In this document: one piece after another, positions 1 through 64,000 of the stretch
Position numbering within the stretch: the stretch's first letter is position 1
Layout: each line of letters begins with the position of its first letter
Source: Candidatus Dadabacteria bacterium
GTDB lineage: Bacteria > Desulfobacterota_D > UBA1144 > Nemesobacterales > Nemesobacteraceae
Reading direction: 5' to 3'
NCBI GenBank assembly: GCA_009840385.1
Contig: VXNX01000013.1
Span: 448,222-512,221 of the forward strand
Length of the DNA stretch: 64,000 nt
Translations under genes and position numbers: made by a program
The notes under the pieces: model-generated
Databases searched by the model: none
Told to the model about the DNA's origin: nothing
The model's input: only the letters and a program-made list of their open reading frames with translations

Positions 1-736
1 GGGTCATGGTACCAACGACCGTGACAAGGGTCCTAGTATCGCCGTCAGTATCGCCGAAGTATCCAGTAACGCCGAGCCAGCCGTCGTTTGGCAGATTAAG
101 CGCGATCTGGCCTTCAAATGTCTTGCCGTCGTCTTCATCATCAAGCGCATCCCAGTCGTTGCTCAGGCCAAGCGCGAAATCAAGCGATCCGGCACTGAAG
201 GTGGCGCGCACACCGCTATGCGCAAACGGAATCCTGTAGAAAAGCAGGGATCTCGTTATGTTGGTGTTGTCCTTGGCTTCTATAAGCTCCCAGCCGGCAA
301 GCGTGGTGAACTGACCTGCGTAGACGTTAAGACCGCTTCCGGCCCCGGGAATGAGCACGTTTATGTAAGCCTGGTAAGGGCTTACCGCGCCGTCACCATC
401 GCTGTTAAAACCGAAGCCGAGCCGCTCGGCCTGCTCGCCGAAAAGAACATCAGCCCTGAAACCCACCTGATCCATCACTCCTTCGCCGACGGTTGGAACC
501 TTTTCAAGCGAAAGGGTGAAGGCATCTATCGAAAAATCGTTATGCTCGGGATAAAGGCCCCTCTCGTCGATCCCCTCTCCGACTTCCCCATCCGAAATAT
601 ACTGATAGGTCGTGTCGAGCGAAACGCCGATCCCAATCGAATTTCCGATATCAACGGCGTTTGCCCTAGGGGCCGTAAACTGGGCCCCCAGCAGCAAAAC
701 CGTTGCGATCATCAATTTAGAAACTATACTTCTCAT
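1..736 (-). CDS. Outer-membrane beta-barrel porin (BBP2/OmpL-like), 3' end outside window
   Basis: The frame opens at an ATG at 736 behind a strong Shine-Dalgarno (AAGGAGGAG, 6 nt spacer) and runs off the left edge; about 245 residues are visible. Residues 1-27 are a Sec signal peptide (positive start, hydrophobic run, ANA before VDIGNS). The mature part alternates polar and hydrophobic residues, is rich in Gly, Asp and aromatics, and holds stretches such as YAGQFTTLAGWELIEAKDNT and ITRSLLFYRIPFAHSGVR. These resemble the putative beta-barrel porin-2 family (PF07642), and that assignment is by eye. It lies 61 nt downstream of the ammonium transporter on the same strand, so the two are probably co-transcribed and it may let ammonium or small nitrogen compounds cross the outer membrane. 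The missing C-terminus means the terminal aromatic residue cannot be checked. Confidence 0.8.
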   Translation of the reverse strand, partial: MRSIVSKLMIATVLLLGAQFTAPRANAVDIGNSIGIGVSLDTTYQYISDGEVGEGIDERGLYPEHNDFSIDAFTLSLEKVPTVGEGVMDQVGFRADVLFGEQAERLGFGFNSDGDGAVSPYQAYINVLIPGAGSGLNVYAGQFTTLAGWELIEAKDNTNITRSLLFYRIPFAHSGVRATFSAGSLDFALGLSNDWDALDDEDDGKTFEGQIALNLPNDGWLGVTGYFGDTDGDTRTLVTVVGTMT

Positions 737-797
737 TTTTTCTCCTCCTTTAAGAGAGTTGTTTTTTCTCTACTTTTTTTCCTGTTCTAATACTTGA

Positions 798-2150
798 TTA
801 AACCTGCGATACGGCTTGGAAATCCGGATAGGACTCCATTCCATGCTCGGTTATGTCGAGTCCTCTTCTCTCCTCTTCCTCGCTCACTCTTATGCCTATA
901 GCCATCTTTATTGCATAGAAAATGATGAAGGCACAGACAACCGTGAAGACTCCGTAGGCCACAACTCCGATAAACTGGGTCACAATGCTGAAATCAGGTC
1001 CTCCGAAAATTCCCACGGCAAGCGTTCCCCATACACCGCAGACTAGGTGAACGGAAATCGCACCCACCGGGTCATCTATTCTTATCTTGTCAAAGAAGCT
1101 GACCGCGAAGACCACGATTATTCCGGCCACAAGTCCTATGATGACGGCCTCTCCGGGACTGACCACGTCAGCTCCCGCCGTGATTCCCACAAGACCGGCG
1201 AGCACACCGTTTAGGGCCATGGAGAGATCAGGGTACTTAAAGGTTCCCCACGACGTGAAAGCCGCTCCCAAGGCGCCCGCAGCAGCCGCAAGCGAAGTCG
1301 TCACTATGACCAGCGAAATAAGTTTCGGATCCGCGCTCAGAACCGAACCGCCGTTAAAACCGAACCATCCCATCCAGAGCAGGAATACACCAATAGCAAG
1401 AAGAGGTAGCGAGTGACCCGGAATCGGCCTCATCGCTCCCGAGGCAAGGTATTTCCCGACACGCGGGCCGAGAAGATACGCCCCGACAAGTCCTCCCCAT
1501 CCGCCGACGCTGTGAACGAGCGTGGAACCGGCGAAATCATAGAAACCCATCTGATCAAGCCATCCGCCGCCCCACTTCCAGGATCCCGCTATGGGATATA
1601 CGATCGCAACGAATACAGTTGCGAAAATGAGGAAGCTTGAAAGCTTTATACGTTCCGCGACCGCTCCGGAAACGATAGTGGCCGCCGTCGCGGCAAACAT
1701 CGCCTGGAATATGAAATCTGTGTAGTAGGTGTAACCACCATCGGCATATTCTATGAGCCCCTCAGCCCCTGCCGGCGATGAAATACCGAAACCCGCAAAC
1801 CCGAAGATCCCGCCGCCTATAAGGTTGAAGTCCCCCGGGTACATAAGGTTAAAGCCCATAAGGGCATAAGTGAGAATACCCGCCGAGATGATGAACGTGT
1901 TTTTAAACAGTATGTTTACTGTGTTCTTCGATCTGGTAAGTCCGGTCTCAAGAGCGGCAAATCCGAGATGCATTATAAAAACAAGAAAAGTAGCAAGTAG
2001 CATCCATACGTTGTTCGCCACAAAGACTGAGTGCGCAGAACCGTCTGACGCAAAAGCCGAATAGCCCCCCAGAACAATAAAAGCGAAAACCGAGAGAAAC
2101 AGCACGCGGCTGCATCCGAAAGGTTTTCTCAAGAAATCTGCGATATTCAT
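798..2150 (-). CDS. amtB: Ammonium transporter Amt/AmtB
   Basis: An integral inner-membrane channel of 450 residues that conducts ammonia/ammonium. After an N-terminal hydrophobic segment ending near FAS (a probable cleaved signal peptide) there are about eleven membrane helices. Family marks include the signature around STLVHSVGGWGGLVGAY, with the first pore histidine, and the second pore histidine in SVHLVCGVWG. The cytosolic tail GLDITEHGMESYP is the part that contacts PII protein in characterised relatives. The ATG at 2150 is preferred over one 15 nt upstream because GGAGGAG, 6 nt before 2150, is the ribosome site and the upstream ATG lies immediately beside it. A sigma-54-type promoter lies just upstream and the porin gene follows. 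No PII gene is visible in the window. Confidence 0.96.
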   Translation of the reverse strand: MNIADFLRKPFGCSRVLFLSVFAFIVLGGYSAFASDGSAHSVFVANNVWMLLATFLVFIMHLGFAALETGLTRSKNTVNILFKNTFIISAGILTYALMGFNLMYPGDFNLIGGGIFGFAGFGISSPAGAEGLIEYADGGYTYYTDFIFQAMFAATAATIVSGAVAERIKLSSFLIFATVFVAIVYPIAGSWKWGGGWLDQMGFYDFAGSTLVHSVGGWGGLVGAYLLGPRVGKYLASGAMRPIPGHSLPLLAIGVFLLWMGWFGFNGGSVLSADPKLISLVIVTTSLAAAAGALGAAFTSWGTFKYPDLSMALNGVLAGLVGITAGADVVSPGEAVIIGLVAGIIVVFAVSFFDKIRIDDPVGAISVHLVCGVWGTLAVGIFGGPDFSIVTQFIGVVAYGVFTVVCAFIIFYAIKMAIGIRVSEEEERRGLDITEHGMESYPDFQAVSQV

Positions 2151-2195
2151 AACCAACTCCTCCATTGTTTGGACAATTTTCTTCTCAACACTTTC

Positions 2196-2212
2196 TGCAA
2201 TTAAGAGGCCAA
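2196..2212 (-). promoter_or_regulatory. Sigma-54 (-24/-12) promoter of the amt-porin operon
   Basis: Read on the minus strand the site is TTGGCCTCTTAATTGCA. It has the invariant GG and GC exactly 12 bases apart (GG of TTGGC, GC of TTGCA), as in the consensus TTGGCAC-N5-TTGCW. It sits 46-62 nt before the amt start codon, leaving a leader of roughly 35 nt. Sigma-54 control of ammonium transporters through NtrC is well established in proteobacteria, so location and motif agree. No clean NtrC dyad was found upstream. Confidence 0.75.
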
Positions 2213-2430
2213 AAAAACAAAAGGCGGATGATGTTCAACTTAACTCTCTGAAATAATTAGAAAAAATTAAATTCTCAACACCCACGGATTTTCAAGTAGA
2301 CTTAGAGTTTGAGAACCATGCCTAAAAAATGTGCACCGCATGCACCGAAAAAAACCGCTTGGAACAAAAATCGCGCGCGGGCACAAAGAATGGAGACCGA
2401 AGCAATCGCTTCTCGCAAGAACACGGAAAA

Positions 2431-3363
2431 ATGAAAATTCTTTTCGCAGGAACGCCGGAATTTGCCGTACCATCCCTCGCGGCACTTTGCGACTCCCCCC
2501 ACGAGGTCATCGGACTTCTCTCGAGGCCGGACAGGCCGAGGGGCAGGAGCCGAAAGCCCGTATGGACAGAGACAAAGAAATTCGCCAGAGAGCGCGGAGT
2601 ACCCGTTTTTCAGCCCCAGGACTTAAAAACGCCAGAGTTCGGGGAAACCCTCAAAGCCCTTTCCCCCGACCTGATAGCGGTCGTGGCCTACGGAGAGATA
2701 TTCCCCGCAACCGTGCTGAACATACCCCCGCTTGGCTGCGTAAACGTTCACGCGTCTCTGCTTCCCAGCTACAGGGGCGCAGCCCCCATTAACTGGGCCA
2801 TAGCAAAAGGAGAGAGGAAAACGGGAGTCACCATCATGCTGATGGACGAGGGAATGGACACTGGAGACATCCTCACTCAAAGGGATGTTCCGATAGGGGA
2901 GGAGGAAACCGCGGAGGAACTTTCAAAAAGACTTTCGCTTGAGGGAGCCGGGCTTCTTCTAGAAACGATCGACCGCGTCGCAAGAAATGACATATCGCCC
3001 GTAAAACAGAACTCAGATACAGCTACCTATGCTCCTCTTCTCTCGAGAAAAGACGGCGAGATTGACTGGAGCCAGAACGCAGAAGAGATAAAAAACCTAG
3101 CAAGGGCGATGACTCCGTGGCCGTGCGCCCACACAACTCTGGGAGGAAAGAACCTCAAGATATTCAGGGCGCTTGCGGGCACGGGAAAAGGGAGTCCCGG
3201 AGAGATAGTATCGGTGGGGGGCGAGAGTCTTGATGTTGCCGCGGGTAAGGGAATTGTTCGCATATTGTCCCTTCAGATCGAAGGCGGGAGAAAAATGGAC
3301 GCCTCAGAATTCATAAGGGGGAAAAAAGACCTTCAGGAAGGACAGTTCATGGGGGTTGTCTGA
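2431..3363 (+). CDS. fmt: Methionyl-tRNA formyltransferase
   Basis: Formylates Met-tRNAfMet using 10-formyl-tetrahydrofolate, supplying initiator tRNA in the cytoplasm. The 310-residue length is normal. Residues 1-10 (MKILFAGTPE) are the usual start. The catalytic set is visible as N105 and H107 in NVHASLLPSYRGAAPINWA, and D143 in GMDTGDI. A C-terminal OB-type domain follows residue 205. The frame is open for 34 more codons upstream, but the family start is the ATG at 2431; its ribosome site is weak (CGGAAAA). No peptide deformylase gene is beside it, unlike in many bacteria. It ends 6 nt from the convergent 122-residue gene. Confidence 0.96.
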   Translation: MKILFAGTPEFAVPSLAALCDSPHEVIGLLSRPDRPRGRSRKPVWTETKKFARERGVPVFQPQDLKTPEFGETLKALSPDLIAVVAYGEIFPATVLNIPPLGCVNVHASLLPSYRGAAPINWAIAKGERKTGVTIMLMDEGMDTGDILTQRDVPIGEEETAEELSKRLSLEGAGLLLETIDRVARNDISPVKQNSDTATYAPLLSRKDGEIDWSQNAEEIKNLARAMTPWPCAHTTLGGKNLKIFRALAGTGKGSPGEIVSVGGESLDVAAGKGIVRILSLQIEGGRKMDASEFIRGKKDLQEGQFMGVV

Positions 3364-3369
3364 AGTTCT

Positions 3370-3738
3370 CTATGTCCTGATTGAGATTTCGAAAGTTCCT
3401 ATGTTCACTTTGCCCGCGAGTCCGCATTTCCAGCAAAGATCCGTAACTTGAGTTTTTAACTTCGCGGGAACCAGCAGAACCAGCTGGGCGGAAAGGGCCG
3501 AGAGTTCCTTCCAGTATTCGCTTCTTTTCTCGTCGATAGTGGCTTCAGTCTCAACTTCCATTATCTGCACGACCTGTCCGTAGGAACCGAGAATTATGTC
3601 GGGGAAAAAACCCTCGAACTCGCAAAGCTGCTCTCCCCCGGGGTTGGTACGGATCTCCTTGTAAAGCGAGGAGTACTTGTGCTCCACCTGCTTTATTACC
3701 CAGTCATGCATGAACCTCTGGTCACTCGGAATTTTCAT
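3370..3738 (-). CDS. Small PD-(D/E)XK-like protein of unknown function
   Basis: A protein of 122 residues that I do not recognise as a named family. It starts with an ATG inside the end of nadK (17-nt overlap), so it is probably translationally coupled and is the last gene of a prfB-nadK-this gene operon. Residues 45-64 read F-P-D-I-I-L, then about 13 residues, then EVETEA. P46-D47 followed by E61-x-E63 resembles the core of PD-(D/E)XK nucleases, with Glu in place of the usual Lys. The end holds a CWKC pair (about residues 102-105), a possible metal or redox site. No signal peptide or membrane segment is present. The nuclease-fold idea is inference from the motif only. Confidence 0.75.
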   Translation of the reverse strand: MKIPSDQRFMHDWVIKQVEHKYSSLYKEIRTNPGGEQLCEFEGFFPDIILGSYGQVVQIMEVETEATIDEKRSEYWKELSALSAQLVLLVPAKLKTQVTDLCWKCGLAGKVNIGTFEISIRT

Positions 3739-4588
3739 ATCTCCCGCTCCACATAAGTTTTGTTTTCAGGATATTGAAATAATCCCTGAAAGGGGATTTT
3801 ATGATATTCACGAAAGACTCAGAACCTTCAAGTATAACCTCGTCTCCGAGAGAAAGAGGCACTCCCACCTGACCGTCAAGCGTGAGGTAGGTGTTCTGTA
3901 TGTCGGTAAGCACCTTCGTCCTTATCTTTTTCGTGTTGGGCACCACAATGGGCCTGTTGGTCAGAATGTGCGGACATATGGGAGTAACGGTTATCACAGG
4001 CAGCGTGGGGTAGATTATCGGTCCGCCCGCAGAAAGAGAGTAAGCGGTTGAACCGGTCGGAGTCGCGAAGATGATTCCGTCAGCCTTAAAAGTAGTTACG
4101 TATCTTTCTTCTATATATATGGAGAGGTCCACTACCTTGGAAATGGGACCGTTGTTTATCACGATATCGTTTAGCACCGTGAATTCTTCCTGCTCTCCGT
4201 CCTTTCTGACCACGGAGCACGATATCATATCTCTTCTCTCGATCTCGTAATCTCCGGCGACCACTTTTTCCATCATCGGAAAAAACTCGTCCACGGTAAA
4301 TTCCGTTAAAAATCCGAGCCCGCCGAGGTTGCAGCCGAGTATCGAAACGTCCTGTCCCTGCGCTATGCGGGAGACCCATATAAAGGAGCCGTCGCCGCCG
4401 AACACAACTATTATGTCGACAGCCTCGGCCAGATCCGGCTCCGCAAGCAGGTTTTCCGCTTCTATATTGCGGCCGAGGTTCTGCTCGACGAAAAACTCTA
4501 TGCCCCTTTCACCAAGCCACTCGCACAACCGCCTGGCGATTTCGTAGACTTCCGCACTGTCCTTTTTCCCCGTTATACCGAATTTCAA
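3722..4588 (-). CDS. nadK: NAD kinase
   Basis: Phosphorylates NAD to NADP with ATP or polyphosphate in the cytoplasm. The 288-residue protein shows the kinase GGDGSF loop at residues 64-69, the LND motif of the substrate site, and the Gly-rich TPTGSTAYSLSAGGP motif. The start is a TTG at 4588, chosen because the strong site GGGAGGAAGCAAC lies just before it inside the end of prfB and no ATG fits the family N-terminus (KFGITGKK). The TTG overlaps the prfB stop codon in the sequence TTGA, which suggests coupled translation. The downstream 122-residue gene overlaps its end by 17 nt. Confidence 0.95.
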   Translation of the reverse strand: MKFGITGKKDSAEVYEIARRLCEWLGERGIEFFVEQNLGRNIEAENLLAEPDLAEAVDIIVVFGGDGSFIWVSRIAQGQDVSILGCNLGGLGFLTEFTVDEFFPMMEKVVAGDYEIERRDMISCSVVRKDGEQEEFTVLNDIVINNGPISKVVDLSIYIEERYVTTFKADGIIFATPTGSTAYSLSAGGPIIYPTLPVITVTPICPHILTNRPIVVPNTKKIRTKVLTDIQNTYLTLDGQVGVPLSLGDEVILEGSESFVNIIKSPFRDYFNILKTKLMWSGRYENSE

Positions 4589-5707
4589 GTTGCTTCCTCC
4601 CTTTGATTTTCGGTCGCTTCATGCAAAAGATATGATTCTATGAAATCTTCTATCTGTCCGTCAAGTACCGTGTCAACTCCAGAGGACTCGAAATCTGTTC
4701 GGTGATCCTTAACCATGCGGTAAGGATGCATGACGTATGACCTTATCTGACTTCCCCAGCCGATCTCTTTTTTCGAGGAATTCAGCTCCTCTTCTTTCTG
4801 CCTTTCCTCCATTCTGCGCAACTCATAGAGCCTCGCCTTGAGTATCCTCAGGGCGCTTTCCTTGTTCTGGCGCTGGGATCTCTCGTTCTGGCAACTGACC
4901 GCGACCCCAGTGGGCAGGTGGGTGATGCGAACCGCAGAATCAGTCTTGTTAACGTGCTGGCCTCCCTTTCCGCTTGCGCGGTAAGTATCGATCCTGAGAT
5001 CTTTTTCCTCTATGTTCACCTCTATGGAATCATCTATTTCGGGAGAAACAAAAACCGAGGCAAACGACGTGTGCCTCCTTTTGTTCGAATCAAACGGGGA
5101 GATCCTCACCAGCCTGTGAACCCCCGTCTCCGCCTTGAGATAACCGAAGGCAAACTTCCCTTGGGCAAGAATAGTGGCGCTTTTTATGCCGGCTTCCTCT
5201 CCGTCCTGAGTTTCAAGCAGCTTTGCGGAAAATCCTTTCCTCTCCACGTATCGAAGGTACATGCGGAGAAGCATCTCGGCCCAGTCCTGAGCCTCGGTTC
5301 CCCCGGCTCCGGCATTTACGGATATGATAGCGTTTCGCGCGTCGTCGGGGCCACCGAGAATCCGGGCGAACTCAAGCTCGGAAAGCCTCGCGTCAACAGA
5401 CGCAAGCATGTTGTGGGCTTCTTCAATTGAATCGGGGTCGTCTTCACCGACCGCGAGTTCGAAAAGGCATGTCGCATCCTCCATGTCGGAGCGGAGCTTC
5501 TCGAATCCCGAAACGCAGTCCTTGATTTCGGACTGCTCCTGAAGCGTTTTGCGCGCTAGCTCGGAGTTATCCCAAAATCCGGGACCCGCTGTAATTTCTT
5601 CAAGCTCTTTGAGTCTTTCAGTTTTGCCAGGCAGGTCAAAGACAGTCTCCTGTCCTGTGGATTCTGCTTCTCAGATCTTCTATAAGACTGCGCAATTCTT
5701 CTTTCAT
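4585..5707 (-). CDS. prfB: Peptide chain release factor 2, made by programmed +1 frameshift
   Basis: RF2 ends translation at UGA and UAA codons. The gene is in two frames. A 23-codon leader begins at the ATG at 5707 (AAGGAGG, 8 nt spacer) and ends in CTT TGA C; after a +1 shift at CTT the frame continues as DLPGKTERLKELEEITAGPG to the stop at 4585. The joined product is 373 residues, matching the family. It carries SPF (about 203-205), which reads the stop codon, and GGQ (about 248-250), which releases the peptide. Taking only the downstream frame would give a false 299-residue start at MEDAT. It heads an operon with nadK and a 122-residue protein. Confidence 0.96.
5635..5651 (-). promoter_or_regulatory. 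Programmed +1 frameshift element of prfB
   Basis: On the minus strand the site reads AGGAG, five bases, then CTTTGAC. It has the three conserved parts of RF2 recoding signals: an internal Shine-Dalgarno-like stretch, the slippery CTT codon, and an in-frame TGA followed by C. When RF2 is scarce the TGA is read slowly and the ribosome slips forward one base, so RF2 limits its own synthesis. By my alignment the spacing from AGGAG is one base longer than in E. coli. Confidence 0.95.
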
Positions 5708-5860
5708 CTAAGATGCCTCCTTAAACGCACCGAAAGATAGTACGCAAATAACCAGCGAATTCAAAAAAAACGGCACGGAAATCAATTGAAACAGCGTACG
5801 TTTGTGGGTATTTTATCCGCTTTGATTCAATCCCTTAACTATGCGAGGAGAAACACCGAA

Positions 5861-7000
5861 ATGAAAAAGTTGCTGCTGACCCCGGGTCCCGTGGCGGTCT
5901 CAAGCGAAATAATGGTTGAGATGGCCAAGCCGCTCATTCACCACAGAACCACAGAGTTCGAGGCGATATTCGAGCGAGCAAGAGAAGGACTGAAGCATAT
6001 TTTCCAGACCGAAAATGAAGTTTTCATACTAGCGGCTTCGGGAACCGGCGCCATGGAAGGAGCAGTTGTGAACACCCTTTGCGCAGGTGATAAGGTGATC
6101 ACGGTAAACGGCGGAAAATTCGGTGAGAGATGGGGGAAAATTGCGAGGGCCTACGGACTTGAGGTGGATGAGATACAAGTTACGTGGGGGGAGGCGGTTT
6201 CGCCCGCAATCATAGAGGAAAAGCTCGATAGCGACCCCTCAATAAAGGCGGTTATGATGCAGGCAAGCGAAACCTCTACGGGCGTGAAGCATCCCACGGA
6301 TCAGGTCGCAGCGATTACCTCAAAAAGAGACGACGTACTGTTGATAGTCGACGGCATAACGGCCGTCGGCGTGTTTCCTCTTCCGTTTGACGAACTGGGA
6401 ATCGACGTTCTGGTGGGCGGTTCGCAGAAGGCTTTCATGCTTCCACCGGGACTTTCATTCGCGGCGATGAGCGAGAAAGCCTGGGAGTTCAACAAAACCT
6501 CGGATCTTCCGAAGTTCTATCTAAACTTTGCCGACTACCAAAAAAGCGCCGAGAAAAACACGACGCCTTGGACTCCGGCCGTCACGCTCATAATCGGCCT
6601 CGGTAAGGTTATAGAGGGATTCATGGAAGAAGGGATGGAGAACATTTACAGAAAACGCCAGATCATGTCGCTCGCGACACGCGAGGCGCTTGGAGCGATC
6701 AACATAGATCTTTTCACCACAGATGAGGCAAGCCAAGCTCTTACCGTTGGGGTAGCCCCCGAGGAAATAGGTGCAGGAAAGATCATCTCCGAGCTTCAGA
6801 CGAAATACCACATGACTGTCGCCGGGGGACAGGACCACGCCAAAGGGAAAATCTTCAGAGTATCTCACATAGGAGATGTTGACCGAAACGACATGGTCGC
6901 GTTTGTCTCGGCCCTTGAATCCGTCTTGGAATCTCTGGGACACGATTTCACAAGCGGAGCCGGTGTTTCCAAGGTCTCGGAAATACTGGCAACCGTGTAG
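5861..7000 (+). CDS. Class V aminotransferase (alanine-glyoxylate / serine-pyruvate type)
   Basis: A PLP-dependent cytoplasmic enzyme of 379 residues that probably moves an amino group between alanine, serine or aspartate and glyoxylate or another keto acid. Residues 1-30 (LLTPGPVAVS ... HHRTTEF) are typical of this branch. The PLP aspartate is D164 in IVDGITAVG and the Schiff-base lysine is K190 in GGSQKAFMLPPG. The start is the ATG at 5861, with GAGGAG about 10 nt upstream; the frame is open further up but that part has no family likeness. It is transcribed away from prfB. The exact substrate pair cannot be read from sequence; phosphoserine or aspartate aminotransferase variants are alternatives. 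Confidence 0.88.
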   Translation: MKKLLLTPGPVAVSSEIMVEMAKPLIHHRTTEFEAIFERAREGLKHIFQTENEVFILAASGTGAMEGAVVNTLCAGDKVITVNGGKFGERWGKIARAYGLEVDEIQVTWGEAVSPAIIEEKLDSDPSIKAVMMQASETSTGVKHPTDQVAAITSKRDDVLLIVDGITAVGVFPLPFDELGIDVLVGGSQKAFMLPPGLSFAAMSEKAWEFNKTSDLPKFYLNFADYQKSAEKNTTPWTPAVTLIIGLGKVIEGFMEEGMENIYRKRQIMSLATREALGAINIDLFTTDEASQALTVGVAPEEIGAGKIISELQTKYHMTVAGGQDHAKGKIFRVSHIGDVDRNDMVAFVSALESVLESLGHDFTSGAGVSKVSEILATV

Positions 7001-7057
7001 CTGCCGCTACTGTGCGGTGTGCAGAAGTCGGCTGCGCTTGGCACTGGTGAAATCTTC

Positions 7058-7729
7058 ATGAAACACTTCTCCACGGAGACCTTCCGTTTTTTAAAAGACC
7101 TAAGCAGTCCACGCGACAAGAAGTGGTTTGAGGAAAATCGTGGTCGCTACGAGGAAAGCTTGCTCGGGCCGTTGCGGCAAGCCATTACCGACATAGGTCC
7201 CGCCCTTAGAGAAGTGATCAAAGACTTAGAGATCCGTCCCGCGGTCAACAAGACGATTACCCGGATCAACAGGGACATGCGTTTTGCAAAGGGACAAAGT
7301 CCTTACAAAGACAACATGCTCGCGCTTTTTTATAGAGAGGGACGTAAAAGACTTGACGCTCAATTGTTTCTGGGTTTTCAGCCGAAAGGGGTATGGCGGG
7401 GACTCTACGTACCCACCCCTCTGCTGGCCCTGGATTCCCCGATGGCCGGAAAGATAAAGAACGATCCGCAAGGCGTTATAGATCTCGCGCAAGACATCGG
7501 CATCGGAGACGATATAGATTTAGTCGCGTGCAAAAAGTACGGAGAGGTTGACCGAACGCTTGACCCCATAAAAGTGGAAAGCTTTCTTGAAGGACCGCAC
7601 CTCTGCGCTCTTCAAACACGGGAACCGGTCGAGGTTGCGGCCGACCCCTCTGCCTTTATCCGCGAAACCCGGGACCTGCTGGTGCGACTCGCTCCCCTCT
7701 GGAGTCTTTATTCAGGAGAAATGCTTTGA
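7058..7729 (+). CDS. DUF2461 family protein
   Basis: A 223-residue cytoplasmic protein of the DUF2461 (TIGR02453) family, whose function is unknown. Typical marks are KKWFEENRGRYEESLLGP near residue 20, and the block TRINRDMRFAKGQSPYKDN around residues 70-88. The ATG at 7058 is the likely start because homologues begin with a helix like FSTETFRFLKDL; the ribosome site is weak. It follows the aminotransferase by 57 nt on the same strand and ends overlapping a convergent small gene by 18 nt. Confidence 0.8.
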   Translation: MKHFSTETFRFLKDLSSPRDKKWFEENRGRYEESLLGPLRQAITDIGPALREVIKDLEIRPAVNKTITRINRDMRFAKGQSPYKDNMLALFYREGRKRLDAQLFLGFQPKGVWRGLYVPTPLLALDSPMAGKIKNDPQGVIDLAQDIGIGDDIDLVACKKYGEVDRTLDPIKVESFLEGPHLCALQTREPVEVAADPSAFIRETRDLLVRLAPLWSLYSGEML

Positions 7730-7993
7730 TACAAGCGGGTCGTTGTCTATTTCCGAGATCAGATAACCGGTCCCGTAATAATCGCCCGAGTTGTGGTAGA
7801 GTCTCACCCCTTGGGGAGTGGTGAGATAGTTTCCCGTTTTTACGGTTTGCTCAGGAAGATCAACCTCGTATACCGTGTAGCCGATCGTTCCGGAACCGAT
7901 ATTAACTTTTTTCCGCTCTTCCCTAAGCTTCCTGACGCTTTTCGCGATCTCCCAAGCTTTGGGGTAGATGTGTCCTTTAACAAGAAACTTCAT
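7712..7993 (-). CDS. Conserved-looking small hypothetical protein
   Basis: A protein of 93 residues, unrecognised. It begins at the ATG at 7993 (MKFLVKGHIYPKAWEIAKSV), 14 nt after the stop of the zinc-ribbon gene, and so looks like the last gene of the aroC operon. The N-terminal half is basic and helical; the rest (DLPEQTVKTGNYLTTPQGVR) looks like beta structure. It has no signal peptide, membrane segment or cysteines. The frame extends upstream to 8050, but that part overlaps the previous gene and is less plausible. Confidence 0.6.
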   Translation of the reverse strand: MKFLVKGHIYPKAWEIAKSVRKLREERKKVNIGSGTIGYTVYEVDLPEQTVKTGNYLTTPQGVRLYHNSGDYYGTGYLISEIDNDPLVSKHFS

Positions 7994-8007
7994 AACGACT
8001 GAGAAAA

Positions 8008-8352
8008 TTAAACGACTTCCATCTCCACGCGGTCTATTAAACCGATGCACATCATTATCTTGTCTATCGCCGGATTGCGTTCATGGATGAAGGTTTCCGA
8101 AATCTCTCCGTCGCAGTCCACGCACACACCCCCCTCCTCCAACTCCTTCTCGCAATTCCCGCAGTAATATGTCTTGAGGTTATACCAATGTAAAGAGGAG
8201 TAAATAAGCTCTCTGAAACCGCTCTTGCTAAGACACTCTCCCCACTCGGAAATCGCTTCAACCAAGTTGCTGCGGTAGTAATCGGGGATATCCTCCAAGT
8301 GCCCTGAGTATATCTCTTCCTCTCCTACATAGATTCTGAAAAGTTCCGGCAT
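8008..8352 (-). CDS. Small zinc-ribbon protein of unknown function
   Basis: A protein of 114 residues. Two cysteine pairs, CGNC and CVDC, separated by eight residues (about 64-78), form a compact zinc-ribbon-like site. The acidic N-terminal half (ELFRIYVGEEEIYSGHLED) precedes it. It starts 10 nt after the aroC stop on the same strand and is followed 14 nt later by the 93-residue gene, so the three are probably co-transcribed. Such ribbons bind nucleic acid or protein, but nothing here tells which. No family name is offered. Confidence 0.7.
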   Translation of the reverse strand: MPELFRIYVGEEEIYSGHLEDIPDYYRSNLVEAISEWGECLSKSGFRELIYSSLHWYNLKTYYCGNCEKELEEGGVCVDCDGEISETFIHERNPAIDKIMMCIGLIDRVEMEVV

Positions 8353-8362
8353 GGCAGTAAAA

Positions 8363-9433
8363 TCAGATCGTTGACAGTTTCGAGATCAGGAGGTGATCAA
8401 CCAGAACGAGATTGACCATGGCCTCCGCTATTGGAACAGCCCTAGGGCAAAGACACGGGTCGTGCCTTCCCTTTACCTGCAGCTGCGTTTTTTCTCCTCT
8501 CTTATCTACCGTGTCCTGCACCTGTGATATGGAAGAAGTGGGTTTTATGGCAATTCTGACAACGAGATCCGCCCCGCTCGTTATGCCGCCTAGAAGACCG
8601 CCCGAGTTGTTCGTTCTGAAACCCAAGGTCCCATCCTCCTTTTTATACATGAGGTCATTTACCTGCGAACCTTTCTTCTCGACAACCCCGAAACCCATCC
8701 CCACCTCAAAGCCCCTTATTCCCCCTATGCTCATAAGCGCGCGCGCAAGGTCCGCGTCAAGCTTGTTAAAAACTGGGTCCCCGAGACCTGAAGGAAGCCC
8801 TTGGGACACGACCTCGACGGTTCCTCCCACGGAATCCCCTTCCTTCCTGACCGATTCTATAAGACCGATCATCTTCTCGGCGGCTTTTGGGTCAGGGCAG
8901 CGAACCGGGTTTTCCTCAATCTGGTCAAAATCGATGTCTTGGGCGACTATATCCCCCACCTGCTTTACGTATCCAGTTGTCCTCACTCCCTGGGAGTCCA
9001 GAATTTTTTTCGCTATCGCGGCGGCCGCCACTCTGCCTACCGTCTCCCGCGCCGAAGAGCGACCTCCCCCGCGGTAATCCCTGTGCCCGTATTTTTCATC
9101 GTAGGTGAAATCGGCGTGGCCGGGACGGTAGACATCCTTTATATCCTCGTAGGATTTGGATATGACGTCCGTGTTTCTCACCATCATGGATATAGGAGTC
9201 CCTAGGGTCTTTCCCTCAAAAACGCCTGAAAGTATTTCGATTGCGTCGGCTTCTTTTCTCTGGGTCGTGATCCTGCTTTGCCCGGGACGCCTTCTGTCAA
9301 GTTCGTACTGTATGTCCTCGGGAGAGATATCAAGTCCTGCGGGACAACCGTCAACGATCACTCCGAGGGCCAGTCCGTGAGACTCTCCCCAAGTGGTAAT
9401 CCTAAAAAATCTTCCGAAACTGTTTCCCGCCAC
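8363..9433 (-). CDS. aroC: Chorismate synthase
   Basis: Last step of the shikimate pathway: converts EPSP to chorismate, using reduced FMN, in the cytoplasm. The 356-residue length is usual. Family signatures visible are TTWGESHGLALGVIVDGCPAG (residues 13-33), the RRPGQ motif (49-53), GHADFTYDEKYGHRDYRGGGRSSARET (104-130) and a C-terminal HDPCLCPRAVP block with the conserved histidine. The start is GTG at 9433, giving the standard MAGNSFG opening. It lies 13 nt after the epimerase gene in a leftward operon with argG and queA. Confidence 0.96.
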   Translation of the reverse strand: MAGNSFGRFFRITTWGESHGLALGVIVDGCPAGLDISPEDIQYELDRRRPGQSRITTQRKEADAIEILSGVFEGKTLGTPISMMVRNTDVISKSYEDIKDVYRPGHADFTYDEKYGHRDYRGGGRSSARETVGRVAAAAIAKKILDSQGVRTTGYVKQVGDIVAQDIDFDQIEENPVRCPDPKAAEKMIGLIESVRKEGDSVGGTVEVVSQGLPSGLGDPVFNKLDADLARALMSIGGIRGFEVGMGFGVVEKKGSQVNDLMYKKEDGTLGFRTNNSGGLLGGITSGADLVVRIAIKPTSSISQVQDTVDKRGEKTQLQVKGRHDPCLCPRAVPIAEAMVNLVLVDHLLISKLSTI

Positions 9434-9446
9434 TTTACTCTCTTCT

Positions 9447-10433
9447 TCAGCTTAAATAGCCGTTCTCCCTGAACCACTCAACGGTTTTCCGTATAGTCTG
9501 CTCAATGGGAGTCGTAGTGAACCCAAGTTCCTTTACTGCCTTTGAATTGTCAGCGTGCCAGTTGTACCTTGAAAGCCTTATGGAATCGATGTCAAGTGTC
9601 GAATAGTTCGGGAATCCGAGCCCCAATACCCTCTCGAGCAGAAACGCTGTGGTGTAGGCAAACACGTAGGGGATCTTCATTTTCGGAGCCGAGATGCCGG
9701 TTATCTCTTCAAGAAGAGCGAAATAGCCCCGCACATCGACGTTTTCGTTCGCAAGTATATAGCGCTCTCCGGGTTTTCCATTCTTCTCCGCAAGCAGATG
9801 TCCATTCGCAACATCCTCAACGTCGACAAGGTTAAAGGTGCCGTCCATGTAACCAGGAAACCTTTTCTTGCAGAACCAGAGAACCGACCCGGAGCTTGAG
9901 AGATAGATGTCCCCTGTACCCAAGACAACCGAAGGATTAGTGATAACCACGGGAAGTCCCTTTTCGCTGAAGCTCTTTGCCTCTCTTTCCGCGAGGTACT
10001 TGCAGTTCATATACCCTATCCCTTCGGAGTAAAGGTCGTATTGCGTGGCTTCGGTTACCGGGGAGCCGTCCCGCTCAACTCCGATTGCGGCAACGCTGCT
10101 TGTAAAAACGACCTTTGATATTCCCACATCCATGGCGGCGGAAAGAACATTAGAAGCGCCCCGCACGTTTATATCCAGCATTTTCTGATGGTCGGATTTC
10201 TTAAACGATACGAATCCCGCAGTGTGAAAAAGAGTGTCGCATCCGGAAAAAGCGGCCTTAAGGGAATCAGGGTCTCCAACGTCCCCGTAGACCTTCTCCA
10301 CGTCAAGGGAGTCTATGTTTTTAGTATTGCTCGTCTTTCTGACGAGAACCTTGACTCTGTCCCCTCTTTCAACCAGCTTTCTGGTTATGTGCGATCCTAT
10401 GAATCCGGTCGCTCCCGTAACTACTGTCGCCAT
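9447..10433 (-). CDS. NAD-dependent epimerase/dehydratase (HpnA / dihydroflavonol-reductase-like)
   Basis: An extended short-chain dehydrogenase of 328 residues. The Rossmann motif TGATGFIG is at residues 6-13, the catalytic pair is Y141-x3-K145 (YMNCK), and the active-site serine lies in FTSSVAAIG (110-118). The overall pattern resembles hopanoid-associated epimerase HpnA and 4-reductases acting on sugars or sterols; the substrate is unknown. The start is the ATG at 10433 with GGAGG about nine bases upstream; an ATG six bases earlier is too close to that site. It sits between queA and aroC in the same operon; no hopanoid genes are in view. Confidence 0.85.
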   Translation of the reverse strand: MATVVTGATGFIGSHITRKLVERGDRVKVLVRKTSNTKNIDSLDVEKVYGDVGDPDSLKAAFSGCDTLFHTAGFVSFKKSDHQKMLDINVRGASNVLSAAMDVGISKVVFTSSVAAIGVERDGSPVTEATQYDLYSEGIGYMNCKYLAEREAKSFSEKGLPVVITNPSVVLGTGDIYLSSSGSVLWFCKKRFPGYMDGTFNLVDVEDVANGHLLAEKNGKPGERYILANENVDVRGYFALLEEITGISAPKMKIPYVFAYTTAFLLERVLGLGFPNYSTLDIDSIRLSRYNWHADNSKAVKELGFTTTPIEQTIRKTVEWFRENGYLS

Positions 10434-10546
10434 CTGCATTTTCCTCCGGGGAAATTGATTGAAGAAAAAACTTGTTCCAAAGAGTATAACAATTCCGCCT
10501 GATAATGTACAAGAACAGGCCCGAGTTGCGCACGGCCAGGGTCCCG

Positions 10547-11557
10547 TCACACTATTATCATAGAGTCGCCGTAACTCAAAAACCTGTAATCGTGCAATTT
10601 CGCTTCCTCATAGGCGGCCAGAGCCAACTCCCTGGTACCGCAGAACGCGGAAACAAGCATAAGAAGCGTTGAACGCGGCATATGGAAATTGGTTATAAGA
10701 ACATCTACAAACCGGAATTCGTACGGAGGTCTTATGAAAAGATCCGTCCTACCGGAAAAATGCCGCATCTCACCGCCTTCGCTCCTTGCCGACTCAAGAG
10801 TCCTCGTGACAGTGGTTCCGACGGAAACCACCCTTCTTTTCTCCGCCTTGGCTTCGTTTACCGCTCGGGCGGTTTTCTTTGAGACGAAAACGCGTTCGGA
10901 ATGCATAGCGTGGTTATCGATCAATTCTTCTTTTACGGGCCTGAAGGTCCCTTCTCCGACATGGAGAGTGACATATTCCATCAAAACGCCCTTTTCACGA
11001 AGATCCGATAGAAGTTCCAGATCGAAATGAAGACCGGCCGTCGGAGCGGCGACGGCCCCCTCCTCGGTCGCGTAAACGGTCTGATAGGTTTTTTTATCCG
11101 ACGGCTCCGGTTCTCTTGGTATGTAGGGAGGAAGCGGCATCCGCCCCGTGCTGCTTATGATCCGCTCAACCGGTTCGCTGAACCTTATTGTCCAGCTTTT
11201 ATCGGGTTCCCTTTTAAGACTGCCCGACACTCCTCCGTCCAGCTTGACCCGAAGACCCTCGCTCGGGTTTTTAAAAAGCACTTTCCACTGGGTCTCATCC
11301 TTTCTCTCGGTAAGAAGAAACTCCACATCTCCCCTTCGCTCCACGTGCCCCGCAAGCCTCGCAGGAATGACTCTGGTGTTGTTTAAAACCATGAGGTCAC
11401 CTAGGCGCAGCAGGTCCTTAAGATCGGAAAATCTGGCGTGGGAAAAGCGTCGCGTCTTCCTATCGACCACAAGAAGCCGGGAGGAACTGCGTTTGGAAAG
11501 CGGGTAGTGCGCAATCAGCCGCGGGGGGAGATCATAGTTGAATTGATCCGTTCTCAT
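10547..11557 (-). CDS. queA: S-adenosylmethionine:tRNA ribosyltransferase-isomerase
   Basis: Transfers and isomerises the ribosyl part of SAM onto preQ1-modified tRNA to make epoxyqueuosine at the wobble position. The 336-residue protein has family blocks FNYDLPPRLIAHYPL (residues 6-20), the conserved TAGLHF segment, YVTLHVGEGTFRPV and TNFHMPRSTLLMLVSAF near the end. It starts 15 nt after the argG stop and is followed by the epimerase gene. Other queuosine genes are not in the window. Confidence 0.95.
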   Translation of the reverse strand: MRTDQFNYDLPPRLIAHYPLSKRSSSRLLVVDRKTRRFSHARFSDLKDLLRLGDLMVLNNTRVIPARLAGHVERRGDVEFLLTERKDETQWKVLFKNPSEGLRVKLDGGVSGSLKREPDKSWTIRFSEPVERIISSTGRMPLPPYIPREPEPSDKKTYQTVYATEEGAVAAPTAGLHFDLELLSDLREKGVLMEYVTLHVGEGTFRPVKEELIDNHAMHSERVFVSKKTARAVNEAKAEKRRVVSVGTTVTRTLESARSEGGEMRHFSGRTDLFIRPPYEFRFVDVLITNFHMPRSTLLMLVSAFCGTRELALAAYEEAKLHDYRFLSYGDSMIIV

Positions 11558-11572
11558 CCGCTATGGAAGTCA

Positions 11573-12772
11573 TTACCCCTCAAGAAGTTTCTTTACTGAG
11601 AGGCGAAGCGAGTTAAGCCTTATGAAACCGGTAGCGTCCGACTGGTCGTAAACCGAATCCTCCTCGAAAGTCGCCAGATTCTCGCTGTAAAGAGAATTCG
11701 GAGACTTTCTGCCGCAGACTATGACGTTTCCCTTGTAAAGCTTGAGCCTCACCGTACCGCTTACATCTTCCTGGCTTTTGCGGACGGCGGCAGTCAGCAT
11801 CTCCATCTCGGGGGAAAACCAAAAGCCGTAATAGATAAGTTCAGATATCTTGGGAATCAGAGAATCCCTAAGGCGCATCACTTCCCTGTCCATCGTAATT
11901 GATTCAAGAGCCCTGTGCGCCGCGTGAAGAATCGTGCCGCCGGGGGTCTCGTACACGCCCCTTGACTTCATCCCGACAAACCTGTTTTCAACAATGTCGA
12001 CCCTTCCGACGCCGTTTGCCCCGGCAACATCGTTTAAGAGGCCAAGAAGCGCGGAAGGAGAAAGCTCCTTTCCGTCCACGGAAACGGGGATGCCGCTCTC
12101 AAATCCGATTTCGACGTAAACGGGTTCATCAGGAGCAGCCTCGGGAGAAACCGTCATCTCGAACATATCTTCGGGCGGTTCGGCCCAGGGGTCTTCCAGA
12201 ATCCCGCCTTCGTAACTTATGTGAAGAAGATTGCGGTCACAGCTGTAAGGCTTTTTCTCGGTCGCGGTGACGTCTATTCCGTTTTCCCTAGCGTAATTTA
12301 TCAGGTCGGTTCTCGACTTGAAATCCCACTCGCGCCACGGGGCTATGATCCTTATATCGGGGTGAAGGGCGTAGAAAGTAAGTTCAAAGCGGACCTGATC
12401 GTTCCCCTTGCCGGTCGCTCCGTGGGAAACGGCGAAAGCTCCCTCGCGCTTGGCTATCTCGATCTGCCTTTTTGCGATAAGGGGCCTAGCTATGGAAGTT
12501 CCGAGAAGATAACTGCCTTCGTAAACGGCGTTTGCGCTTATCGCGGGAAAAACATAATCCCTTACGAATTCATCCCTCAGGTCTTCAATAAATACCGCGC
12601 ACGCACCGGTTTCCCAAGCCTTGCGCTCCGCCTCCTCAAGATCTTCTTTCTGCCCTATGTCCGCCACGTAGGCTATAACATCGGAATCATATTCGTTTAC
12701 GAGCCACTTGAGAATTACCGAGGTGTCAAGCCCCCCTGAATAAGCAAGGACTATCTTGTTTTTCTCAGACAT
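11573..12772 (-). CDS. argG: Argininosuccinate synthase
   Basis: Joins citrulline and aspartate with ATP in arginine synthesis. The 399-residue length is standard. The nucleotide-binding loop is AYSGGLDTS (residues 9-17), followed by [18 protein letters not shown] (about 115-132) and APWREWDF, all family signatures. The partner lyase argH lies 40 kb away at 52418-53803. It is preceded by a 142-residue gene and followed by queA, epimerase and aroC, all leftward. Confidence 0.97.
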
Positions 12773-12814
12773 TTTACGGTTGCTCCAGGATTTCTTCGCG
12801 TACGGAAAGCTTGA

Positions 12815-13243
12815 TCAGGGCCTATCCTGATTCTGCTCGGAGATCGGACGAAGATCTAGAAGATAGAATTTTATTCCTTTGTTCTGGTAAAACTTCTCAA
12901 GCGAAAGGCCCGCATACTCTATTTTCTGGAGATCGTCTCCCGTGTAGTTAAGATTTTTTACCTCGCCTGAAAGCTTGCATGAAAACGGTATGTCCTTATC
13001 CGGTCTTTCCTGACAGATAAAACCCATGTCTATCTGCCCGCTCAAATCCATGCTCAAAGGAACAATAAATCCCACCACCAGATTCACACTCTGCAGTTCG
13101 ACCACCATGATCTTTATCCTGCTTGAATCCTCCTCATCTCCGACTTCCATTATGTAGCCGTAGTAGTTAATTTCCTTGCTCTGCTCGCTAAGGGAATTCA
13201 TGTACCAGTAATCTTCCGAATCGAGCCAGGACATTATCTTCAT
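12815..13243 (-). CDS. Hypothetical protein, first gene of the argG operon
   Basis: A protein of 142 residues with no family I recognise. The start is the ATG at 13243, with GGAGG eight bases upstream and a promoter just beyond. It opens MKIMSWLDSEDYWYMNSLSE and is mostly alternating beta-like segments (KEINYYGYIMEVGDEED, RIKIMVVELQSVNLVVGFIV). It is acidic, with a single-domain look and no signal peptide or membrane helix. Its stop is 42 nt before argG, so it is probably the first gene of that operon. Function is unknown. Confidence 0.7.
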   Translation of the reverse strand: MKIMSWLDSEDYWYMNSLSEQSKEINYYGYIMEVGDEEDSSRIKIMVVELQSVNLVVGFIVPLSMDLSGQIDMGFICQERPDKDIPFSCKLSGEVKNLNYTGDDLQKIEYAGLSLEKFYQNKGIKFYLLDLRPISEQNQDRP

Positions 13244-13282
13244 TGTTTTTTCCTCCGGGAATTCACATGGATATTTTAGGGA

Positions 13283-13312
13283 ATTATATACTATTATTCC
13301 ATCTTTGGGCAA
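13283..13312 (-). promoter_or_regulatory. Sigma-70-type promoter of the leftward argG operon
   Basis: On the minus strand TTGCCC and a perfect TATAAT are separated by 18 bases. Transcription would start near 13276, giving a 33-nt leader before the ATG at 13243, whose GGAGG site lies within that leader. Confidence 0.6.
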
Positions 13313-13429
13313 CGATGCGGGATTGATTTAAACTGCCGTTATCCTTTATTGTCAAGTGCCTTTTTCGTCATCCTCTTGAGAATCTCGAGAAAATCTTTTT
13401 CTCATTCTGCAGTTTCTATAACAAAACAA

Positions 13430-13550
13430 TTGTCATTTTTTGGATGTCTTATATATTTGTTAAGTCATTACAGGATAAAACGAATTATTCTCGGACAAAG
13501 TGTGTGCCACAGGAAATACAAAAAAACACATCCGCAGTTATGTATATAAT
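13430..13550 (+). promoter_or_regulatory. Candidate promoter elements of the sulfotransferase cassette
   Basis: Two possible sites face the cassette. One is TTGTCA, 16 bases, TATATT (13430-13457). The other is a perfect TATAAT at 13545-13550 preceded by a TG two bases earlier but with no good -35. The second lies 79 nt before the first start codon. Neither is decisive. Confidence 0.4.
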
Positions 13551-13628
13551 TCCCCTTTAATTTAATCATTGGTTCGTTCGCAGCAGTCTACTACGAGCGA
13601 TGAAATCAGTTTTGCTTAGAGGTACGCC

Positions 13629-14822
13629 ATGCCAAAATTCGCAATCCGTCTTCTCGCCTTGTTTCGACAGACATCTCTTTTCATCTGGAAGCTGCGTGGC
13701 AAAACGGAAGCCGACTTAGCCGCTCAACGGGTAGTCAGTGGAAAGTCCTGGGATGAGTTCTGCGATACTTTAAAGGCCGCGGGAGCGGCTTTAAATTTCC
13801 CAAAGGCACCTAAAGACGCATTTAGTCAGGCAGAAGGGTATCGGTACTTAAGCCGCATCGCCCGGGCCGGATTGATGGCATTTATCGAGCATGCCGACCC
13901 GAAAGCACCTGTGCTTCATCGCGTCGTCAACGAAACAACCAAGCTAGGTGCGGACAATCCCGACAATTTCTACCAGACAGCAGCCCTGAGCGGAGAGTAT
14001 GAATACAAAATCAGAGGGAGGCGCAACAATATTGCATACCTAAGCTTTGGCACTCAGTCCGGCAACTATGGGCAGGGACGAGGGTTGCCTCCAACAGGGC
14101 ATATAGAGTCTGACAAGATAGAAACCGACGAAAACGGGTGCTTTGAACTGATACTCAGTCGCAAACCTCAAAGCAAGAACTGGCTTCCTATGACCCCGGA
14201 AACCGGCACATTAATCGTACGTCAGACTTTCCTTGATCGCGAAACAGAAACTCCGGCAGACTTGCGAATAGAACGGATCAACTGTTCCGAAGATGAACGC
14301 CGCCCTTCTCCATTGACGCCGAAGCAGCTCGACGAAGGATTGAAAACCGCGGGAATGCTCGTGGCAGGCGCACCTTTACTGTTTGCCAAGTGGGCTCGTG
14401 ATTTTCAAAAGCACACCAACGAACTGCCAATGTTTGATCCGGAAGTATCGCTGGCCGCCGGGGGTGACCCCAATATCGTTTATTACCACAGTCATTGGAA
14501 AATAGCGGAAGACGAAGCACTTTTGATAGAAGTAACGCCGCCGGAATGCGAACACTGGAACTTCCAGTTAAATAACTACTGGATGGAATCGCTGGACTAC
14601 CGCTATCACACTATACACACTAACAAGCACCTTGCCCGCTATGAAGATGACGGTTCCGTGCGCCTAGTAGTAGCTCACGAAAATCCCGGTCATCCCAACT
14701 GGCTCCAAACAGCCGGACATTCTTCCGGCACGATGTGCTTTAGGTGGGTGCGCGCCAAGGAACATCCTCAACCACAGACCAGACTGATCAAGTTAACCGA
14801 GCTTAAGCAGCTGTTGAATTGA
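13629..14822 (+). CDS. DUF1214-domain protein, first gene of the sulfotransferase cassette
   Basis: A 397-residue protein. The C-terminal 110 residues contain the DUF1214-type pattern: WKIAEDEALLIEVTPPECEHWNFQLNNYWMES, a later LVVAHENPGHPNWL, then a GTMCFRW strand. DUF1214 has no settled enzymatic role. There is no convincing Sec signal; the N-terminus (AIRLLALFRQTSLFIWKL) is an amphipathic or weakly hydrophobic helix. The ATG at 13629 has an AGAGGT-type site a few bases upstream. The sulfotransferase gene starts 10 nt after its stop. Arginine is mostly encoded by CGN here, unlike in the flanking core genes. A role with lipid-like alcohol substrates is inference from the neighbours. Confidence 0.8.
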   Translation: MPKFAIRLLALFRQTSLFIWKLRGKTEADLAAQRVVSGKSWDEFCDTLKAAGAALNFPKAPKDAFSQAEGYRYLSRIARAGLMAFIEHADPKAPVLHRVVNETTKLGADNPDNFYQTAALSGEYEYKIRGRRNNIAYLSFGTQSGNYGQGRGLPPTGHIESDKIETDENGCFELILSRKPQSKNWLPMTPETGTLIVRQTFLDRETETPADLRIERINCSEDERRPSPLTPKQLDEGLKTAGMLVAGAPLLFAKWARDFQKHTNELPMFDPEVSLAAGGDPNIVYYHSHWKIAEDEALLIEVTPPECEHWNFQLNNYWMESLDYRYHTIHTNKHLARYEDDGSVRLVVAHENPGHPNWLQTAGHSSGTMCFRWVRAKEHPQPQTRLIKLTELKQLLN

Positions 14823-14832
14823 GCAAACCGCG

Positions 14833-16089
14833 ATGGCTAAAAAGAATCTAGCGACTTCTACAGACTATGAGAATCCCTACCGTCCTCTTCCCGTTAGGAT
14901 TTTCAATTCCCTCGGGAAGCTAAGTGAAAACCTCGGATTGTCGAGTTCTTTAAATATTGAAAAGCTCACCGCCAGCGCGACTCGAAAGACCGGGCTTGAG
15001 GATTTTGGCCAGGACGGTCACTCTGAGGCGTTGGAAGTTCTCATAAATTCGATTAACAACGAAGCCGAGCTGACCCCAACCGGCAAACTGATACAGAAAA
15101 TTCGACTTGCAAGCGCATTAGTTCATCGCTTGCGAATTGAAGAACTGCTAAAACAACACCCTGAAATACATGACATCAATTTGGGGAAGATTATCCTGAT
15201 CACGGGATTGCAGCGCAGCGGAACGACAATATTGCATAGACTGCTGAATTCTCATCCGAATATCCGAGGCGTGTCAGGCACAGAAGCACTCAATCCGTTA
15301 CCGCCAAGCAACAAAGCCAAAAGAATGGCCGCTCGACATGTGCATGCAGTCCTCGCACAGCGACTGATCGCGTATTTGTCCCCGCAGTTCATGGCAGTCC
15401 ACCCCATTGACCATAACGAGCCGGAAGAAGATGTAATGCTCCTTGATCTGAACTTTATGAGCCAGGCGCCGGAAGCCACAATGTATGTGCCGAGTTACTC
15501 CCGGTGGCTTGAGGAACAGGACCATACGCAGACCTACGAATATTTCCACAAGGTGCTTAAGATTCTGTGCTGGCAACGCCCCAGCATTAACTGGGTGCTC
15601 AAAACACCGCATCACATGGAATATCTGGATGTGTTTCTTAAGGTTTTCCCCACCGCGACAGTCGTGCAGACCCACCGCGACCCTCGAAAAACCATGCCCT
15701 CTTTCTGCAGCATGGTTGCTCACAACCGCGGCATATTCAGCGATCATGTGGACCCGAAGGAAATCGCCAGGCACTGGTCCAGGAAAACTCGCAGGATGGT
15801 TGAGTTAACCATCGAATCTCGAGATAAAGCAGATGCCGATCGATTCGTCGACGTTTCGTACTACGACTTGATGAAGGATCCGATTGCTCAGCTTCACCGG
15901 ATTTATCTAAAGGCGGGGATTGATTTTGATGCTGAAGCGGTGCAGCAAGCCGAGACTTTTATGAAAAGAAATCCGCAAAATCGCTTTGGCAGACACGTCT
16001 ATCGTTTGAGTGATTTTGGGTTGAGCGAGGAAATTATTGAAGATTATTTCTCCTTTTATCGGGAGAAGCATGAAATTCCCTTCGAATAG
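14833..16089 (+). CDS. PAPS-dependent sulfotransferase family protein
   Basis: A 418-residue protein of the bacterial sulfotransferase family, which moves sulfate from PAPS to a hydroxyl or amine. The 5'-phosphosulfate loop is ITGLQRSGTTILHRLL (residues 123-138). The region after it, KTPHH (257-261) and VVQTHRDPRKTMPS (277-290), matches the 3'-phosphate-binding strand and helix. A conserved histidine or glutamate base near HPIDHNEPEED (190-200) is plausible. Length and the N-terminal helical extension fit the branch often annotated near lipid genes in marine bacteria. It sits second in a five-gene cassette with two SDRs and an SRPBCC protein. The acceptor is unknown. A PAP phosphatase gene at 28676 could remove its by-product. 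Confidence 0.88.
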   Translation: MAKKNLATSTDYENPYRPLPVRIFNSLGKLSENLGLSSSLNIEKLTASATRKTGLEDFGQDGHSEALEVLINSINNEAELTPTGKLIQKIRLASALVHRLRIEELLKQHPEIHDINLGKIILITGLQRSGTTILHRLLNSHPNIRGVSGTEALNPLPPSNKAKRMAARHVHAVLAQRLIAYLSPQFMAVHPIDHNEPEEDVMLLDLNFMSQAPEATMYVPSYSRWLEEQDHTQTYEYFHKVLKILCWQRPSINWVLKTPHHMEYLDVFLKVFPTATVVQTHRDPRKTMPSFCSMVAHNRGIFSDHVDPKEIARHWSRKTRRMVELTIESRDKADADRFVDVSYYDLMKDPIAQLHRIYLKAGIDFDAEAVQQAETFMKRNPQNRFGRHVYRLSDFGLSEEIIEDYFSFYREKHEIPFE

Positions 16090-16145
16090 TCCATGCAAAT
16101 CCAAGCAACCTCAGAGAACCGGAAAACAATGCGGAGAAACTCACC

Positions 16146-17147
16146 ATGAAGCGAAAAACAAACCAAATGGGGGATGGTTCTTTCATAGACGCTATAATCA
16201 TCGCAATTCGAGATTTGAAGCAACCCAAGGTATCGGAAGTAAATCCCGTTCCAAGGCACGTACGTATCGATGGCAAAACTTGTCTAATAACCGGAGCGAA
16301 CAGCGGGCTGGGTAAAGCCACCGCCATTGAGCTTGCTCGCCGTGGCGCAAACATGATTTTAGCTTGTCGGCCCGGTCATACGGAAACATGCGACGAAATA
16401 AAGACGCTGTCCGGGTCTCAAAACGTAGAAATGATGGAAGTAGACCTCTCGGACCTTCGGTCGGTACACCGTCTTTGTGATAATCTGAGCAACTGCAACA
16501 TCAAGATTGATATTGCGGTTTTCAACGCAGGCCTGGCGCTCCAAAAGGCAACCAAAACACCGCAAGGATACGAAACAATGTTCGCGGTTCATTTCCTGGC
16601 GAATCGCGTCATGATTGACCGGTGGCTGCAAGACGGCGTGATCTGTCCATCCAGCCAAGCTGGAAAGACACCGCGAATTATCTTCGTTTCATCTGAGGCT
16701 CATCGCTCCTCTTATACGATCGATTTCGACCGCCTCGGGGAATTTACCGACTATGAGCCCAGGGATGGCTTCAAGTATTACGGCATCAGTAAACTCGTTC
16801 TGTGTATGTTTGCGACTGAACTCTCACGCCGTCTGAACACAGGCGGCAAAACCGAAGTTGCAGTTCACTCAATGTGTCCTGGAGGCGTCGCTACGAACAT
16901 TTCACGAGAAACACCGTCGATTCTGAAGCCCATAGTTAACCCGTTGCTGAGATATTTTTTCCAATCTCCGGAAGAAGCTATTGGGCCGGTAATTTACTTA
17001 TGCTGTGCGGAAGAGGCCGGTACCGACACAGGCATCTACTTACATTTAATGCAGCGAAAATCAGTGTCTCCTACGGCACTGGATGAGGAAAACGGAACCA
17101 AGTTGTGGGAAGCAAGTGAGCCATTAGTCGCCAGTTCCCGAGAGTGA
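16146..17147 (+). CDS. Short-chain dehydrogenase/reductase (retinol-dehydrogenase-like)
   Basis: A 333-residue oxidoreductase. The cofactor motif TGANSGLG is at residues 49-56. NAG follows at 127-129 (in VFNAGL), VSSEAH at 181-186, and the catalytic pair is Y212-x3-K216 (YGISK). The N-terminal extension and the R following the second strand (LACRPG) fit the NADP-using retinol dehydrogenase/WWOX-like branch, which acts on hydrophobic alcohols and ketones. It starts 56 nt after the sulfotransferase. My hand count gives 3 AGG/AGA among 21 arginine codons, against 10 of 17 in ispH of this window. The substrate is unknown. Confidence 0.87.
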   Translation: MKRKTNQMGDGSFIDAIIIAIRDLKQPKVSEVNPVPRHVRIDGKTCLITGANSGLGKATAIELARRGANMILACRPGHTETCDEIKTLSGSQNVEMMEVDLSDLRSVHRLCDNLSNCNIKIDIAVFNAGLALQKATKTPQGYETMFAVHFLANRVMIDRWLQDGVICPSSQAGKTPRIIFVSSEAHRSSYTIDFDRLGEFTDYEPRDGFKYYGISKLVLCMFATELSRRLNTGGKTEVAVHSMCPGGVATNISRETPSILKPIVNPLLRYFFQSPEEAIGPVIYLCCAEEAGTDTGIYLHLMQRKSVSPTALDEENGTKLWEASEPLVASSRE

Positions 17148-17251
17148 ACCCCATAACCGGCACAGCAGCAGGCCACGTAAGTACCGGACGCGCATTTGTG
17201 TTATATAAAGAGTTGTACGAGACCACACCCTATACATAACGCTGTTCCCAC

Positions 17252-18253
17252 ATGCCTAACACGTTCTCAAAATCCGTAACCCATATCTTGCAGTTGTTTA
17301 CGAGTAAGCCAATGGCGGAAGAAGTCGACATGTCGAGTCGGAACGTCATTGTTACGGGTGGCGCTCCTAATTCAATTGGTTACGAAACGGCCAAGATTCT
17401 TGCAAGCTGGGGAGCTACGGTTGTTGTCACCAGTACTCCCGACATTGAATTGATGGAAAGCTCTTTGAAAAAAGATTTGCGAATCATTGGCGCTGACGAA
17501 AAGAAGATTACAGCCCATGCGTTAGACCTGTGCGATGTTGACAGTGTCAACAATTTCACGACGTGGTACCGAAAAAATTACAGCGACCGACTGCACGTAC
17601 TTATCAACAACGCAGGGATTCACAAGAATATTCTTAATCCCAGGAAAAAGCCGCCCATGACAAAAGACGGTTTTGAAATTCATTGGCGAACCAATTTCCT
17701 TGGAACCTTTCATCTGACGAGTTTATTGCTTCCAATTCTTAAGCAAAGTGGTCTGGAAAGCGGAGACGCGCGAATCATAAACTTGACTTCCCACCTGCAC
17801 GACAGGGTGAAAAACAAGAGCATGTTTAACGATGACGGAGAATACCACTCCTGGGACGCTTACGGGCTGTCAAAATTAGCGCTAATTCACTTTACCTTCG
17901 AGATCCAGAGACGATTTGCCAAAAAGTACAACCTCCAATCGGCAGCGGTACACCCCGGGTCTGTTAAGACTAATCTTACGCGGATTGAGGAATTTGAAGG
18001 AAAAACCGGGTATCTTCTAAACCAAATCTGTTCCGCGCTCGCATCTTTTGTCCTGTTAAGCCCGATATCGGGCGCACAAACTTCCGTGATGTGCGCTAGC
18101 AAATACCCGCTTCAAGGTGGAAACTATTACAAACGCTGCGAAATAGCGGAATCATCCGACGATACAAAAGACCAAGATGTGTCGAAAATTCTATGGGACA
18201 ACTCAGATGCATGGATTAAAACCCTAGTTAAGGGCAGCAGAGATGGGCATTAA
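17252..18253 (+). CDS. Short-chain dehydrogenase/reductase with altered cofactor motif
   Basis: A 333-residue SDR, equal in length to the one before it but only distantly alike. The glycine motif reads TGGAPNSIG (residues 35-43) instead of TGxxxGxG, so the middle glycine is replaced and the loop may be one residue longer. The other parts are intact: NNAG (119-122), LTSHLH (178-183), Y204-x3-K208 (YGLSK). The segment TKDGFEIHWRTNFLGTFHLT is typical of the retinol-dehydrogenase-like branch. It begins 104 nt after the previous SDR and its end overlaps the SRPBCC gene by 11 nt. Whether it still binds NAD(P) normally is open. Confidence 0.85.
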   Translation: MPNTFSKSVTHILQLFTSKPMAEEVDMSSRNVIVTGGAPNSIGYETAKILASWGATVVVTSTPDIELMESSLKKDLRIIGADEKKITAHALDLCDVDSVNNFTTWYRKNYSDRLHVLINNAGIHKNILNPRKKPPMTKDGFEIHWRTNFLGTFHLTSLLLPILKQSGLESGDARIINLTSHLHDRVKNKSMFNDDGEYHSWDAYGLSKLALIHFTFEIQRRFAKKYNLQSAAVHPGSVKTNLTRIEEFEGKTGYLLNQICSALASFVLLSPISGAQTSVMCASKYPLQGGNYYKRCEIAESSDDTKDQDVSKILWDNSDAWIKTLVKGSRDGH

Positions 18254-18713
18254 TAGTTCTACCGTACGTACCGACCGCATTCAGATCAACGCACCCATTG
18301 ACTTCGTTTGGGAGGTCCTTACTGACGTTGAAAAATATGGTGAGTGGAATCCATTCACATCTCAAGCCAGAGCCGATTTTAAAATTGGGTCGCCCGTTCG
18401 TCTACTGGTAAGAATGGGACCCACAAAATTCAGAATAACTGAAACTCTATGTGCATTTGAAAAACCACGCCTTATTGCTTGGAGCAGAAAATTCGGAGCT
18501 TCCTGGTTTTTGTTTGTGGTGCGAGAGCAGCATCTGGAACCTATAAGTGATACCAGTTGCAGCTACCATAATGTCGACCTGTTAAGCGGTGTATTTTCAT
18601 CAATCGTCTCGCTGCTCTTCGGCGGTTATATGCGTCGCGGTTTCAGCGATGTAGGCGTGGGATTAAAACTTCGTGCAGAAACTCTGTATCGGGAGACGAA
18701 GAACCAAAGCTAA
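18243..18713 (+). CDS. SRPBCC (polyketide cyclase/START-like) protein
   Basis: A 156-residue protein of the helix-grip fold. The start pattern INAPIDFVWEVLTDVEKYGEWNPFTSQA (residues 15-42) is the classic opening of SRPBCC/polyketide-cyclase-2 proteins, followed by alternating strands and a long C-terminal helix ending SDVGVGLKLRAETLYRE. The fold makes a deep hydrophobic pocket that binds lipids, sterols or polyketides. It overlaps the preceding SDR gene by 11 nt, so it is translationally coupled and is the last gene of the cassette. The ligand is unknown. It ends 90 nt before the convergent pgeF. Confidence 0.85.
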   Translation: MGINSSTVRTDRIQINAPIDFVWEVLTDVEKYGEWNPFTSQARADFKIGSPVRLLVRMGPTKFRITETLCAFEKPRLIAWSRKFGASWFLFVVREQHLEPISDTSCSYHNVDLLSGVFSSIVSLLFGGYMRRGFSDVGVGLKLRAETLYRETKNQS

Positions 18714-18803
18714 CCTAATCCCCCAAAGGTACCGTGTTCCGTCTCGGCGTGTAGGATTTTTGGAGGATACCGAACTAACGCTGAAAGAAAAAGAAGAACT
18801 CTA

Positions 18804-19478
18804 CTAAGGAGAAATCCCGACAAAGCTGATCATCTTGTCCGTACCGGAACCGTCTCTTCTGTACGAAGGAAGATCCTGACAGCAAGTGCACATGTCCATC
18901 GTCTCGATTTCTGAGACCCCAGCGTTGCGAAGCTCGATTCTGTTAAGTTCCGCAAGATCAAGAAGGAATTTCCCGTCCCCTTTTTCGAAAAGCCAATCCC
19001 CGCCGCCGAACCTTGAGACAAACTGTGACGCCACGTCGTCCCGAACCTCGTAGCAGCATTTTCCTATGGCCGGACCTATCACGGCCAAAGAGTCCTGCGG
19101 TCTCAAAGAATACTTTTCACAAACGGCGCCAAGACAATTTTTAACCACGCGCGAGAAAGTTCCGCGCCACCCCGCATGGACGGCGCAGACGCATCTTGAA
19201 TCGGGAAAGCAAAGAAGAATCGGAAGACAGTCGGCCGTGAGAATCCCGATCCCAACCCCCTTTTGGCGCGTAACGATAGAGTCAGCTTCAACAAGCTCCT
19301 CACCAGCGCCGCAGTCGGCGAAAAAAACGGAGTTCCCATGAACCTGGTTGACGGTAAGGATGCTTTCAAGCCCGTGAGCAGAAGCAATCTTCGGAATATC
19401 CGGTCCTCCCGGATCATGCACGAACCCGTGAATCACGCCGTTATATTTCTCAAGCATAGACGAATGGAAAACCCTCAT
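18804..19478 (-). CDS. pgeF: Peptidoglycan editing factor / laccase-domain protein
   Basis: A 224-residue protein of the YfiH/PgeF (DUF152) family. Members act as purine nucleoside-modifying enzymes and, in E. coli, remove wrongly built muropeptide precursors. The metal-site motifs are visible: NQVHGNSVF (histidine), ILTADCLPILL (cysteine) and CAVHAGWRGTF (histidine), with a CTCCQDLPSYRRDG end block. The ATG at 19478 overlaps the rluD stop by four bases (ATGA), as is common: rluD-pgeF is a recurrent pair. Which of the reported activities applies here is not known. Confidence 0.92.
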   Translation of the reverse strand: MRVFHSSMLEKYNGVIHGFVHDPGGPDIPKIASAHGLESILTVNQVHGNSVFFADCGAGEELVEADSIVTRQKGVGIGILTADCLPILLCFPDSRCVCAVHAGWRGTFSRVVKNCLGAVCEKYSLRPQDSLAVIGPAIGKCCYEVRDDVASQFVSRFGGGDWLFEKGDGKFLLDLAELNRIELRNAGVSEIETMDMCTCCQDLPSYRRDGSGTDKMISFVGISP

Positions 19479-20431
19479 CCGCCCTGTCTCCTCAAAAAAT
19501 CGATCACGGAAATCATATCTTCTGGAATTTCGGCCGAGAACTCAATCCGTTTTCCCGTGGCTGGGTGGGTAAATCCGAGGCTTTTTGCGTGAAGGGCCTG
19601 TCTTTTTATTAAGCTCCCTACGGTCCCGGAGTTTCGCGGACGGCTTTTTTTGCCTCCGTAAACCTTATCGGCAAGCACCGGGAACCCGTTCTCGGAAAAA
19701 TGAACCCTTATCTGGTGGGTTCTTCCGGTCTTCGGCCAAACGCTCACAAGCGTCGCTCCGCGCAGCCTCTCAACCACTTCCCAGCGGGTCTCTGCATCTC
19801 TTGCGGCCTTGGAAGAAGAGCTCATTTTTATCCTGTTCGAGGGACTTCTTCCTATCGGGGAACTAAAAACACCTGAACTTTTCTTCATCTCCCCCGAAAC
19901 AACGGCCGCGTACTCTTTTTCCGTTTCCCTGCTTTTGAACTGCTCGGAAAGACTCTTGTGCGCACGATCGTTTTTCGCAACGACCATGATCCCCGAAGTC
20001 TCCTTGTCAAGGCGGTGCACTATCCCCGGACGCATCTCGCCTCCTATTCCCGAAAGGTCCTCGCACATATGAACAAGGGCGTTCACAAGCGTACCACCCG
20101 TAACTCCCGCCCCGGGATGAACCACCATGCCGGCGGGTTTGTTGACCACGATCATGTCGCGATCCTCATGGAGAACCTCAATATCGATTTCCTCTCCCTC
20201 GACGCCACAGGGTTCGGGAGGCGGAATGTTGACGCTCAAGCTCTCTCCGCCACTTATGATCTTAGAAGGCTTAAACGTTTTGCGGTCAATAAGTATGTTT
20301 CCCCGCTCTATATGCTTTTTGATGCTTGAGCGGCTAAGATCCGTCAGGAAACCCGAGAGAAACACATCCGCTCTTTGTCCCGCAAACTCCAGGGGTATTT
20401 CCGTTATGTTCTTTTCCTCGGGGGGTTCCAT
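19475..20431 (-). CDS. rluD: RluD-type 23S rRNA pseudouridine synthase
   Basis: A 318-residue enzyme that changes uridines to pseudouridine in large-subunit rRNA. An N-terminal S4 RNA-binding domain (about residues 12-75, SRSSIKKHIERGNILIDRK) is followed by the RluA-type catalytic domain with HRLDKETSGIMVVAKND (catalytic Asp in RLDKETSG) and the GRTHQIRVH motif. Downstream pgeF overlaps it and a SAM hydrolase lies 8 nt upstream. RluA or RluC specificity cannot be wholly excluded, but S4 domain plus pgeF neighbour point to RluD. Confidence 0.92.
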   Translation of the reverse strand: MEPPEEKNITEIPLEFAGQRADVFLSGFLTDLSRSSIKKHIERGNILIDRKTFKPSKIISGGESLSVNIPPPEPCGVEGEEIDIEVLHEDRDMIVVNKPAGMVVHPGAGVTGGTLVNALVHMCEDLSGIGGEMRPGIVHRLDKETSGIMVVAKNDRAHKSLSEQFKSRETEKEYAAVVSGEMKKSSGVFSSPIGRSPSNRIKMSSSSKAARDAETRWEVVERLRGATLVSVWPKTGRTHQIRVHFSENGFPVLADKVYGGKKSRPRNSGTVGSLIKRQALHAKSLGFTHPATGKRIEFSAEIPEDMISVIDFLRRQGG

Positions 20432-20439
20432 AATTCCTC

Positions 20440-21222
20440 TCAGTTCTTCTCCTCAACGATAATGACTTCCGGCGGCTCTTCGCCGAAAACATCACACGCT
20501 CGGCCCTGGTTAACCGATATCTCGATATATCCGCCGCTTCCTCCGACGGCGAGAATCTCCCCAGTCTCCGCCGAAGAATAGGACTCTGAAATTCCGGCGA
20601 TCCGTTTCCCTCCGACGGTCACCGAGGCCCCGGCCCCGTTGCCAACGGCCTCAGTCGGTATGCTGGTCACAAGGTTCCCGAACTTGTCGGTGTAAACAAC
20701 GGTTCCGCGAATCTCATTTCCGGTTACCGAGTATCCGTCGCGGGGAAGAATTTCGGGATCCTTTATCTGGGGTCCGATTTCCGAGAACGGAACCCCGAGC
20801 GAGAGATGTGCCGCTACCGGGGCGAATATGTCCCTTCCGTGAAAAGTGGAGCTTATCTCTTTTAGACAATAATCAAGGTTTTTTATCTCGCGGGCACGGA
20901 AATCTTCGCAGGAACGAATGACCGAGCTGAATACACCGTTATCCGGTCCCACGAAGAAATGACCGTCAGCCAAAACCGCAACGGGTCTTCGTTCGCTTCC
21001 GACCCCAGGATCAACAACTACCAGATGCACGGTTTTTGCCGGAAAATACCGGTATGAATTGCCGATCACAAAAGACGCGGCGCGGATGTCGTGAGAATCA
21101 ATGCAGTGGGTTATATCGACCGGACGGGCATTTTCGTTTACGGAAAGCATCACTCCTTTCATCACTCCCACATAATGATCCTTTAACCCGAAATCGGTTG
21201 TCAGTGTTATAATGTTTCCCAT
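20440..21222 (-). CDS. SAM hydrolase / SAM hydroxide adenosyltransferase (DUF62)
   Basis: A 260-residue protein of the DUF62 family, related to fluorinase and chlorinase but using water to split S-adenosylmethionine into adenosine and methionine. Marks are the start TLTTDFGLKDHYVGVMKG (residues 6-23), ARPVDITHCI (32-41), VHLVVVDPGVGSERRPVAV and the FVGPDNGVFS block. The fluorinase-specific loop is not seen. It is the first gene of a leftward operon with rluD and pgeF, 55 nt from the divergent MBL gene. The biological purpose of the reaction is unsettled. Confidence 0.9.
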   Translation of the reverse strand: MGNIITLTTDFGLKDHYVGVMKGVMLSVNENARPVDITHCIDSHDIRAASFVIGNSYRYFPAKTVHLVVVDPGVGSERRPVAVLADGHFFVGPDNGVFSSVIRSCEDFRAREIKNLDYCLKEISSTFHGRDIFAPVAAHLSLGVPFSEIGPQIKDPEILPRDGYSVTGNEIRGTVVYTDKFGNLVTSIPTEAVGNGAGASVTVGGKRIAGISESYSSAETGEILAVGGSGGYIEISVNQGRACDVFGEEPPEVIIVEEKN

Positions 21223-21277
21223 CTAAACGGCTCCGCGAGTAAGATTATGGAACGGAGACGGGATTATATCAAGTCAG

Positions 21278-22036
21278 ATGGTGAAACTTACGGTTTTGGG
21301 TTCGGGAACATGCGTTCCCCATGAAAAAAGAGGTTCTTCCGGATATCTTCTGAGCACCGATACCGGCACGTCCCTTTTTGACTGCGGAAACGGCACGGTA
21401 TGGAAACTCGAAAAAATTGGGGTCGACTATCTTGGAATCGACAATGTTTTCATAACCCATTTTCACCCCGATCACACGTCCGACCTGATCCCCCTTCTTT
21501 TCGCCACGAGGCACCCCTATGGGAAAAGAAGAGAAAAGACACTTGGAATATGGGGGCCGGATGGGTTCTCGGAATTTCTCGAAAAGCTACGGGTGCCCTA
21601 CAGAGAGTGGGTAAGGCCTGAACTCGTGGAAATCCACGAGATAGGAAAAAAGAAACAGAAAGTCGGCGACCTTGAAATAAAAACATTCAAAACCGTTCAC
21701 ACTGAAAACAGCATCGGTTATGTCGTGCGCTCGGACGGAAAGAAAATCGTTTATACCGGAGACACGGGTTATTTCCCCGGCCTTCGCAAGGCGGCTAAGG
21801 AAGCTGACATATTCGTTACGGAATGCGCACTTCCAAATTCAGAGAAGATGGCCGTTCACATGACTCCCTCCGACATAGCAAAGATTCTTCAGGAAAGCAG
21901 TCCCAAAAAAATCGTGCTCTCGCATCTTTACCCGTCAATGGACGGAAGGGACCTGCCGGAAGAAATAAAAACCCTTTCGGGAAACAACGAGACGGAAATA
22001 ATAGTCGCAGAAGACTTAATGGAAATTGCTACATAA
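21278..22036 (+). CDS. Metallo-beta-lactamase-fold hydrolase (RNase Z-like)
   Basis: A 252-residue metal-dependent hydrolase. The metal motif THFHPDHTSDL (residues 60-70) is complete; further ligands are the histidine in VHTENS, the aspartate in YTGDTGYF and LSHLYPS near the C-terminus. The opening KLTVLGSGTCVPHEKRGSSGYL is shared with RNase Z and related phosphodiesterases, but the length and lack of an exosite arm argue against assigning tRNA 3' processing. Transcribed away from the SAM hydrolase. The substrate is unknown. Confidence 0.85.
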   Translation: MVKLTVLGSGTCVPHEKRGSSGYLLSTDTGTSLFDCGNGTVWKLEKIGVDYLGIDNVFITHFHPDHTSDLIPLLFATRHPYGKRREKTLGIWGPDGFSEFLEKLRVPYREWVRPELVEIHEIGKKKQKVGDLEIKTFKTVHTENSIGYVVRSDGKKIVYTGDTGYFPGLRKAAKEADIFVTECALPNSEKMAVHMTPSDIAKILQESSPKKIVLSHLYPSMDGRDLPEEIKTLSGNNETEIIVAEDLMEIAT

Positions 22037-22052
22037 AAAATTGGTACTTAGT

Positions 22053-22796
22053 TCAATCCTCTCTCACTGCAACGGCACGATTTACTTCCTCTATCAGGCT
22101 CTCCGTAATCTCGAGATTGTTTTCCGCCTCAGTAACCGGCCGTCCCACAACCAGATAATCTGCTCCGTACTCAATAGCCATCGTCGGAGTTAGAGCCCTT
22201 TTGTGGTCGTTTCTTTCCATTCCCTGAGGGCGTATTCCCGGAGCGACTATTACCAGACGGCTTCCGAATTCCTGCCTTATTTCCCGTATCGATTCCCCAG
22301 AAGCCACGACCCCGTCGCAACCGGCTTCGACCGACCTCCGCGTAAAAACTCGCACGTACTCCTCAAGTTCAAGATTCTCATTCATCATAAGCGCCCTCAA
22401 GTCATCCTGATTAAGGCTCGAAAGAAAAGTAAGCGAAAGAATAAGCGGCCGGTCTCTTTCGCCACGGCCTTCCTTCGCCGCGGCCACGGTGGCCTTCCCG
22501 CCATTTATGGTAACGAACTCAACACCCTCGGGCACCGCCCGAAGCGCCGCCGCAATTGTACGGTCTATGTCCCCCATTTTAAGATCGAGAAAAACCTTCT
22601 TTCCAAGTCCCACGAGCTCTTTTACAAAACTCATCCCCTCTCGCATAAACAGTTGATACCCGACCTTGTAGGTGCCGATCCTTTCGCCAAGAAGCTCAAC
22701 AAGGACAAGGGCTTCTTCCCTTGAGTCAAAGTCAAGCGCTACTATAAGCCTCTCACAACTCTGCACGGCGTTTTTTCCGTTGTTCTCAGGTGCCAT
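22053..22796 (-). CDS. pyrF: Orotidine 5'-phosphate decarboxylase
   Basis: Last step of UMP synthesis: removes CO2 from OMP. The 247-residue protein starts at the ATG at 22796 (AAGGA ten bases upstream); the frame is open for 58 more codons upstream but that part lies in the divergent promoter region of ispH and is not family-like. The catalytic D-x-K-x2-D array is FLDLKMGDID, where many relatives have HD; the phosphate-binding end is IVAPGIRPQGMERNDHKR. Divergent from ispH across 184 nt. Confidence 0.94.
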   Translation of the reverse strand: MAPENNGKNAVQSCERLIVALDFDSREEALVLVELLGERIGTYKVGYQLFMREGMSFVKELVGLGKKVFLDLKMGDIDRTIAAALRAVPEGVEFVTINGGKATVAAAKEGRGERDRPLILSLTFLSSLNQDDLRALMMNENLELEEYVRVFTRRSVEAGCDGVVASGESIREIRQEFGSRLVIVAPGIRPQGMERNDHKRALTPTMAIEYGADYLVVGRPVTEAENNLEITESLIEEVNRAVAVRED

Positions 22797-22980
22797 AGCT
22801 CGAAATTCCTTCGATGTGTTTTTCCGGTCAGATGTTCTGACGATAACAAGACCGCAAGCGGGATAAAGCATACCCGGCAAACGCGTGCCGTGCCTGCGGC
22901 AGAACCTAGTTTTCCCCATCTCCGCTCCAAAGCCGTTTTGCTTGACCCTCTTTTGCCGCGGCGTTATCATCTACGGTGAA

Positions 22981-23922
22981 ATGCGAGTCGTAGTCGCTAA
23001 ACCCAGAGGATTCTGCGCCGGAGTGGAGAGGGCAATTGAGATAGTCGAAATGGCCCTTGAGATGTACGGACCCCCGATTTATGTCCGCCACGCCATAGTG
23101 CACAACAAAAGGGTCGTCGATTCCCTAAGAGAAAAGGGTGCTGTTTTCGTCGAGGAACTGGACGAGATCGAAAATCCCGAAGCGCGAGTCATCTTCAGTG
23201 CCCATGGCGTAAGTCCCGCAGTCATCGACGAAGCCAAAAGACGAGGCTTCCAGATAGTAGATGCCGTCTGTCCGCTAGTGACCAAGGTCCACAACGAAGT
23301 AAGGCACTACTCCGAGAGGGAATATACAATAATACTCGTAGGTCACAGGGATCATGTTGAAGTAATAGGAACCAAGGGCGAGGCACCAGAAAGCGTAGTA
23401 GTGGTGGAATCGGTAAGCGAAGCTCTTTCGGTTAATGTTCCGGACCCGGAAAAAGTAGCCTACGTGACGCAGACCACCCTAAGCGTCGACGATACCAAGG
23501 AGATAGTGACTGCGCTTGAGAAACGTTTTCCGAAAATCGCAAAACCTTCGAAGCTCGATATCTGCTATGCGACCCAAAACCGCCAGGACGCCGTAAAGAA
23601 GCTTGCCGAAATATCAGATGTCATCTTTATCGTTGGATCCCCCGAAAGTTCAAACTCAAACAGGCTGGTTGAAGTCGCCAAGTCCTGCGGCGTCAAGGAT
23701 GCCTACCTTATTGAAGACACAGACGGACTGGATGGCATGGGAACGCTTAAGCGCGGTATGACCGTGGGTATAAGCTCCGGGGCGTCAACCCCCGAGGTGA
23801 TAATCGAAGAGCTGATCTCAAAGCTAAGGGACCTTGGGGCCACTACCTTTGAAGAGTTCAGCTTGAAGGAAGAATCCACCAAGTTCCCCTTTCCCCACTC
23901 CCTTGAGTTCTCAACAGGCTGA
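22981..23922 (+). CDS. ispH: 4-hydroxy-3-methylbut-2-enyl diphosphate reductase
   Basis: The last enzyme of the MEP isoprenoid pathway, an iron-sulfur protein giving IPP and DMAPP. The 313-residue protein has all three cluster cysteines: C12 (RGFCAGVERA), C97 (DAVCPLVTKVH) and C195 (DICYATQNRQ). The substrate-binding histidines lie in RHAIVHNKRVV and SAHGVSP, and in GHRDHVEVIG. The ATG at 22981 gives the normal N-terminus. A 98-residue gene follows 11 nt later. Its presence means the organism makes isoprenoids by the MEP route. Confidence 0.96.
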   Translation: MRVVVAKPRGFCAGVERAIEIVEMALEMYGPPIYVRHAIVHNKRVVDSLREKGAVFVEELDEIENPEARVIFSAHGVSPAVIDEAKRRGFQIVDAVCPLVTKVHNEVRHYSEREYTIILVGHRDHVEVIGTKGEAPESVVVVESVSEALSVNVPDPEKVAYVTQTTLSVDDTKEIVTALEKRFPKIAKPSKLDICYATQNRQDAVKKLAEISDVIFIVGSPESSNSNRLVEVAKSCGVKDAYLIEDTDGLDGMGTLKRGMTVGISSGASTPEVIIEELISKLRDLGATTFEEFSLKEESTKFPFPHSLEFSTG

Positions 23923-23933
23923 GTTTACCGAAA

Positions 23934-24230
23934 ATGCAGGAGCAAACCTCAAGGTACGTAGCCGACATAGAAATCCCGGATGGGATAGTGTCGATAGACT
24001 GCGAAGTGAGAAGCGGGGAAAAAACGGAGATTCTCTTTATCCTTAACAGTTCGACATGCGAAGGAAATAAAAACCCTGCCGCCGGGGACTTCCGGGGCTC
24101 TCTTGAGAGCCGCGGAGAAATCCTCGTTGAAGCCGAAACAGATGACCCAGAATCCTTTATAAGGGAAACTCTCTCGGCCACGTACGGACCACTTGCGGAC
24201 ATAACCCTTACAGACACCGATACCGACTGA
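23934..24230 (+). CDS. Hypothetical protein downstream of ispH
   Basis: A 98-residue acidic protein, unrecognised. It starts 11 nt after ispH on the same strand. Short strands such as RYVADIEIPDGIVSIDCEVRS and TEILFILNSSTCEGNKNP suggest a compact beta fold; the end is very acidic (TLTDTDTD). Two cysteines are far apart. There is no strong ribosome site, so it may depend on translation of ispH. It could also be a chance frame; codon choice (GGG, AGA, AGC, CTT) is like that of neighbouring genes, which favours a gene. Confidence 0.5.
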   Translation: MQEQTSRYVADIEIPDGIVSIDCEVRSGEKTEILFILNSSTCEGNKNPAAGDFRGSLESRGEILVEAETDDPESFIRETLSATYGPLADITLTDTDTD

Positions 24231-24255
24231 TAGCGCCAGAAACGAAAACGGTTTC

Positions 24256-25026
24256 TTAGTTAGCTATCCAGCCGCCGTCGACGGAGAGTTCTGCTCCAGT
24301 CATATACGCCACGTTTTCACTGTCGCAGAGGAAAAGCACCGCGTGTGCCATTTCCTCCGGGGTCGCAAAACGGCCCAGATGCCCGGTTATAGGCTGAAGT
24401 CCTTTAAGATATGCATCAAGCTCCGGGGGCGAATTGTCAAGAAAAGCCTGTACCATCGGAGTCAGGGTGGTGCCGGGATTTATGGCGTTTACTCTGATGC
24501 CGTTTGCCCCGTACTCAAGGGCCATGCTTCTTGTGAGCTGCGACACTGCTCCTTTGGTGGAATTATATGCAGCGGTACCTGGTATGGCTTTAATTCCCAG
24601 TATGGAGGAATTGTTGATTATTGTGCCTCCACCCTGCTCAATCATGTGTGGAATCGAGAACTTGGACATCATGAAGGTTCCCCTTACGTTAATGGCAAAT
24701 ACCTGGTCCCAATCCTCAATAGATGTCTCGTGAGTAATTGAGAGGGGAAGCACCCCTGCGTTATTAAACAGTATGTCAATTTTGCCGAAAAGCTTTATGG
24801 CGTGCTCCACAGCTTCTTTGCAGTCCTCTTCCTTCGACACGTCGCTTACGAGATACTCTATGCTGCCGGGAGAATCCTTGGCCAACTCCGCAGCCTCCAC
24901 AAGAGTGCTTTCAGTTCTGCCGGTTATAAGAACATTTGCGCCCTCATTTGCAAAAAGAAGCGCCGTGACCTGTCCTATTCCCAGACTGCCACCGGTGATT
25001 ATCGCGGATTTACCCTCAAGTTTCAT
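24256..25026 (-). CDS. Classical short-chain dehydrogenase/reductase
   Basis: A 256-residue SDR of the FabG/glucose-dehydrogenase type. The motifs are complete: TGGSLGIG (residues 11-18), NNAG (88-91), NSS (139-141), Y154-x3-K158 (YNSTK), and the NPG turn followed by a C-terminal MTGAELSVDGGW typical of tetramers. A strong site (GGAGG, spaced by agtaaa) precedes the ATG at 25026. Its codon style is that of the core genome, unlike the SDRs at 16146 and 17252. Substrate unknown. It stands alone, between ispH and tRNA-Glu. Confidence 0.9.
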   Translation of the reverse strand: MKLEGKSAIITGGSLGIGQVTALLFANEGANVLITGRTESTLVEAAELAKDSPGSIEYLVSDVSKEEDCKEAVEHAIKLFGKIDILFNNAGVLPLSITHETSIEDWDQVFAINVRGTFMMSKFSIPHMIEQGGGTIINNSSILGIKAIPGTAAYNSTKGAVSQLTRSMALEYGANGIRVNAINPGTTLTPMVQAFLDNSPPELDAYLKGLQPITGHLGRFATPEEMAHAVLFLCDSENVAYMTGAELSVDGGWIAN

Positions 25027-25085
25027 TTTACTCCTCCTTTGTGTGTATTAATGCAGGCGTCAAGCACCTGCCACTTCAAAGTTAG

Positions 25086-25113
25086 TTTAAAACATCATGG
25101 GTAGTTGCGTCAA
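25086..25113 (-). promoter_or_regulatory. Candidate promoter of the SDR gene at 24256-25026
   Basis: On the minus strand TTGACG and TTTAAA are 16 bases apart. This leaves a leader of about 55 nt before the ATG. The -10 box is a partial match only. Confidence 0.4.
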
Positions 25114-25187
25114 TTTTCAGGTGACTTTTTTCGCTGTCCCAGAGATAAGGCAGGGAGAAAATGGAGAAAATCGCCAAAAAAGGGAAT

Positions 25188-25263
25188 TGGTAGCCCCAAC
25201 GGGATTCGAACCCGTGTTTCAGCCTTGAGAGGGCTGCGTCCTAAACCCCTAGACGATGGGGCC
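25188..25263 (-). tRNA. tRNA-Glu (anticodon CTC)
   Basis: A complete cloverleaf on the minus strand. The acceptor stem GGCCCCA pairs with TGGGGCT (one G-T pair). The D-arm follows, then anticodon stem CAGCC/GGCTG with loop CTCTCAA, and T-stem ACGGG/CCCGT with loop TTCGAAT. Discriminator A and encoded CCA complete it. The loop centre CTC reads GAG. Open frames across this stretch, including one giving GIRTR, are artefacts of the T-arm. No clear terminator follows. Confidence 0.97.
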
Positions 25264-25380
25264 AAACTCGAAAGAGACTATCAAACTATCATAAAAAGAA
25301 TTCGATTTCAAAAAAATGGCGCAGGAAGATACGAAAAAAACTGACTTGGCTTCGTATGGTTTTTCCACGGGAATATGCTG

Positions 25381-25386
25381 TATAAT
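25381..25386 (+). promoter_or_regulatory. -10 box upstream of the beta-phosphoglucomutase/GH65 operon
   Basis: A perfect TATAAT, with TG directly before it (GCTGTATAAT), lies 49 nt before the ATG at 25436. The -35 region is poor. Its position supports the ATG at 25436 over the longer open frame beginning at 25316. Confidence 0.5.
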
Positions 25387-25435
25387 TACCACGGCGAAAA
25401 CGGCCCTGCCGAAATCCCTGACCGCAAAAGCTGAT

Positions 25436-26221
25436 ATGGAAACAAGCACAACCAAAGTGAGAATTCCAAACGGGGAAGCCATCTTTTCAAAAAACATCTA
25501 CGACGCAGTTCTTTTTGACCTTGACGGAGTGATTACCACGACCGAAAAGATTCACTGCGCCTGCTGGAAAAAAACGTTTGACGAGTTTCTCCGCTCCCAC
25601 GCAAGCAAGAGCGGGGAGAACTTCGTTCCCTTCAACGAAACGGACGACTACCTCGAGCATGTTGACGGCAAGCCCCGCTACGAGGGCGTGCGCAGCTTTC
25701 TACTCTCGCGAGGAATAGAACTCCCTGAGGGTAGCAGCGATTCCCCGCCGGGTGAAGAGTCTGTTTTCGGACTCGGAAACAGGAAAAATCAGTTGTTTGG
25801 GGAAACCCTCGAAAAAGAGCCCCCCGGTGTCTACGAAACGTCCGTCGTGCTTGCGCGCCGTCTTAAGGAAACCGGATTCCGTCTGGCGGTCGTATCCTCA
25901 AGCAGAAACTGTCGGGCTGTGATGGCAGCCTCAGGAATAGAGAATCTCTTCGAGGTCACGGTCGACGGGGTCACGGCGGTCGAAAAAAATCTTCGGGGAA
26001 AACCCGAGCCGGATACTTTCATTGAAGCGGCATCGGCACTTGGAAGCAAGCCTAAAAAGAGTATCGTTATCGAAGACGCCACGGCCGGGGTTGCGGCGGG
26101 AGCAAGCGGGGGCTTCGGACTCGTAATCGGCGTCGCGAGAAAGCAAAACGAGGATGAGCTGCTTTCAAACGGAGCGGACGTGGTCGTCAGCGACTTGGGA
26201 GAACTAGAGTTTGCAGAATAG
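25436..26221 (+). CDS. pgmB: HAD-family beta-phosphoglucomutase
   Basis: A 261-residue enzyme that turns beta-glucose 1-phosphate into glucose 6-phosphate. HAD motif I is LFDLDGVIT (residues 26-34) with the nucleophile D28 and acid D30. The cap domain carries HVDGKPRYEGVRSFLLSRGI, a typical substrate-binding block of this family. The later motifs are VVSSSRNC (motif II), GKPEPDTFIEAA (motif III lysine) and VIEDATAGVAAG (motif IV). The gene stands 18 nt before a GH65 phosphorylase, the usual partner that makes beta-glucose 1-phosphate. The start is less certain because no clear ribosome site is present. Confidence 0.9.
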   Translation: METSTTKVRIPNGEAIFSKNIYDAVLFDLDGVITTTEKIHCACWKKTFDEFLRSHASKSGENFVPFNETDDYLEHVDGKPRYEGVRSFLLSRGIELPEGSSDSPPGEESVFGLGNRKNQLFGETLEKEPPGVYETSVVLARRLKETGFRLAVVSSSRNCRAVMAASGIENLFEVTVDGVTAVEKNLRGKPEPDTFIEAASALGSKPKKSIVIEDATAGVAAGASGGFGLVIGVARKQNEDELLSNGADVVVSDLGELEFAE

Positions 26222-26239
26222 CAAACCAGAGAAACTGAG

Positions 26240-28633
26240 ATGATAAAGAGAGAGAGAAAAGGGATATATTCAGCCCCTCACATATACTCCCCGGACCCTT
26301 GGAGGATAAGCGAAAATCAGTTTTACCCCGAACTGATAGGACTTACGGAAACCATCTTCTGCACATCAAACGGTTACATAGGAATGCGCGGGGCTTTTGA
26401 GGAAGGAAAGCCCAGTTATCAGAACTTCACCATAGTCAACGGTTTTTACGAAACATGGCCTATCATATACGGAGAGGAAGCCTTTGGGTTCACGAAGATG
26501 GGACAGACCATAGTGAATGTCCCGGACTCAAGGATAATCAAGCTTTACGTGGACGACGAGCCCTTTTACCTGCCGACTGCTACTCTTGTTCACTTCGAGC
26601 GGTTCCTCGATATGAGAAACGGCGTGGTTGAAAGAAACCTCGTATGGGAAATGTTCTCGGGCAAACAGATATCGATAAGGTCGAAAAGGCTGGTTTCCCT
26701 GGAACACCGCCATCTGGCAGCCATATCTTACGAAGTAACGGTTCTTAACGACAGGGCTCCTGTGGTCATATCTTCGGAAATCGTTGATCACGAAAACTAC
26801 GCGGAAGGGGATGAAGAGCGGCGAACCCATGGTAATGGAGGAGATCCGCGAAGAGCGAGCAGGCTTGAGCATCGAGTCTTGGAGCCAAGCCTTAGCGACG
26901 CGCAGGACACGAGCGTGATTCTCTGCCATTCGACCCGAAACAGCAAGATGACTATCACTTCGGGAATCGAGCACACGCTTGAGACAAACTGCAATTTTTC
27001 CTACACGAGCAGGGCGACGGATGACCGCGGAAAAGTAGTTTTCATGGTTGATGCCCGCAAGGGAGAACCTATAAGCCTTACCAAGTACATGACCTACCAC
27101 ACCACCAGAACCGCGCCACACACAAACGAGGAGCTTCGGGAGAGGGCTAGGAGAAGCCTTAAAAGAGCCAAGAAATTCGGATTTTCGGACCTGCTTGAGG
27201 GACAGCGCAAATACCTCGACGAGTTCTGGGAAAGAAGCGACGTGCGCGTGGAGATGGACAGTGACGAGCAGACCGTATCCTTCCAGCAAGCGATAAGATT
27301 CGGCCTTTTCCAGATGTACCAGTCGTCGGCAAGGGTTGAAGGAGCCGGCGTGCCGTCCAAGGGGCTGACCGGAGTGGGTTATGACGGCCATTACTTCTGG
27401 GACATGGAAATATATTTGATGCCTTTTCTCATCTACACCTCGCCTACTATAGCCGAAAACCTGCTCAAGTTCCGTTACAGCATGCTTGACAAGGCGAGGG
27501 AATACGCAAAAAGGCTTAACCAGAAGGGAGCTATGTTTCCCTGGAGGACAATAAACGGGGAGGAGGCGTCCGCCTACTATGCCGCGGGAACCGCGCAGTA
27601 CCACATAAACGCCGACATAGTCTACGCGCTTAGAAAATACGTAAACGTTACAGGAGATCAGGATTTTATCTTCAAGTACGGAGCGGAAATCCTGATCGAA
27701 ACGGCTAGGCTCTGGAGCGACCTTGGATTCTACTCCAACTCGGAAGGGGAAAAATTCGAAATACACGGAGTCACGGGGCCGGATGAATACAACACCGTGG
27801 TGAATAACAATACCTACACCAATCTCATGGCACGCGAGAACTTAAGACTGGCCGCCGCCACGGTTGAAAGACTCAAGGAAACCGAACCAGAACTGTTCAA
27901 AAGCCTCGCCCACAAAACCGACTTCCGCATCTCGGAAATCAATGGCTGGAAAAAGGCCGCCCGTCACATGTACATACCTTATGACAAAAAACTCGGAATA
28001 CATCCCCAGGACAACTACTTTCTCGAGAAGGAAAAATGGGATTTTGAAAACGTCCCGGAGGACAAATACCCAATACTGCTCCACTATCATCCGTTAGTAA
28101 TCTATCGTCACAGGGTGGTAAAGCAGTCGGACCTTGTACTCGCGATGTTCCTTCTGGAAAAAGAATTCTCGCGGGAGGAGCAAAGACGCAATTTCGATTA
28201 CTACGACCCCCTGACCACGGGAGACTCCTCGCTTTCGGCCTGCATACAGGGCACAGTGGCCGCCAAGGCCGGACGCATGGACAAAGCGATGGAATACGCT
28301 GAAAACGCGGTTTTCATGGATCTTGGAGACATGGGACGAAACACCGTCGACGGCTGCCACATAGCTTCCATGGGAGGAACCTGGATGATGTTTGTGTTCG
28401 GATTCGCCGGACTCGCCAATACGGGGGAAAACCCCGAATTCTCTCCCAACCTGCCGGAAGAAATCCTTAGGCTCAATTTCTCCGTCACGATCCTAGGTAA
28501 TCTGATAGAAGTGGACCTTAACCACTCGGAAGCCAGATACACGCTTAAAAAGGGAGATGGAATAGCGCTTTGCCACTCCGGGGTCGACTTTGAAATTTCC
28601 CCGGAGAGCCCAACATTCTTAACGAAAAACTGA
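26240..28633 (+). CDS. GH65 glycoside phosphorylase (trehalose/maltose/kojibiose type)
   Basis: A 797-residue inverting phosphorylase of family GH65 that splits an alpha-linked glucose disaccharide with phosphate to give beta-glucose 1-phosphate. The N-terminal beta-sandwich (about 1-290) opens WRISENQFYPELIGLTETIFCTSNGYIGMRG. The (alpha/alpha)6 barrel carries YDGHYFWDMEIYLMP (381-395), KGAMFPWRT (429-437) and the general acid E516 in VTGPDEYNTVVNNN. The C-terminal cap holds the small beta domain. With no signal peptide it acts in the cytoplasm, together with the adjacent beta-phosphoglucomutase. Trehalose, maltose, kojibiose and nigerose are possible substrates; sequence alone does not decide. 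Confidence 0.92.
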   Translation: MIKRERKGIYSAPHIYSPDPWRISENQFYPELIGLTETIFCTSNGYIGMRGAFEEGKPSYQNFTIVNGFYETWPIIYGEEAFGFTKMGQTIVNVPDSRIIKLYVDDEPFYLPTATLVHFERFLDMRNGVVERNLVWEMFSGKQISIRSKRLVSLEHRHLAAISYEVTVLNDRAPVVISSEIVDHENYAEGDEERRTHGNGGDPRRASRLEHRVLEPSLSDAQDTSVILCHSTRNSKMTITSGIEHTLETNCNFSYTSRATDDRGKVVFMVDARKGEPISLTKYMTYHTTRTAPHTNEELRERARRSLKRAKKFGFSDLLEGQRKYLDEFWERSDVRVEMDSDEQTVSFQQAIRFGLFQMYQSSARVEGAGVPSKGLTGVGYDGHYFWDMEIYLMPFLIYTSPTIAENLLKFRYSMLDKAREYAKRLNQKGAMFPWRTINGEEASAYYAAGTAQYHINADIVYALRKYVNVTGDQDFIFKYGAEILIETARLWSDLGFYSNSEGEKFEIHGVTGPDEYNTVVNNNTYTNLMARENLRLAAATVERLKETEPELFKSLAHKTDFRISEINGWKKAARHMYIPYDKKLGIHPQDNYFLEKEKWDFENVPEDKYPILLHYHPLVIYRHRVVKQSDLVLAMFLLEKEFSREEQRRNFDYYDPLTTGDSSLSACIQGTVAAKAGRMDKAMEYAENAVFMDLGDMGRNTVDGCHIASMGGTWMMFVFGFAGLANTGENPEFSPNLPEEILRLNFSVTILGNLIEVDLNHSEARYTLKKGDGIALCHSGVDFEISPESPTFLTKN

Positions 28634-28675
28634 AGAACTACCGCAGCTTTGCTCTAGACAAGGAATCGGATAAAA

Positions 28676-29671
28676 ATGGGCTTTGAACTGGAAAAAAAGG
28701 TTGGGCTGGACGCGGTAACCAAAGCAGCGCAGTCCTGCGCGCAAATGGGTGAAAACCCCGAGTTCCGCGAAGTGCTTTACAAAACGGACGGCTCCCCGGT
28801 TACCCTCGCGGATTTTTTCGTGCAGGCATTGATAAATGAGGAACTCGCGACCGCTTTTCCCGAGATTCCCATAGTGGCTGAGGAAACCTCGCTTTGTCTT
28901 GAGGGCGGTTGCGGAAAAGAACTAAGAAACCATCTAGGGAAATTTCTCCCCGGAAGAACCCCGGAAGAAATATTGCGCATGATCAACAGAGGAAATCACG
29001 GGGCCGGGGGAAATGGAAGATTCTGGACGCTTGACCCGATTGACGGAACAAGGGGTTTTCTCGCGAAACGCCAGTACGCAATCGCGCTCGCGCTGGTTGA
29101 GGACGGAGAAGTCGTTCTGGGGATCTTGGGATGCCCCGAGCTGGGACCGAATGCAACCAACGGCGCGGGCGGAGAAAAGGGGTTCGTATTTTTCGCCGAG
29201 AAGGGGCAGGGCTCCTACCAAGTGGGGCTTTCAGGAAGTCCCGAGACACGCATTTCGGTATCCGGAATTAAAAAAGCCTCGGACGCCGTCATGTGCGAAT
29301 CTGTCGAGGCCCCGGATTCATCCTATGAATTCTCGGGGAAAATCGCCCAGTCCCTCAATATAAGCGCAAAGCCCGTAAGAATGGACAGCCAGTGCAAATA
29401 CGCAGTTCTAGCCCGGGGAGACACTTCCATTTACTTCCGTCCCTCTCCGCACAAAAACTACAAGGAAAACATATGGGACCACGCAGCTGGGTACATAATC
29501 GTCAAGGAAGCCGGAGGAACGGTTACGGACTCTTCCGGAAAATCGCTCGATTTCTCCGTCGGCAGGAAGCTCCATGGGAATAAAGGAATCTTGGCAACAA
29601 ATGGTGCCATCCACGAGGCGGTCCTGCAGTCAGTGAGAAAAAACCGTCTCCAAAAAAGAGATGCTAGCTGA
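28676..29671 (+). CDS. cysQ: 3'(2'),5'-bisphosphate nucleotidase (PAP phosphatase, HAL2/CysQ type)
   Basis: A 331-residue metal-dependent, lithium-sensitive-type phosphatase of the inositol monophosphatase superfamily. Motifs: YKTDGSPVTLADF, VAEET (metal Glu), WTLDPIDGTRGFLAKRQYAIALALVEDG (the D-x-I-D-G-T metal site) and the late ENIWDHAAGYIIVKEAGG. The large, HAL2-like arrangement points to 3'-phosphoadenosine 5'-phosphate (PAP) as substrate, clearing the by-product of sulfotransferases and PAPS reductase. It follows the GH65 gene by 42 nt. In this window a sulfotransferase (14833-16089) would produce PAP; the functional link is inference. Confidence 0.88.
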   Translation: MGFELEKKVGLDAVTKAAQSCAQMGENPEFREVLYKTDGSPVTLADFFVQALINEELATAFPEIPIVAEETSLCLEGGCGKELRNHLGKFLPGRTPEEILRMINRGNHGAGGNGRFWTLDPIDGTRGFLAKRQYAIALALVEDGEVVLGILGCPELGPNATNGAGGEKGFVFFAEKGQGSYQVGLSGSPETRISVSGIKKASDAVMCESVEAPDSSYEFSGKIAQSLNISAKPVRMDSQCKYAVLARGDTSIYFRPSPHKNYKENIWDHAAGYIIVKEAGGTVTDSSGKSLDFSVGRKLHGNKGILATNGAIHEAVLQSVRKNRLQKRDAS

Positions 29672-29680
29672 CAGGACAGT

Positions 29681-30484
29681 CTATGCCCATAAATACACCG
29701 CAATTATCACAACTGAGAGAACCGCTCTGTAAACGACAAAAAGGGTAAATGATCTTGTCCTCACGTAACCCAGCAAAAACCGGATGGCGAAAAGCGCCGA
29801 GAGAAAAGAAGTCGCTACCCCGAGAGCAAAAGACCATCGGAACATCTCCGCATATCCCAGATGCCTGACCTCGAAAACCCCGGCCGCCACTATGACAGGT
29901 ATGGCCAGGAGAAATGAAAACCGGGCGGCTTCTTCTCTTCTGTAGTTTCTAAAAAGCCCTCCCGTAATCGTAACGCCCGCTCTCGAAGCCCCAGGCAGAA
30001 TCGCAAAGGCCTGCGCCACGCCGAAAAAAAGCGCATCGACAAGGTTCATGTCCCGAAGAGTTTTGCTCGCCGTAGTCTTTCTGTCGGAAATGTAAAGAAG
30101 CGCCCCGAAACCCAGAAGAAAGGCGGCAACTGGAACCGGGTCGCGAAGCACGCCGGAGGCGTAGCGCTCAAACAAAAACCCGGTCGCAACCGCGGGCAGC
30201 GTGGCAACTATTAGATAGACCCCCGTTCTCCCATCCTGACGCCCCTCGAATGAAAAAGATCTCAAGCCGCAGAAGAAATCCCGTATGATGAGCACAAGTT
30301 CTTCCCTGAAACAGTAAAGAATCGCGAAGAGGCTCCCTACGTGAAGAGCAACCGTGAAAGGCAAACCCTGATCCTGCCAAGAAAAAAGCCACGGAATCAG
30401 AAACAGGTGAGCGGTGCTGCTTACGGGAAGAAACTCGGTTATTCCCTGTATGAGGCCGAGGACTATCGACTGCACTATTTCCAA
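29681..30484 (-). CDS. uppP: Undecaprenyl-diphosphatase
   Basis: An integral membrane protein of 267 residues (about eight helices) that dephosphorylates undecaprenyl pyrophosphate so the carrier lipid for cell-wall precursors can be reused. The BacA/UppP motifs are GLIQGITEFLPVSSTAHL (residues 10-27), with catalytic Glu and Ser, and PGASRAGVTITGGLF (about 165-180) with the catalytic arginine. The start is a TTG at 30484, with GGGGAG seven bases upstream inside the end of uvrA; only three bases separate the genes. Members confer bacitracin tolerance when abundant. Confidence 0.95.
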   Translation of the reverse strand: MEIVQSIVLGLIQGITEFLPVSSTAHLFLIPWLFSWQDQGLPFTVALHVGSLFAILYCFREELVLIIRDFFCGLRSFSFEGRQDGRTGVYLIVATLPAVATGFLFERYASGVLRDPVPVAAFLLGFGALLYISDRKTTASKTLRDMNLVDALFFGVAQAFAILPGASRAGVTITGGLFRNYRREEAARFSFLLAIPVIVAAGVFEVRHLGYAEMFRWSFALGVATSFLSALFAIRFLLGYVRTRSFTLFVVYRAVLSVVIIAVYLWA

Positions 30485-30487
30485 TTC

Positions 30488-33310
30488 TTAGCTCCCCGCA
30501 AACCCATTTTCCAAAACTCCTCTAAGATAAAAAGCCGTGTGCGAATCGCCAACCCCGCATATCTGCTCAGGGGTACCGGAAGCCACAAGTTCTCCTCCAT
30601 CCTCTCCGCCCCCAGGCCCAAGATCGATCACGTGGTCTGCGCACTTTATGATGTCCAGATTATGTTCTATTACAACTACGGTATTTCCGAGATCCACGAG
30701 CCTGTGTATTACCGAAACGAGCTTCTGTATGTCATCGAAATGAAGCCCGACCGAGGGTTCATCAAGCACGTAGAGGGTTTTTCCAGAGGTTCTTTTCCCA
30801 AGCTCCCTTGCGAGCTTTATGCGCTGTGCCTCCCCTCCGGAAAGAGTCGTCACCCGTTGGCCAAGCCTCACGTAGCCGAGACCCACGTCGTTTAGTACCC
30901 TAAGTTTCCCTGAAATCTTCGGTATGTTCTCGAAAAATTCCGCCGCCTCTTTTATCGTCATCTCAAGAACATCCGAAATGCTCTTGCCCTTGTACTTGAT
31001 CGCCAGAGTCTCGTCATTATATCTTCTCCCTCCGCACACTTCGCACATGACGTAAACATCGGGAAGAAAATGCATTTCGATTCTCACGGTTCCGCTCCCT
31101 CCGCACCCGGCACAGCTTCCCTGCGAGAGGTTAAAGCTGAAACGGCCCGGGCCGTATCCCATTACCTTGGCCTCGGGAAGCATAGAGAAGATTTTTCTTA
31201 TCTCGGTAAGCACACCGGTGTAAGTTGCAGGATTTGATCTCGGGGTTCTCCCTATCGGGCTCTGATCGACCTTTATGACCTTGTCAAGATTTTCAACGCC
31301 GGTAATTTTTCCGTGGGGAGCAACGCGGTTTCTGCTCCTGTTAAGCTTCCTTGAGAGACCGTTGTAAAGAGTGTCGACAACAAGGGTGCTTTTCCCAGAA
31401 CCAGAAACTCCCGTCACGCATATAAACGTTCCAAGGGGGAAATCGACATCGAGTTTTCTCAGATTGTTCCCGAAAGCTCCCCGCACTCCGACCCGGATGT
31501 CTGAAGACCGCCTTGAGCCGGGGACCGGGATCTTTTTTTTCCCCGAAAGATATTTTCCGGTAACCGAACCGGCACAACGGGAGATTTTTCCGACGCTTCC
31601 AGAGCAGACAACCTCCCCTCCAAGCTCGCCAGCTCCGGGGCCAACATCAAGCACGAAATCCGCACTCTTTATGGTTTCCTCGTCATGCTCAACAACAATA
31701 ACAGTGTTGCCCATGTCCCGTATGTTTTTAAGCGTTTCCACCAGTTTTCTGTTGTCTTTCGGGTGAAGTCCTATGGAGGGTTCGTCAAGCACGTACGTTA
31801 TTCCCGTAAGCTTCGAGCCCACCTGAGTCGCGAGCCTCACCCTCTGAGCCTCTCCTCCTGAAAGAGTCGGAGCCGTACGCTCCAGACTCACGTAGCCAAG
31901 CCCTATATCGCCCAGAAAATCGAGTCGGGAAGATATTTCCTTTACCACTTCTCCGGCAATCGTCCCTTCCCTGTCCGAGAGCTTAAGCGACCCGAAGTAA
32001 GAAACGAGATCGCAGACCGCCATCCCCGCAAGGTCCGATATGGTCTTCCCCCTGAAAAGCACAGAAAGAGCGATCTTGTTGAGCCTGGCTCCGTCGCACA
32101 TTCTGCACGGAACCGTTCTCATGTACTTTGATAGCTTCTCCCGGAGTTCCTCTGACTGGGTTTCCGAGTACCATTCCGTCAGCATGCCGACAATCCCCGG
32201 GAAAGTCGCAGTGTACTCCCTCAGTCTTCCCCTTCTCGCCTTCCTGAAACTTATCCTCTCCGCCCCTGAGCCGTACAATATCTTTTTCTTGTGCGATTCA
32301 GAAAGCCGGGAAAACGGCACGTCGAGTGCGAACCCGTAATGTTCGGAGAGTCCCTTAAGTATCCGCGCGATGTATTTTGAATCCTCAAACGGTTTTATAG
32401 CTCCCTTGGAAAGCGGTTTCCCGGGGTCTTCCACTATAAGTTCGGGGTCGAAGAACGTTTCGAACCCGAGTCCCTGACAGTTCACGCATGCCCCGTAGGG
32501 ACTGTTAAAGGAAAAAAGCCTCGGGGATATCTCCGGGTAGTTTATCGCGCAGCGGGGACAGGAAAAATGCTCGCTGAAAGTAAGAGTCTTTCCACCTTCG
32601 ATCTCGCATTTCAAAAGCCCGCCCGACCTTTTAAGCGCCAAGGAGACTGCGTCTGAGAGCCTTTTCCTTGAACTCTCGTTGCGCAGCACTATACTGTCCA
32701 CCAGAAGTTCGATTGTGTGCTTTTTGTTTCGGGAGAGCTCTATGTCGTCTTCGAGGTCGTAGGTTTCTCCGTCAATTCTTACCCTTACGAAACCCTCCCT
32801 TCTCATGTCCTCAAGCTCTTTTCTGTATATTCCCTTCCTTCCCTGAACTACCGGTGAATACACGTTCAAGGGGTTTTTGCCCGCCTCTTCACAAATCCTC
32901 TCGATCATGCTCGATGGGGTCTGGGAGGATATTTCCTCGCCACACTCATAGCAGTGCGGCTCTCCAACTACGGAGAAAAGCACGCGCATGTAATCATATA
33001 TCTCGGTAATCGTCCCAACGGTTGAGCGAGGATTTCTGTGAAAGGTCTTCTGGTCAACCGAAACAGACGGGGAAAGACCCTCGACAAAATCGACGTCCGG
33101 CTTGTCAAGCTTCTCGACAAACTGCCTTGCGTAGGAGGAAAGAGACTCCATGAACCTTCTCTGCGCCTCCGCAAAAAGTATGTCAAAAACCAGAGAAGAC
33201 TTTCCCGAACCGCTAACTCCCGTAACTACGGTAAAGCTCCGCCTAGGTATCTTGACGTCTATGTTTTTGAGATTGTGCTCTCTCGCACCGATAATGCTTA
33301 TGAACTTCAA
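30488..33310 (-). CDS. uvrA: Excinuclease ABC subunit A
   Basis: The 940-residue DNA-damage sensor of nucleotide excision repair. Two ABC cassettes are present: Walker A GVSGSGKSSLVFD near residue 33 and a second GVSGSGKSTLVVDTL in the C-terminal half, with signature LSGGEAQRVRLA and LSGGEAQRIKLA. Cys pairs CPRC...CVNC and CAGCGG...CEVCGG form zinc modules. The start is TTG at 33310, preceded by GGGAG eight bases upstream; no in-frame ATG or GTG gives the family N-terminus (FISIIGAREHNLKNI). It precedes uppP and follows the amidotransferase gene. UvrB and UvrC are not in the window. Confidence 0.96.
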   Translation of the reverse strand: MKFISIIGAREHNLKNIDVKIPRRSFTVVTGVSGSGKSSLVFDILFAEAQRRFMESLSSYARQFVEKLDKPDVDFVEGLSPSVSVDQKTFHRNPRSTVGTITEIYDYMRVLFSVVGEPHCYECGEEISSQTPSSMIERICEEAGKNPLNVYSPVVQGRKGIYRKELEDMRREGFVRVRIDGETYDLEDDIELSRNKKHTIELLVDSIVLRNESSRKRLSDAVSLALKRSGGLLKCEIEGGKTLTFSEHFSCPRCAINYPEISPRLFSFNSPYGACVNCQGLGFETFFDPELIVEDPGKPLSKGAIKPFEDSKYIARILKGLSEHYGFALDVPFSRLSESHKKKILYGSGAERISFRKARRGRLREYTATFPGIVGMLTEWYSETQSEELREKLSKYMRTVPCRMCDGARLNKIALSVLFRGKTISDLAGMAVCDLVSYFGSLKLSDREGTIAGEVVKEISSRLDFLGDIGLGYVSLERTAPTLSGGEAQRVRLATQVGSKLTGITYVLDEPSIGLHPKDNRKLVETLKNIRDMGNTVIVVEHDEETIKSADFVLDVGPGAGELGGEVVCSGSVGKISRCAGSVTGKYLSGKKKIPVPGSRRSSDIRVGVRGAFGNNLRKLDVDFPLGTFICVTGVSGSGKSTLVVDTLYNGLSRKLNRSRNRVAPHGKITGVENLDKVIKVDQSPIGRTPRSNPATYTGVLTEIRKIFSMLPEAKVMGYGPGRFSFNLSQGSCAGCGGSGTVRIEMHFLPDVYVMCEVCGGRRYNDETLAIKYKGKSISDVLEMTIKEAAEFFENIPKISGKLRVLNDVGLGYVRLGQRVTTLSGGEAQRIKLARELGKRTSGKTLYVLDEPSVGLHFDDIQKLVSVIHRLVDLGNTVVVIEHNLDIIKCADHVIDLGPGGGEDGGELVASGTPEQICGVGDSHTAFYLRGVLENGFAGS

Positions 33311-33350
33311 TCCAGAGGCTCCCAGCGGAGGTAAGAATACGGAGATAAAA

Positions 33351-34067
33351 TTACCCGATACTCGAGGAACCGTCCGCCGTCTGAGCAGCTTCTGAGAGAA
33401 ACCGGGTGAAAATCAGCTCTGAGAGGCGGGTCTGCTCAAGCTCGGGATGCCACTGAAAACCCATGAGGCGGCCGTCTGCGGACTCGAATCCTTCCACTAT
33501 TCCGTCCGCGGCCGAAGCATTTACCCGAAGACCCTCTCCTAATCTGTTTATAGCCTGGTGATGGTAGCTTTTTATTTCGAATTCCTTTTCTTCCGTCAAA
33601 CCGCCGAAGATCGTATCCGCAAGAACCGTGACGCCGTGAACCTTGCCCCCCTCGTGACAAAGCGCATCGGGCAAAAGCGCTTTTATGTCCTGATGGATCG
33701 AACCCCCGTGGAAAACGTTTATAAACTGCATGCCCCCGCATATCCCCAGAACTGGCATATCTCTCTCAAGGGCAAGGCGAAGGACGCTGAATTCCGTTTC
33801 CGTCCTCTCGGGGTTCATAGAATTTATGGCAGGATGCGGGGATTCGCCGTAGAATTTCGGGTCCATGTCCCTTGAGCCCGGTACCAGAAGCCCGTCAATA
33901 GCACGGACTATATTTAACAGGAAATCCGAGCCCGAAGCTTCTGCAACTGTGGGAATCAGAACCGGGGCGCCGCCATAGAACTCAACTGCCTTTGAGTAGG
34001 CAGATTCTATAAGGTTGGATTTGTCCTCTAGGTCGGTTGTTATGCCGATGAGCGGTCGTGCTTTCAT
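33351..34067 (-). CDS. Class I glutamine amidotransferase / gamma-Glu-GABA hydrolase-like
   Basis: A 238-residue protein of the peptidase C26 / PuuD branch, which hydrolyses gamma-glutamyl amides. The nucleophile is C110 in VLGICGGMQFINV and the His-Glu pair lies in FQWHPELEQT near the end. PLIGIT at the N-terminus and VPGSRDMDPKFYGE (62-75) are typical. The ATG at 34067 has AGGAG only three bases upstream; a TTG at 34097 would add ten residues and is the alternative. It lies between htpX and uvrA. Other putrescine-degradation genes are absent, so the natural substrate is uncertain. Confidence 0.85.
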   Translation of the reverse strand: MKARPLIGITTDLEDKSNLIESAYSKAVEFYGGAPVLIPTVAEASGSDFLLNIVRAIDGLLVPGSRDMDPKFYGESPHPAINSMNPERTETEFSVLRLALERDMPVLGICGGMQFINVFHGGSIHQDIKALLPDALCHEGGKVHGVTVLADTIFGGLTEEKEFEIKSYHHQAINRLGEGLRVNASAADGIVEGFESADGRLMGFQWHPELEQTRLSELIFTRFLSEAAQTADGSSSIG

Positions 34068-34098
34068 GTGCTCCTTTTGAAGAATTCTTTCTTTCAAG

Positions 34099-34962
34099 CT
34101 AGAGAGAAGTGCCGCCGACCATGGCTTCCAGCCTAGCGACTCTCTCTTCGGTCGGAGGATGCGTGCTGAAAAGCTTCGCGAAACCTCCCCCGATCATCGG
34201 GCTAACTATCATCATGTGCGCCGTGCTCTCAGCCGCCTGCTCGCTTACCTGAAGGGGAATTCTTGACGCTCCCGCCTGCAGCTTTCTAAGCGCGTCGGCG
34301 AGATAAAGGGGGTTCCCGCATATCTCCGCCCCGGTCTTATCCGCTCCGAACTCCCTTGTTCTCGATATAGCCATTCTCACGATCATGGCCGCCATAGGGG
34401 CGATAATTGCCATGGCCAAAAGTCCCAGCATTCCCCCGCCGCCTCTTCTGCCACCGCCTCCTCCAAAAATGGCCGCAAACTGCGCCATGTAGGCAAGGTA
34501 GCTGATGGCTCCCGCGATCGTCGCCGCCACGGAACCGATCAGTATGTCTCTGTTCTTTATATGCGCAAGCTCGTGAGCAATTACACCTTTAAGCTCGTTT
34601 CGGTTCAAGAGCCGCGTGATTCCCTGAGTGACTGCGACGGCTGAGTGGTGCGGGTCCCTTCCCGTGGCAAAGGCGTTTGGAGCCTGTTCAGGGATTACGT
34701 AGACCCGGGGCATCGGAAGCCCGGCTATCTGAGCAAGTTCCTCCACATCGGAATAAAGCTGAGGAGCGTCGTCCCTTCCAACTTCACTTGCCTTGTACAT
34801 TCTGAGAACGATCTTGTCGCTCCACCAGTAGCTTGCGAAATTCATAACTCCCGCGAGGACAAGCGCCACCAAGGCGCCGTTTTTGCCCCCGATCATACCT
34901 CCCACCCAAACCAGAATGGCGGAGAGAAAAGCAAGCAGAAAAAGACTTTTAAGAGTGTTCAT
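34099..34962 (-). CDS. htpX: HtpX-family membrane zinc protease
   Basis: A 287-residue M48 metalloprotease of the inner membrane that degrades misfolded membrane proteins. Two N-terminal helices (residues 5-45) are followed by the catalytic domain with HELAH (130-134) after a [15 protein letters not shown] block (88-102), then two more helices flanking a glycine-rich loop ([11 protein letters not shown]). The third zinc ligand is likely the glutamate in [11 protein letters not shown]. The ATG at 34962 is preceded by GGAGG, rather far at 12 nt; an in-frame TAA lies immediately upstream. First gene of an htpX-amidotransferase-uvrA-uppP run. Confidence 0.94.
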
Positions 34963-35123
34963 TTTTTACGAATGCCTCCAAAATATTTTCCAAGCCCCAA
35001 GAAAAACAGCGGCTTCCTCTTATAAAAAGTATAATAATACCGCCGACGGTAAATTCAACGGAAATGGGGGGATGAAAACAAGCTTTAGAATCTTTGATTA
35101 TAAGACTTACCTGCTAATTCAAG

Positions 35124-36221
35124 TCAAAACTCAAGTTTAAGCCCACTGGATTTCCCGAAAGGAATTCCTGCTATTTTGCAGGCTTTTCGTAGTATGCGAA
35201 CTTTCCTATCAGTTGATGAATGGGTTTTTAACCACCAGCCTCCGGGAAGACGCCTAGCTGTTTTCTGGGCAACATCATAGTCTCCTAGGTCTGCAAGATT
35301 TCGGGAGAGCTGTTTGTTTTTCCTGCCTTCAACTTCTGGAGCTAGTAGGGTAAGAAAATTCTTATCTCTCTCAGCAAGGATTTCTATGATTTTTGTAAAC
35401 GCAGAAGCTATAGTATCCTGACCTAGATACTCCTCACCTAAAAGAAGAAAAGAAGGCTTTCTTCCAGTCGCTCTTCTTTGAAAACGTTTTTGGTCTTTAG
35501 GTATTTTTGGTTTTATTTCAGAATGAACCTTCAGGCTTCTTTCAACATTTTGGATGCTTCTAAGAAACTCTTCTACATCCGACCTTGCTGGAGCGTATCC
35601 AGAAGAAATCCGCGATGTTTCTTCAATAAGCAGAGTAACAAGTTCGTCGGAAGAACCGTCCAGTAGATTTTCCCAAGCCATGGAAATGTTTTTTCTAGTC
35701 TCAATACTTTTAATTCTTTGATTATGGTCACGCTCTGCATTCTCTTTGGCTTTTCCTGAGCGTGTATTCTGAAAGGATAAATAACGGACCAGTCCATTAA
35801 CTATTTCTTCGTGCGAATGCTTCCCAAAATCCAGAGTACGGACAAGTCTTTCCTCAAATTTCCCTGGGACCATTGGAAGATAGAACCTCCAATGTCTTCC
35901 ATCAGTAAGAACAGCCAGTGGAGCACCTGCGAGGAATGCATATTGAAAAAGTTGGTGGTCGGCATCCAGGTTTCCTTCGGCTTTGACTTCAATTATGCAT
36001 CGCAGACCTTCCCTGTTACCTTTAGAAATTTTGAGACCGTAATCAACCTTGCGTCTATCAAGCGGATACTGCGGACAAACATAATCTGGGCTGTGTATAT
36101 CCCAACCTAGATGTCCAAGAACCGGCAGAACAATCTGCACACTAACGGACTCTTCACTCGGGTAAGAACCTAATCTGCTTTTTACCGAGGATACAAATTC
36201 CAGAAACTCGGAAGATATCAT
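35124..36221 (-). CDS. Stand-alone HsdR_N-like PD-(D/E)XK nuclease with second unknown domain
   Basis: A 365-residue protein. The first 130 residues look like the N-terminal endonuclease domain of type I restriction subunits (HsdR_N): VSVQIVLPVLGHLGWD, D60 in RRKVDYGL and E78-V-K80 in CIIEVKAEG complete the PD-(D/E)XK site, followed by FLAGAPLAVLTDGRHWRFY. No helicase domain follows. The C-terminal about 110 residues form a separate domain (SFLLLGEEYLGQDTIASAFTK ... LPGGWWLKTHSS) whose role I cannot name. The ATG at 36221 is preferred to a TTG at 36239. It is AT-rich compared with neighbours and faces away from a glycosylase-fold gene across 172 nt. No methylase or specificity subunit is near. 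Confidence 0.8.
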   Translation of the reverse strand: MISSEFLEFVSSVKSRLGSYPSEESVSVQIVLPVLGHLGWDIHSPDYVCPQYPLDRRKVDYGLKISKGNREGLRCIIEVKAEGNLDADHQLFQYAFLAGAPLAVLTDGRHWRFYLPMVPGKFEERLVRTLDFGKHSHEEIVNGLVRYLSFQNTRSGKAKENAERDHNQRIKSIETRKNISMAWENLLDGSSDELVTLLIEETSRISSGYAPARSDVEEFLRSIQNVERSLKVHSEIKPKIPKDQKRFQRRATGRKPSFLLLGEEYLGQDTIASAFTKIIEILAERDKNFLTLLAPEVEGRKNKQLSRNLADLGDYDVAQKTARRLPGGWWLKTHSSTDRKVRILRKACKIAGIPFGKSSGLKLEF

Positions 36222-36393
36222 TTCACGAAATTCTAACAATTGTATGGAGTTCGGTCAATCTTAACATAGAAAAATCGGAATTAGTGTGGATTAAAAAAAA
36301 TAACAAATATCTAAAACTCCAACTCTTCTCCTTAGTCAAAGTGTGGTTATTTTTGTTGATATATAACATGGCTATGTATAGTTTCTGAGCACA

Positions 36394-37116
36394 GTGGCAA
36401 ATCATATTTTCCAAGATACTGTAGATCAGATAGAGAATTTCTATGTAGAGCATGGCTACCAACTTGGCTGGAGATTTTTAACTTGCTCCAAAACCGTCTT
36501 GAAAAGCAACCCTAAGATAGCCCTTATTACATTGAATCCAGGCGGGAGTAGAATACGAGACGATCATCCATCGGCCAGTTGTGAAAACGGTAATCCCTAC
36601 TTAGACGAAAGTTGGAAGGACCGAAATCCGGGAGAAAGTCCCTTACAAAAGCAGGTTCAGGCAATGTTTGGCAAAATCCGCGAAAAGACAAATTATCTGG
36701 GAAGTACGCGCAAACTGATTGAATCCACTTTGTCTGGCTATTTCATACCTTTCAGGTCTCCAAGCCTAGATGATCTGGAGCACGGAAAAGAAGCTTTTGA
36801 TTTCGGAGAGAAGATATGGCTAAGAATACTGAAAACCGTTCAGCCGGAGCTGTTTGTATGCATTGAGAAAAAAGCAGCTAAACGCTTAAGAAAAATAATC
36901 GAAATCGCTTACAACTTGCCTGAAAGCAGATCGTGCAAGCTGCCAACCGGCTGGAGCGACACCACCAACTACACTGCCGATATCTTTGAGTTCGGCAGTA
37001 ACACCGAGGTCAAACTCCTGAGACTTCCGCACCTGTCTACATACAAGCTTTTCTCAAGAACAGAATGCGGAGAAAAAATTGAAGACATCTTCACGCAGTT
37101 CTGCGGTAAACAGTAA
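36394..37116 (+). CDS. Uracil-DNA-glycosylase-fold protein
   Basis: A 240-residue protein with the layout of the UDG superfamily. Motif 1 is IALITLNPGGS (residues 42-52), comparable to the GxNPG loop that carries the water-activating residue. FIPFRSPS near 115 and a PELFVCIEKKAAKRL strand follow. The DNA-intercalation motif is LRLPHLSTYKLFSR (208-221), matching the HPS-type motif. It is too divergent to assign a base substrate; Asn in the loop suggests a TDG/MUG-like or atypical site. The start is GTG at 36394, the only start in frame before residue 89. Codon use is AT-leaning (AGA, AAA, TTT), and it is divergent from the nuclease gene at 35124. It differs from the family-4 UDG at 44741. Confidence 0.72.
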   Translation: MANHIFQDTVDQIENFYVEHGYQLGWRFLTCSKTVLKSNPKIALITLNPGGSRIRDDHPSASCENGNPYLDESWKDRNPGESPLQKQVQAMFGKIREKTNYLGSTRKLIESTLSGYFIPFRSPSLDDLEHGKEAFDFGEKIWLRILKTVQPELFVCIEKKAAKRLRKIIEIAYNLPESRSCKLPTGWSDTTNYTADIFEFGSNTEVKLLRLPHLSTYKLFSRTECGEKIEDIFTQFCGKQ

Positions 37117-37233
37117 TCTTCAGGTCAAAGTCCTGAACGGCGCTTGGAACAGTTCTAAGGTTTTTCCCCGTTTATCCGTCGGATTCTGACGGTTATACTT
37201 GGCAGGGAAAAACTCCTTGGGTGAGTTAGAAAA

Positions 37234-39150
37234 ATGTCTCTTTTAGGTTCAAAAAAATACGAAGTAATAGTAATTGGAGCTGGTCACGCAGGCTGCGAGG
37301 CTGCGCTCGCCGCGGCCAGGATGGGCTGTACCACATTGGTTCTCACGGCAAATATAGATACCATCGGGCTCATGTCGTGTAACCCTTCGATAGGAGGAGT
37401 CGGAAAAGGTCATCTGGTGAAGGAAATAGACGCACTTGGAGGCGAGATGGGAAAAGCCGCCGACACCGCGGCCATACAGTTCAGAAGGCTTAACACCCGA
37501 AAGGGAGCTGCGGTCCAGGCGACCAGGATACAGGCCGACCGCCAAAGCTACAGGACCTACATGAAAAAGGCTCTTGAGGGCGAACCCAACATAGAGATAA
37601 AACAGGCGATGGTCGAGGAGTTTTTGGTTGACGGAAAAAAAGTAGCAGGGGTTAAAACCGCTCTAGGGGAGAGGTTCTTCTCGGATACCGTCGTGGTTAC
37701 CCCGGGAACGTTTCCCGGGGGACTTATACACATAGGACTTACCCGGATCTCTTCAGGACGCGCGGGGGAAGCCGCCGCGGGAGCCATATCGAATTCCTTT
37801 GCGGACCTGGGCTTCACGACGGGACGGCTTAAAACCGGAACCCCTCCGCGCTTTGACGGAAGAACTATCGACTGGGACAAGCTCGAGAGGCAAGACGGGG
37901 ATGTGGATCCGGTGCCTTTTTCCTTTTCCCCCGGAAAAATCACGACGCAGCAGATGCCATGCTACATAACCTACACGAACGAGGAAACTCACCGCGTGAT
38001 AAACGAAAACATGGACAAATCCCCTCTCTACTCTGGCCTCATAAAGGGAATAGGTCCAAGATACTGCCCTTCGATAGAGGACAAGGTGGTCAAGTTTCCC
38101 GACCGTAACCGCCACCAGATATTTCTTGAACCGGAGGGAAGAAACACTTATGAGATCTATCCCAACGGAATTTCGACCAGCCTTCCCATCGAAGTTCAGT
38201 ATGAATTTTCAAGAACCATGGAAGGACTCCACAACGTGGAAATAATGAGGCCTGGATACGCGGTCGAATATGACTTCCTCGATCCCACGCAGCTCGGGAC
38301 GTCCCTTGAATCGAAACTTCTCGCAAACATATTCTTCGCGGGGCAGGTAAACGGAACCACGGGCTACGAGGAGGCGGCAAGCCAAGGACTCATAGCGGGG
38401 ATAAACACAGCGCTTCGGGTGAAAGGAAAAGATCCTTTCGTACTCGGGCGCTCAGAAGCCTACATAGGAATCCTGATTGACGACCTAGTCACAAAAGGAG
38501 TCGACGAGCCCTACAGGATGTTTACATCGAGGGCAGAGTACAGGCTCATATTGAGGGAGGACAACGCCGACCTGAGGCTCGGAGAGCTGGGACACGCCAT
38601 AGGACTTCTGAGTGACGAGCGGATGGAGGAGTTTCGCACAAGGAAAACCAGACTTGAAAACGAACTTGAAAGGCTTGAGAACGAAAAGGTGTTTCCAAAC
38701 GAGAAGACAAACAGGATTCTTGAGAATCTCGGTTCCCAGAGAATCAGAAAGCCCCAGAGCCTAAAAGAGATACTGAGAAGGCCCGGCTTTACTTACGAAA
38801 TGCTGGGCTTTATCGACTCCGCCGCAAACCCGGATATCTCCCCGAAACTCGGAGCGCAGATAGAGATGGAAGTAAAATACGAAGGCTACATAAAAAGGCA
38901 GAAAGAAGAAGTCGGGAAACTGCAGAAGTTCGAGAGCATGAAAATCCCGGAGAAATTCGAATACGGAAGCATCCCGGGACTTTCAAATGAAATCGTTCAG
39001 AAACTATCTAGAGTAAAACCTGAATCGGTAGGGCAGGCAAGCCGCGTTTCAGGTGTAACGCCCGCCGCTATATCGGTACTGCTTGTGCATATAAGGAAAA
39101 TGCGGGGGCTTGAGCAGGAAGCTCAGTTAAAATCAAGTTCCCCGTCGTAA
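37234..39150 (+). CDS. mnmG: tRNA uridine 5-carboxymethylaminomethyl modification enzyme MnmG
   Basis: A 638-residue FAD protein that, with MnmE, modifies the wobble uridine of several tRNAs. The dinucleotide motif GAGHAGCEAALAAARMG is at residues 15-31. Other family blocks are MSCNPSIGGVGKGHLVKEIDALGG, RLKTGTPPR, GLIKGIGPRYCPSIEDK and FFAGQVNGTTGYEEAASQG. The C-terminal helical domain with RPGFTYEMLG contacts MnmE. Length and start are normal. Its last 28 nt overlap a small gene on the other strand. Confidence 0.97.
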   Translation: MSLLGSKKYEVIVIGAGHAGCEAALAAARMGCTTLVLTANIDTIGLMSCNPSIGGVGKGHLVKEIDALGGEMGKAADTAAIQFRRLNTRKGAAVQATRIQADRQSYRTYMKKALEGEPNIEIKQAMVEEFLVDGKKVAGVKTALGERFFSDTVVVTPGTFPGGLIHIGLTRISSGRAGEAAAGAISNSFADLGFTTGRLKTGTPPRFDGRTIDWDKLERQDGDVDPVPFSFSPGKITTQQMPCYITYTNEETHRVINENMDKSPLYSGLIKGIGPRYCPSIEDKVVKFPDRNRHQIFLEPEGRNTYEIYPNGISTSLPIEVQYEFSRTMEGLHNVEIMRPGYAVEYDFLDPTQLGTSLESKLLANIFFAGQVNGTTGYEEAASQGLIAGINTALRVKGKDPFVLGRSEAYIGILIDDLVTKGVDEPYRMFTSRAEYRLILREDNADLRLGELGHAIGLLSDERMEEFRTRKTRLENELERLENEKVFPNEKTNRILENLGSQRIRKPQSLKEILRRPGFTYEMLGFIDSAANPDISPKLGAQIEMEVKYEGYIKRQKEEVGKLQKFESMKIPEKFEYGSIPGLSNEIVQKLSRVKPESVGQASRVSGVTPAAISVLLVHIRKMRGLEQEAQLKSSSPS

Positions 39151-39296
39151 AGACTGTCGGTTCCCTCCATCTCCTCAAGCTCCTGCTCATAAAGCTCCAT
39201 GGCATCGCAGTCGCTTCCGATGTAACCGGAACCGTCAGGGTCCTGCATCATTTCAACAAGATCTCTTACTTTTTTCTCATTCCTTCTATTGGTCAT
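39123..39296 (-). CDS. Small acidic 57-residue protein overlapping the end of mnmG
   Basis: A short gene too small for usual length cut-offs: ATG at 39296, stop at 39123. The product starts MTNRRNEKKVRDLVEMMQDP and ends YEQELEEMEGTDSLYDGELDFN, a basic first third followed by a strongly acidic remainder, probably helical. A purine-rich site (GGGGGGA) lies a few bases upstream. Its last 28 nt overlap the end of mnmG in antisense. Its codons (AGG, AGA, CTT) match the core genome, supporting a real gene. No family is recognised and the function is unknown. Confidence 0.6.
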   Translation of the reverse strand: MTNRRNEKKVRDLVEMMQDPDGSGYIGSDCDAMELYEQELEEMEGTDSLYDGELDFN

Positions 39297-39453
39297 CTGG
39301 TCCCCCCTGAAAAAATTTTACATAGATTATAGAAACACTTTTCACAAATGCAACAGTCCTGACAAAAAAATTTCGTTAACCCCTTGGCGCAATCAGAAGA
39401 CTATCCCGTTCGTCTCTAATAAGTAACCACTCATGTTAAAGGAGGTATACAAC

Positions 39454-39837
39454 ATGAAAAGCATCATGATAATACTGGTCTTACTGGCTTTCCCCCTGAC
39501 CACCCTTGCCGCCAACGACCCGAACATTAAAGGGGAGAAGCGCCGCGCGATCCAAGCAGCGATGCAGGAACACATTGGCCAGAACACTGTGAACGGGCAT
39601 TACATCCTGTATGATACAATCACAGATGATGTCCTCAAACTGAAACTCGCAAAGTTACATGACGGAATCGTGAAAAAGGCCGATTACTACATCAGTTGCG
39701 CAGATTTCTACGACCGTGACGGTACTTATTTTGACCTCGATTTTATGGTGATCGAGAAAGACGGCAGGTTCAGAGCTTTACAAGGCATCGTACACAAGGT
39801 CGGGGACGTCAAACGGAAGTATCATCTGGAAGACTGA
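39454..39837 (+). CDS. Small secreted protein of unknown function
   Basis: A 127-residue protein with a clear Sec signal: MKSIMIILVLLAFPLTTLAA, cleaved probably after TLA (residue 19). The mature part (about 108 residues) starts NDPNIKGEKRRAIQAAMQEHIGQNTVNG and has alternating strands (YILYDTITDDVLKLKLAKLHDG, YFDLDFMVIEKDG), resembling small periplasmic proteins. Only one cysteine (C84) is present. The ATG at 39454 has a perfect AAAGGAGGT site eight bases upstream. It is followed 62 nt later by an ECF sigma factor and its anti-sigma, so it may be part of an envelope-stress trio. The family is not recognised. Confidence 0.8.
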   Translation: MKSIMIILVLLAFPLTTLAANDPNIKGEKRRAIQAAMQEHIGQNTVNGHYILYDTITDDVLKLKLAKLHDGIVKKADYYISCADFYDRDGTYFDLDFMVIEKDGRFRALQGIVHKVGDVKRKYHLED

Positions 39838-39899
39838 ACCGGGCACAGAAACTAGGAAGCGGCAGAGGCGGCTGGGGTCGTGCCTAGCCGCGCGAAGCC

Positions 39900-40370
39900 A
39901 TGCCAGAATTACTATCACCCAGTGCGGAAGAACTGTTACAGAGCGGATTTCAGTATGCCTACGCACTCACGCATCACCATCACGATGCTGAAGATCTGGT
40001 GCAGACTGCTTGGCTAAAATTACATCAGCGGTATGGAACGGTGACGACGAAAGCTCTTTTCTTTACAATTATTCGAAATCTATACATCGACCAATACCGC
40101 AGACGTCAACGCGTCCGGTTCGTCACGCTCACCAGCGAACACGAACCCTTCTCGGCTTCAGGAAAGACCACTAGAGAAGAAACGAAGGTTGCGATAGAGC
40201 AGATGCTCGCCAAGCTGCGGGACATTGAGCGGGAAGCCCTGTTTCTACATATCGTCGAGGGTTACTCCGCTAATGAGATTGCCACTCTCACGGGTAGACC
40301 GCGGGGAACCGTCCTGAGTCTCATACATAGAAGTAGGAAAAAATTGGCTGCCCTAGACGCACCTGACTGA
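39900..40370 (+). CDS. ECF-type RNA polymerase sigma factor
   Basis: A 156-residue sigma-70 family factor of the extracytoplasmic-function type, redirecting RNA polymerase to stress promoters. Region 2 is seen as HHHDAEDLVQTAWLKLHQR (residues 25-43) and TIIRNLYIDQYRRR (-10 recognition); region 4 is DIEREALFLHIVEGYSANEIATLTGRPRGTVLSLIHRSRKKL (about 108-149) with the helix-turn-helix. The stop lies five bases before the membrane-anchored anti-sigma gene, the standard arrangement. It has no C-terminal extension. Confidence 0.92.
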   Translation: MPELLSPSAEELLQSGFQYAYALTHHHHDAEDLVQTAWLKLHQRYGTVTTKALFFTIIRNLYIDQYRRRQRVRFVTLTSEHEPFSASGKTTREETKVAIEQMLAKLRDIEREALFLHIVEGYSANEIATLTGRPRGTVLSLIHRSRKKLAALDAPD

Positions 40371-40375
40371 GCATC

Positions 40376-40942
40376 ATGAAGAACTTGGAGCAAGAACTCA
40401 AGAACTACTATCGAAGCAAGCGCCTTGCTTCGCACAGGATCACGGCAATACAGGTCTCCATGCATGAGACAGGCAGAACCCGCCACCGTGTTTCTTATCT
40501 TATCCCGCTGGCCGCAGTCGTATTGCTGACAATCGGAATTGGGTTGTGGTTGCACATGAGCACGGACAGCAGTCTTACCCATCAGGTGGTTACCGAAATC
40601 AGACACAACCACTTGCAGCACGGTGCTCTGGTGGCAAAATCAGATCAGTACGCCGTTGTACAAGCCGCGCTTAGCAAATTGGACTTTCCCATCCGGCCGC
40701 GCCGTGACGAGCTGATCCAGGACTTCATCCTCATAGGCGGCAAGTATTGCACCATTCAGGGCTACCGGGCAGCTCAGTTGAAGTTGAGCCACCGCAACAG
40801 CCGGATCATTCACACCTTGTATGTTTTGCCGATGACCGATGACATAAAGGATATTGAACCAGGTGTCTATGAAACAAACGGTGTACAAATAGAATTGTGG
40901 ACCGACCAATTGCTGTTTTACGGTCTTGCCCACAGTCAATAA
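40376..40942 (+). CDS. Membrane-anchored anti-sigma factor
   Basis: A 188-residue protein paired with the ECF sigma gene 5 nt upstream. The N-terminal 39 residues (LEQELKNYYRSKRLASHRI) are cytosolic and would bind the sigma factor; residues 41-60 (YLIPLAAVVLLTIGIGLWLH) are one membrane helix; the remaining about 125 residues are periplasmic and would sense the signal. The periplasmic part holds a block (LIGGKYCTIQGYRAAQLKL) seen in anti-sigma proteins of proteobacteria. No zinc-binding HxxxCxxC motif is present. The assignment rests on gene order plus topology. Confidence 0.8.
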   Translation: MKNLEQELKNYYRSKRLASHRITAIQVSMHETGRTRHRVSYLIPLAAVVLLTIGIGLWLHMSTDSSLTHQVVTEIRHNHLQHGALVAKSDQYAVVQAALSKLDFPIRPRRDELIQDFILIGGKYCTIQGYRAAQLKLSHRNSRIIHTLYVLPMTDDIKDIEPGVYETNGVQIELWTDQLLFYGLAHSQ

Positions 40943-41008
40943 TCAAAACCTGGAATTGCGGAGAATGGTCCTGTTCTTTCTGTACTGGGCTTTTCCGTGC
41001 AAATATCC

Positions 41009-43120
41009 CTACTCAGGGGCTTTATCAGAATTTCTGGCCTCTTCCATAAGTTCAAGCATCCGTGCCGGGTCATCCGTCGGCAGCCGGCACTCGTAATTTG
41101 AGCACACATACGCCGCAGTTTTTCCGTTAAGGGGTTTGTGGCTCTCCGCGTAGGGAGCGATTCTCGATATTTCCGCTTCGTTTGCTTCGTCTTTTAATAT
41201 CACCACCTTGTTCGGCAGGTACTCGCTTGAAAGGGTGTTGAGAAACCGGCGGGTCTCGGGGGAATTTCTGTCCCCGGCTATAACTATCTCAAAAGAAGGC
41301 CCCAGCATGAAGTCAAGAGAGTTCATGTGCATCGAAAAAGAAGCGGGGTGCCTTGAGATTTGAGAGGAAAAAGCCGCGGCCATCCGAGCCGCTTTGTCCT
41401 CGAGCTCGGGGTCACCGGTCAGCCTCGCTATTTTCAGGATGTTAAGAGTCGAAACCGAGTTTGCGGACGGGAGTGCCCCATCATAAATTTCCTTTTGCCT
41501 GGTTATCAGGGCTTCGCCGTCATCGGCCGTGAAGAAAAAACCCGAAAACTCCTTGTCCCAGAAATGTTCGAACTGATCGCGGCACAAAGAAATTGCCAGA
41601 GCTAGATATTTTTCGTCGAAAACACTTTCGTAGTACTCAAGAAGTCCCCATATAAAAAAAGCGTAGTCATCAACACTTGCCATTATGGCCGCTTCGCCCT
41701 CGCGGTAGCGGTGAAGGAGCCTTCCGTCACGGACAAGGTTTTGCCTTACGAACTCTATCGAGTCCTGCGCCGCGTCAGAATATCTCTTTTCGCCGAAAGC
41801 CGCCGCCGCTTTTGAAAACGCGGCTATCGCTATTCCGTTCCAGTCCGTGAGCACTTTGTCGTCCTTGTAGGGATGTACTCTTTTTTCCCTGCTGGCAAAA
41901 AGCTTCTCCCTCAGACCCTCAAGTCTTTGCTCAAGCTCCTCGGCGCGGACTCCGAGCCGAGCGGCCGTGTCGTCCAGGGGCTCTTTCAGATGAAATATGT
42001 TTCTCTCTGTTTGCTCTCCCGTAGCCTCGTCCTTGAAATTTCCGTCGCGAGAAAGATTATAGACCTCGCAGAGAAGTTCCGCGTCATCCGCTCCCACAAG
42101 CTCCTCTATCTCCCCTACGGTCCAGAGATAGAACTTGCCCTCCTCCCCTTCGCTGTCGGCATCCTCGGCCGAGTAAATGCCTCCATCGGGAGAGGTCATG
42201 TCGCGAATCAGATATTCAAGTATCTCTCTCGCCTTTTTTTCGTAAAACGGGTTTTTCGTGATCTGCCAGGCTTCTGTGTACGTAATTGCCGCGAGCGCCT
42301 GGTCGTAAAGCATCTTCTCGAAATGGGGGACGAGCCACTGCGAGTCAGTCGAGTACCTGTGAAAACCGAAGCCCACGTGGTCGTATATACCGCCCCTTCC
42401 CATGGCAAGAAGCGTCTGCTCAACCATCCTCAAAGAGGCTTCCTTCCCGGTGCGCCCGTAATACCTCATCAAAAACATCAGGTTGTGGGGAGTCGGGAAT
42501 TTGGGTGCTCTGCCGAAGCCGCCTTCATCGGGATCAAAAGTCGAAAGAAAATAACTGTAGGCCTGATCAAGGGTCTTCTCGTTAAGCAGTGAAGTCCCGA
42601 CTCTCCGCAGAGAGTCCCCCATATTGCGGACGGCATCGGTTATCTGTCGGGCTGACTCAAGCACCTCTTCCTTTTTATTTTCCCAGAGTTCCTTTATCGC
42701 CGGCACAAGCTCCTTCATTCCGACCCTCCCGTAACGGTTCTCCTTCGGTATGTAGGTTCCGGCAAAAAAGGGTTTTCCCTCGGGCGTCATGACTATGTTA
42801 AGGGGCCAGCCGCAGCTTTTCCTTGAAATCACGTGACAGACGGTCATGTAGATATTGTCGATATCCGGGCGCTCTTCCCTGTCAACCTTGATGGAGACGA
42901 AGGCATCGTTCATTAATTCCGCCACCTCGGGATCCTCAAAGGATTCGCGTTCCATAACGTGGCACCAGTGGCAGGTCGAGTACCCTATGGAAAGAAACAC
43001 CGGCCTTCCAAGCTCCCGGGCCCTCTCAAACGCCTCCTCCCCCCACGGATACCAGTCGACCGGATTCTCCGCATGCTGGAGAAGATAGGGGCTTTTTTCG
43101 TCTTTAAGCCTGTTTGACAC
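41009..43120 (-). CDS. Thioredoxin-domain protein of the YyaL/DUF255 family
   Basis: A 703-residue cytoplasmic protein. The first about 165 residues are a thioredoxin-like domain (DUF255) with the pattern [16 protein letters not shown] (16-31) and the C50-HW-C53-H54 motif in [22 protein letters not shown]. The remainder is an (alpha/alpha)6-type region resembling GH88/cellobiose-epimerase folds (SADDAD... [23 protein letters not shown]). The family (SPATA20 in animals) has no agreed reaction. The start is GTG at 43120 with GGAGGT five bases upstream. It is divergent from the Nudix gene. Confidence 0.92.
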
Positions 43121-43295
43121 TTAAACCTCCGTTGTGGAGAAATGGAAAAATTATACAGTCTGACTGGAAATAAGCTCTATACAACAAAAAGCATTTCCTG
43201 TTTTAAAAAACGCGCCGGAAAAATTTTTCCCGATCGAGAAAAACAGCATTTTCTTTCTGTTCATATTCGATTTTTAGGCTAACATTCTCACCTAA

Positions 43296-43712
43296 ATGCG
43301 TAAACCCGTACAAAAAGCTGGAGTCGTCGCCTACAGGGAAAACAGCAGTGGAGAAATCGAAGTCATTCTGGTGAGTTCAAGAAAGCTTCATAATTCATGG
43401 GTTTTTCCCGCAGGAGGAGTTGATTACGGCGAAACTCCCGCCGAGGCGGCGGAGAGGGAATGTCTTGAGGAAAGCGGATATAGGGTGGAAATAGAGCATC
43501 CTCTCGACATAATGATCATCGAAGGCGGGAAAAGACACGTTCTTTACACTTTTTTCCGCGCTAAGGCCATAGAAGATACGGGAGATTACGAGAGGGATAG
43601 GGAAAGAAAATGGTGCAGGATTGATGACCTTCCCGATACGGTGGCTTACCTGTTCAGGGAAATCGCGGAGAGTTTCCAGAAAAACATGCTGAGTCCCCGC
43701 CCCCTCGGATGA
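43296..43712 (+). CDS. Nudix hydrolase
   Basis: A 138-residue Nudix-fold hydrolase that breaks a nucleoside diphosphate-X bond. The Nudix box is perfect: G40-x5-E46-x7-R54-E55-C-L-E58-E59-S-G61 (GGVDYGETPAEAAERECLEESG). A tail of DRERKWCRIDDLPDTVAYLFRE is common in Ap4A-, phosphoinositol- and ADP-sugar-type members. The ATG at 43296 has no clear ribosome site; a leaderless start is possible. Specific substrate unknown. It precedes a methyltransferase by 57 nt. Confidence 0.92.
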   Translation: MRKPVQKAGVVAYRENSSGEIEVILVSSRKLHNSWVFPAGGVDYGETPAEAAERECLEESGYRVEIEHPLDIMIIEGGKRHVLYTFFRAKAIEDTGDYERDRERKWCRIDDLPDTVAYLFREIAESFQKNMLSPRPLG

Positions 43713-43768
43713 AGTCTTAATCGGTCAAGCGACAATCGGAATTTCATACTCACACCGGAGAGGAACAA

Positions 43769-44563
43769 ATGAAAAGCCAAAAATTCATAAAGAAAACGCA
43801 GAGTCACTACGCGCGGATAGCGGACATCTACAGATCCCTGAGGGTTACCGACTCTGAACCCGTACTCTACATAAAGGAAATAATCGGGGACAAGGGAAAG
43901 ATAACGGCCGCCGACGTGGGGGCCGGAGCAGGACGGTACGCCAGGCTTTTCTTCGAGCAGCTTGGCAAGGAGAACCTGTTTCTTTACTGCTACGATACAA
44001 ACGAGTTCATGCTTGAGAGTCTCGAGCAGTACCTTGACGATAACGATATCCGGAACTACGCGACCAAAATTGCCATGGCCCAGGAGCTTCCCATAGCGGA
44101 CAATTCTCTTGACGCGATATTCTGCTTCAACGCCATACATTTTTTCAACACCCCGAAATTCCTCAGAGAAAGCGTGAGGGTGCTGTGCGAGGGGTCGTTC
44201 CTTTTCATCTACACAAGAACCAGGAGCCAGAGCATGAAAAGCATATGGGGAAAGCATTTTCCGTCTTTTAACCAGAAAGAATCGGATTTTTACAAAACCG
44301 AAAGACTTGAGTCCGAGATTAAAGAAACCCGGGGACTCGAACTTATTGAAAAGAAAACTTTTACCCTAGGGCGCGAGAACTCCCTTGAGGAACTCACAGA
44401 GAGGGCGCAGAGCAAGCATTACTCAACTTTCTATCTCTACGAAAGCGAAGAGTTTGAAAGATCTCTTGAGGAATTCAGGAAAAATATCCGCAAATCCTAT
44501 AAGGATCCCGGCAAGATCAAATGGTCAGACGAAAAAACCATGTATACGGTACTCAGAAAGTAA
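43769..44563 (+). CDS. SAM-dependent methyltransferase (class I)
   Basis: A 264-residue methyltransferase of the Rossmann class. Motif I is ITAADVGAGAGRYARLFFEQ (about 45-64), the post-I acid is YCYDTNEF, and LPIADNSLDAIFCFNAIHFF (about 111-130) is motif IV. This pattern resembles methyltransferase-11 proteins acting on small molecules or lipids. A GGAG-type site precedes the ATG. It lacks a recognised substrate domain in its basic C-terminal third, so the acceptor cannot be named. It is followed by a bidirectional terminator before tRNA-Arg. Confidence 0.87.
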   Translation: MKSQKFIKKTQSHYARIADIYRSLRVTDSEPVLYIKEIIGDKGKITAADVGAGAGRYARLFFEQLGKENLFLYCYDTNEFMLESLEQYLDDNDIRNYATKIAMAQELPIADNSLDAIFCFNAIHFFNTPKFLRESVRVLCEGSFLFIYTRTRSQSMKSIWGKHFPSFNQKESDFYKTERLESEIKETRGLELIEKKTFTLGRENSLEELTERAQSKHYSTFYLYESEEFERSLEEFRKNIRKSYKDPGKIKWSDEKTMYTVLRK

Positions 44564-44621
44564 CGTGAGGGTCTCTTCGGTTGCGGTTGATTCAACACCC
44601 GGGTGCTCCCAACTAATAAAA

Positions 44622-44645
44622 CCGACTTCATATCAGTCGGATTTT
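44622..44645. terminator. Bidirectional terminator between methyltransferase and tRNA-Arg
   Basis: A hairpin with stem CCGACT / AGTCGG (44622-44627 and 44635-44640) and a seven-base loop. Going right it is followed by ATTTT; going left (from tRNA-Arg) by TTTTATT. It suits the convergent ends of the methyltransferase gene and the tRNA. Confidence 0.65.
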
Positions 44646-44669
44646 CGGGTCGATGCGTAATGGCTTTCA

Positions 44670-44746
44670 TGGCGGGCGATGGGGGATTCGAACCCCCGAC
44701 CCCAGGCTCCGGAGGCCTGTGCTCTAATCCACTGAGCTAATCACCC
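44670..44746 (-). tRNA. tRNA-Arg (anticodon CCG)
   Basis: A complete cloverleaf on the minus strand. Acceptor GGGTGAT/ATCGCCC has one T-G pair, D-stem GCTC/GAGC, anticodon stem CAGGC/GCCTG with loop CTCCGGA, and T-stem GGGGG/CCCCC with loop TTCGAAT. Discriminator G and encoded CCA end it. It reads CGG. Its first six bases (GGGTGA) are also the last codon and stop of the upstream UDG gene. Confidence 0.97.
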
Positions 44747-45487
44747 GTCAACAGGTATCCCGAGTTCCCTCATCACAAGCTTCATGTCCTCCCAGACGGG
44801 CTTTTTAAAAGAGGGGTTTCGCAGCAACGCGGCGGGATGGTACGTAATCATAAGCTTTGAGTTCCCATACTGGTGAAAAGTGCCTCTTAGCTGCCCCATC
44901 TTGAAGTTCTTAAGCTTGAGCATCAATCCGGTAGCAACGCTTCCGAGGGAAACTATGACCTCGGGATTTATGCTTTCTATCTGTTTTTTAAGAAACGGCT
45001 CGCAGCTTGCTACCTCATCGGGTTCCGGGTTCCTGTTGCCCGGAGGACGGCACTTCACGACGTTGCATATATACACGTCCTTTCTCTCAAGCTTCATAGC
45101 CCGGATTATCCTCGTAAGCAACTGCCCCGCCCTTCCGACAAAGGGCCTGCCCTGAATGTCTTCGTCTCTTCCGGGACCCTCGCCGACAAATACAAGTCTC
45201 GCCTTGGGATTGCCCTCGCCGAACACTATGCTCTTTCTCGTCTCGCAAAGACGGCACCTCGTGCAGTCTCCAAGTTCCTCCCTTATCTCGGAAAGCGTTT
45301 GGACCGCCGATGACCCGCGTGGTTCTCTGCGATCATGCGAAAGAGCGGTTCCGTTTTTCTCCGTGTCCGCTATCTCGATCCCTCCTGCCGCAAGCCCCGC
45401 CGGCAGTTCTCCTATTCCGATTTCCTTGCAGAAACGAAGATAGTTCTCAAGCGCCCGCGCCGTCTCGTAAAATTCGTTGGAACTCAT
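44741..45487 (-). CDS. Family-4 (thermostable-type) iron-sulfur uracil-DNA glycosylase
   Basis: A 248-residue repair enzyme that removes uracil from DNA. The core begins after a 70-residue variable N-terminus. It carries the cysteines of the [4Fe-4S] cluster: C75 and C78 (CTRCRLC), C146 (VKCRPPGNRNP) and C162. Motif 1 is VFVGEGPGRDED (99-110), where GEAPG is more usual, and motif 2 is TYHPAALLRNP (about 215-225). The ATG at 45487 is the clear start. Its stop TGA lies inside the 5' end of tRNA-Arg, so the tRNA must be cut from a transcript that also carries the end of this gene, or have its own promoter. Confidence 0.93.
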   Translation of the reverse strand: MSSNEFYETARALENYLRFCKEIGIGELPAGLAAGGIEIADTEKNGTALSHDRREPRGSSAVQTLSEIREELGDCTRCRLCETRKSIVFGEGNPKARLVFVGEGPGRDEDIQGRPFVGRAGQLLTRIIRAMKLERKDVYICNVVKCRPPGNRNPEPDEVASCEPFLKKQIESINPEVIVSLGSVATGLMLKLKNFKMGQLRGTFHQYGNSKLMITYHPAALLRNPSFKKPVWEDMKLVMRELGIPVDG

Positions 45488-45623
45488 GGCCTGTAGGGGA
45501 GAAAGTTTAACACAAATACAGGGAGGGGGCGAAACGGTTTGAAAGCGGAAAGGGTTTTAATTAGAATAAGACCGCGTTTGCAAAAACCTAAGACCTAAAC
45601 CCATCAAACGCTTTCCCCTAGCA

Positions 45624-48080
45624 ATGGAAAGAGAGTACAGACCGCAGGAAATCGAGAAAAAGTGGCAGGATTTCTGGGCGGAAAAAGATACCTACAAGGT
45701 CTCCGAGGAGACTTCCGGAGAAAAGTACTACGTTCTCGAGATGTTTCCCTACCCATCGGGAAGAATCCACATGGGACACGTGAGGAATTATACGATCGGA
45801 GACGTCGTCTCCAGATTCAAGAGGGCAAGGGGATTTAACGTTCTCCATCCCATCGGCTGGGATGCCTTCGGGCTGCCCGCTGAAAACGCGGCCATACAAA
45901 ACGCCATACATCCCTCGACCTGGACTCGGGCCAACATAGAGCAGATGAAACAGCAGCTCATGCGCCTTGGGTTCAGCTACGACTGGAGCAGGGAAATCGC
46001 AACGTGCGACGTTGATTATTACAGATGGGAGCAGTGGCTTTTCACCAGACTTCATCGCGAGGGACTAGCGTACAGAAAGACCTCGGTGGTGAACTGGGAC
46101 CCGGTTGACCAGACCGTGCTCGCAAACGAACAGGTAATCGACGGAAGGGGATGGCGCTCGGGAGCGCTTGTCGAAAAAAAGGAGATACCGCAGTGGTTCC
46201 TCAGGGTAAGCGACTACTCAGAAGAACTGCTGAATGAGCTTGAGAAGATGGAAGGGTGGCCCGATGCTGTCAAAACCATGCAGAAAAACTGGATAGGAAA
46301 ATCCGAGGGAGTCGAGGCCGAATTCCGCGTGGACGGGCAAGAAAGCGTCCTGAAGATATTCACCACGCGCCCGGACACGATAATGGGAGTAACCTACCTA
46401 GCTCTGGCCCCCGAGCATCTGCTTGTAAGCGAGGTGGCGGAGAAAAACCCCGGGGTTGCAGACTTCATCGCCCAATGCCGCAAGGCCCCCGTTTCCGAAG
46501 CGGAGATCGAGACTATGGAGAAAAGCGGCGTCCCGCTTGGAATAAACGCCATCCACCCCATAAGCGGGGAGAAAATACCCGTATGGACTGCGAACTTCGT
46601 ACTTATGAGCTATGGAACGGGAGCGGTAATGAGCGTCCCCGCGCACGACCAGAGGGACTGGGAATTCGCTAAAAAATACGGTCTCCAGATAAAGCAGGTG
46701 ATTTTCCCCGCAGACGGAAGCGTCTCCGACATCGAAAAAGAAGCATTTACGGAAAAGGGAACGCTTGGGAATTCGGAATGGCTCTCGGGATTCACCTCGC
46801 AGGAAGCCTTCGGAAAAATAGCCGAATTTCTCCAAGAAAACGCTTCGGGCGGCGTGAAAACCAACTACCGTCTTCGGGACTGGGGAATCTCGAGACAGCG
46901 CTACTGGGGAGCGCCGATACCGATAGTGTATTGCGGGCAGTGCGGAGAGGTTCCGGTCCCGGATTCGGATCTTCCGGTAGAGCTTCCCCTTGAAATAGAC
47001 ATTGACGGAGAGCGTATTCCGGCTCTCTCCAAGATTGAAAGCTTCATCGCCACCAATTGCCCTACCTGCGGGGAAGCTGCTAGGCGGGAAACCGACACGA
47101 TGGATACGTTTGTCGAGTCGTCCTGGTACTTTCTAAGATACGCATCCCCTGATTTCAAAGAAGGAATGTTCGAGCCCGGAAAAGCTTCTTACTGGCTTCC
47201 GGTAAATCAGTACATAGGCGGAATAGAGCACGCCATACTTCACCTGCTTTACTCAAGATTCTTCACTAAGGCGCTTCGCGATATCGGCGTTTTTGAGCTT
47301 GACGAACCCTTCGCGAATCTTCTTACCCAGGGGATGGTGGTAAAAGACGGGGCGAAGATGTCAAAGTCCCTCGGAAACACCGTGGATCCCGATGACATGA
47401 TAGTCCGTTACGGGGCCGACACCGTGAGGATGTTCATGCTTTTCGCGGCTCCGGTGGAAAAAGACCTTGAGTGGAGCGAGCAGGGAGTAAACGGAATGTT
47501 CAGGTTTCTGGGCAGGGTTTGGCGCTTTGCGGTCGGGTTTTTTGCCGAGCGGGAAAACGAAAAGAGGGACCTGGAACTCCCAGAGGAGGGAAAACCGGCT
47601 ACTCTCGTCACCGCAACCAATCGGACAATCAAGAAAGTCACCGAAGACATAGAGAGCTTCAAATTCAACACGGCAATATCGGCAATAATGGAGCTTTTCA
47701 ACGAACTAAGCGTGCTTTGGAAGGAGAAAAGCGTGGGAAGGGAAGATGCCCGAGCGGCGCTGCTTGCGGTCACGAGACTTATCTGCCCAATGGCTCCCCA
47801 TTTCGCGGAGGAGCTCTGGGAACTCTCAGGAGAAAGTGGAAACCTAGTCGATAAGGAGTGGATAAAGTGGGACGAGAGCGCTTTTGAGAGCGCGGAAATA
47901 ACCATCCCTGTAAGGGTGAACTCAAGAGTCAGAAACCAGATTTCCCTAAGTGCGGACGCGGATGAAGATACAGTCAGGGAAATTGCCCTCTCCGACAGCA
48001 GGGTAAAGGAATATATAGCGGGGCGGGAAATAAAAAACTTTGTCTACGTGCCGAAAAGACTTGTAGACATAAGAGTTTAG
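45624..48080 (+). CDS. leuS: Leucyl-tRNA synthetase
   Basis: Charges tRNA-Leu in the cytoplasm. The 818-residue class I synthetase has the HIGH-type motif [29 protein letters not shown] nearby, a CP1 editing domain inserted in the middle ([19 protein letters not shown] ... [12 protein letters not shown]), a zinc-like pair CGQC and CPTC, and KMSKSLGN near residue 580. The start ATG at 45624 lacks a strong ribosome site. A deoxyhypusine-synthase-like gene follows 15 nt later, an unusual partner. Confidence 0.97.
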
Positions 48081-48095
48081 CGAGAGGGAAAAAAC

Positions 48096-49163
48096 GTGAA
48101 GGAAGACTCAGGCTATCTAGGGAAAAAAGTAAAAGCTATAGAGGTCTCTCCCGAGAAGCCAATCTCTAGGCTGCTTGAAGAAATGGCGGAAACGGGATTT
48201 CAGGGCAAGAACCTTGCTAGGGTCGCGGACGTTTTCTGCAGGATGGTGGAAGCCGAGAATCTTACGATTTTCTTCGGCTACGCGGGTTCCCTTTCCACGA
48301 CCGGGCAGTGGAAAATAATAAACTGGCTCATAGAAAACAGGTACATAGATGTCTTGATCCCCACAGGCGCGAACATCTCCGAGGACATAGTTGAGGCAAT
48401 GGGGTTTTCCTACTGGCAAGGAACCCCGAATGAAGACGACGCGAAGCTTTTTTCCGAGGGGATAAACCGCTACTACGACGTTTACGGGACTGAGCCCGAC
48501 TACCTTGAGATGACCGAACTTCTGGCTGAATTCATAATGACCCTCGATAAATCCCGGGCCTATTCCTCAAGAGAATTTCTAAAAAGATGCGGCCAGTGGC
48601 TCGACAGGAAAAACATAAACAGCATCGTGGCCGCCGCCGCGAGAAATGAAGTCCCGGTCTTCTGCCCCGCCATAGCTGACAGCCCTTACGGAGACGCGGC
48701 ACTTATCGCTGAAAGCAAGGGGCATCATCTCACGATTGACGCCATACAGGACTACGTGGAGTTTATGGGAATGGGCGAGAGCGTGATTGACACGGGAGTG
48801 GTTTACATAGGCGGCGGAGTGCCGAAAGACTTTATTCAGCTTTTCGCCGTCACGGGCGACCTTCTTTACGAAGACAGGAAGATTCCGGGAAGAGCGGCCG
48901 GCCTTAACCGCAAGGGAACCGGGGAACAGGAAACCTACTATCCTCATAAATACGCAATCCAGATTACGACCGATTCTCCACAGTGGGGGGGACTTTCGGG
49001 GTGCACTTTCGAAGAGGCGGTTTCCTGGGGAAAGGAAAACCCTGAAGGCGGCCTAGTTCAGTGCTATTGCGACGCCACCATAGCTCTTCCAATCGTCTCC
49101 CACGCCCTTTCGGAAAAAACGAAAGTGAAAAGAAAGGGGACTGTTTTTAAATTCGACGATTAA
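48096..49163 (+). CDS. Bacterial deoxyhypusine-synthase-like (homospermidine synthase-like) protein
   Basis: A 355-residue protein of the deoxyhypusine synthase family. The catalytic-lysine motif EAVSWGK is intact (K313 in EEAVSWGKENPEGG), as are LTIFFGYAGSLSTTGQWKIINWLI near the start, the NAD region IPTGANISEDIVEAMG (88-103), and TGVVYIGGGVPKDFI. Eukaryotic and archaeal members modify eIF5A; bacteria have no eIF5A, and characterised bacterial members make homospermidine or related polyamines. The start is GTG at 48096 with a GAGGG-type site. It is probably co-transcribed with leuS. Its real substrate here is unknown. Confidence 0.88.
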   Translation: MKEDSGYLGKKVKAIEVSPEKPISRLLEEMAETGFQGKNLARVADVFCRMVEAENLTIFFGYAGSLSTTGQWKIINWLIENRYIDVLIPTGANISEDIVEAMGFSYWQGTPNEDDAKLFSEGINRYYDVYGTEPDYLEMTELLAEFIMTLDKSRAYSSREFLKRCGQWLDRKNINSIVAAAARNEVPVFCPAIADSPYGDAALIAESKGHHLTIDAIQDYVEFMGMGESVIDTGVVYIGGGVPKDFIQLFAVTGDLLYEDRKIPGRAAGLNRKGTGEQETYYPHKYAIQITTDSPQWGGLSGCTFEEAVSWGKENPEGGLVQCYCDATIALPIVSHALSEKTKVKRKGTVFKFDD

Positions 49164-49405
49164 TACGAACCCCTCTCCTTAACCGTCGACGCGCATCAAC
49201 GCCAAATCAAGCACTTTTTCTAATCCAGAAACTTTTACATCAAAAAACTCCCCCCCTATAAACCGATTGTTTTAGGCGTAAGCCTCTGTAACCATTAGAC
49301 TAAAGGGATGTATACGAATTTAGAAAATCTTTTGCCACAGAAAAATGAATAATATGGTAGAATCTTCAGTATAGATGAACACAGATCCATAAGGAGGGAT
49401 GAATT

Positions 49406-50533
49406 ATGTATCGTTTTATAAAGAACGGTTTAATGGTTTGTTTGCTGGCTTGCGCTTCACTTGTGATCTCGCTGCCAGCGTTTGCCGGCGGAGGTGGGGA
49501 CGTATCCGAGGAGAGCATGGCCGAGGAAGCAGCGCCTGAGGAAGCCATGGCCGAGGAATCAGCACCCGAGGAAGCCATGGTTGAAGAAGCGCCGCTTATC
49601 AAGGATACCGACGTTTCAATTTACGGCAGGTTCTGGCCGAGGGTTACTTATGAAAACAGTGATGGGAGCTCAACCGACATCACCGACGCGCTTTCACGGG
49701 TTGGTATCAAAGCCAATACGCAGATAACCGAAACGCTCAGCGCGGTGTTGCACGGAGAGTGGGATGTTGATATTGAGCAAAACGGCAATTTCGGCGACGC
49801 GCGTCAGGCTTACGTGGGTTTACGAAGCGAGGAATTGGGTATGTTAGCTATCGGTAAGCAATGGGATCCCTATTTTAACATCGTTGCTGAAGTAACCGAC
49901 ATTTTCTATCATCGCGCAAGCCCCTTCGGATATGACCAGCAGGGTCCTTTCCGAAGCAGCAATCTGGTAACCTACGCGAACAATTTTGGGGGGTTAAACG
50001 TAAACGCGGGTATGCAGGTAGACGGTGAGGTCGGGAACAATGCCTACTATGCCTCCGATGACTCCGCCTCTAATGCTGACAACGTTGACGCGGCTTCAGT
50101 CGGCGTGGGTCTCAGTTCCGGTCCGGTTTATATCGGCGTATCCTACTTGCGTCAGAATCAGGACGATAACGAGCGTGAGAGAAATTACTTCGGTGTAGGC
50201 GGCAGCCTGAACGTAAATGACAATATCTACATGGCGGTTACCTACCAGTACATAGTGGACAATTACGATAACGGCGATGAGCTCAATCCCTTTACTCTCG
50301 ACGTAGCCACTTCCTTTTCTTTTACCCACGGGGTTACGGCGCTTGCGGGATTTTTCATGTCTGATCCAGATGACGGAAACGAATTGATGGGTGGAAACCT
50401 TACCTTGATTAAAGAGGTGCATCCTGCCTTGGACGTCTTTGCCGAATGGGTATTGACTGACGAGGACCAAGGCGAGAACGTAAATACTCTTAGCCTCGGT
50501 TTCCGCTATGACTTTGACGTAGCAATCTTCTAG
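49406..50533 (+). CDS. Outer-membrane porin with acidic N-terminal repeat
   Basis: A 375-residue porin. Residues 1-27 are a Sec signal (LLACASLVISLPAFA). Residues 28-63 form a Gly/Glu/Ala/Pro linker with an acidic repeat of ten residues. From about 68 on the chain looks like a general Gram-negative porin: ISIYGRFWPRVTYE-type strand, YVGLRSEELGMLAIGKQWDP (a typical porin block), many Asn/Asp/Gly turns, and a terminal strand ending in phenylalanine (DFDVAIF), the usual signal for outer-membrane insertion. AAGGAGGG lies before the ATG. It is followed by two hairpins including a strong terminator, so it is probably a single, well-expressed gene. Confidence 0.9.
   Translation: MYRFIKNGLMVCLLACASLVISLPAFAGGGGDVSEESMAEEAAPEEAMAEESAPEEAMVEEAPLIKDTDVSIYGRFWPRVTYENSDGSSTDITDALSRVGIKANTQITETLSAVLHGEWDVDIEQNGNFGDARQAYVGLRSEELGMLAIGKQWDPYFNIVAEVTDIFYHRASPFGYDQQGPFRSSNLVTYANNFGGLNVNAGMQVDGEVGNNAYYASDDSASNADNVDAASVGVGLSSGPVYIGVSYLRQNQDDNERERNYFGVGGSLNVNDNIYMAVTYQYIVDNYDNGDELNPFTLDVATSFSFTHGVTALAGFFMSDPDDGNELMGGNLTLIKEVHPALDVFAEWVLTDEDQGENVNTLSLGFRYDFDVAIF
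49517..49594 (+). repeat. Tandem 30-nt repeat coding an acidic decapeptide in the porin
   Basis: Two full units and one partial unit code for MAEEAAPEEA, MAEESAPEEA and MVEEAP. Two of the units begin with ATGGCCGAGGAA. It lies between the signal peptide and the barrel, in frame, and its unit length is a multiple of three, so changes in copy number keep the frame. Confidence 0.85.
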
Positions 50534-50564
50534 TCAGCCATAGACTTTAAGATCTAAAGGTCAG

Positions 50565-50644
50565 AATCATGACGGCGACTTTGTCGTGATTAATATTCTC
50601 GGGGACATGTTTGGAGTTTTCTTCAGATATGTCCCCGTTTTTTT
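50565..50644 (+). terminator. Two-hairpin transcription terminator after the porin
   Basis: The main terminator is a nine-base stem CGGGGACAT / ATGTCCCCG (50600-50608, 50629-50637) followed by seven T (50638-50644). A preceding hairpin, AATCATGAC / GTCGTGATT (50565-50573, 50583-50591), has one T-G pair and may aid release or protect the 3' end. Confidence 0.88.
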
Positions 50645-50771
50645 ATCTCCTAGTCGACTAACTTTTAAAATTCCTTTCCGCAACCGCCTAGAGCCTTGCG
50701 TTTAGGCAATTAAATTGTAGATTCAATTACGGAAATTCCTTAAAAATCCAAGCGGAGGAAACACACGGCAG

Positions 50772-51587
50772 ATGAGCGAAAAACGTATAGGGGTAGATTA
50801 TTCTGAGCTTCACCAGCTCGACAGTCCCGCAAACAGGCTTATAAGAGAATCCATATGGGGAAAAGAAGACGACATAGGACAGCAGTCGTTCACTACCCCA
50901 CGCTATCTCGATCAACTGATCCCGAGGCTCAGCATAGGAAAAACAACCCATGTGCTTGACGTTGGAAGCGGAGCGGGAGGTCCCGCGGTATACATAGCCG
51001 ACAGGACCGGATGCAGGGTATCCGGGATGGAAATTAACGAAGTGGGGGTCAACGTATCTAGAAAACTAGCGAAAAACTCAGGGCTTGAGGATAAAGCAGA
51101 ATTTTATCTGGGCGACGCGATGAAAATGCCGTTTACGGAAAACACTTTTGACCTCGCCATAAGCCTCAACGTGATGAACGTGTTCGAAGATAAGACTGGG
51201 CTTTTCAAAGAAGTTCTCAGGGTTCTTAAGCCCTCTGGCATCTGGGCGTTTTTAAGCGGCACATTCGAGATATCCGGTGACGAGGAAACGAAACAGAAGA
51301 TGGCAAGGGGCTATCTTATCCCGCAATATTACGACTCGCTTGAAAGTTACAGGGAAATGCTTGAATCAGCCGGGTTCCGCATTGAGGAAATAACGGAATA
51401 CGTGGCGGATTTCCGGGTTCAGGTCAAGAGATGGGGAGACGCCTACAAAAAACACTCGAAAGTGATTGCCGAGGAGCAGGGAGAGGAAAATACCCGGTAT
51501 CACATTGAGTATTTTGATACGTATCTGAAACTGGTGGATGAGAAAAAAGCTTCAAACCATCTCGTCATATGCTCAAAACCTGAATAG
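50772..51587 (+). CDS. SAM-dependent methyltransferase (sarcosine/dimethylglycine or phosphoethanolamine type)
   Basis: A 271-residue methyltransferase. Motif I is THVLDVGSGAGGPAVYIADRTG (about 60-81), and GDAMKMPFTENTFDLAISLNVMNVF carries motifs III-IV. The opening IWGKEDDIGQQSFTTPRYLDQLI resembles sarcosine/dimethylglycine N-methyltransferases and phosphoethanolamine methyltransferases; the former make glycine betaine. The assignment is by resemblance only. An AGCGGAGGAAAC site lies upstream. A terminator follows. It is alone between the porin and the convergent thiE. Confidence 0.82.
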   Translation: MSEKRIGVDYSELHQLDSPANRLIRESIWGKEDDIGQQSFTTPRYLDQLIPRLSIGKTTHVLDVGSGAGGPAVYIADRTGCRVSGMEINEVGVNVSRKLAKNSGLEDKAEFYLGDAMKMPFTENTFDLAISLNVMNVFEDKTGLFKEVLRVLKPSGIWAFLSGTFEISGDEETKQKMARGYLIPQYYDSLESYREMLESAGFRIEEITEYVADFRVQVKRWGDAYKKHSKVIAEEQGEENTRYHIEYFDTYLKLVDEKKASNHLVICSKPE

Positions 51588-51626
51588 CTGTACCAACCGT
51601 TAACAGTATTTCGTGCAGTCCACATC

Positions 51627-51668
51627 GGGGAAAGAGAGAAGAGCCCAAGAGGCCGCTTCCCCTTTTTT
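51627..51668 (+). terminator. Terminator after the methyltransferase
   Basis: The stem GGGGAA / TTCCCC (51627-51632, 51657-51662) encloses 24 bases, with a further GGCC-GGCC-like part inside, and is followed by six T (51663-51668). It faces the end of thiE. Confidence 0.6.
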
Positions 51669-51725
51669 ATTTCGACTAGTTTACTTCTGTTTTTTCGATG
51701 CTTGTCCGCAAGTCCCCCGTACAGG

Positions 51726-52364
51726 TCAGACAGCCGGACGGTCAAGGACGGAGCAGAAAGCCCTTGAAGCCTTCTCCGGGTCGTCTGACCCGAAAACGCT
51801 AGTTATGACCGCTACGCCGTCCACTCCTGTAGCAAGAACCTGCGTCGCATTATGGGGGAATATTCCCCCTATGGCAAATATCGGGATCCCTGTGATAGCA
51901 GTTTTCGCTTCAACCAGGGTTTCAAAAGGGGTGGGGGTCCTGCCGGGCTTTGTCGGAGTAGACCAAGGCGTGCCGAAAACAACGTAGTCCGCTCCCATTC
52001 TCTCGGCGTGTATGCCCCTTGGAAGAGAATAGTAGCAGGAAACACCTATGATGGCGTCGTTACCGAGCTTCTTTCTCGTAGGTATTATGTTCGGGTCGTC
52101 CTCGCCCAAGTGCACTCCGTCGGCTCCTATTTCCATCATGAGTTCCGGGAAGTCGTTTATTATAAGTGGCACTCCGTACCTTTTCGTAAGACCGAGAAGC
52201 TCCTTGCCCAAAGCAACGACGTCCGAACGCAGGGAGGTCTTGTCCCTTAATTGGACGATGTTAGCTCCTCCAGACAAAGATTTCTCTACTGTTTCAAGAA
52301 AAGAGTCGCGCGGAATAAGCCCCTCATCGGTAATTACGTAAAGTCCCTTAAGTTCAAAACCCAT
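51726..52364 (-). CDS. thiE: Thiamine-phosphate synthase
   Basis: Joins the pyrimidine and thiazole halves to make thiamine phosphate. The 212-residue TIM barrel has the family motifs LYVITDE (8-14), VQLRDKT (38-44), INDFPELMMEIGADGVHLGEDD (69-90), SCYYS and a late FAIGGI. The usual GPxFPT-K loop is changed to FGTPWSTPTKPG, with a Trp where Phe or Ile is common. No TPP riboswitch is seen. It starts 53 nt after argH, leftward. Confidence 0.94.
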   Translation of the reverse strand: MGFELKGLYVITDEGLIPRDSFLETVEKSLSGGANIVQLRDKTSLRSDVVALGKELLGLTKRYGVPLIINDFPELMMEIGADGVHLGEDDPNIIPTRKKLGNDAIIGVSCYYSLPRGIHAERMGADYVVFGTPWSTPTKPGRTPTPFETLVEAKTAITGIPIFAIGGIFPHNATQVLATGVDGVAVITSVFGSDDPEKASRAFCSVLDRPAV

Positions 52365-52417
52365 GGCGCATCGGAAACGGAACAGGAATCACTCTTAACC
52401 CCTTTCGGAAGAATCGG

Positions 52418-53803
52418 CTACATGCATCTCTTAAGGAACCTTCTGGCTGCTGCTATCTCTTTTCTGACGTTCGCGGTTGAAGTGCCCCCGAATGAATTCC
52501 TGCTCTCAGCGGAACCCGAAAACGTTATCACCTCGAAAATGTCCTCGCCGATTTTCTTAGAAAACCTGCGAAATTCGGAAAGCTTGAGATCGGAAAGCTC
52601 TTTTCCATCCCGCTCTGCGTAAGAAACTATCTTTCCTACGGTTTCGTGGGCCGAGCGGAACGGAACGCCTTTGCGGGCCAGATAGTCCGCCACGTCGGTC
52701 GCGGTAACAAAGCCCCCCTCAAGAGCTTTTTTCATATTCTCTTCCTTAAATTCAAGCGTCTTGAGTATTTCGATATTAACCCGAAGGCAGAGCTTTACCG
52801 TGTCAACCGTATCGAAAAGAGGCTCTTTATCCTCCTGCATATCCCTGTTGTAGGAAAGAGGGAGTCCTTTCATCAGAGTCAGAAGTGCATTCAGGTTCCC
52901 GTAGACCCTGGCAGTTTTTCCCCGGGTGAGTTCCGACATGTCGGGATTTTTTTTCTGGGGCATTATGCTCGACCCCGTAGTGAACCCGTCCCCAAGGTCA
53001 ACGAAGTCAAACTCTTTTGCGCTCCACAAAACAAGTTCCTCGGAGAGCCTGCTGAGGTGCATCATCAGAACCGAGCAGCAGAATACGAACTCTGCGCAGA
53101 AATCACGGTCGCTCACCGCATCAATGCTGTTTTTGGAAACCGACTTAAAACCCAAGTCTCCGGCCGTCATCTCCCTGTCTATCGGAAACGAAGTTCCCGC
53201 CCCAGCGCAACTTCCAAGCGGGCTTACGTCCACCCTCGAAAGGCAGTTAATAAACCTCTCACGATCGCGCTTCAGCATCTCGTAGTAGGCCAGAAGATGG
53301 TGGGATAGAAGCACGGGCTGGGCGCGCTGCATGTGTGTGTAGAGAGGAAAAATTACTCCGAGATTCTTTGCGGAAAGCTCAACGAACTGTTCCGCCAGAG
53401 CGCACACAAGTGAAATTACCTCTTCCGTTTCCGTCTTAAGATAAAGCCTCGTGTCGGTTAGAACTTGGTCGTTTCTGCTCCTGGCCGTGTGCACCTTGGC
53501 ACCCGAAGAACCTGTTTTCTCGATAAGCCTTTTTTCTATATTGAGATGAATATCCTCGTAGTTCTCACTGAAAGGAAATTCCCCGCGGTCTATTTCCTTT
53601 TCGATCTCTCGAAGACCTTTGGTTATCCGGGACGCATCCTTGCGGGAAATAATCCCGGTTTCGCGAAGCATTTTCACATGAGCGATACTTCCCCTTATGT
53701 CTTCTTTGTAAAGACGCCTGTCAAAACTTACCGATTCCGAGAACTCCTCGGCGATGCTGTGTGTACGGGAAGCGAAGCGGCCTCCCCATGCTTTTTTAGC
53801 CAA
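52418..53803 (-). CDS. argH: Argininosuccinate lyase
   Basis: Last step of arginine synthesis: splits argininosuccinate into arginine and fumarate. The 461-residue protein shows KAWGGRFAS (4-12), HTARSRNDQVLTD (about 105-117) and the superfamily signature GSSIMPQKKNPDMSELTRG, including the catalytic loop. The start is TTG at 53803, with GGAG six bases upstream within the end of mscS; just one base separates its start from the mscS stop. Its partner argG is distant (11573-12772). No regulatory arginine operator was recognised. Confidence 0.97.
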   Translation of the reverse strand: MAKKAWGGRFASRTHSIAEEFSESVSFDRRLYKEDIRGSIAHVKMLRETGIISRKDASRITKGLREIEKEIDRGEFPFSENYEDIHLNIEKRLIEKTGSSGAKVHTARSRNDQVLTDTRLYLKTETEEVISLVCALAEQFVELSAKNLGVIFPLYTHMQRAQPVLLSHHLLAYYEMLKRDRERFINCLSRVDVSPLGSCAGAGTSFPIDREMTAGDLGFKSVSKNSIDAVSDRDFCAEFVFCCSVLMMHLSRLSEELVLWSAKEFDFVDLGDGFTTGSSIMPQKKNPDMSELTRGKTARVYGNLNALLTLMKGLPLSYNRDMQEDKEPLFDTVDTVKLCLRVNIEILKTLEFKEENMKKALEGGFVTATDVADYLARKGVPFRSAHETVGKIVSYAERDGKELSDLKLSEFRRFSKKIGEDIFEVITFSGSAESRNSFGGTSTANVRKEIAAARRFLKRCM

Positions 53804-53804
53804 T

Positions 53805-54896
53805 TCAGTCTCCAGTTCCCGCGCCGGTCAACGCAGTGTCCGTCGAATCAAGAAAAACCTTCCGGGTAGGATAAGCGAACTCTATTCCCTCTTCTGAAAA
53901 CCTTTTGAATATCTTCAGGTTAACGTTCTGCTGTATATCCATGTAATCATCAAACGAAGGAGTAAGAACAAAGTAAACTATATCGTAGTTAAGGGCAAAA
54001 TCGCCGTAACTGCTGAAATGCGCCCGGCCGAATCTCGCCTTCGGTTCCCCGTCTATTATCTCCTTTATCAACCCGGGTACTTTCACGAGCTCATCGTATG
54101 GCGTCTCGTAGACAACGCCGAGGGAAAAAAGAATCCTGCGGGTGTTCATCCTCTTGTAGTTTTTTATGCGGCTTTGCAGCAGGTCGTTATTCGACAAAAC
54201 AAGCTGTTCGCCCGAAAGGCTCCGCAGGCGCGTGGTCTTAAGCCCTATGTGCTCCACGTCCCCGCTCATACCGTCTATTACTATAAAATCCCCGACCTCA
54301 AAGGGCTTGTCGAAAATAATGGAAAGCGAGGCTATTAGATCGCCCAGAACGTTCTGGAGCGCAAGCGCCACGGCTATGCCCCCCACACCGAGCCCCGCGA
54401 TTATCGTGGTCGGGTCAAAACCCAGGTTGTCAATTGTTAGAATTACGAGAATTACCCAGAGAACCGATTTCGCGAAAAACCCCAAGCTCCTTATGTGCGT
54501 TATGGAAGCACCGGCGCCAGTTCCGATTTTTGAGAGCTTCTTCGAGACGTAATAGTCGATGAAACCCCCTCCCCATAAACCGACCTGAACGAGAAGGCAG
54601 ATAATTACCACACTTTTTCGGAATTCCTTTACCTGCTGGGTGAGGTCAAGGAAGAAGGTCGCCACATAGACCGAGAAAATTATGATCAGCACTATGCTGG
54701 TTTTCCCTAAGAGTGCCGAAACCAGATCGTCAAGATCGGTTTCGGTCTTCTCGGCAAGACTGGCAAACGACCTCACGAACCTTTTCAGAATAAAGTTAAA
54801 GGCTAAGGCTAAGACGACCGCCGCTCCGAGAGCCCAGAGCCACGACTCGGCGGAATTGCCCAGGTAAGTCTCGCTAAATATTTCCTCGATGTTCAA
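53805..54896 (-). CDS. MscS-family small-conductance mechanosensitive channel
   Basis: A 363-residue inner-membrane channel that releases solutes under osmotic shock. Several N-terminal helices (LWALGAAVVLALAFNFILKRFV and others) lead to the pore helix and beta domain: GLGVGGIAVALALQNVLGDLIASLSI near the middle is the TM3 pore signature, followed by FEVGDFIVIDG. The C-terminal domain (RILFSLGVVYETPYDELVKVPG) is normal. The start is TTG at 54896. It is one base upstream of argH, an odd pairing for co-transcription. Not the long MscK type. Confidence 0.92.
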   Translation of the reverse strand: MNIEEIFSETYLGNSAESWLWALGAAVVLALAFNFILKRFVRSFASLAEKTETDLDDLVSALLGKTSIVLIIIFSVYVATFFLDLTQQVKEFRKSVVIICLLVQVGLWGGGFIDYYVSKKLSKIGTGAGASITHIRSLGFFAKSVLWVILVILTIDNLGFDPTTIIAGLGVGGIAVALALQNVLGDLIASLSIIFDKPFEVGDFIVIDGMSGDVEHIGLKTTRLRSLSGEQLVLSNNDLLQSRIKNYKRMNTRRILFSLGVVYETPYDELVKVPGLIKEIIDGEPKARFGRAHFSSYGDFALNYDIVYFVLTPSFDDYMDIQQNVNLKIFKRFSEEGIEFAYPTRKVFLDSTDTALTGAGTGD

Positions 54897-55001
54897 TTTA
54901 ATGCCCTCTCTGATACAAAAACACGCCCGTCCCCGTGTACGGCCATCATATAGATACCCGCTTGATTAACCTTAAACAACAAAGAAAGCCAGAGGAAAGA
55001 A

Positions 55002-55637
55002 TCAGAAGGAACTTCCCGGCTCTTTTAGAAACTCGGTTTCTTCCGGAGTGGATTCTCTTCCCAAAGCCGCGTTCCTGTGGGGATACCTTCCGAATCTTTT
55101 TATTATGTCAGAGTGCCGCCCCGCGAAATCTGTAGAACAGGCTAGAGTTTCCCTGATTTCCGGATGCGGGGCGTATTCTTTTTCAAGAGCGGAGTATTTC
55201 TCAACACTCAGGCTCTGAATTTCCGGGCTCTCCGAGTGCATAAGCGGGAGGTAGAAAAAAGTCCTGCGTATTGGATGAAGGCCTTGGTCAAACCCCTTTT
55301 CAATACCCCCAAGGCATGCGCTAAGAGCCAAGGCGTCCCTAGAGAACGCTCCCGGGGTATCGCGGTAGATGTTCCTCGGAAACTGATCGACGACTACTAT
55401 AAACGCCACGGTGCCCAAGGGCGTCTCGAGCCAGTGGGAAAGTTCCCCTTTTTCGGCGAGCAGAACATATTTCTCAAATCTCCGCCTTACAAGATCGTCA
55501 AACTCCTCTGACTTCATCCACCAAGTCATCTGCTTTTCCTTCTCCGGCAGTTCACCCTCGCGCAGGTCGCCGAACCAGAAACTCAGCACTTCGGAGATTT
55601 CCTCGAATCCGTCTGCTGTCGAAGCTCCCTTTTTCAT
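55002..55637 (-). CDS. DUF924 family protein
   Basis: A cytoplasmic protein of 211 residues (from the ATG at 55637). The DUF924 blocks are present: VLSFWFGDLREGELPEKEKQMTWWMKSEEFD (about 18-48), WLETPLGTVAFIVVVDQFPRNIYRDTPGAFSRDALAL (about 73-109), and FFYLPLMHSE. The family adopts an all-helical TPR-like fold with no proven role. A GTG at 55655 would add six residues; neither start has a good ribosome site. The gene stands alone between mscS and nrdJ. Confidence 0.85.
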   Translation of the reverse strand: MKKGASTADGFEEISEVLSFWFGDLREGELPEKEKQMTWWMKSEEFDDLVRRRFEKYVLLAEKGELSHWLETPLGTVAFIVVVDQFPRNIYRDTPGAFSRDALALSACLGGIEKGFDQGLHPIRRTFFYLPLMHSESPEIQSLSVEKYSALEKEYAPHPEIRETLACSTDFAGRHSDIIKRFGRYPHRNAALGRESTPEETEFLKEPGSSF

Positions 55638-55863
55638 ACTTTGGGAGTATAACACAGGCAGCCAAAATCCTCATGGAAGCCCCACTCCCCGACCCAGAAT
55701 CTTTCACTCTGCAATTATGAGGGGGTTTTTAACCGCCCCGGAGTTACAAAGAAACTTTCATGATCCGAAGCTAATCATCTGATCTCACTGAAATTTTAGA
55801 ACCTGATAGTCTCTCTTTATATGGGCCTCTTTAATTTTATCTTAACAAAAATAAAATAGTTTC

Positions 55864-55892
55864 TTGACAATACCCAATATATTGTGTTTAAA
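55864..55892 (+). promoter_or_regulatory. Sigma-70-type promoter of nrdJ
   Basis: A consensus -35 box TTGACA (55864-55869) and a -10-like TTTAAA (55887-55892) have 17 bases between them. An NrdR box fills the spacer, the usual place for NrdR to block polymerase. The leader to the GTG is about 75 nt. Confidence 0.7.
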
Positions 55893-55918
55893 TAAACTTC
55901 ACGCACAAGATAAGCAAT
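55872..55918 (+). promoter_or_regulatory. NrdR-binding sites upstream of nrdJ
   Basis: The first box, ACCCAATATATTGTGT (55872-55887), matches the consensus acaCwAtATaTwGtgt at all but one position. A second stretch, GCACAAGATAAGCAAT (55903-55918), begins exactly 31 bases further on; its left half fits well and its right half poorly. Tandem boxes about 31 bases apart are typical of NrdR regulation of ribonucleotide reductases. Confidence 0.7.
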
Positions 55919-55927
55919 ACATCTTGT
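55905..55927 (+). repeat. Inverted repeat in the nrdJ leader
   Basis: ACAAGAT and ATCTTGT are separated by nine bases, forming a possible 7-bp hairpin in the leader or an operator. It overlaps the weak second NrdR half-site, so the two readings compete. Confidence 0.5.
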
Positions 55928-55975
55928 ACGTAAACTGGAAGGTAATGTTTATACGGAACTGCAAAGGAGGAGAAT

Positions 55976-58453
55976 GTGCCCGGAGATAAGAACCCCCCTG
56001 AAATCGCCGCGAATGGAACATCTGATCATGAAACTACAGCCGTTAATGAACAAGAAGCTAAGACTCAAGAACCTTCTCCGGAACATGTAAAACCTCCAAG
56101 CGATACTATAGATATTCCCGCAGAAACCATCGACGCCTTCGGCGGAGATAAGCTCAGGGCCCGGGTTTTCTACGAAAAATACGCCCTTCGCAACATAAAA
56201 GGAGAGATAGTAGAAAAGACTCCAGAGCAGATGTGGCGGAGGGTGGCAAGGGAAATAGCATCCCCCGAACAAAAAAAGGAACTAAGAAAGCAATGGGAGG
56301 AAAATTTCTACTGGCTGCTTTCCGATTTCAAGTTCATCCCCGGCGGAAGGATTCTCTTCGGCGCTGGTCAGAAGAGAAGGGCTACGCTCCTTAACTGCTA
56401 TTTCATGCCCATAAAGGAAGACTCCATAGAGGGAATATTCGAATGGTGCAAGGAGGCAGCCAGGACCTATTCTTTCGGCGGAGGAGTCGGAACCGACATA
56501 TCGGTTCTTAGGCCGAAAGGCGCCCCGGTGAACAATTCAGCCATATACTCGACTGGGGCCGTATCGTTCATGGACCTCCTGTCGACCACAACCGGAACCA
56601 TAGGGCAGGCGGGAAGAAGAGGAGCCCTCATGATAACCATGAAGGTCAATCACCCCGATATAATGGATTTCCTCGACATAAAAAACGACGAGGCAAGATC
56701 AAAGGTCCAGTTCGCCAACATCTCGGTAAAAGTGGATGACAAGTTCATGGAAGCCGTTGAAAAAGACACGGATTACGAACTCAGTTTCTCAAACGAGAAA
56801 ACCGAAATGAAAAAAACTGTACGGGCCCGCCAGATATGGGACAGGCTGGTTAAATCTGCATGGTCTTCGGCCGAGCCAGGGCTTATCTTCTGGGACACGG
56901 TCAAAAGGTACTCCCCTACCGAATACGCAAACATGGAAGTAAACGGCGTGAACCCCTGCAGCGAACAGGCGCTAGAGGACTACGGGAACTGCTGTCTCGG
57001 AAACGTGAATCTCTCCATGTTCGTCAAAAACGCTTTCGAGGAGGATGCCTCAATAGAATGGGAGAAACTCGAGAAAGCCTTTCAATACAGTGTCAGGTTC
57101 CTTGACGACATACTGGATTACAACATCGAAAAGCATCCCCTAAGTTTCCAGACAAAAGCGTCTTTAAGGTCTAGGAGAATAGGGGTCGGGTTCACCGGCC
57201 TAGGGGACATGCTTGCCAAGCTCAACATAAAATACGACACGGACGAAGGTGTAAAATTCACTGACGAGCTTTTCGAGCATATAAAGAACATCGTTTATGA
57301 AGCCAGTTCCGACCTTGCCAAGGAAAAAGGAGCCTTCCCGGTATTCGACCTCAAAACGCACATAGCGAATCCGTTCGTAGAAACCATGCGCGATAACGTA
57401 ATGAGCAAGATAAAAAAGCAGGGCCTTCGAAATGCGTGCATACTTACGGTTCCACCCGTCGGAAGCGGTTCGGTTCTTGCGGGGACCACAAGCGGCGTCG
57501 AGCCCATGTTCGCCCTGTCTTACCTCCGGCGCTCGGAATCCCTGTCGGAAGGAGAATTCAAGGTCTACCACCCACTTGTTTCTGAGTACATGGAGAAATT
57601 CGGGCTGGACGACGAGGCGGATCTTCCGGACACGTTCGTCACCTCTCACGAGATAAAGCCGGAGCTTCGGGTTCGCATGCAGGCAGCTATTCAAAAGCAC
57701 ATAGATTCGTGCATATCAAGTACCGTAAATCTCCCCAAGGACATAAGCCTTGAGGAAGTCGAAAAAATATATTTCCTCTCTTGGAAACTCGGCTGCAAGG
57801 GTATAACCGTCTACAGGGAAGGTTCCAGGGAAGGAATACTGATCACAGAAGATCAAGCAAAAGAAAAAACAAGCTCTCCACCCCGGGATGAAGGGATGTC
57901 AACCACCCACTCCAACCTCACACCATCCCCTCATCCCCCTCAAAAAGAAGCGGTAAAACCTGTCACGAGACCCCAAGTTCTGGAAGGTTTTACCGAGGCG
58001 ATAAAAACTGGGTACGGGAATCTCTACGTGACTGTCAACAGTCACGAAGGCAAGCCGTTTGAAGTTTTCGTCCAGATTGGAAAATCCGGATTTACTACAA
58101 TGGCCGATGCCGAGGCAACTGGAAGGCTGATATCTCTGTCTCTGAGGTCCGGGGTCGATGTCAGAGATGTCGTGGAACAGCTGGAGGCCATTGGAGGTTC
58201 CTCACCAGTTTTTTCAGGCGGACGGGTCATAATGTCCGTCCCCGACGCCATAGCGAAGGTGCTGAGAAGCCATTTCGTCACTAAGGAAAAAACTGGTGGC
58301 GAAGCCGAGGTGGCGGTGGATGCAAATGGCGGCAGCCAGAAGATTTCAACGGATCTTATGCTTGAGCAATGCCCGGATTGCGGAAGCAGAGCCCTGGCGT
58401 TTGAATCCGGCTGTGTTACCTGCAGAGGTTGCGGATTCTCAAAATGCAGCTAG
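55976..58453 (+). CDS. nrdJ: Adenosylcobalamin-dependent (class II) ribonucleotide reductase
   Basis: Reduces ribonucleotides to deoxyribonucleotides using B12, without regard to oxygen. The 825-residue chain has C141 (LLNCYFMPI) and C339/C340 (YGNCCLGNVNL) for the redox pair and C328-S-E330 (NPCSEQ) for the radical site. Glycine-rich SFGGGVGTDISVLRPKGAP and the late VGSGSVLAGTTSGVEPMFAL block fit class II. Residues about 660-740 form a TSCPD domain, and the tail ends in CPDC, CVTC and CGFSKC pairs that pass electrons from thioredoxin. A low-complexity linker (about 630-660) joins them. The start is GTG at 55976 behind AAAGGAGGAG. No ATP-cone is seen at the N-terminus. Promoter and NrdR box lie upstream. 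Confidence 0.95.
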   Translation: MPGDKNPPEIAANGTSDHETTAVNEQEAKTQEPSPEHVKPPSDTIDIPAETIDAFGGDKLRARVFYEKYALRNIKGEIVEKTPEQMWRRVAREIASPEQKKELRKQWEENFYWLLSDFKFIPGGRILFGAGQKRRATLLNCYFMPIKEDSIEGIFEWCKEAARTYSFGGGVGTDISVLRPKGAPVNNSAIYSTGAVSFMDLLSTTTGTIGQAGRRGALMITMKVNHPDIMDFLDIKNDEARSKVQFANISVKVDDKFMEAVEKDTDYELSFSNEKTEMKKTVRARQIWDRLVKSAWSSAEPGLIFWDTVKRYSPTEYANMEVNGVNPCSEQALEDYGNCCLGNVNLSMFVKNAFEEDASIEWEKLEKAFQYSVRFLDDILDYNIEKHPLSFQTKASLRSRRIGVGFTGLGDMLAKLNIKYDTDEGVKFTDELFEHIKNIVYEASSDLAKEKGAFPVFDLKTHIANPFVETMRDNVMSKIKKQGLRNACILTVPPVGSGSVLAGTTSGVEPMFALSYLRRSESLSEGEFKVYHPLVSEYMEKFGLDDEADLPDTFVTSHEIKPELRVRMQAAIQKHIDSCISSTVNLPKDISLEEVEKIYFLSWKLGCKGITVYREGSREGILITEDQAKEKTSSPPRDEGMSTTHSNLTPSPHPPQKEAVKPVTRPQVLEGFTEAIKTGYGNLYVTVNSHEGKPFEVFVQIGKSGFTTMADAEATGRLISLSLRSGVDVRDVVEQLEAIGGSSPVFSGGRVIMSVPDAIAKVLRSHFVTKEKTGGEAEVAVDANGGSQKISTDLMLEQCPDCGSRALAFESGCVTCRGCGFSKCS

Positions 58454-58491
58454 GCTTCTAGCTCTGAATTCAGACAAGTTCTGAAAAAGAA

Positions 58492-58893
58492 TTACTCTCC
58501 TGCCCGAGCCCGTGCTATCCTGAGCTTTCTATCAAGCTCCTCTCTCTGCGAAGGTTCCGCGTCCTGAAGTTCGTCAAGTTCCCTCTGGAAAGTCTCAGCG
58601 TCTTTTTTAGCGGCCGAGACGTCAACTTCTTCGGGATTCTCTGACTGGTCGGTAAGAATGCTGATGGTGTCGTCCTTCACATCAGCAAGACCGCCATGGA
58701 TTATAAGCGTATTTTCTCCCGACTCCTCAGTTTTAAACCGGAGCCTTCCAGGAAAAAGCACGGAAAGAAAAGGAACGTGACCCGGCAAAACGCCGAATTC
58801 TCCCATCTGGCCGGGAGCCACGAGTTCCTCGACCTCGCCGTCAAACACGAGTTTTTCGGGAGTTATTATCTTGAGTCGCAGTTTTTCAGCCAA
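58492..58893 (-). CDS. atpC: ATP synthase F1 epsilon subunit
   Basis: The 133-residue epsilon subunit of the rotary stalk; it also restrains ATP hydrolysis. The N-terminal beta-sandwich opens KLRLKIITPEKLVFDGEVEELVAPGQMGEFGVLPGHVPFLSVL, the family pattern. The C-terminal helical part ends LDRKLRIARARAGE. The start is TTG at 58893 with GGAG nine bases upstream, placed right at the end of atpD. It is the last gene of the ATP synthase operon. Confidence 0.95.
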   Translation of the reverse strand: MAEKLRLKIITPEKLVFDGEVEELVAPGQMGEFGVLPGHVPFLSVLFPGRLRFKTEESGENTLIIHGGLADVKDDTISILTDQSENPEEVDVSAAKKDAETFQRELDELQDAEPSQREELDRKLRIARARAGE

Positions 58894-58907
58894 TGTACTT
58901 ATCTCCG

Positions 58908-61264
<2,357 letters not shown>

Positions 61265-61284
61265 TGTCCTTTTCCGCTAGTATG

Positions 61285-62802
61285 TCAGGCAAGCTCGCCC
61301 AGTTGGTTTTTAAGTTCGTCAAGCGCAGCCTCAAGCTTTCCCTCAAGCTCATCCGAAACAACTTTTTTCTCCTTTATTTCCGCGAGATACTCAGGGTACT
61401 TAGACTCAAGGAAAGAAAACAGCTCCCTTTCGTATTTTCTCACCGCGGAGGTCGGATAGTCGTCAACATAGCCGTTTGTAACAGCGAATATAATCAGGAT
61501 CTGCTTTTCAACCCCCTGGGGTTCGTACTGATCCTGTTTGAGGGCTTCAACAAGCCTGCTTCCCCGGGCAAGCTGGTTCTGGGTTACCTTGTCAAGGTCG
61601 GAAGCGAACTGCGCGAACGCCTCGACTTCCCTGTACTGGGCAAGCTCGAGCCTCAGGGTTCCGGCAACATTCTTCATCGCCTTTATCTGAGCGCTTCCCC
61701 CTACCCTTGAAACCGAAAGACCGACGTTAATCGCGGGGCGCACACCCGAGTAGAAAAGATCACTCTCAAGGTATATCTGCCCGTCGGTAATAGAAATCAC
61801 GTTCGTGGGAATGTAAGCGGACACGTCACCCGCCTGCGTTTCAATTATTGGAAGGGCCGTAAGCGAACCCCCACCGTCCTCGTCTCTCATTTTGGCAGCG
61901 CGCTCAAGAAGTCTTGAGTGAAGATAGAAAACGTCTCCCGGGTAAGCCTCTCGTCCCGGCGGTCTCTTTAGAAGAAGCGAGAGCTGACGATATGACCACG
62001 CGTGCTTCGTCAAATCATCGTATATTATGAGCGCATGGCGGCCGGTGTCTCTGAAATACTCTCCCAGTGCACAGCCAGAGAAGGGAGCAAGGAACTGAAA
62101 AGGAGCCGGGGTGCTGGCCGTGGCGGAAACTATGGTCGTGTACTTCATGGCATCGTGTTCCTTGAGCTTGTCGACTACCTGCGCTACTGTCGACTGTTTC
62201 TGCCCTATGGCCACGTATATGCAGTGAACATCCTCTTCCCTCTGGTTTATTATCGTGTCAATTGCAATAGCGGTCTTTCCGACCTGACGGTCCCCCAGTA
62301 TAAGCTCTCTCTGTCCCCTTCCTATCGGTATCATGGAATCGACGGCCTTAAGTCCAGTCTGAAGGGGTTCGTTTACCGACTGGCGGTAAATAACTCCAGG
62401 GGCTTTCACCTCGATCTGCCTTGTTTCCGTGGTAGCTATTTCTCCGAGACCGTCAATCGGTCTTCCGAGAGCGTCAACTACCCTTCCGCCAAGAGCGTCT
62501 CCGACCGGCACCTCGGCGATGCGGCCTGTGCGCTTTACCGTCCCCCCTTCGCTGAGGTGAGAGTCTTCTCCGAAAAGAGCGACTCCGACATTATCCTCTT
62601 CAAGGTTTAGGACAAGTCCGGTGATTCCGCCGTCAAACTCGACGAGCTCTCCCGCTACCGCCTGGTCAAGACCGTAAACCCTGGCAATACCGTCGCCGAC
62701 GGAAATAACCGTGCCGACTTCTTCGGTATCAACCTTTCGTTCATAGCCCTTTATCCTGTTTCTCAGAATCTCGCCTATACTTTCTGCTCTTAGTTCCTGC
62801 AT
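61285..62802 (-). CDS. atpA: ATP synthase F1 alpha subunit
   Basis: The 505-residue non-catalytic nucleotide-binding subunit. The N-terminal crown [41 protein letters not shown] is typical; Walker A reads [15 protein letters not shown] and [22 protein letters not shown] is the Walker B region. [17 protein letters not shown] is the family signature. Spaced 20 nt from atpG and 26 nt from atpH. Confidence 0.97.
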
Positions 62803-62828
62803 TTCTAGCTCCTTTGGAATTATTGGAA

Positions 62829-63371
62829 TCAGGACGGGGAGAGAACTCCTCTTATTCTCTCAAGTTGCGTCCTAACGCTGTTATCGTAAACCTTGTCTCC
62901 CACCTGCGCCTTTATTCCGCCTATCATGGAAGGATCGACCTTAAGCGATACTTCAACCGTTTTTCCGGTCGCCACGCGGAGTGCAGCGCTGAGTCTGTCG
63001 ACATCGCCCGGGCTAAGATCCCTAGCTGAGGTAACCTCGGCCGTCACCTTTCCTACCGCTTCGTCAAGTCTTGCGAGCACGGCTTCCCTTGAACCAAGAA
63101 GAGCCGGAACCTTCTCCATCTCCAAAACGAGCAGAATAAATCTTCTCGTAATATCAAGAAAAGACGCCGCCTCGAGAAAATCCCCCACAACCGCCTTTTT
63201 CTCCTCCATCGAAAACACCGTGCTCAAGAGAACGTCCCTTAGTTCCCCCGAACCGCAGAACCGTTCGAAGAAATTCTCCATGTCGGTTCTTACCCCCGAA
63301 AGCTCGCGCTCATCCGCAGCGGAATCCACAAGTGCCGAGACAAGATCTCTCAGTGTCGCAACTGTTGCCAT
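62829..63371 (-). CDS. atpH: ATP synthase delta subunit
   Basis: The 180-residue peripheral-stalk subunit linking F1 to the b subunits. It has an N-terminal helical bundle ([21 protein letters not shown]), a middle segment ([20 protein letters not shown]) and the conserved C-terminal strand [30 protein letters not shown]. The first 22 nt overlap the end of atpF, so it is probably coupled to it in translation. Confidence 0.94.
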
Positions 63372-63859
63372 TTTCCTTCCTCGATCATTTTTACAAAATC
63401 GTCAACCGAATCGGTCGTAAAATCTGCGTCCACCTTCTCCCTTATCATCTTCTCGGCAAGCACAAGAGCCGAGTCGACCACTTCGGACTGTATCTCGGAA
63501 ACCGCCTTTGTGGTCTCGAGCCGAATAGTATCCTCGACCTCTTTTTTTATCATCTCGCAGCTTTTCTCGGCCGCGGAGACAAGCTCATCCCTCTCGGTCT
63601 CACCCTGCTTTTTTATATTCTCCTGAAGAGCCGCTACCTCGGAGGCCACCGCATCAAGCTTCGCCGAGTATTCTTCAAGCGTCGCTTTCGCCTGCTCGGC
63701 CGCAGCGGCAGCGCGGTCCACTTCCGAGCGGAGTCTTTCTTTTCTGTTTTTCAGGAAGGAAAGAAAGGGCTTCCTGATGAGGTATATAAGAAGACCCATC
63801 AGCAGACCCAGGTTAACGGCGTGCTTTATTACAAACGCCCAATTAAAATGGCTATCCAA
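63350..63859 (-). CDS. atpF: ATP synthase F0 b subunit
   Basis: The 169-residue membrane-anchored stator. One N-terminal helix (WAFVIKHAVNLGLLMGLLIYLI, residues 7-28) is followed by a long, charged coiled coil (RKERLRSEVDRAAAAAEQAKATLEEYSAKL ...) reaching the C-terminus. The start is TTG at 63859, with a GGGGGAA-type site upstream; the following ATG is not in a suitable place. It sits 45 nt from the end of a second b-type gene. Confidence 0.92.
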   Translation of the reverse strand: MDSHFNWAFVIKHAVNLGLLMGLLIYLIRKPFLSFLKNRKERLRSEVDRAAAAAEQAKATLEEYSAKLDAVASEVAALQENIKKQGETERDELVSAAEKSCEMIKKEVEDTIRLETTKAVSEIQSEVVDSALVLAEKMIREKVDADFTTDSVDDFVKMIEEGKWQQLRH

Positions 63860-63904
63860 TTCGTGGTTCCCCCGAAAAATTAAAATCCGAATCCGCCCTC
63901 AAAG

Positions 63905-64000
63905 CTATACCCCCTTCCTCAAGACGCGCTGGCTTATTTCCCCGGCAAGTGACTCTATCTCGCCTTGCAGGTCTGCTCTTATCTTCGCTACCTCGCTCTC
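63905..64000 (-). CDS. atpF': ATP synthase F0 b-prime subunit, C-terminal end (5' part outside window)
   Basis: Thirty-one codons and a TAG stop are visible, reading ESEVAKIRADLQGEIESLAG and ending EISQRVLRKGV. This is the usual C-terminal end of a b or b-prime stator subunit (RADLxxEVxxLAxxIAxxxLG pattern). Together with atpF it shows the operon has two b-type genes, as in many deltaproteobacterial and photosynthetic lineages. The rest lies beyond the right edge. Confidence 0.85.
   Translation of the reverse strand, partial: ESEVAKIRADLQGEIESLAGEISQRVLRKGV

What the first reader, a model, noticed from the sequence alone, without database searches (positions are those of the whole stretch)
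35124..37116. Divergent HsdR_N-like nuclease and UDG-fold pair: possible DNA-defence module
Seen: a stand-alone PD-(D/E)XK nuclease (D60, E78-V-K80) with an unassigned C-terminal domain, and a divergent protein with UDG-type motifs (LNPGG, LPHLS), sharing a 172-nt AT-rich region. Neither has restriction partners near. Known: UDG-fold enzymes can act in phage defence by removing modified bases (Brig1 type), and HsdR_N nucleases occur in defence genes. Inferred: the glycosylase may create abasic sites in modified foreign DNA and the nuclease may cut or sense them.
Basis: partly seen in the sequence, partly recalled or inferred. Interest (0 to 1): 0.75.

Follow-up and report, generated by a model that had tools for sequence, protein, structure and literature searches.

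The report
SeqA-tailed nuclease beside divergent UDG
In an uncultured bacterium (Candidatus Dadabacteria), two fast-evolving, shuffled and often lost genes sit side by side: a DNA-cutting enzyme whose unassigned tail proves to be the DNA-reading domain of the replication regulator SeqA, and a base-removing enzyme of the uracil-DNA-glycosylase fold. They are probably two anti-phage genes sharing one slot, and the nuclease-SeqA fusion is an architecture I could not find described.

Summary
35124-36239(-) is a PD-(D/E)XK nuclease (D60, E78-V-K80 counted from the conserved ATG at 36221); 36394-37116(+) is a divergent UDG-superfamily protein; 172 nt separate them. New: the nuclease's "unassigned" C-terminus is a SeqA-type DNA-binding domain. 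A 14-sequence profile finds the five SeqA structures (best E 1.2e-6) and nothing else below 0.1; a homologue with both domains passes Pfam's cut-offs. The pair occupies one slot (htpX|cassette|mnmG) in Candidatus Dadabacteria: of 14 genomes, 7 show both genes or their fragments, 1 glycosylase only, 1 broken nuclease only, 5 neither. Two empty sites keep scars of both gene ends. The cassette is AT-richer, under purifying selection but faster than its neighbours, and mosaic: nuclease domains 90% identical carry tails 43% identical, breaking near the linker. Outside the genus the two families never co-occurred among genomes searched, but glycosylase relatives neighbour Wadjet and NACHT genes. A canonical family-4 UDG 8 kb away covers repair. 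Best reading: two independent DNA-targeting defence genes, a modification- or sequence-reading restriction nuclease and a Brig-like glycosylase. The proposed sequential "glycosylase then nuclease" mechanism is not supported by co-occurrence. No activity was tested.

The parts
35772..36221 (-). HSDR_N PD-(D/E)XK nuclease domain; D60 at 36042-36044, E78-V-K80 at 35982-35990, then a QxxxY-like motif (QLFQY)
   Evidence: Pfam HSDR_N in 7 of 7 members; Foldseek to DrdV, HsdR, BpuSI; invariant D and E columns
35547..35771 (-). helical middle region of the nuclease
   Evidence: AF2 secondary structure; evolves with the nuclease domain
35127..35465 (-). SeqA-C-like DNA-binding domain (the 'unassigned' C-terminus)
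35466..35563 (.). linker; site of the mosaic breakpoint between nuclease and reader modules
   Evidence: identity jump 54% to 86% between G000 and G012
36222..36393 (.). 172-nt AT-rich divergent intergenic region; promoter-like matches no more than chance
36394..37116 (+). divergent UDG-superfamily glycosylase, 240 aa, GTG start; N48-P49-x-G51, Y69, Y116 at the family-4 base-recognition Asn position (weak alignment), P212-H-L-S215
34099..34962 (-). htpX, conserved left neighbour of the slot
37234..39150 (+). mnmG, conserved right neighbour of the slot

Best explanation
The two genes are most likely two separate DNA-targeting anti-phage genes that share one chromosomal slot between htpX and mnmG in Candidatus Dadabacteria. 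The nuclease is a single-chain restriction enzyme. Its SeqA-type C-terminal domain recognises a short DNA sequence or methylation state on incoming DNA, and its HSDR_N PD-(D/E)XK domain cuts that DNA; it needs no helicase and no dedicated methylase. The second protein is a Brig-like glycosylase that removes a modified (probably non-uracil) base from phage DNA, leaving abasic sites that block replication. Shown by computation: folds and domain identities, the conserved slot, scars and loss, mosaicism, purifying selection. Inferred: DNA cutting, which base or methylation mark is recognised, the target being phages, and independence of action.
For: Nuclease domain: HSDR_N in all members, D60/E78/K80, Foldseek to DrdV/HsdR/BpuSI. 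Reader: SeqA Pfam hit 2.8e-4; PDB profile hits are the five SeqA entries, best 1.2e-6, next unrelated 0.12; the G120 homologue passes Pfam cut-offs for both HSDR_N (1.7e-11) and SeqA (2.2e-6); the domain is combined with SeqA_N + HARE-HTH in G164 and with a PDC-S37-like helicase-MTES_1575 nuclease in G284. Glycosylase: PF03167 in homologues, Foldseek; a canonical family-4 UDG at 44741-45487 and a second UDG-family match exist, so repair is covered; the position aligned with the base-recognition Asn is Y, S or H in the genus. Defence-like genetics: slot conserved, presence patchy, G006/G007 keep the ends of both genes, GC 38-45% against about 50-56% around, dN/dS 0.09-0.24 against 0.01-0.06 in neighbours, module exchange at the linker. 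Homologue contexts: Roseibium glycosylase beside a NACHT protein with nuclease-like N-terminus; G506 glycosylase beside Wadjet JetABC, WYL and TnsC; G069 nuclease near a Hachiman-type HmaA/DrmD-like helicase.
Against: No activity is known for any member. The immediate neighbours in Dadabacteria are housekeeping genes, not a defence island. The AF2 models are moderate (nuclease pLDDT 73.7, reader loop below 50) to low (glycosylase 61.7). Four of the five SeqA residues that contact GATC differ in the window protein, so methyl-GATC reading is not implied. In G069 the catalytic Lys is Thr. Some homologues (e.g. G332) sit among metabolic genes.
Confidence: 0.55

Rival explanations
1. A coupled two-enzyme module: the glycosylase makes abasic sites in modified phage DNA and the nuclease recognises or cuts the damaged DNA.
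For: Adjacent and divergent with a shared 108-172-nt region in the intact loci; within the genus presence is associated (7 both, 1 and 1 single, 5 none; Fisher p 0.026, ignoring phylogeny and resting on a shared slot); lost together in G006/G007.
Against: Each gene is kept intact alone in one genome (G003, G002). No co-occurrence outside the genus: none of the nuclease-bearing genomes outside it had the glycosylase. The modules recombine independently. The nuclease has its own reader domain.
Confidence: 0.15
2. The nuclease is a restriction enzyme, but the glycosylase is a repair paralogue for a damaged base, carried along by chance in the same slot.
For: UDG folds are mostly repair enzymes; neighbours include uvrA; the glycosylase persists without the nuclease in G003.
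Against: A canonical family-4 UDG is present in 13 of 14 genomes; the gene is patchy and fast-evolving, and relatives lie beside Wadjet and NACHT genes.
Confidence: 0.2
3. The SeqA-like tail makes the protein a regulator or replication/segregation factor with a decayed nuclease, not a defence enzyme.
For: SeqA regulates replication initiation in gammaproteobacteria (PMC6225831); one homologue (G069) lacks the catalytic Lys.
Against: Catalytic residues are intact in all the complete Dadabacterial copies except a D-to-C reading in none of the intact pairs; N-domain dN/dS about 0.1-0.2; no SeqA_N oligomerisation domain was detected; the gene is dispensable and shuffled. (G002, the copy without a glycosylase, reads VDCG where others read VDYG; its D is kept.)
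Confidence: 0.1

Closest known systems
SeqA C-terminal DNA-binding domain (PF03925; PDB 1lrr, 1iu3, 1j3e, 3fmt, 3sk7)
   Same: Homologous over about 90 residues including the G-R-x-x-x and W-x-x-T-[N/H] stretches.
   Different: Fused to a nuclease instead of SeqA_N. Of the five GATC-contact residues (R116, T117, R118, N150, N152; PMC6225831) only R116 is kept in the window protein; N150 is H and N152 is S.
Modification-dependent (type IV) restriction enzymes of one chain, e.g. PD-(D/E)XK-SRA PvuRts1I (PMC12707154)
   Same: PD-(D/E)XK nuclease and a separate DNA-reading domain in one protein; no adjacent methylase.
   Different: Reader is SeqA-type, not SRA; modification dependence not tested.
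HsdR (type I restriction) N-terminal nuclease, PF04313/PF13588
   Same: Nuclease fold and D...E-x-K motif.
   Different: No SF2 motor; no HsdM or HsdS nearby.
Brig1 / Brig3 anti-phage DNA glycosylases (PMC11078745, PMC13160076)
   Same: Divergent UDG-superfamily fold, relatives in defence islands, altered base-recognition position, no role needed in ordinary repair.
   Different: Brig sequences could not be compared here; substrate unknown; next to a nuclease instead of BapA or other Brig neighbours.

Membership tests
Brig-type defence glycosylases | UDG-superfamily fold | tested here: met
   PF03167 in homologues, Foldseek hits all UDG superfamily; model confidence low
Brig-type defence glycosylases | direct sequence homology to Brig1/2/3 | not tested
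   Brig sequences not held by the tools used
Brig-type defence glycosylases | location in defence islands | tested here: inconclusive
   not in Dadabacteria; yes for G506 (Wadjet) and Roseibium (NACHT)
Brig-type defence glycosylases | excises a modified phage base and protects | not testable with these tools
   needs enzyme and plaque assays
Type IV / modification-dependent restriction | nuclease domain plus DNA-reading domain in one chain | tested here: met
Type IV / modification-dependent restriction | no dedicated methyltransferase beside it | tested here: met
Type IV / modification-dependent restriction | cleaves only modified DNA | not testable with these tools
   needs assays
Type I restriction HsdR | SF2 translocase domain and HsdM/HsdS partners | tested here: not met
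   365-aa protein, no helicase domain, no partners in 29.7-43.1 kb
SeqA | SeqA C-terminal domain homology | tested here: met
SeqA | SeqA_N oligomerisation domain | tested here: not met
   no hit in the window protein
SeqA | GATC-contact residues R116, T117, R118, N150, N152 | tested here: not met
   R, K, N, H, S at the aligned positions (residues from PMC6225831)

The most novel reading that the evidence does not exclude
SeqA-type domains form a general DNA-reading module of bacterial defence proteins: fused to HSDR_N nucleases, HARE-HTH proteins and helicase-nucleases in several lineages, and exchanged or diversified like target-recognition domains. The replication regulator SeqA would then be a domesticated relative of a restriction reader, or the reverse.
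Probability: 0.4. Interest if true: 0.78.

Novelty: new variant of a known kind. Interest (0 to 1): 0.58.

Why it matters
SeqA is treated as a specialised reader of hemimethylated GATC in gammaproteobacteria. Finding its DNA-binding domain as the tail of restriction-type nucleases in distant bacteria, with signs of module exchange, gives a testable origin for SeqA and a candidate new class of DNA readers for restriction enzymes. The glycosylase adds a distinct UDG-fold branch, with relatives beside Wadjet and NACHT genes, to candidates for Brig-type base-excision defence.

Tried and rejected
Phage records (tblastn) and IMG/VR (pattern scan) gave no glycosylase relative; the nuclease found only partial phage endonuclease matches over the N-terminal domain. 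PADLOC has no model for either protein (only a weak MTase_I match). A sigma-70 promoter scan of the intergenic region found one match against 1.2 expected by chance. Repeat and tRNA scans gave no sign of an integrated element at the slot. A single-sequence hhalign of the glycosylase profile to the canonical UDG is weak (E 0.018) and was used only to place the Asn position, which MAFFT placed the same way. The Dam-type methylase survey was inconclusive: absent in G000, G002, G005, G010, matched in other nuclease-bearing genomes. The NCBIfam TrlF hit (5e-5) covers only the middle of the nuclease and was not followed. Full-text searches found no paper linking SeqA with HARE-HTH, or a SeqA-like domain with restriction endonucleases; this is limited to the open-access library.

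Full report
What is there. The window comes from a 1.66-Mb genome; the only named relatives found by the glycosylase protein are Candidatus Dadabacteria MAGs. Between htpX (34099-34962, -) and mnmG (37234-39150, +) lie two divergent genes: a nuclease on the minus strand and a UDG-like protein on the plus strand. The relatives of the nuclease align from MISS, so ATG 36221 is the likely start. The stretch has 38-45% GC against about 50-56% in most of the flanks.

Nuclease domain. Pfam HSDR_N hits the window protein just below its cut-off (4e-5) and all seven aligned members. AF2 (7 sequences, mean pLDDT 73.7) gives an N-terminal alpha/beta domain. Foldseek matches it to DrdV (E 3.4e-4), an HsdR fragment, BpuSI and EcoR124I HsdR. 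The D and E are invariant; Lys is Thr only in the distant G069 copy.

The tail is SeqA. The window protein alone hits Pfam SeqA (2.8e-4) and NCBIfam SeqA (0.0026). A profile of the tail alone, then of 14 tails, finds the five SeqA entries of the PDB at 7.6e-4 and then 1.2e-6, with the next unrelated entry at 0.12. In genome G120 the homologue passes Pfam's cut-off for both HSDR_N (1.7e-11) and SeqA (2.2e-6) in one 382-aa protein. Independently, the same tail ends a 264-aa protein of G164 that also carries SeqA_N (0.0011, below cut-off) and HARE-HTH (1.4e-14), and a 2039-aa PDC-S37-like helicase with an MTES_1575 nuclease in G284. Alignment places the SeqA GATC contacts R116, T117, R118, N150, N152 (residues from PMC6225831) at R, K, N, H, S in the window protein; other members have mostly N or H at N150 and mostly S at N152. 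It is therefore a SeqA-fold reader whose specificity is probably not that of E. coli SeqA.

Glycosylase. The window protein has no Pfam hit; a Roseibium plasmid protein (about 36% identical) hits UDG at 8.6e-7, above the cut-off, and a Synechocystis one at 0.0023. The AF2 model is weak (pLDDT 61.7), yet the first 34 Foldseek hits are TDG, MUG, SMUG1, family-4 UDG or UdgX (best 3.4e-3). Shared motifs are NPxG, a Y in the G-x-x-Y stretch, FRS and PHLS. The Asn that reads the base in family-4 enzymes aligns with Y116 here, S or H in other Dadabacteria, Q in Synechocystis, and N in Roseibium, G280, G506 and G651. The corresponding residue was reported as a Glu in Brig1 (PMC11078745). A canonical family-4 UDG lies at 44741-45487 and a UDG match at the Pfam cut-off is present in 13 of 14 genomes, so this gene is not the housekeeping enzyme.

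One slot, patchy. In all genomes of the genus the genes, when present, lie at this slot. Both intact: G000, G012, G005. Both, on contig ends: G009 (both intact ORFs) and G013 (glycosylase split). Both as fragments at contig ends: G001. Nuclease intact with glycosylase remnant carrying three stops: G002. Glycosylase alone, intact: G003. Nuclease alone, broken: G010. Neither: G004, G006, G007, G008, G011, with 211-285 bp between htpX and mnmG. In G006 and G007 the short spacer matches G012 up to the last codons of the nuclease and again from the last codons of the glycosylase, the scar of a deletion of both genes. Co-presence in the 14 genomes gives Fisher p 0.026, without correction for kinship and partly explained by the shared slot.

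Module exchange. G000 and G012 nuclease domains are 90% identical but their tails 43%; G009 and G013 are 91% and 49%. Synonymous divergence for G000-G012 is 0.39 in the nuclease domain, saturated in the tail, 1.74 in the glycosylase and 0.70 in mnmG; for G009-G013 it is 0.23, 1.98 and 0.36 (nuclease domain, tail, mnmG). The identity jump lies near 35563, at the linker. Trees of the nuclease domain, tail and mnmG disagree with support of about 0.95 or more at the key nodes. It remains open whether the nuclease block or the tail is the part that moved. All parts are under purifying selection (dN/dS 0.09-0.24 against 0.01-0.06 for mnmG/htpX).

Outside the genus. In 291 genomes scanned with both profiles, nuclease relatives occur in 46 (many by the nuclease domain only) and glycosylase relatives in 10; outside the genus no genome has both. 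Glycosylase relatives lie beside a NACHT protein with a nuclease-like N-terminus in Roseibium and beside an FtsZ-like gene (by eye), a WYL regulator, TnsC and complete Wadjet JetABC in G506. The G069 nuclease lies about 2.5 kb from an HmaA/DrmD-like helicase.

Interpretation. The genetics fit defence genes, and the domains fit DNA targeting. Each gene can stand alone and the nuclease carries its own reader, so I favour two independent defence genes over a coupled two-step system. The folds, slot, scars and mosaicism are computed results. DNA cutting, the recognised mark or base, and phage defence are inferred. The novelty lies in the HSDR_N-SeqA architecture, which I did not find described in the literature available here.

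Noticed in passing
L078:2492-5290 (G280) and L164:7223-9970 (G506): A repeated three-gene set: FtsZ/tubulin-like protein (assigned by eye), distant UDG-fold protein and WYL regulator; in G506 it lies between Tn7-like genes and a complete Wadjet JetABC.
   Followed up: partly
L093:1480-2271(-) (G164): Protein with SeqA_N-like, HARE-HTH and SeqA-C-like domains, i.e. a SeqA-like protein with an inserted HARE-HTH domain.
   Followed up: partly
L126:8206-14322(-) (G284): 2039-aa PDC-S37-like helicase with MTES_1575 nuclease, DUF3320 and a SeqA-C-like tail.
   Followed up: partly
window 44741-45487(-): Canonical family-4 (Fe-S type) uracil-DNA glycosylase, conserved in the genus.
   Followed up: yes
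L057:4154-4960(-) (G006), also G001 and G007: Extra gene of about 1 kb between the glutamine amidotransferase gene and htpX, by its sequence an alpha-type carbonic anhydrase in G006 (recognised by eye; the inserts in G001 and G007 were not read).
   Followed up: partly
L063:10858-15210 (Roseibium plasmid): 1450-aa NACHT protein whose N-terminus matches PADLOC CBASS endonuclease-type effector and LmuA models.
   Followed up: no
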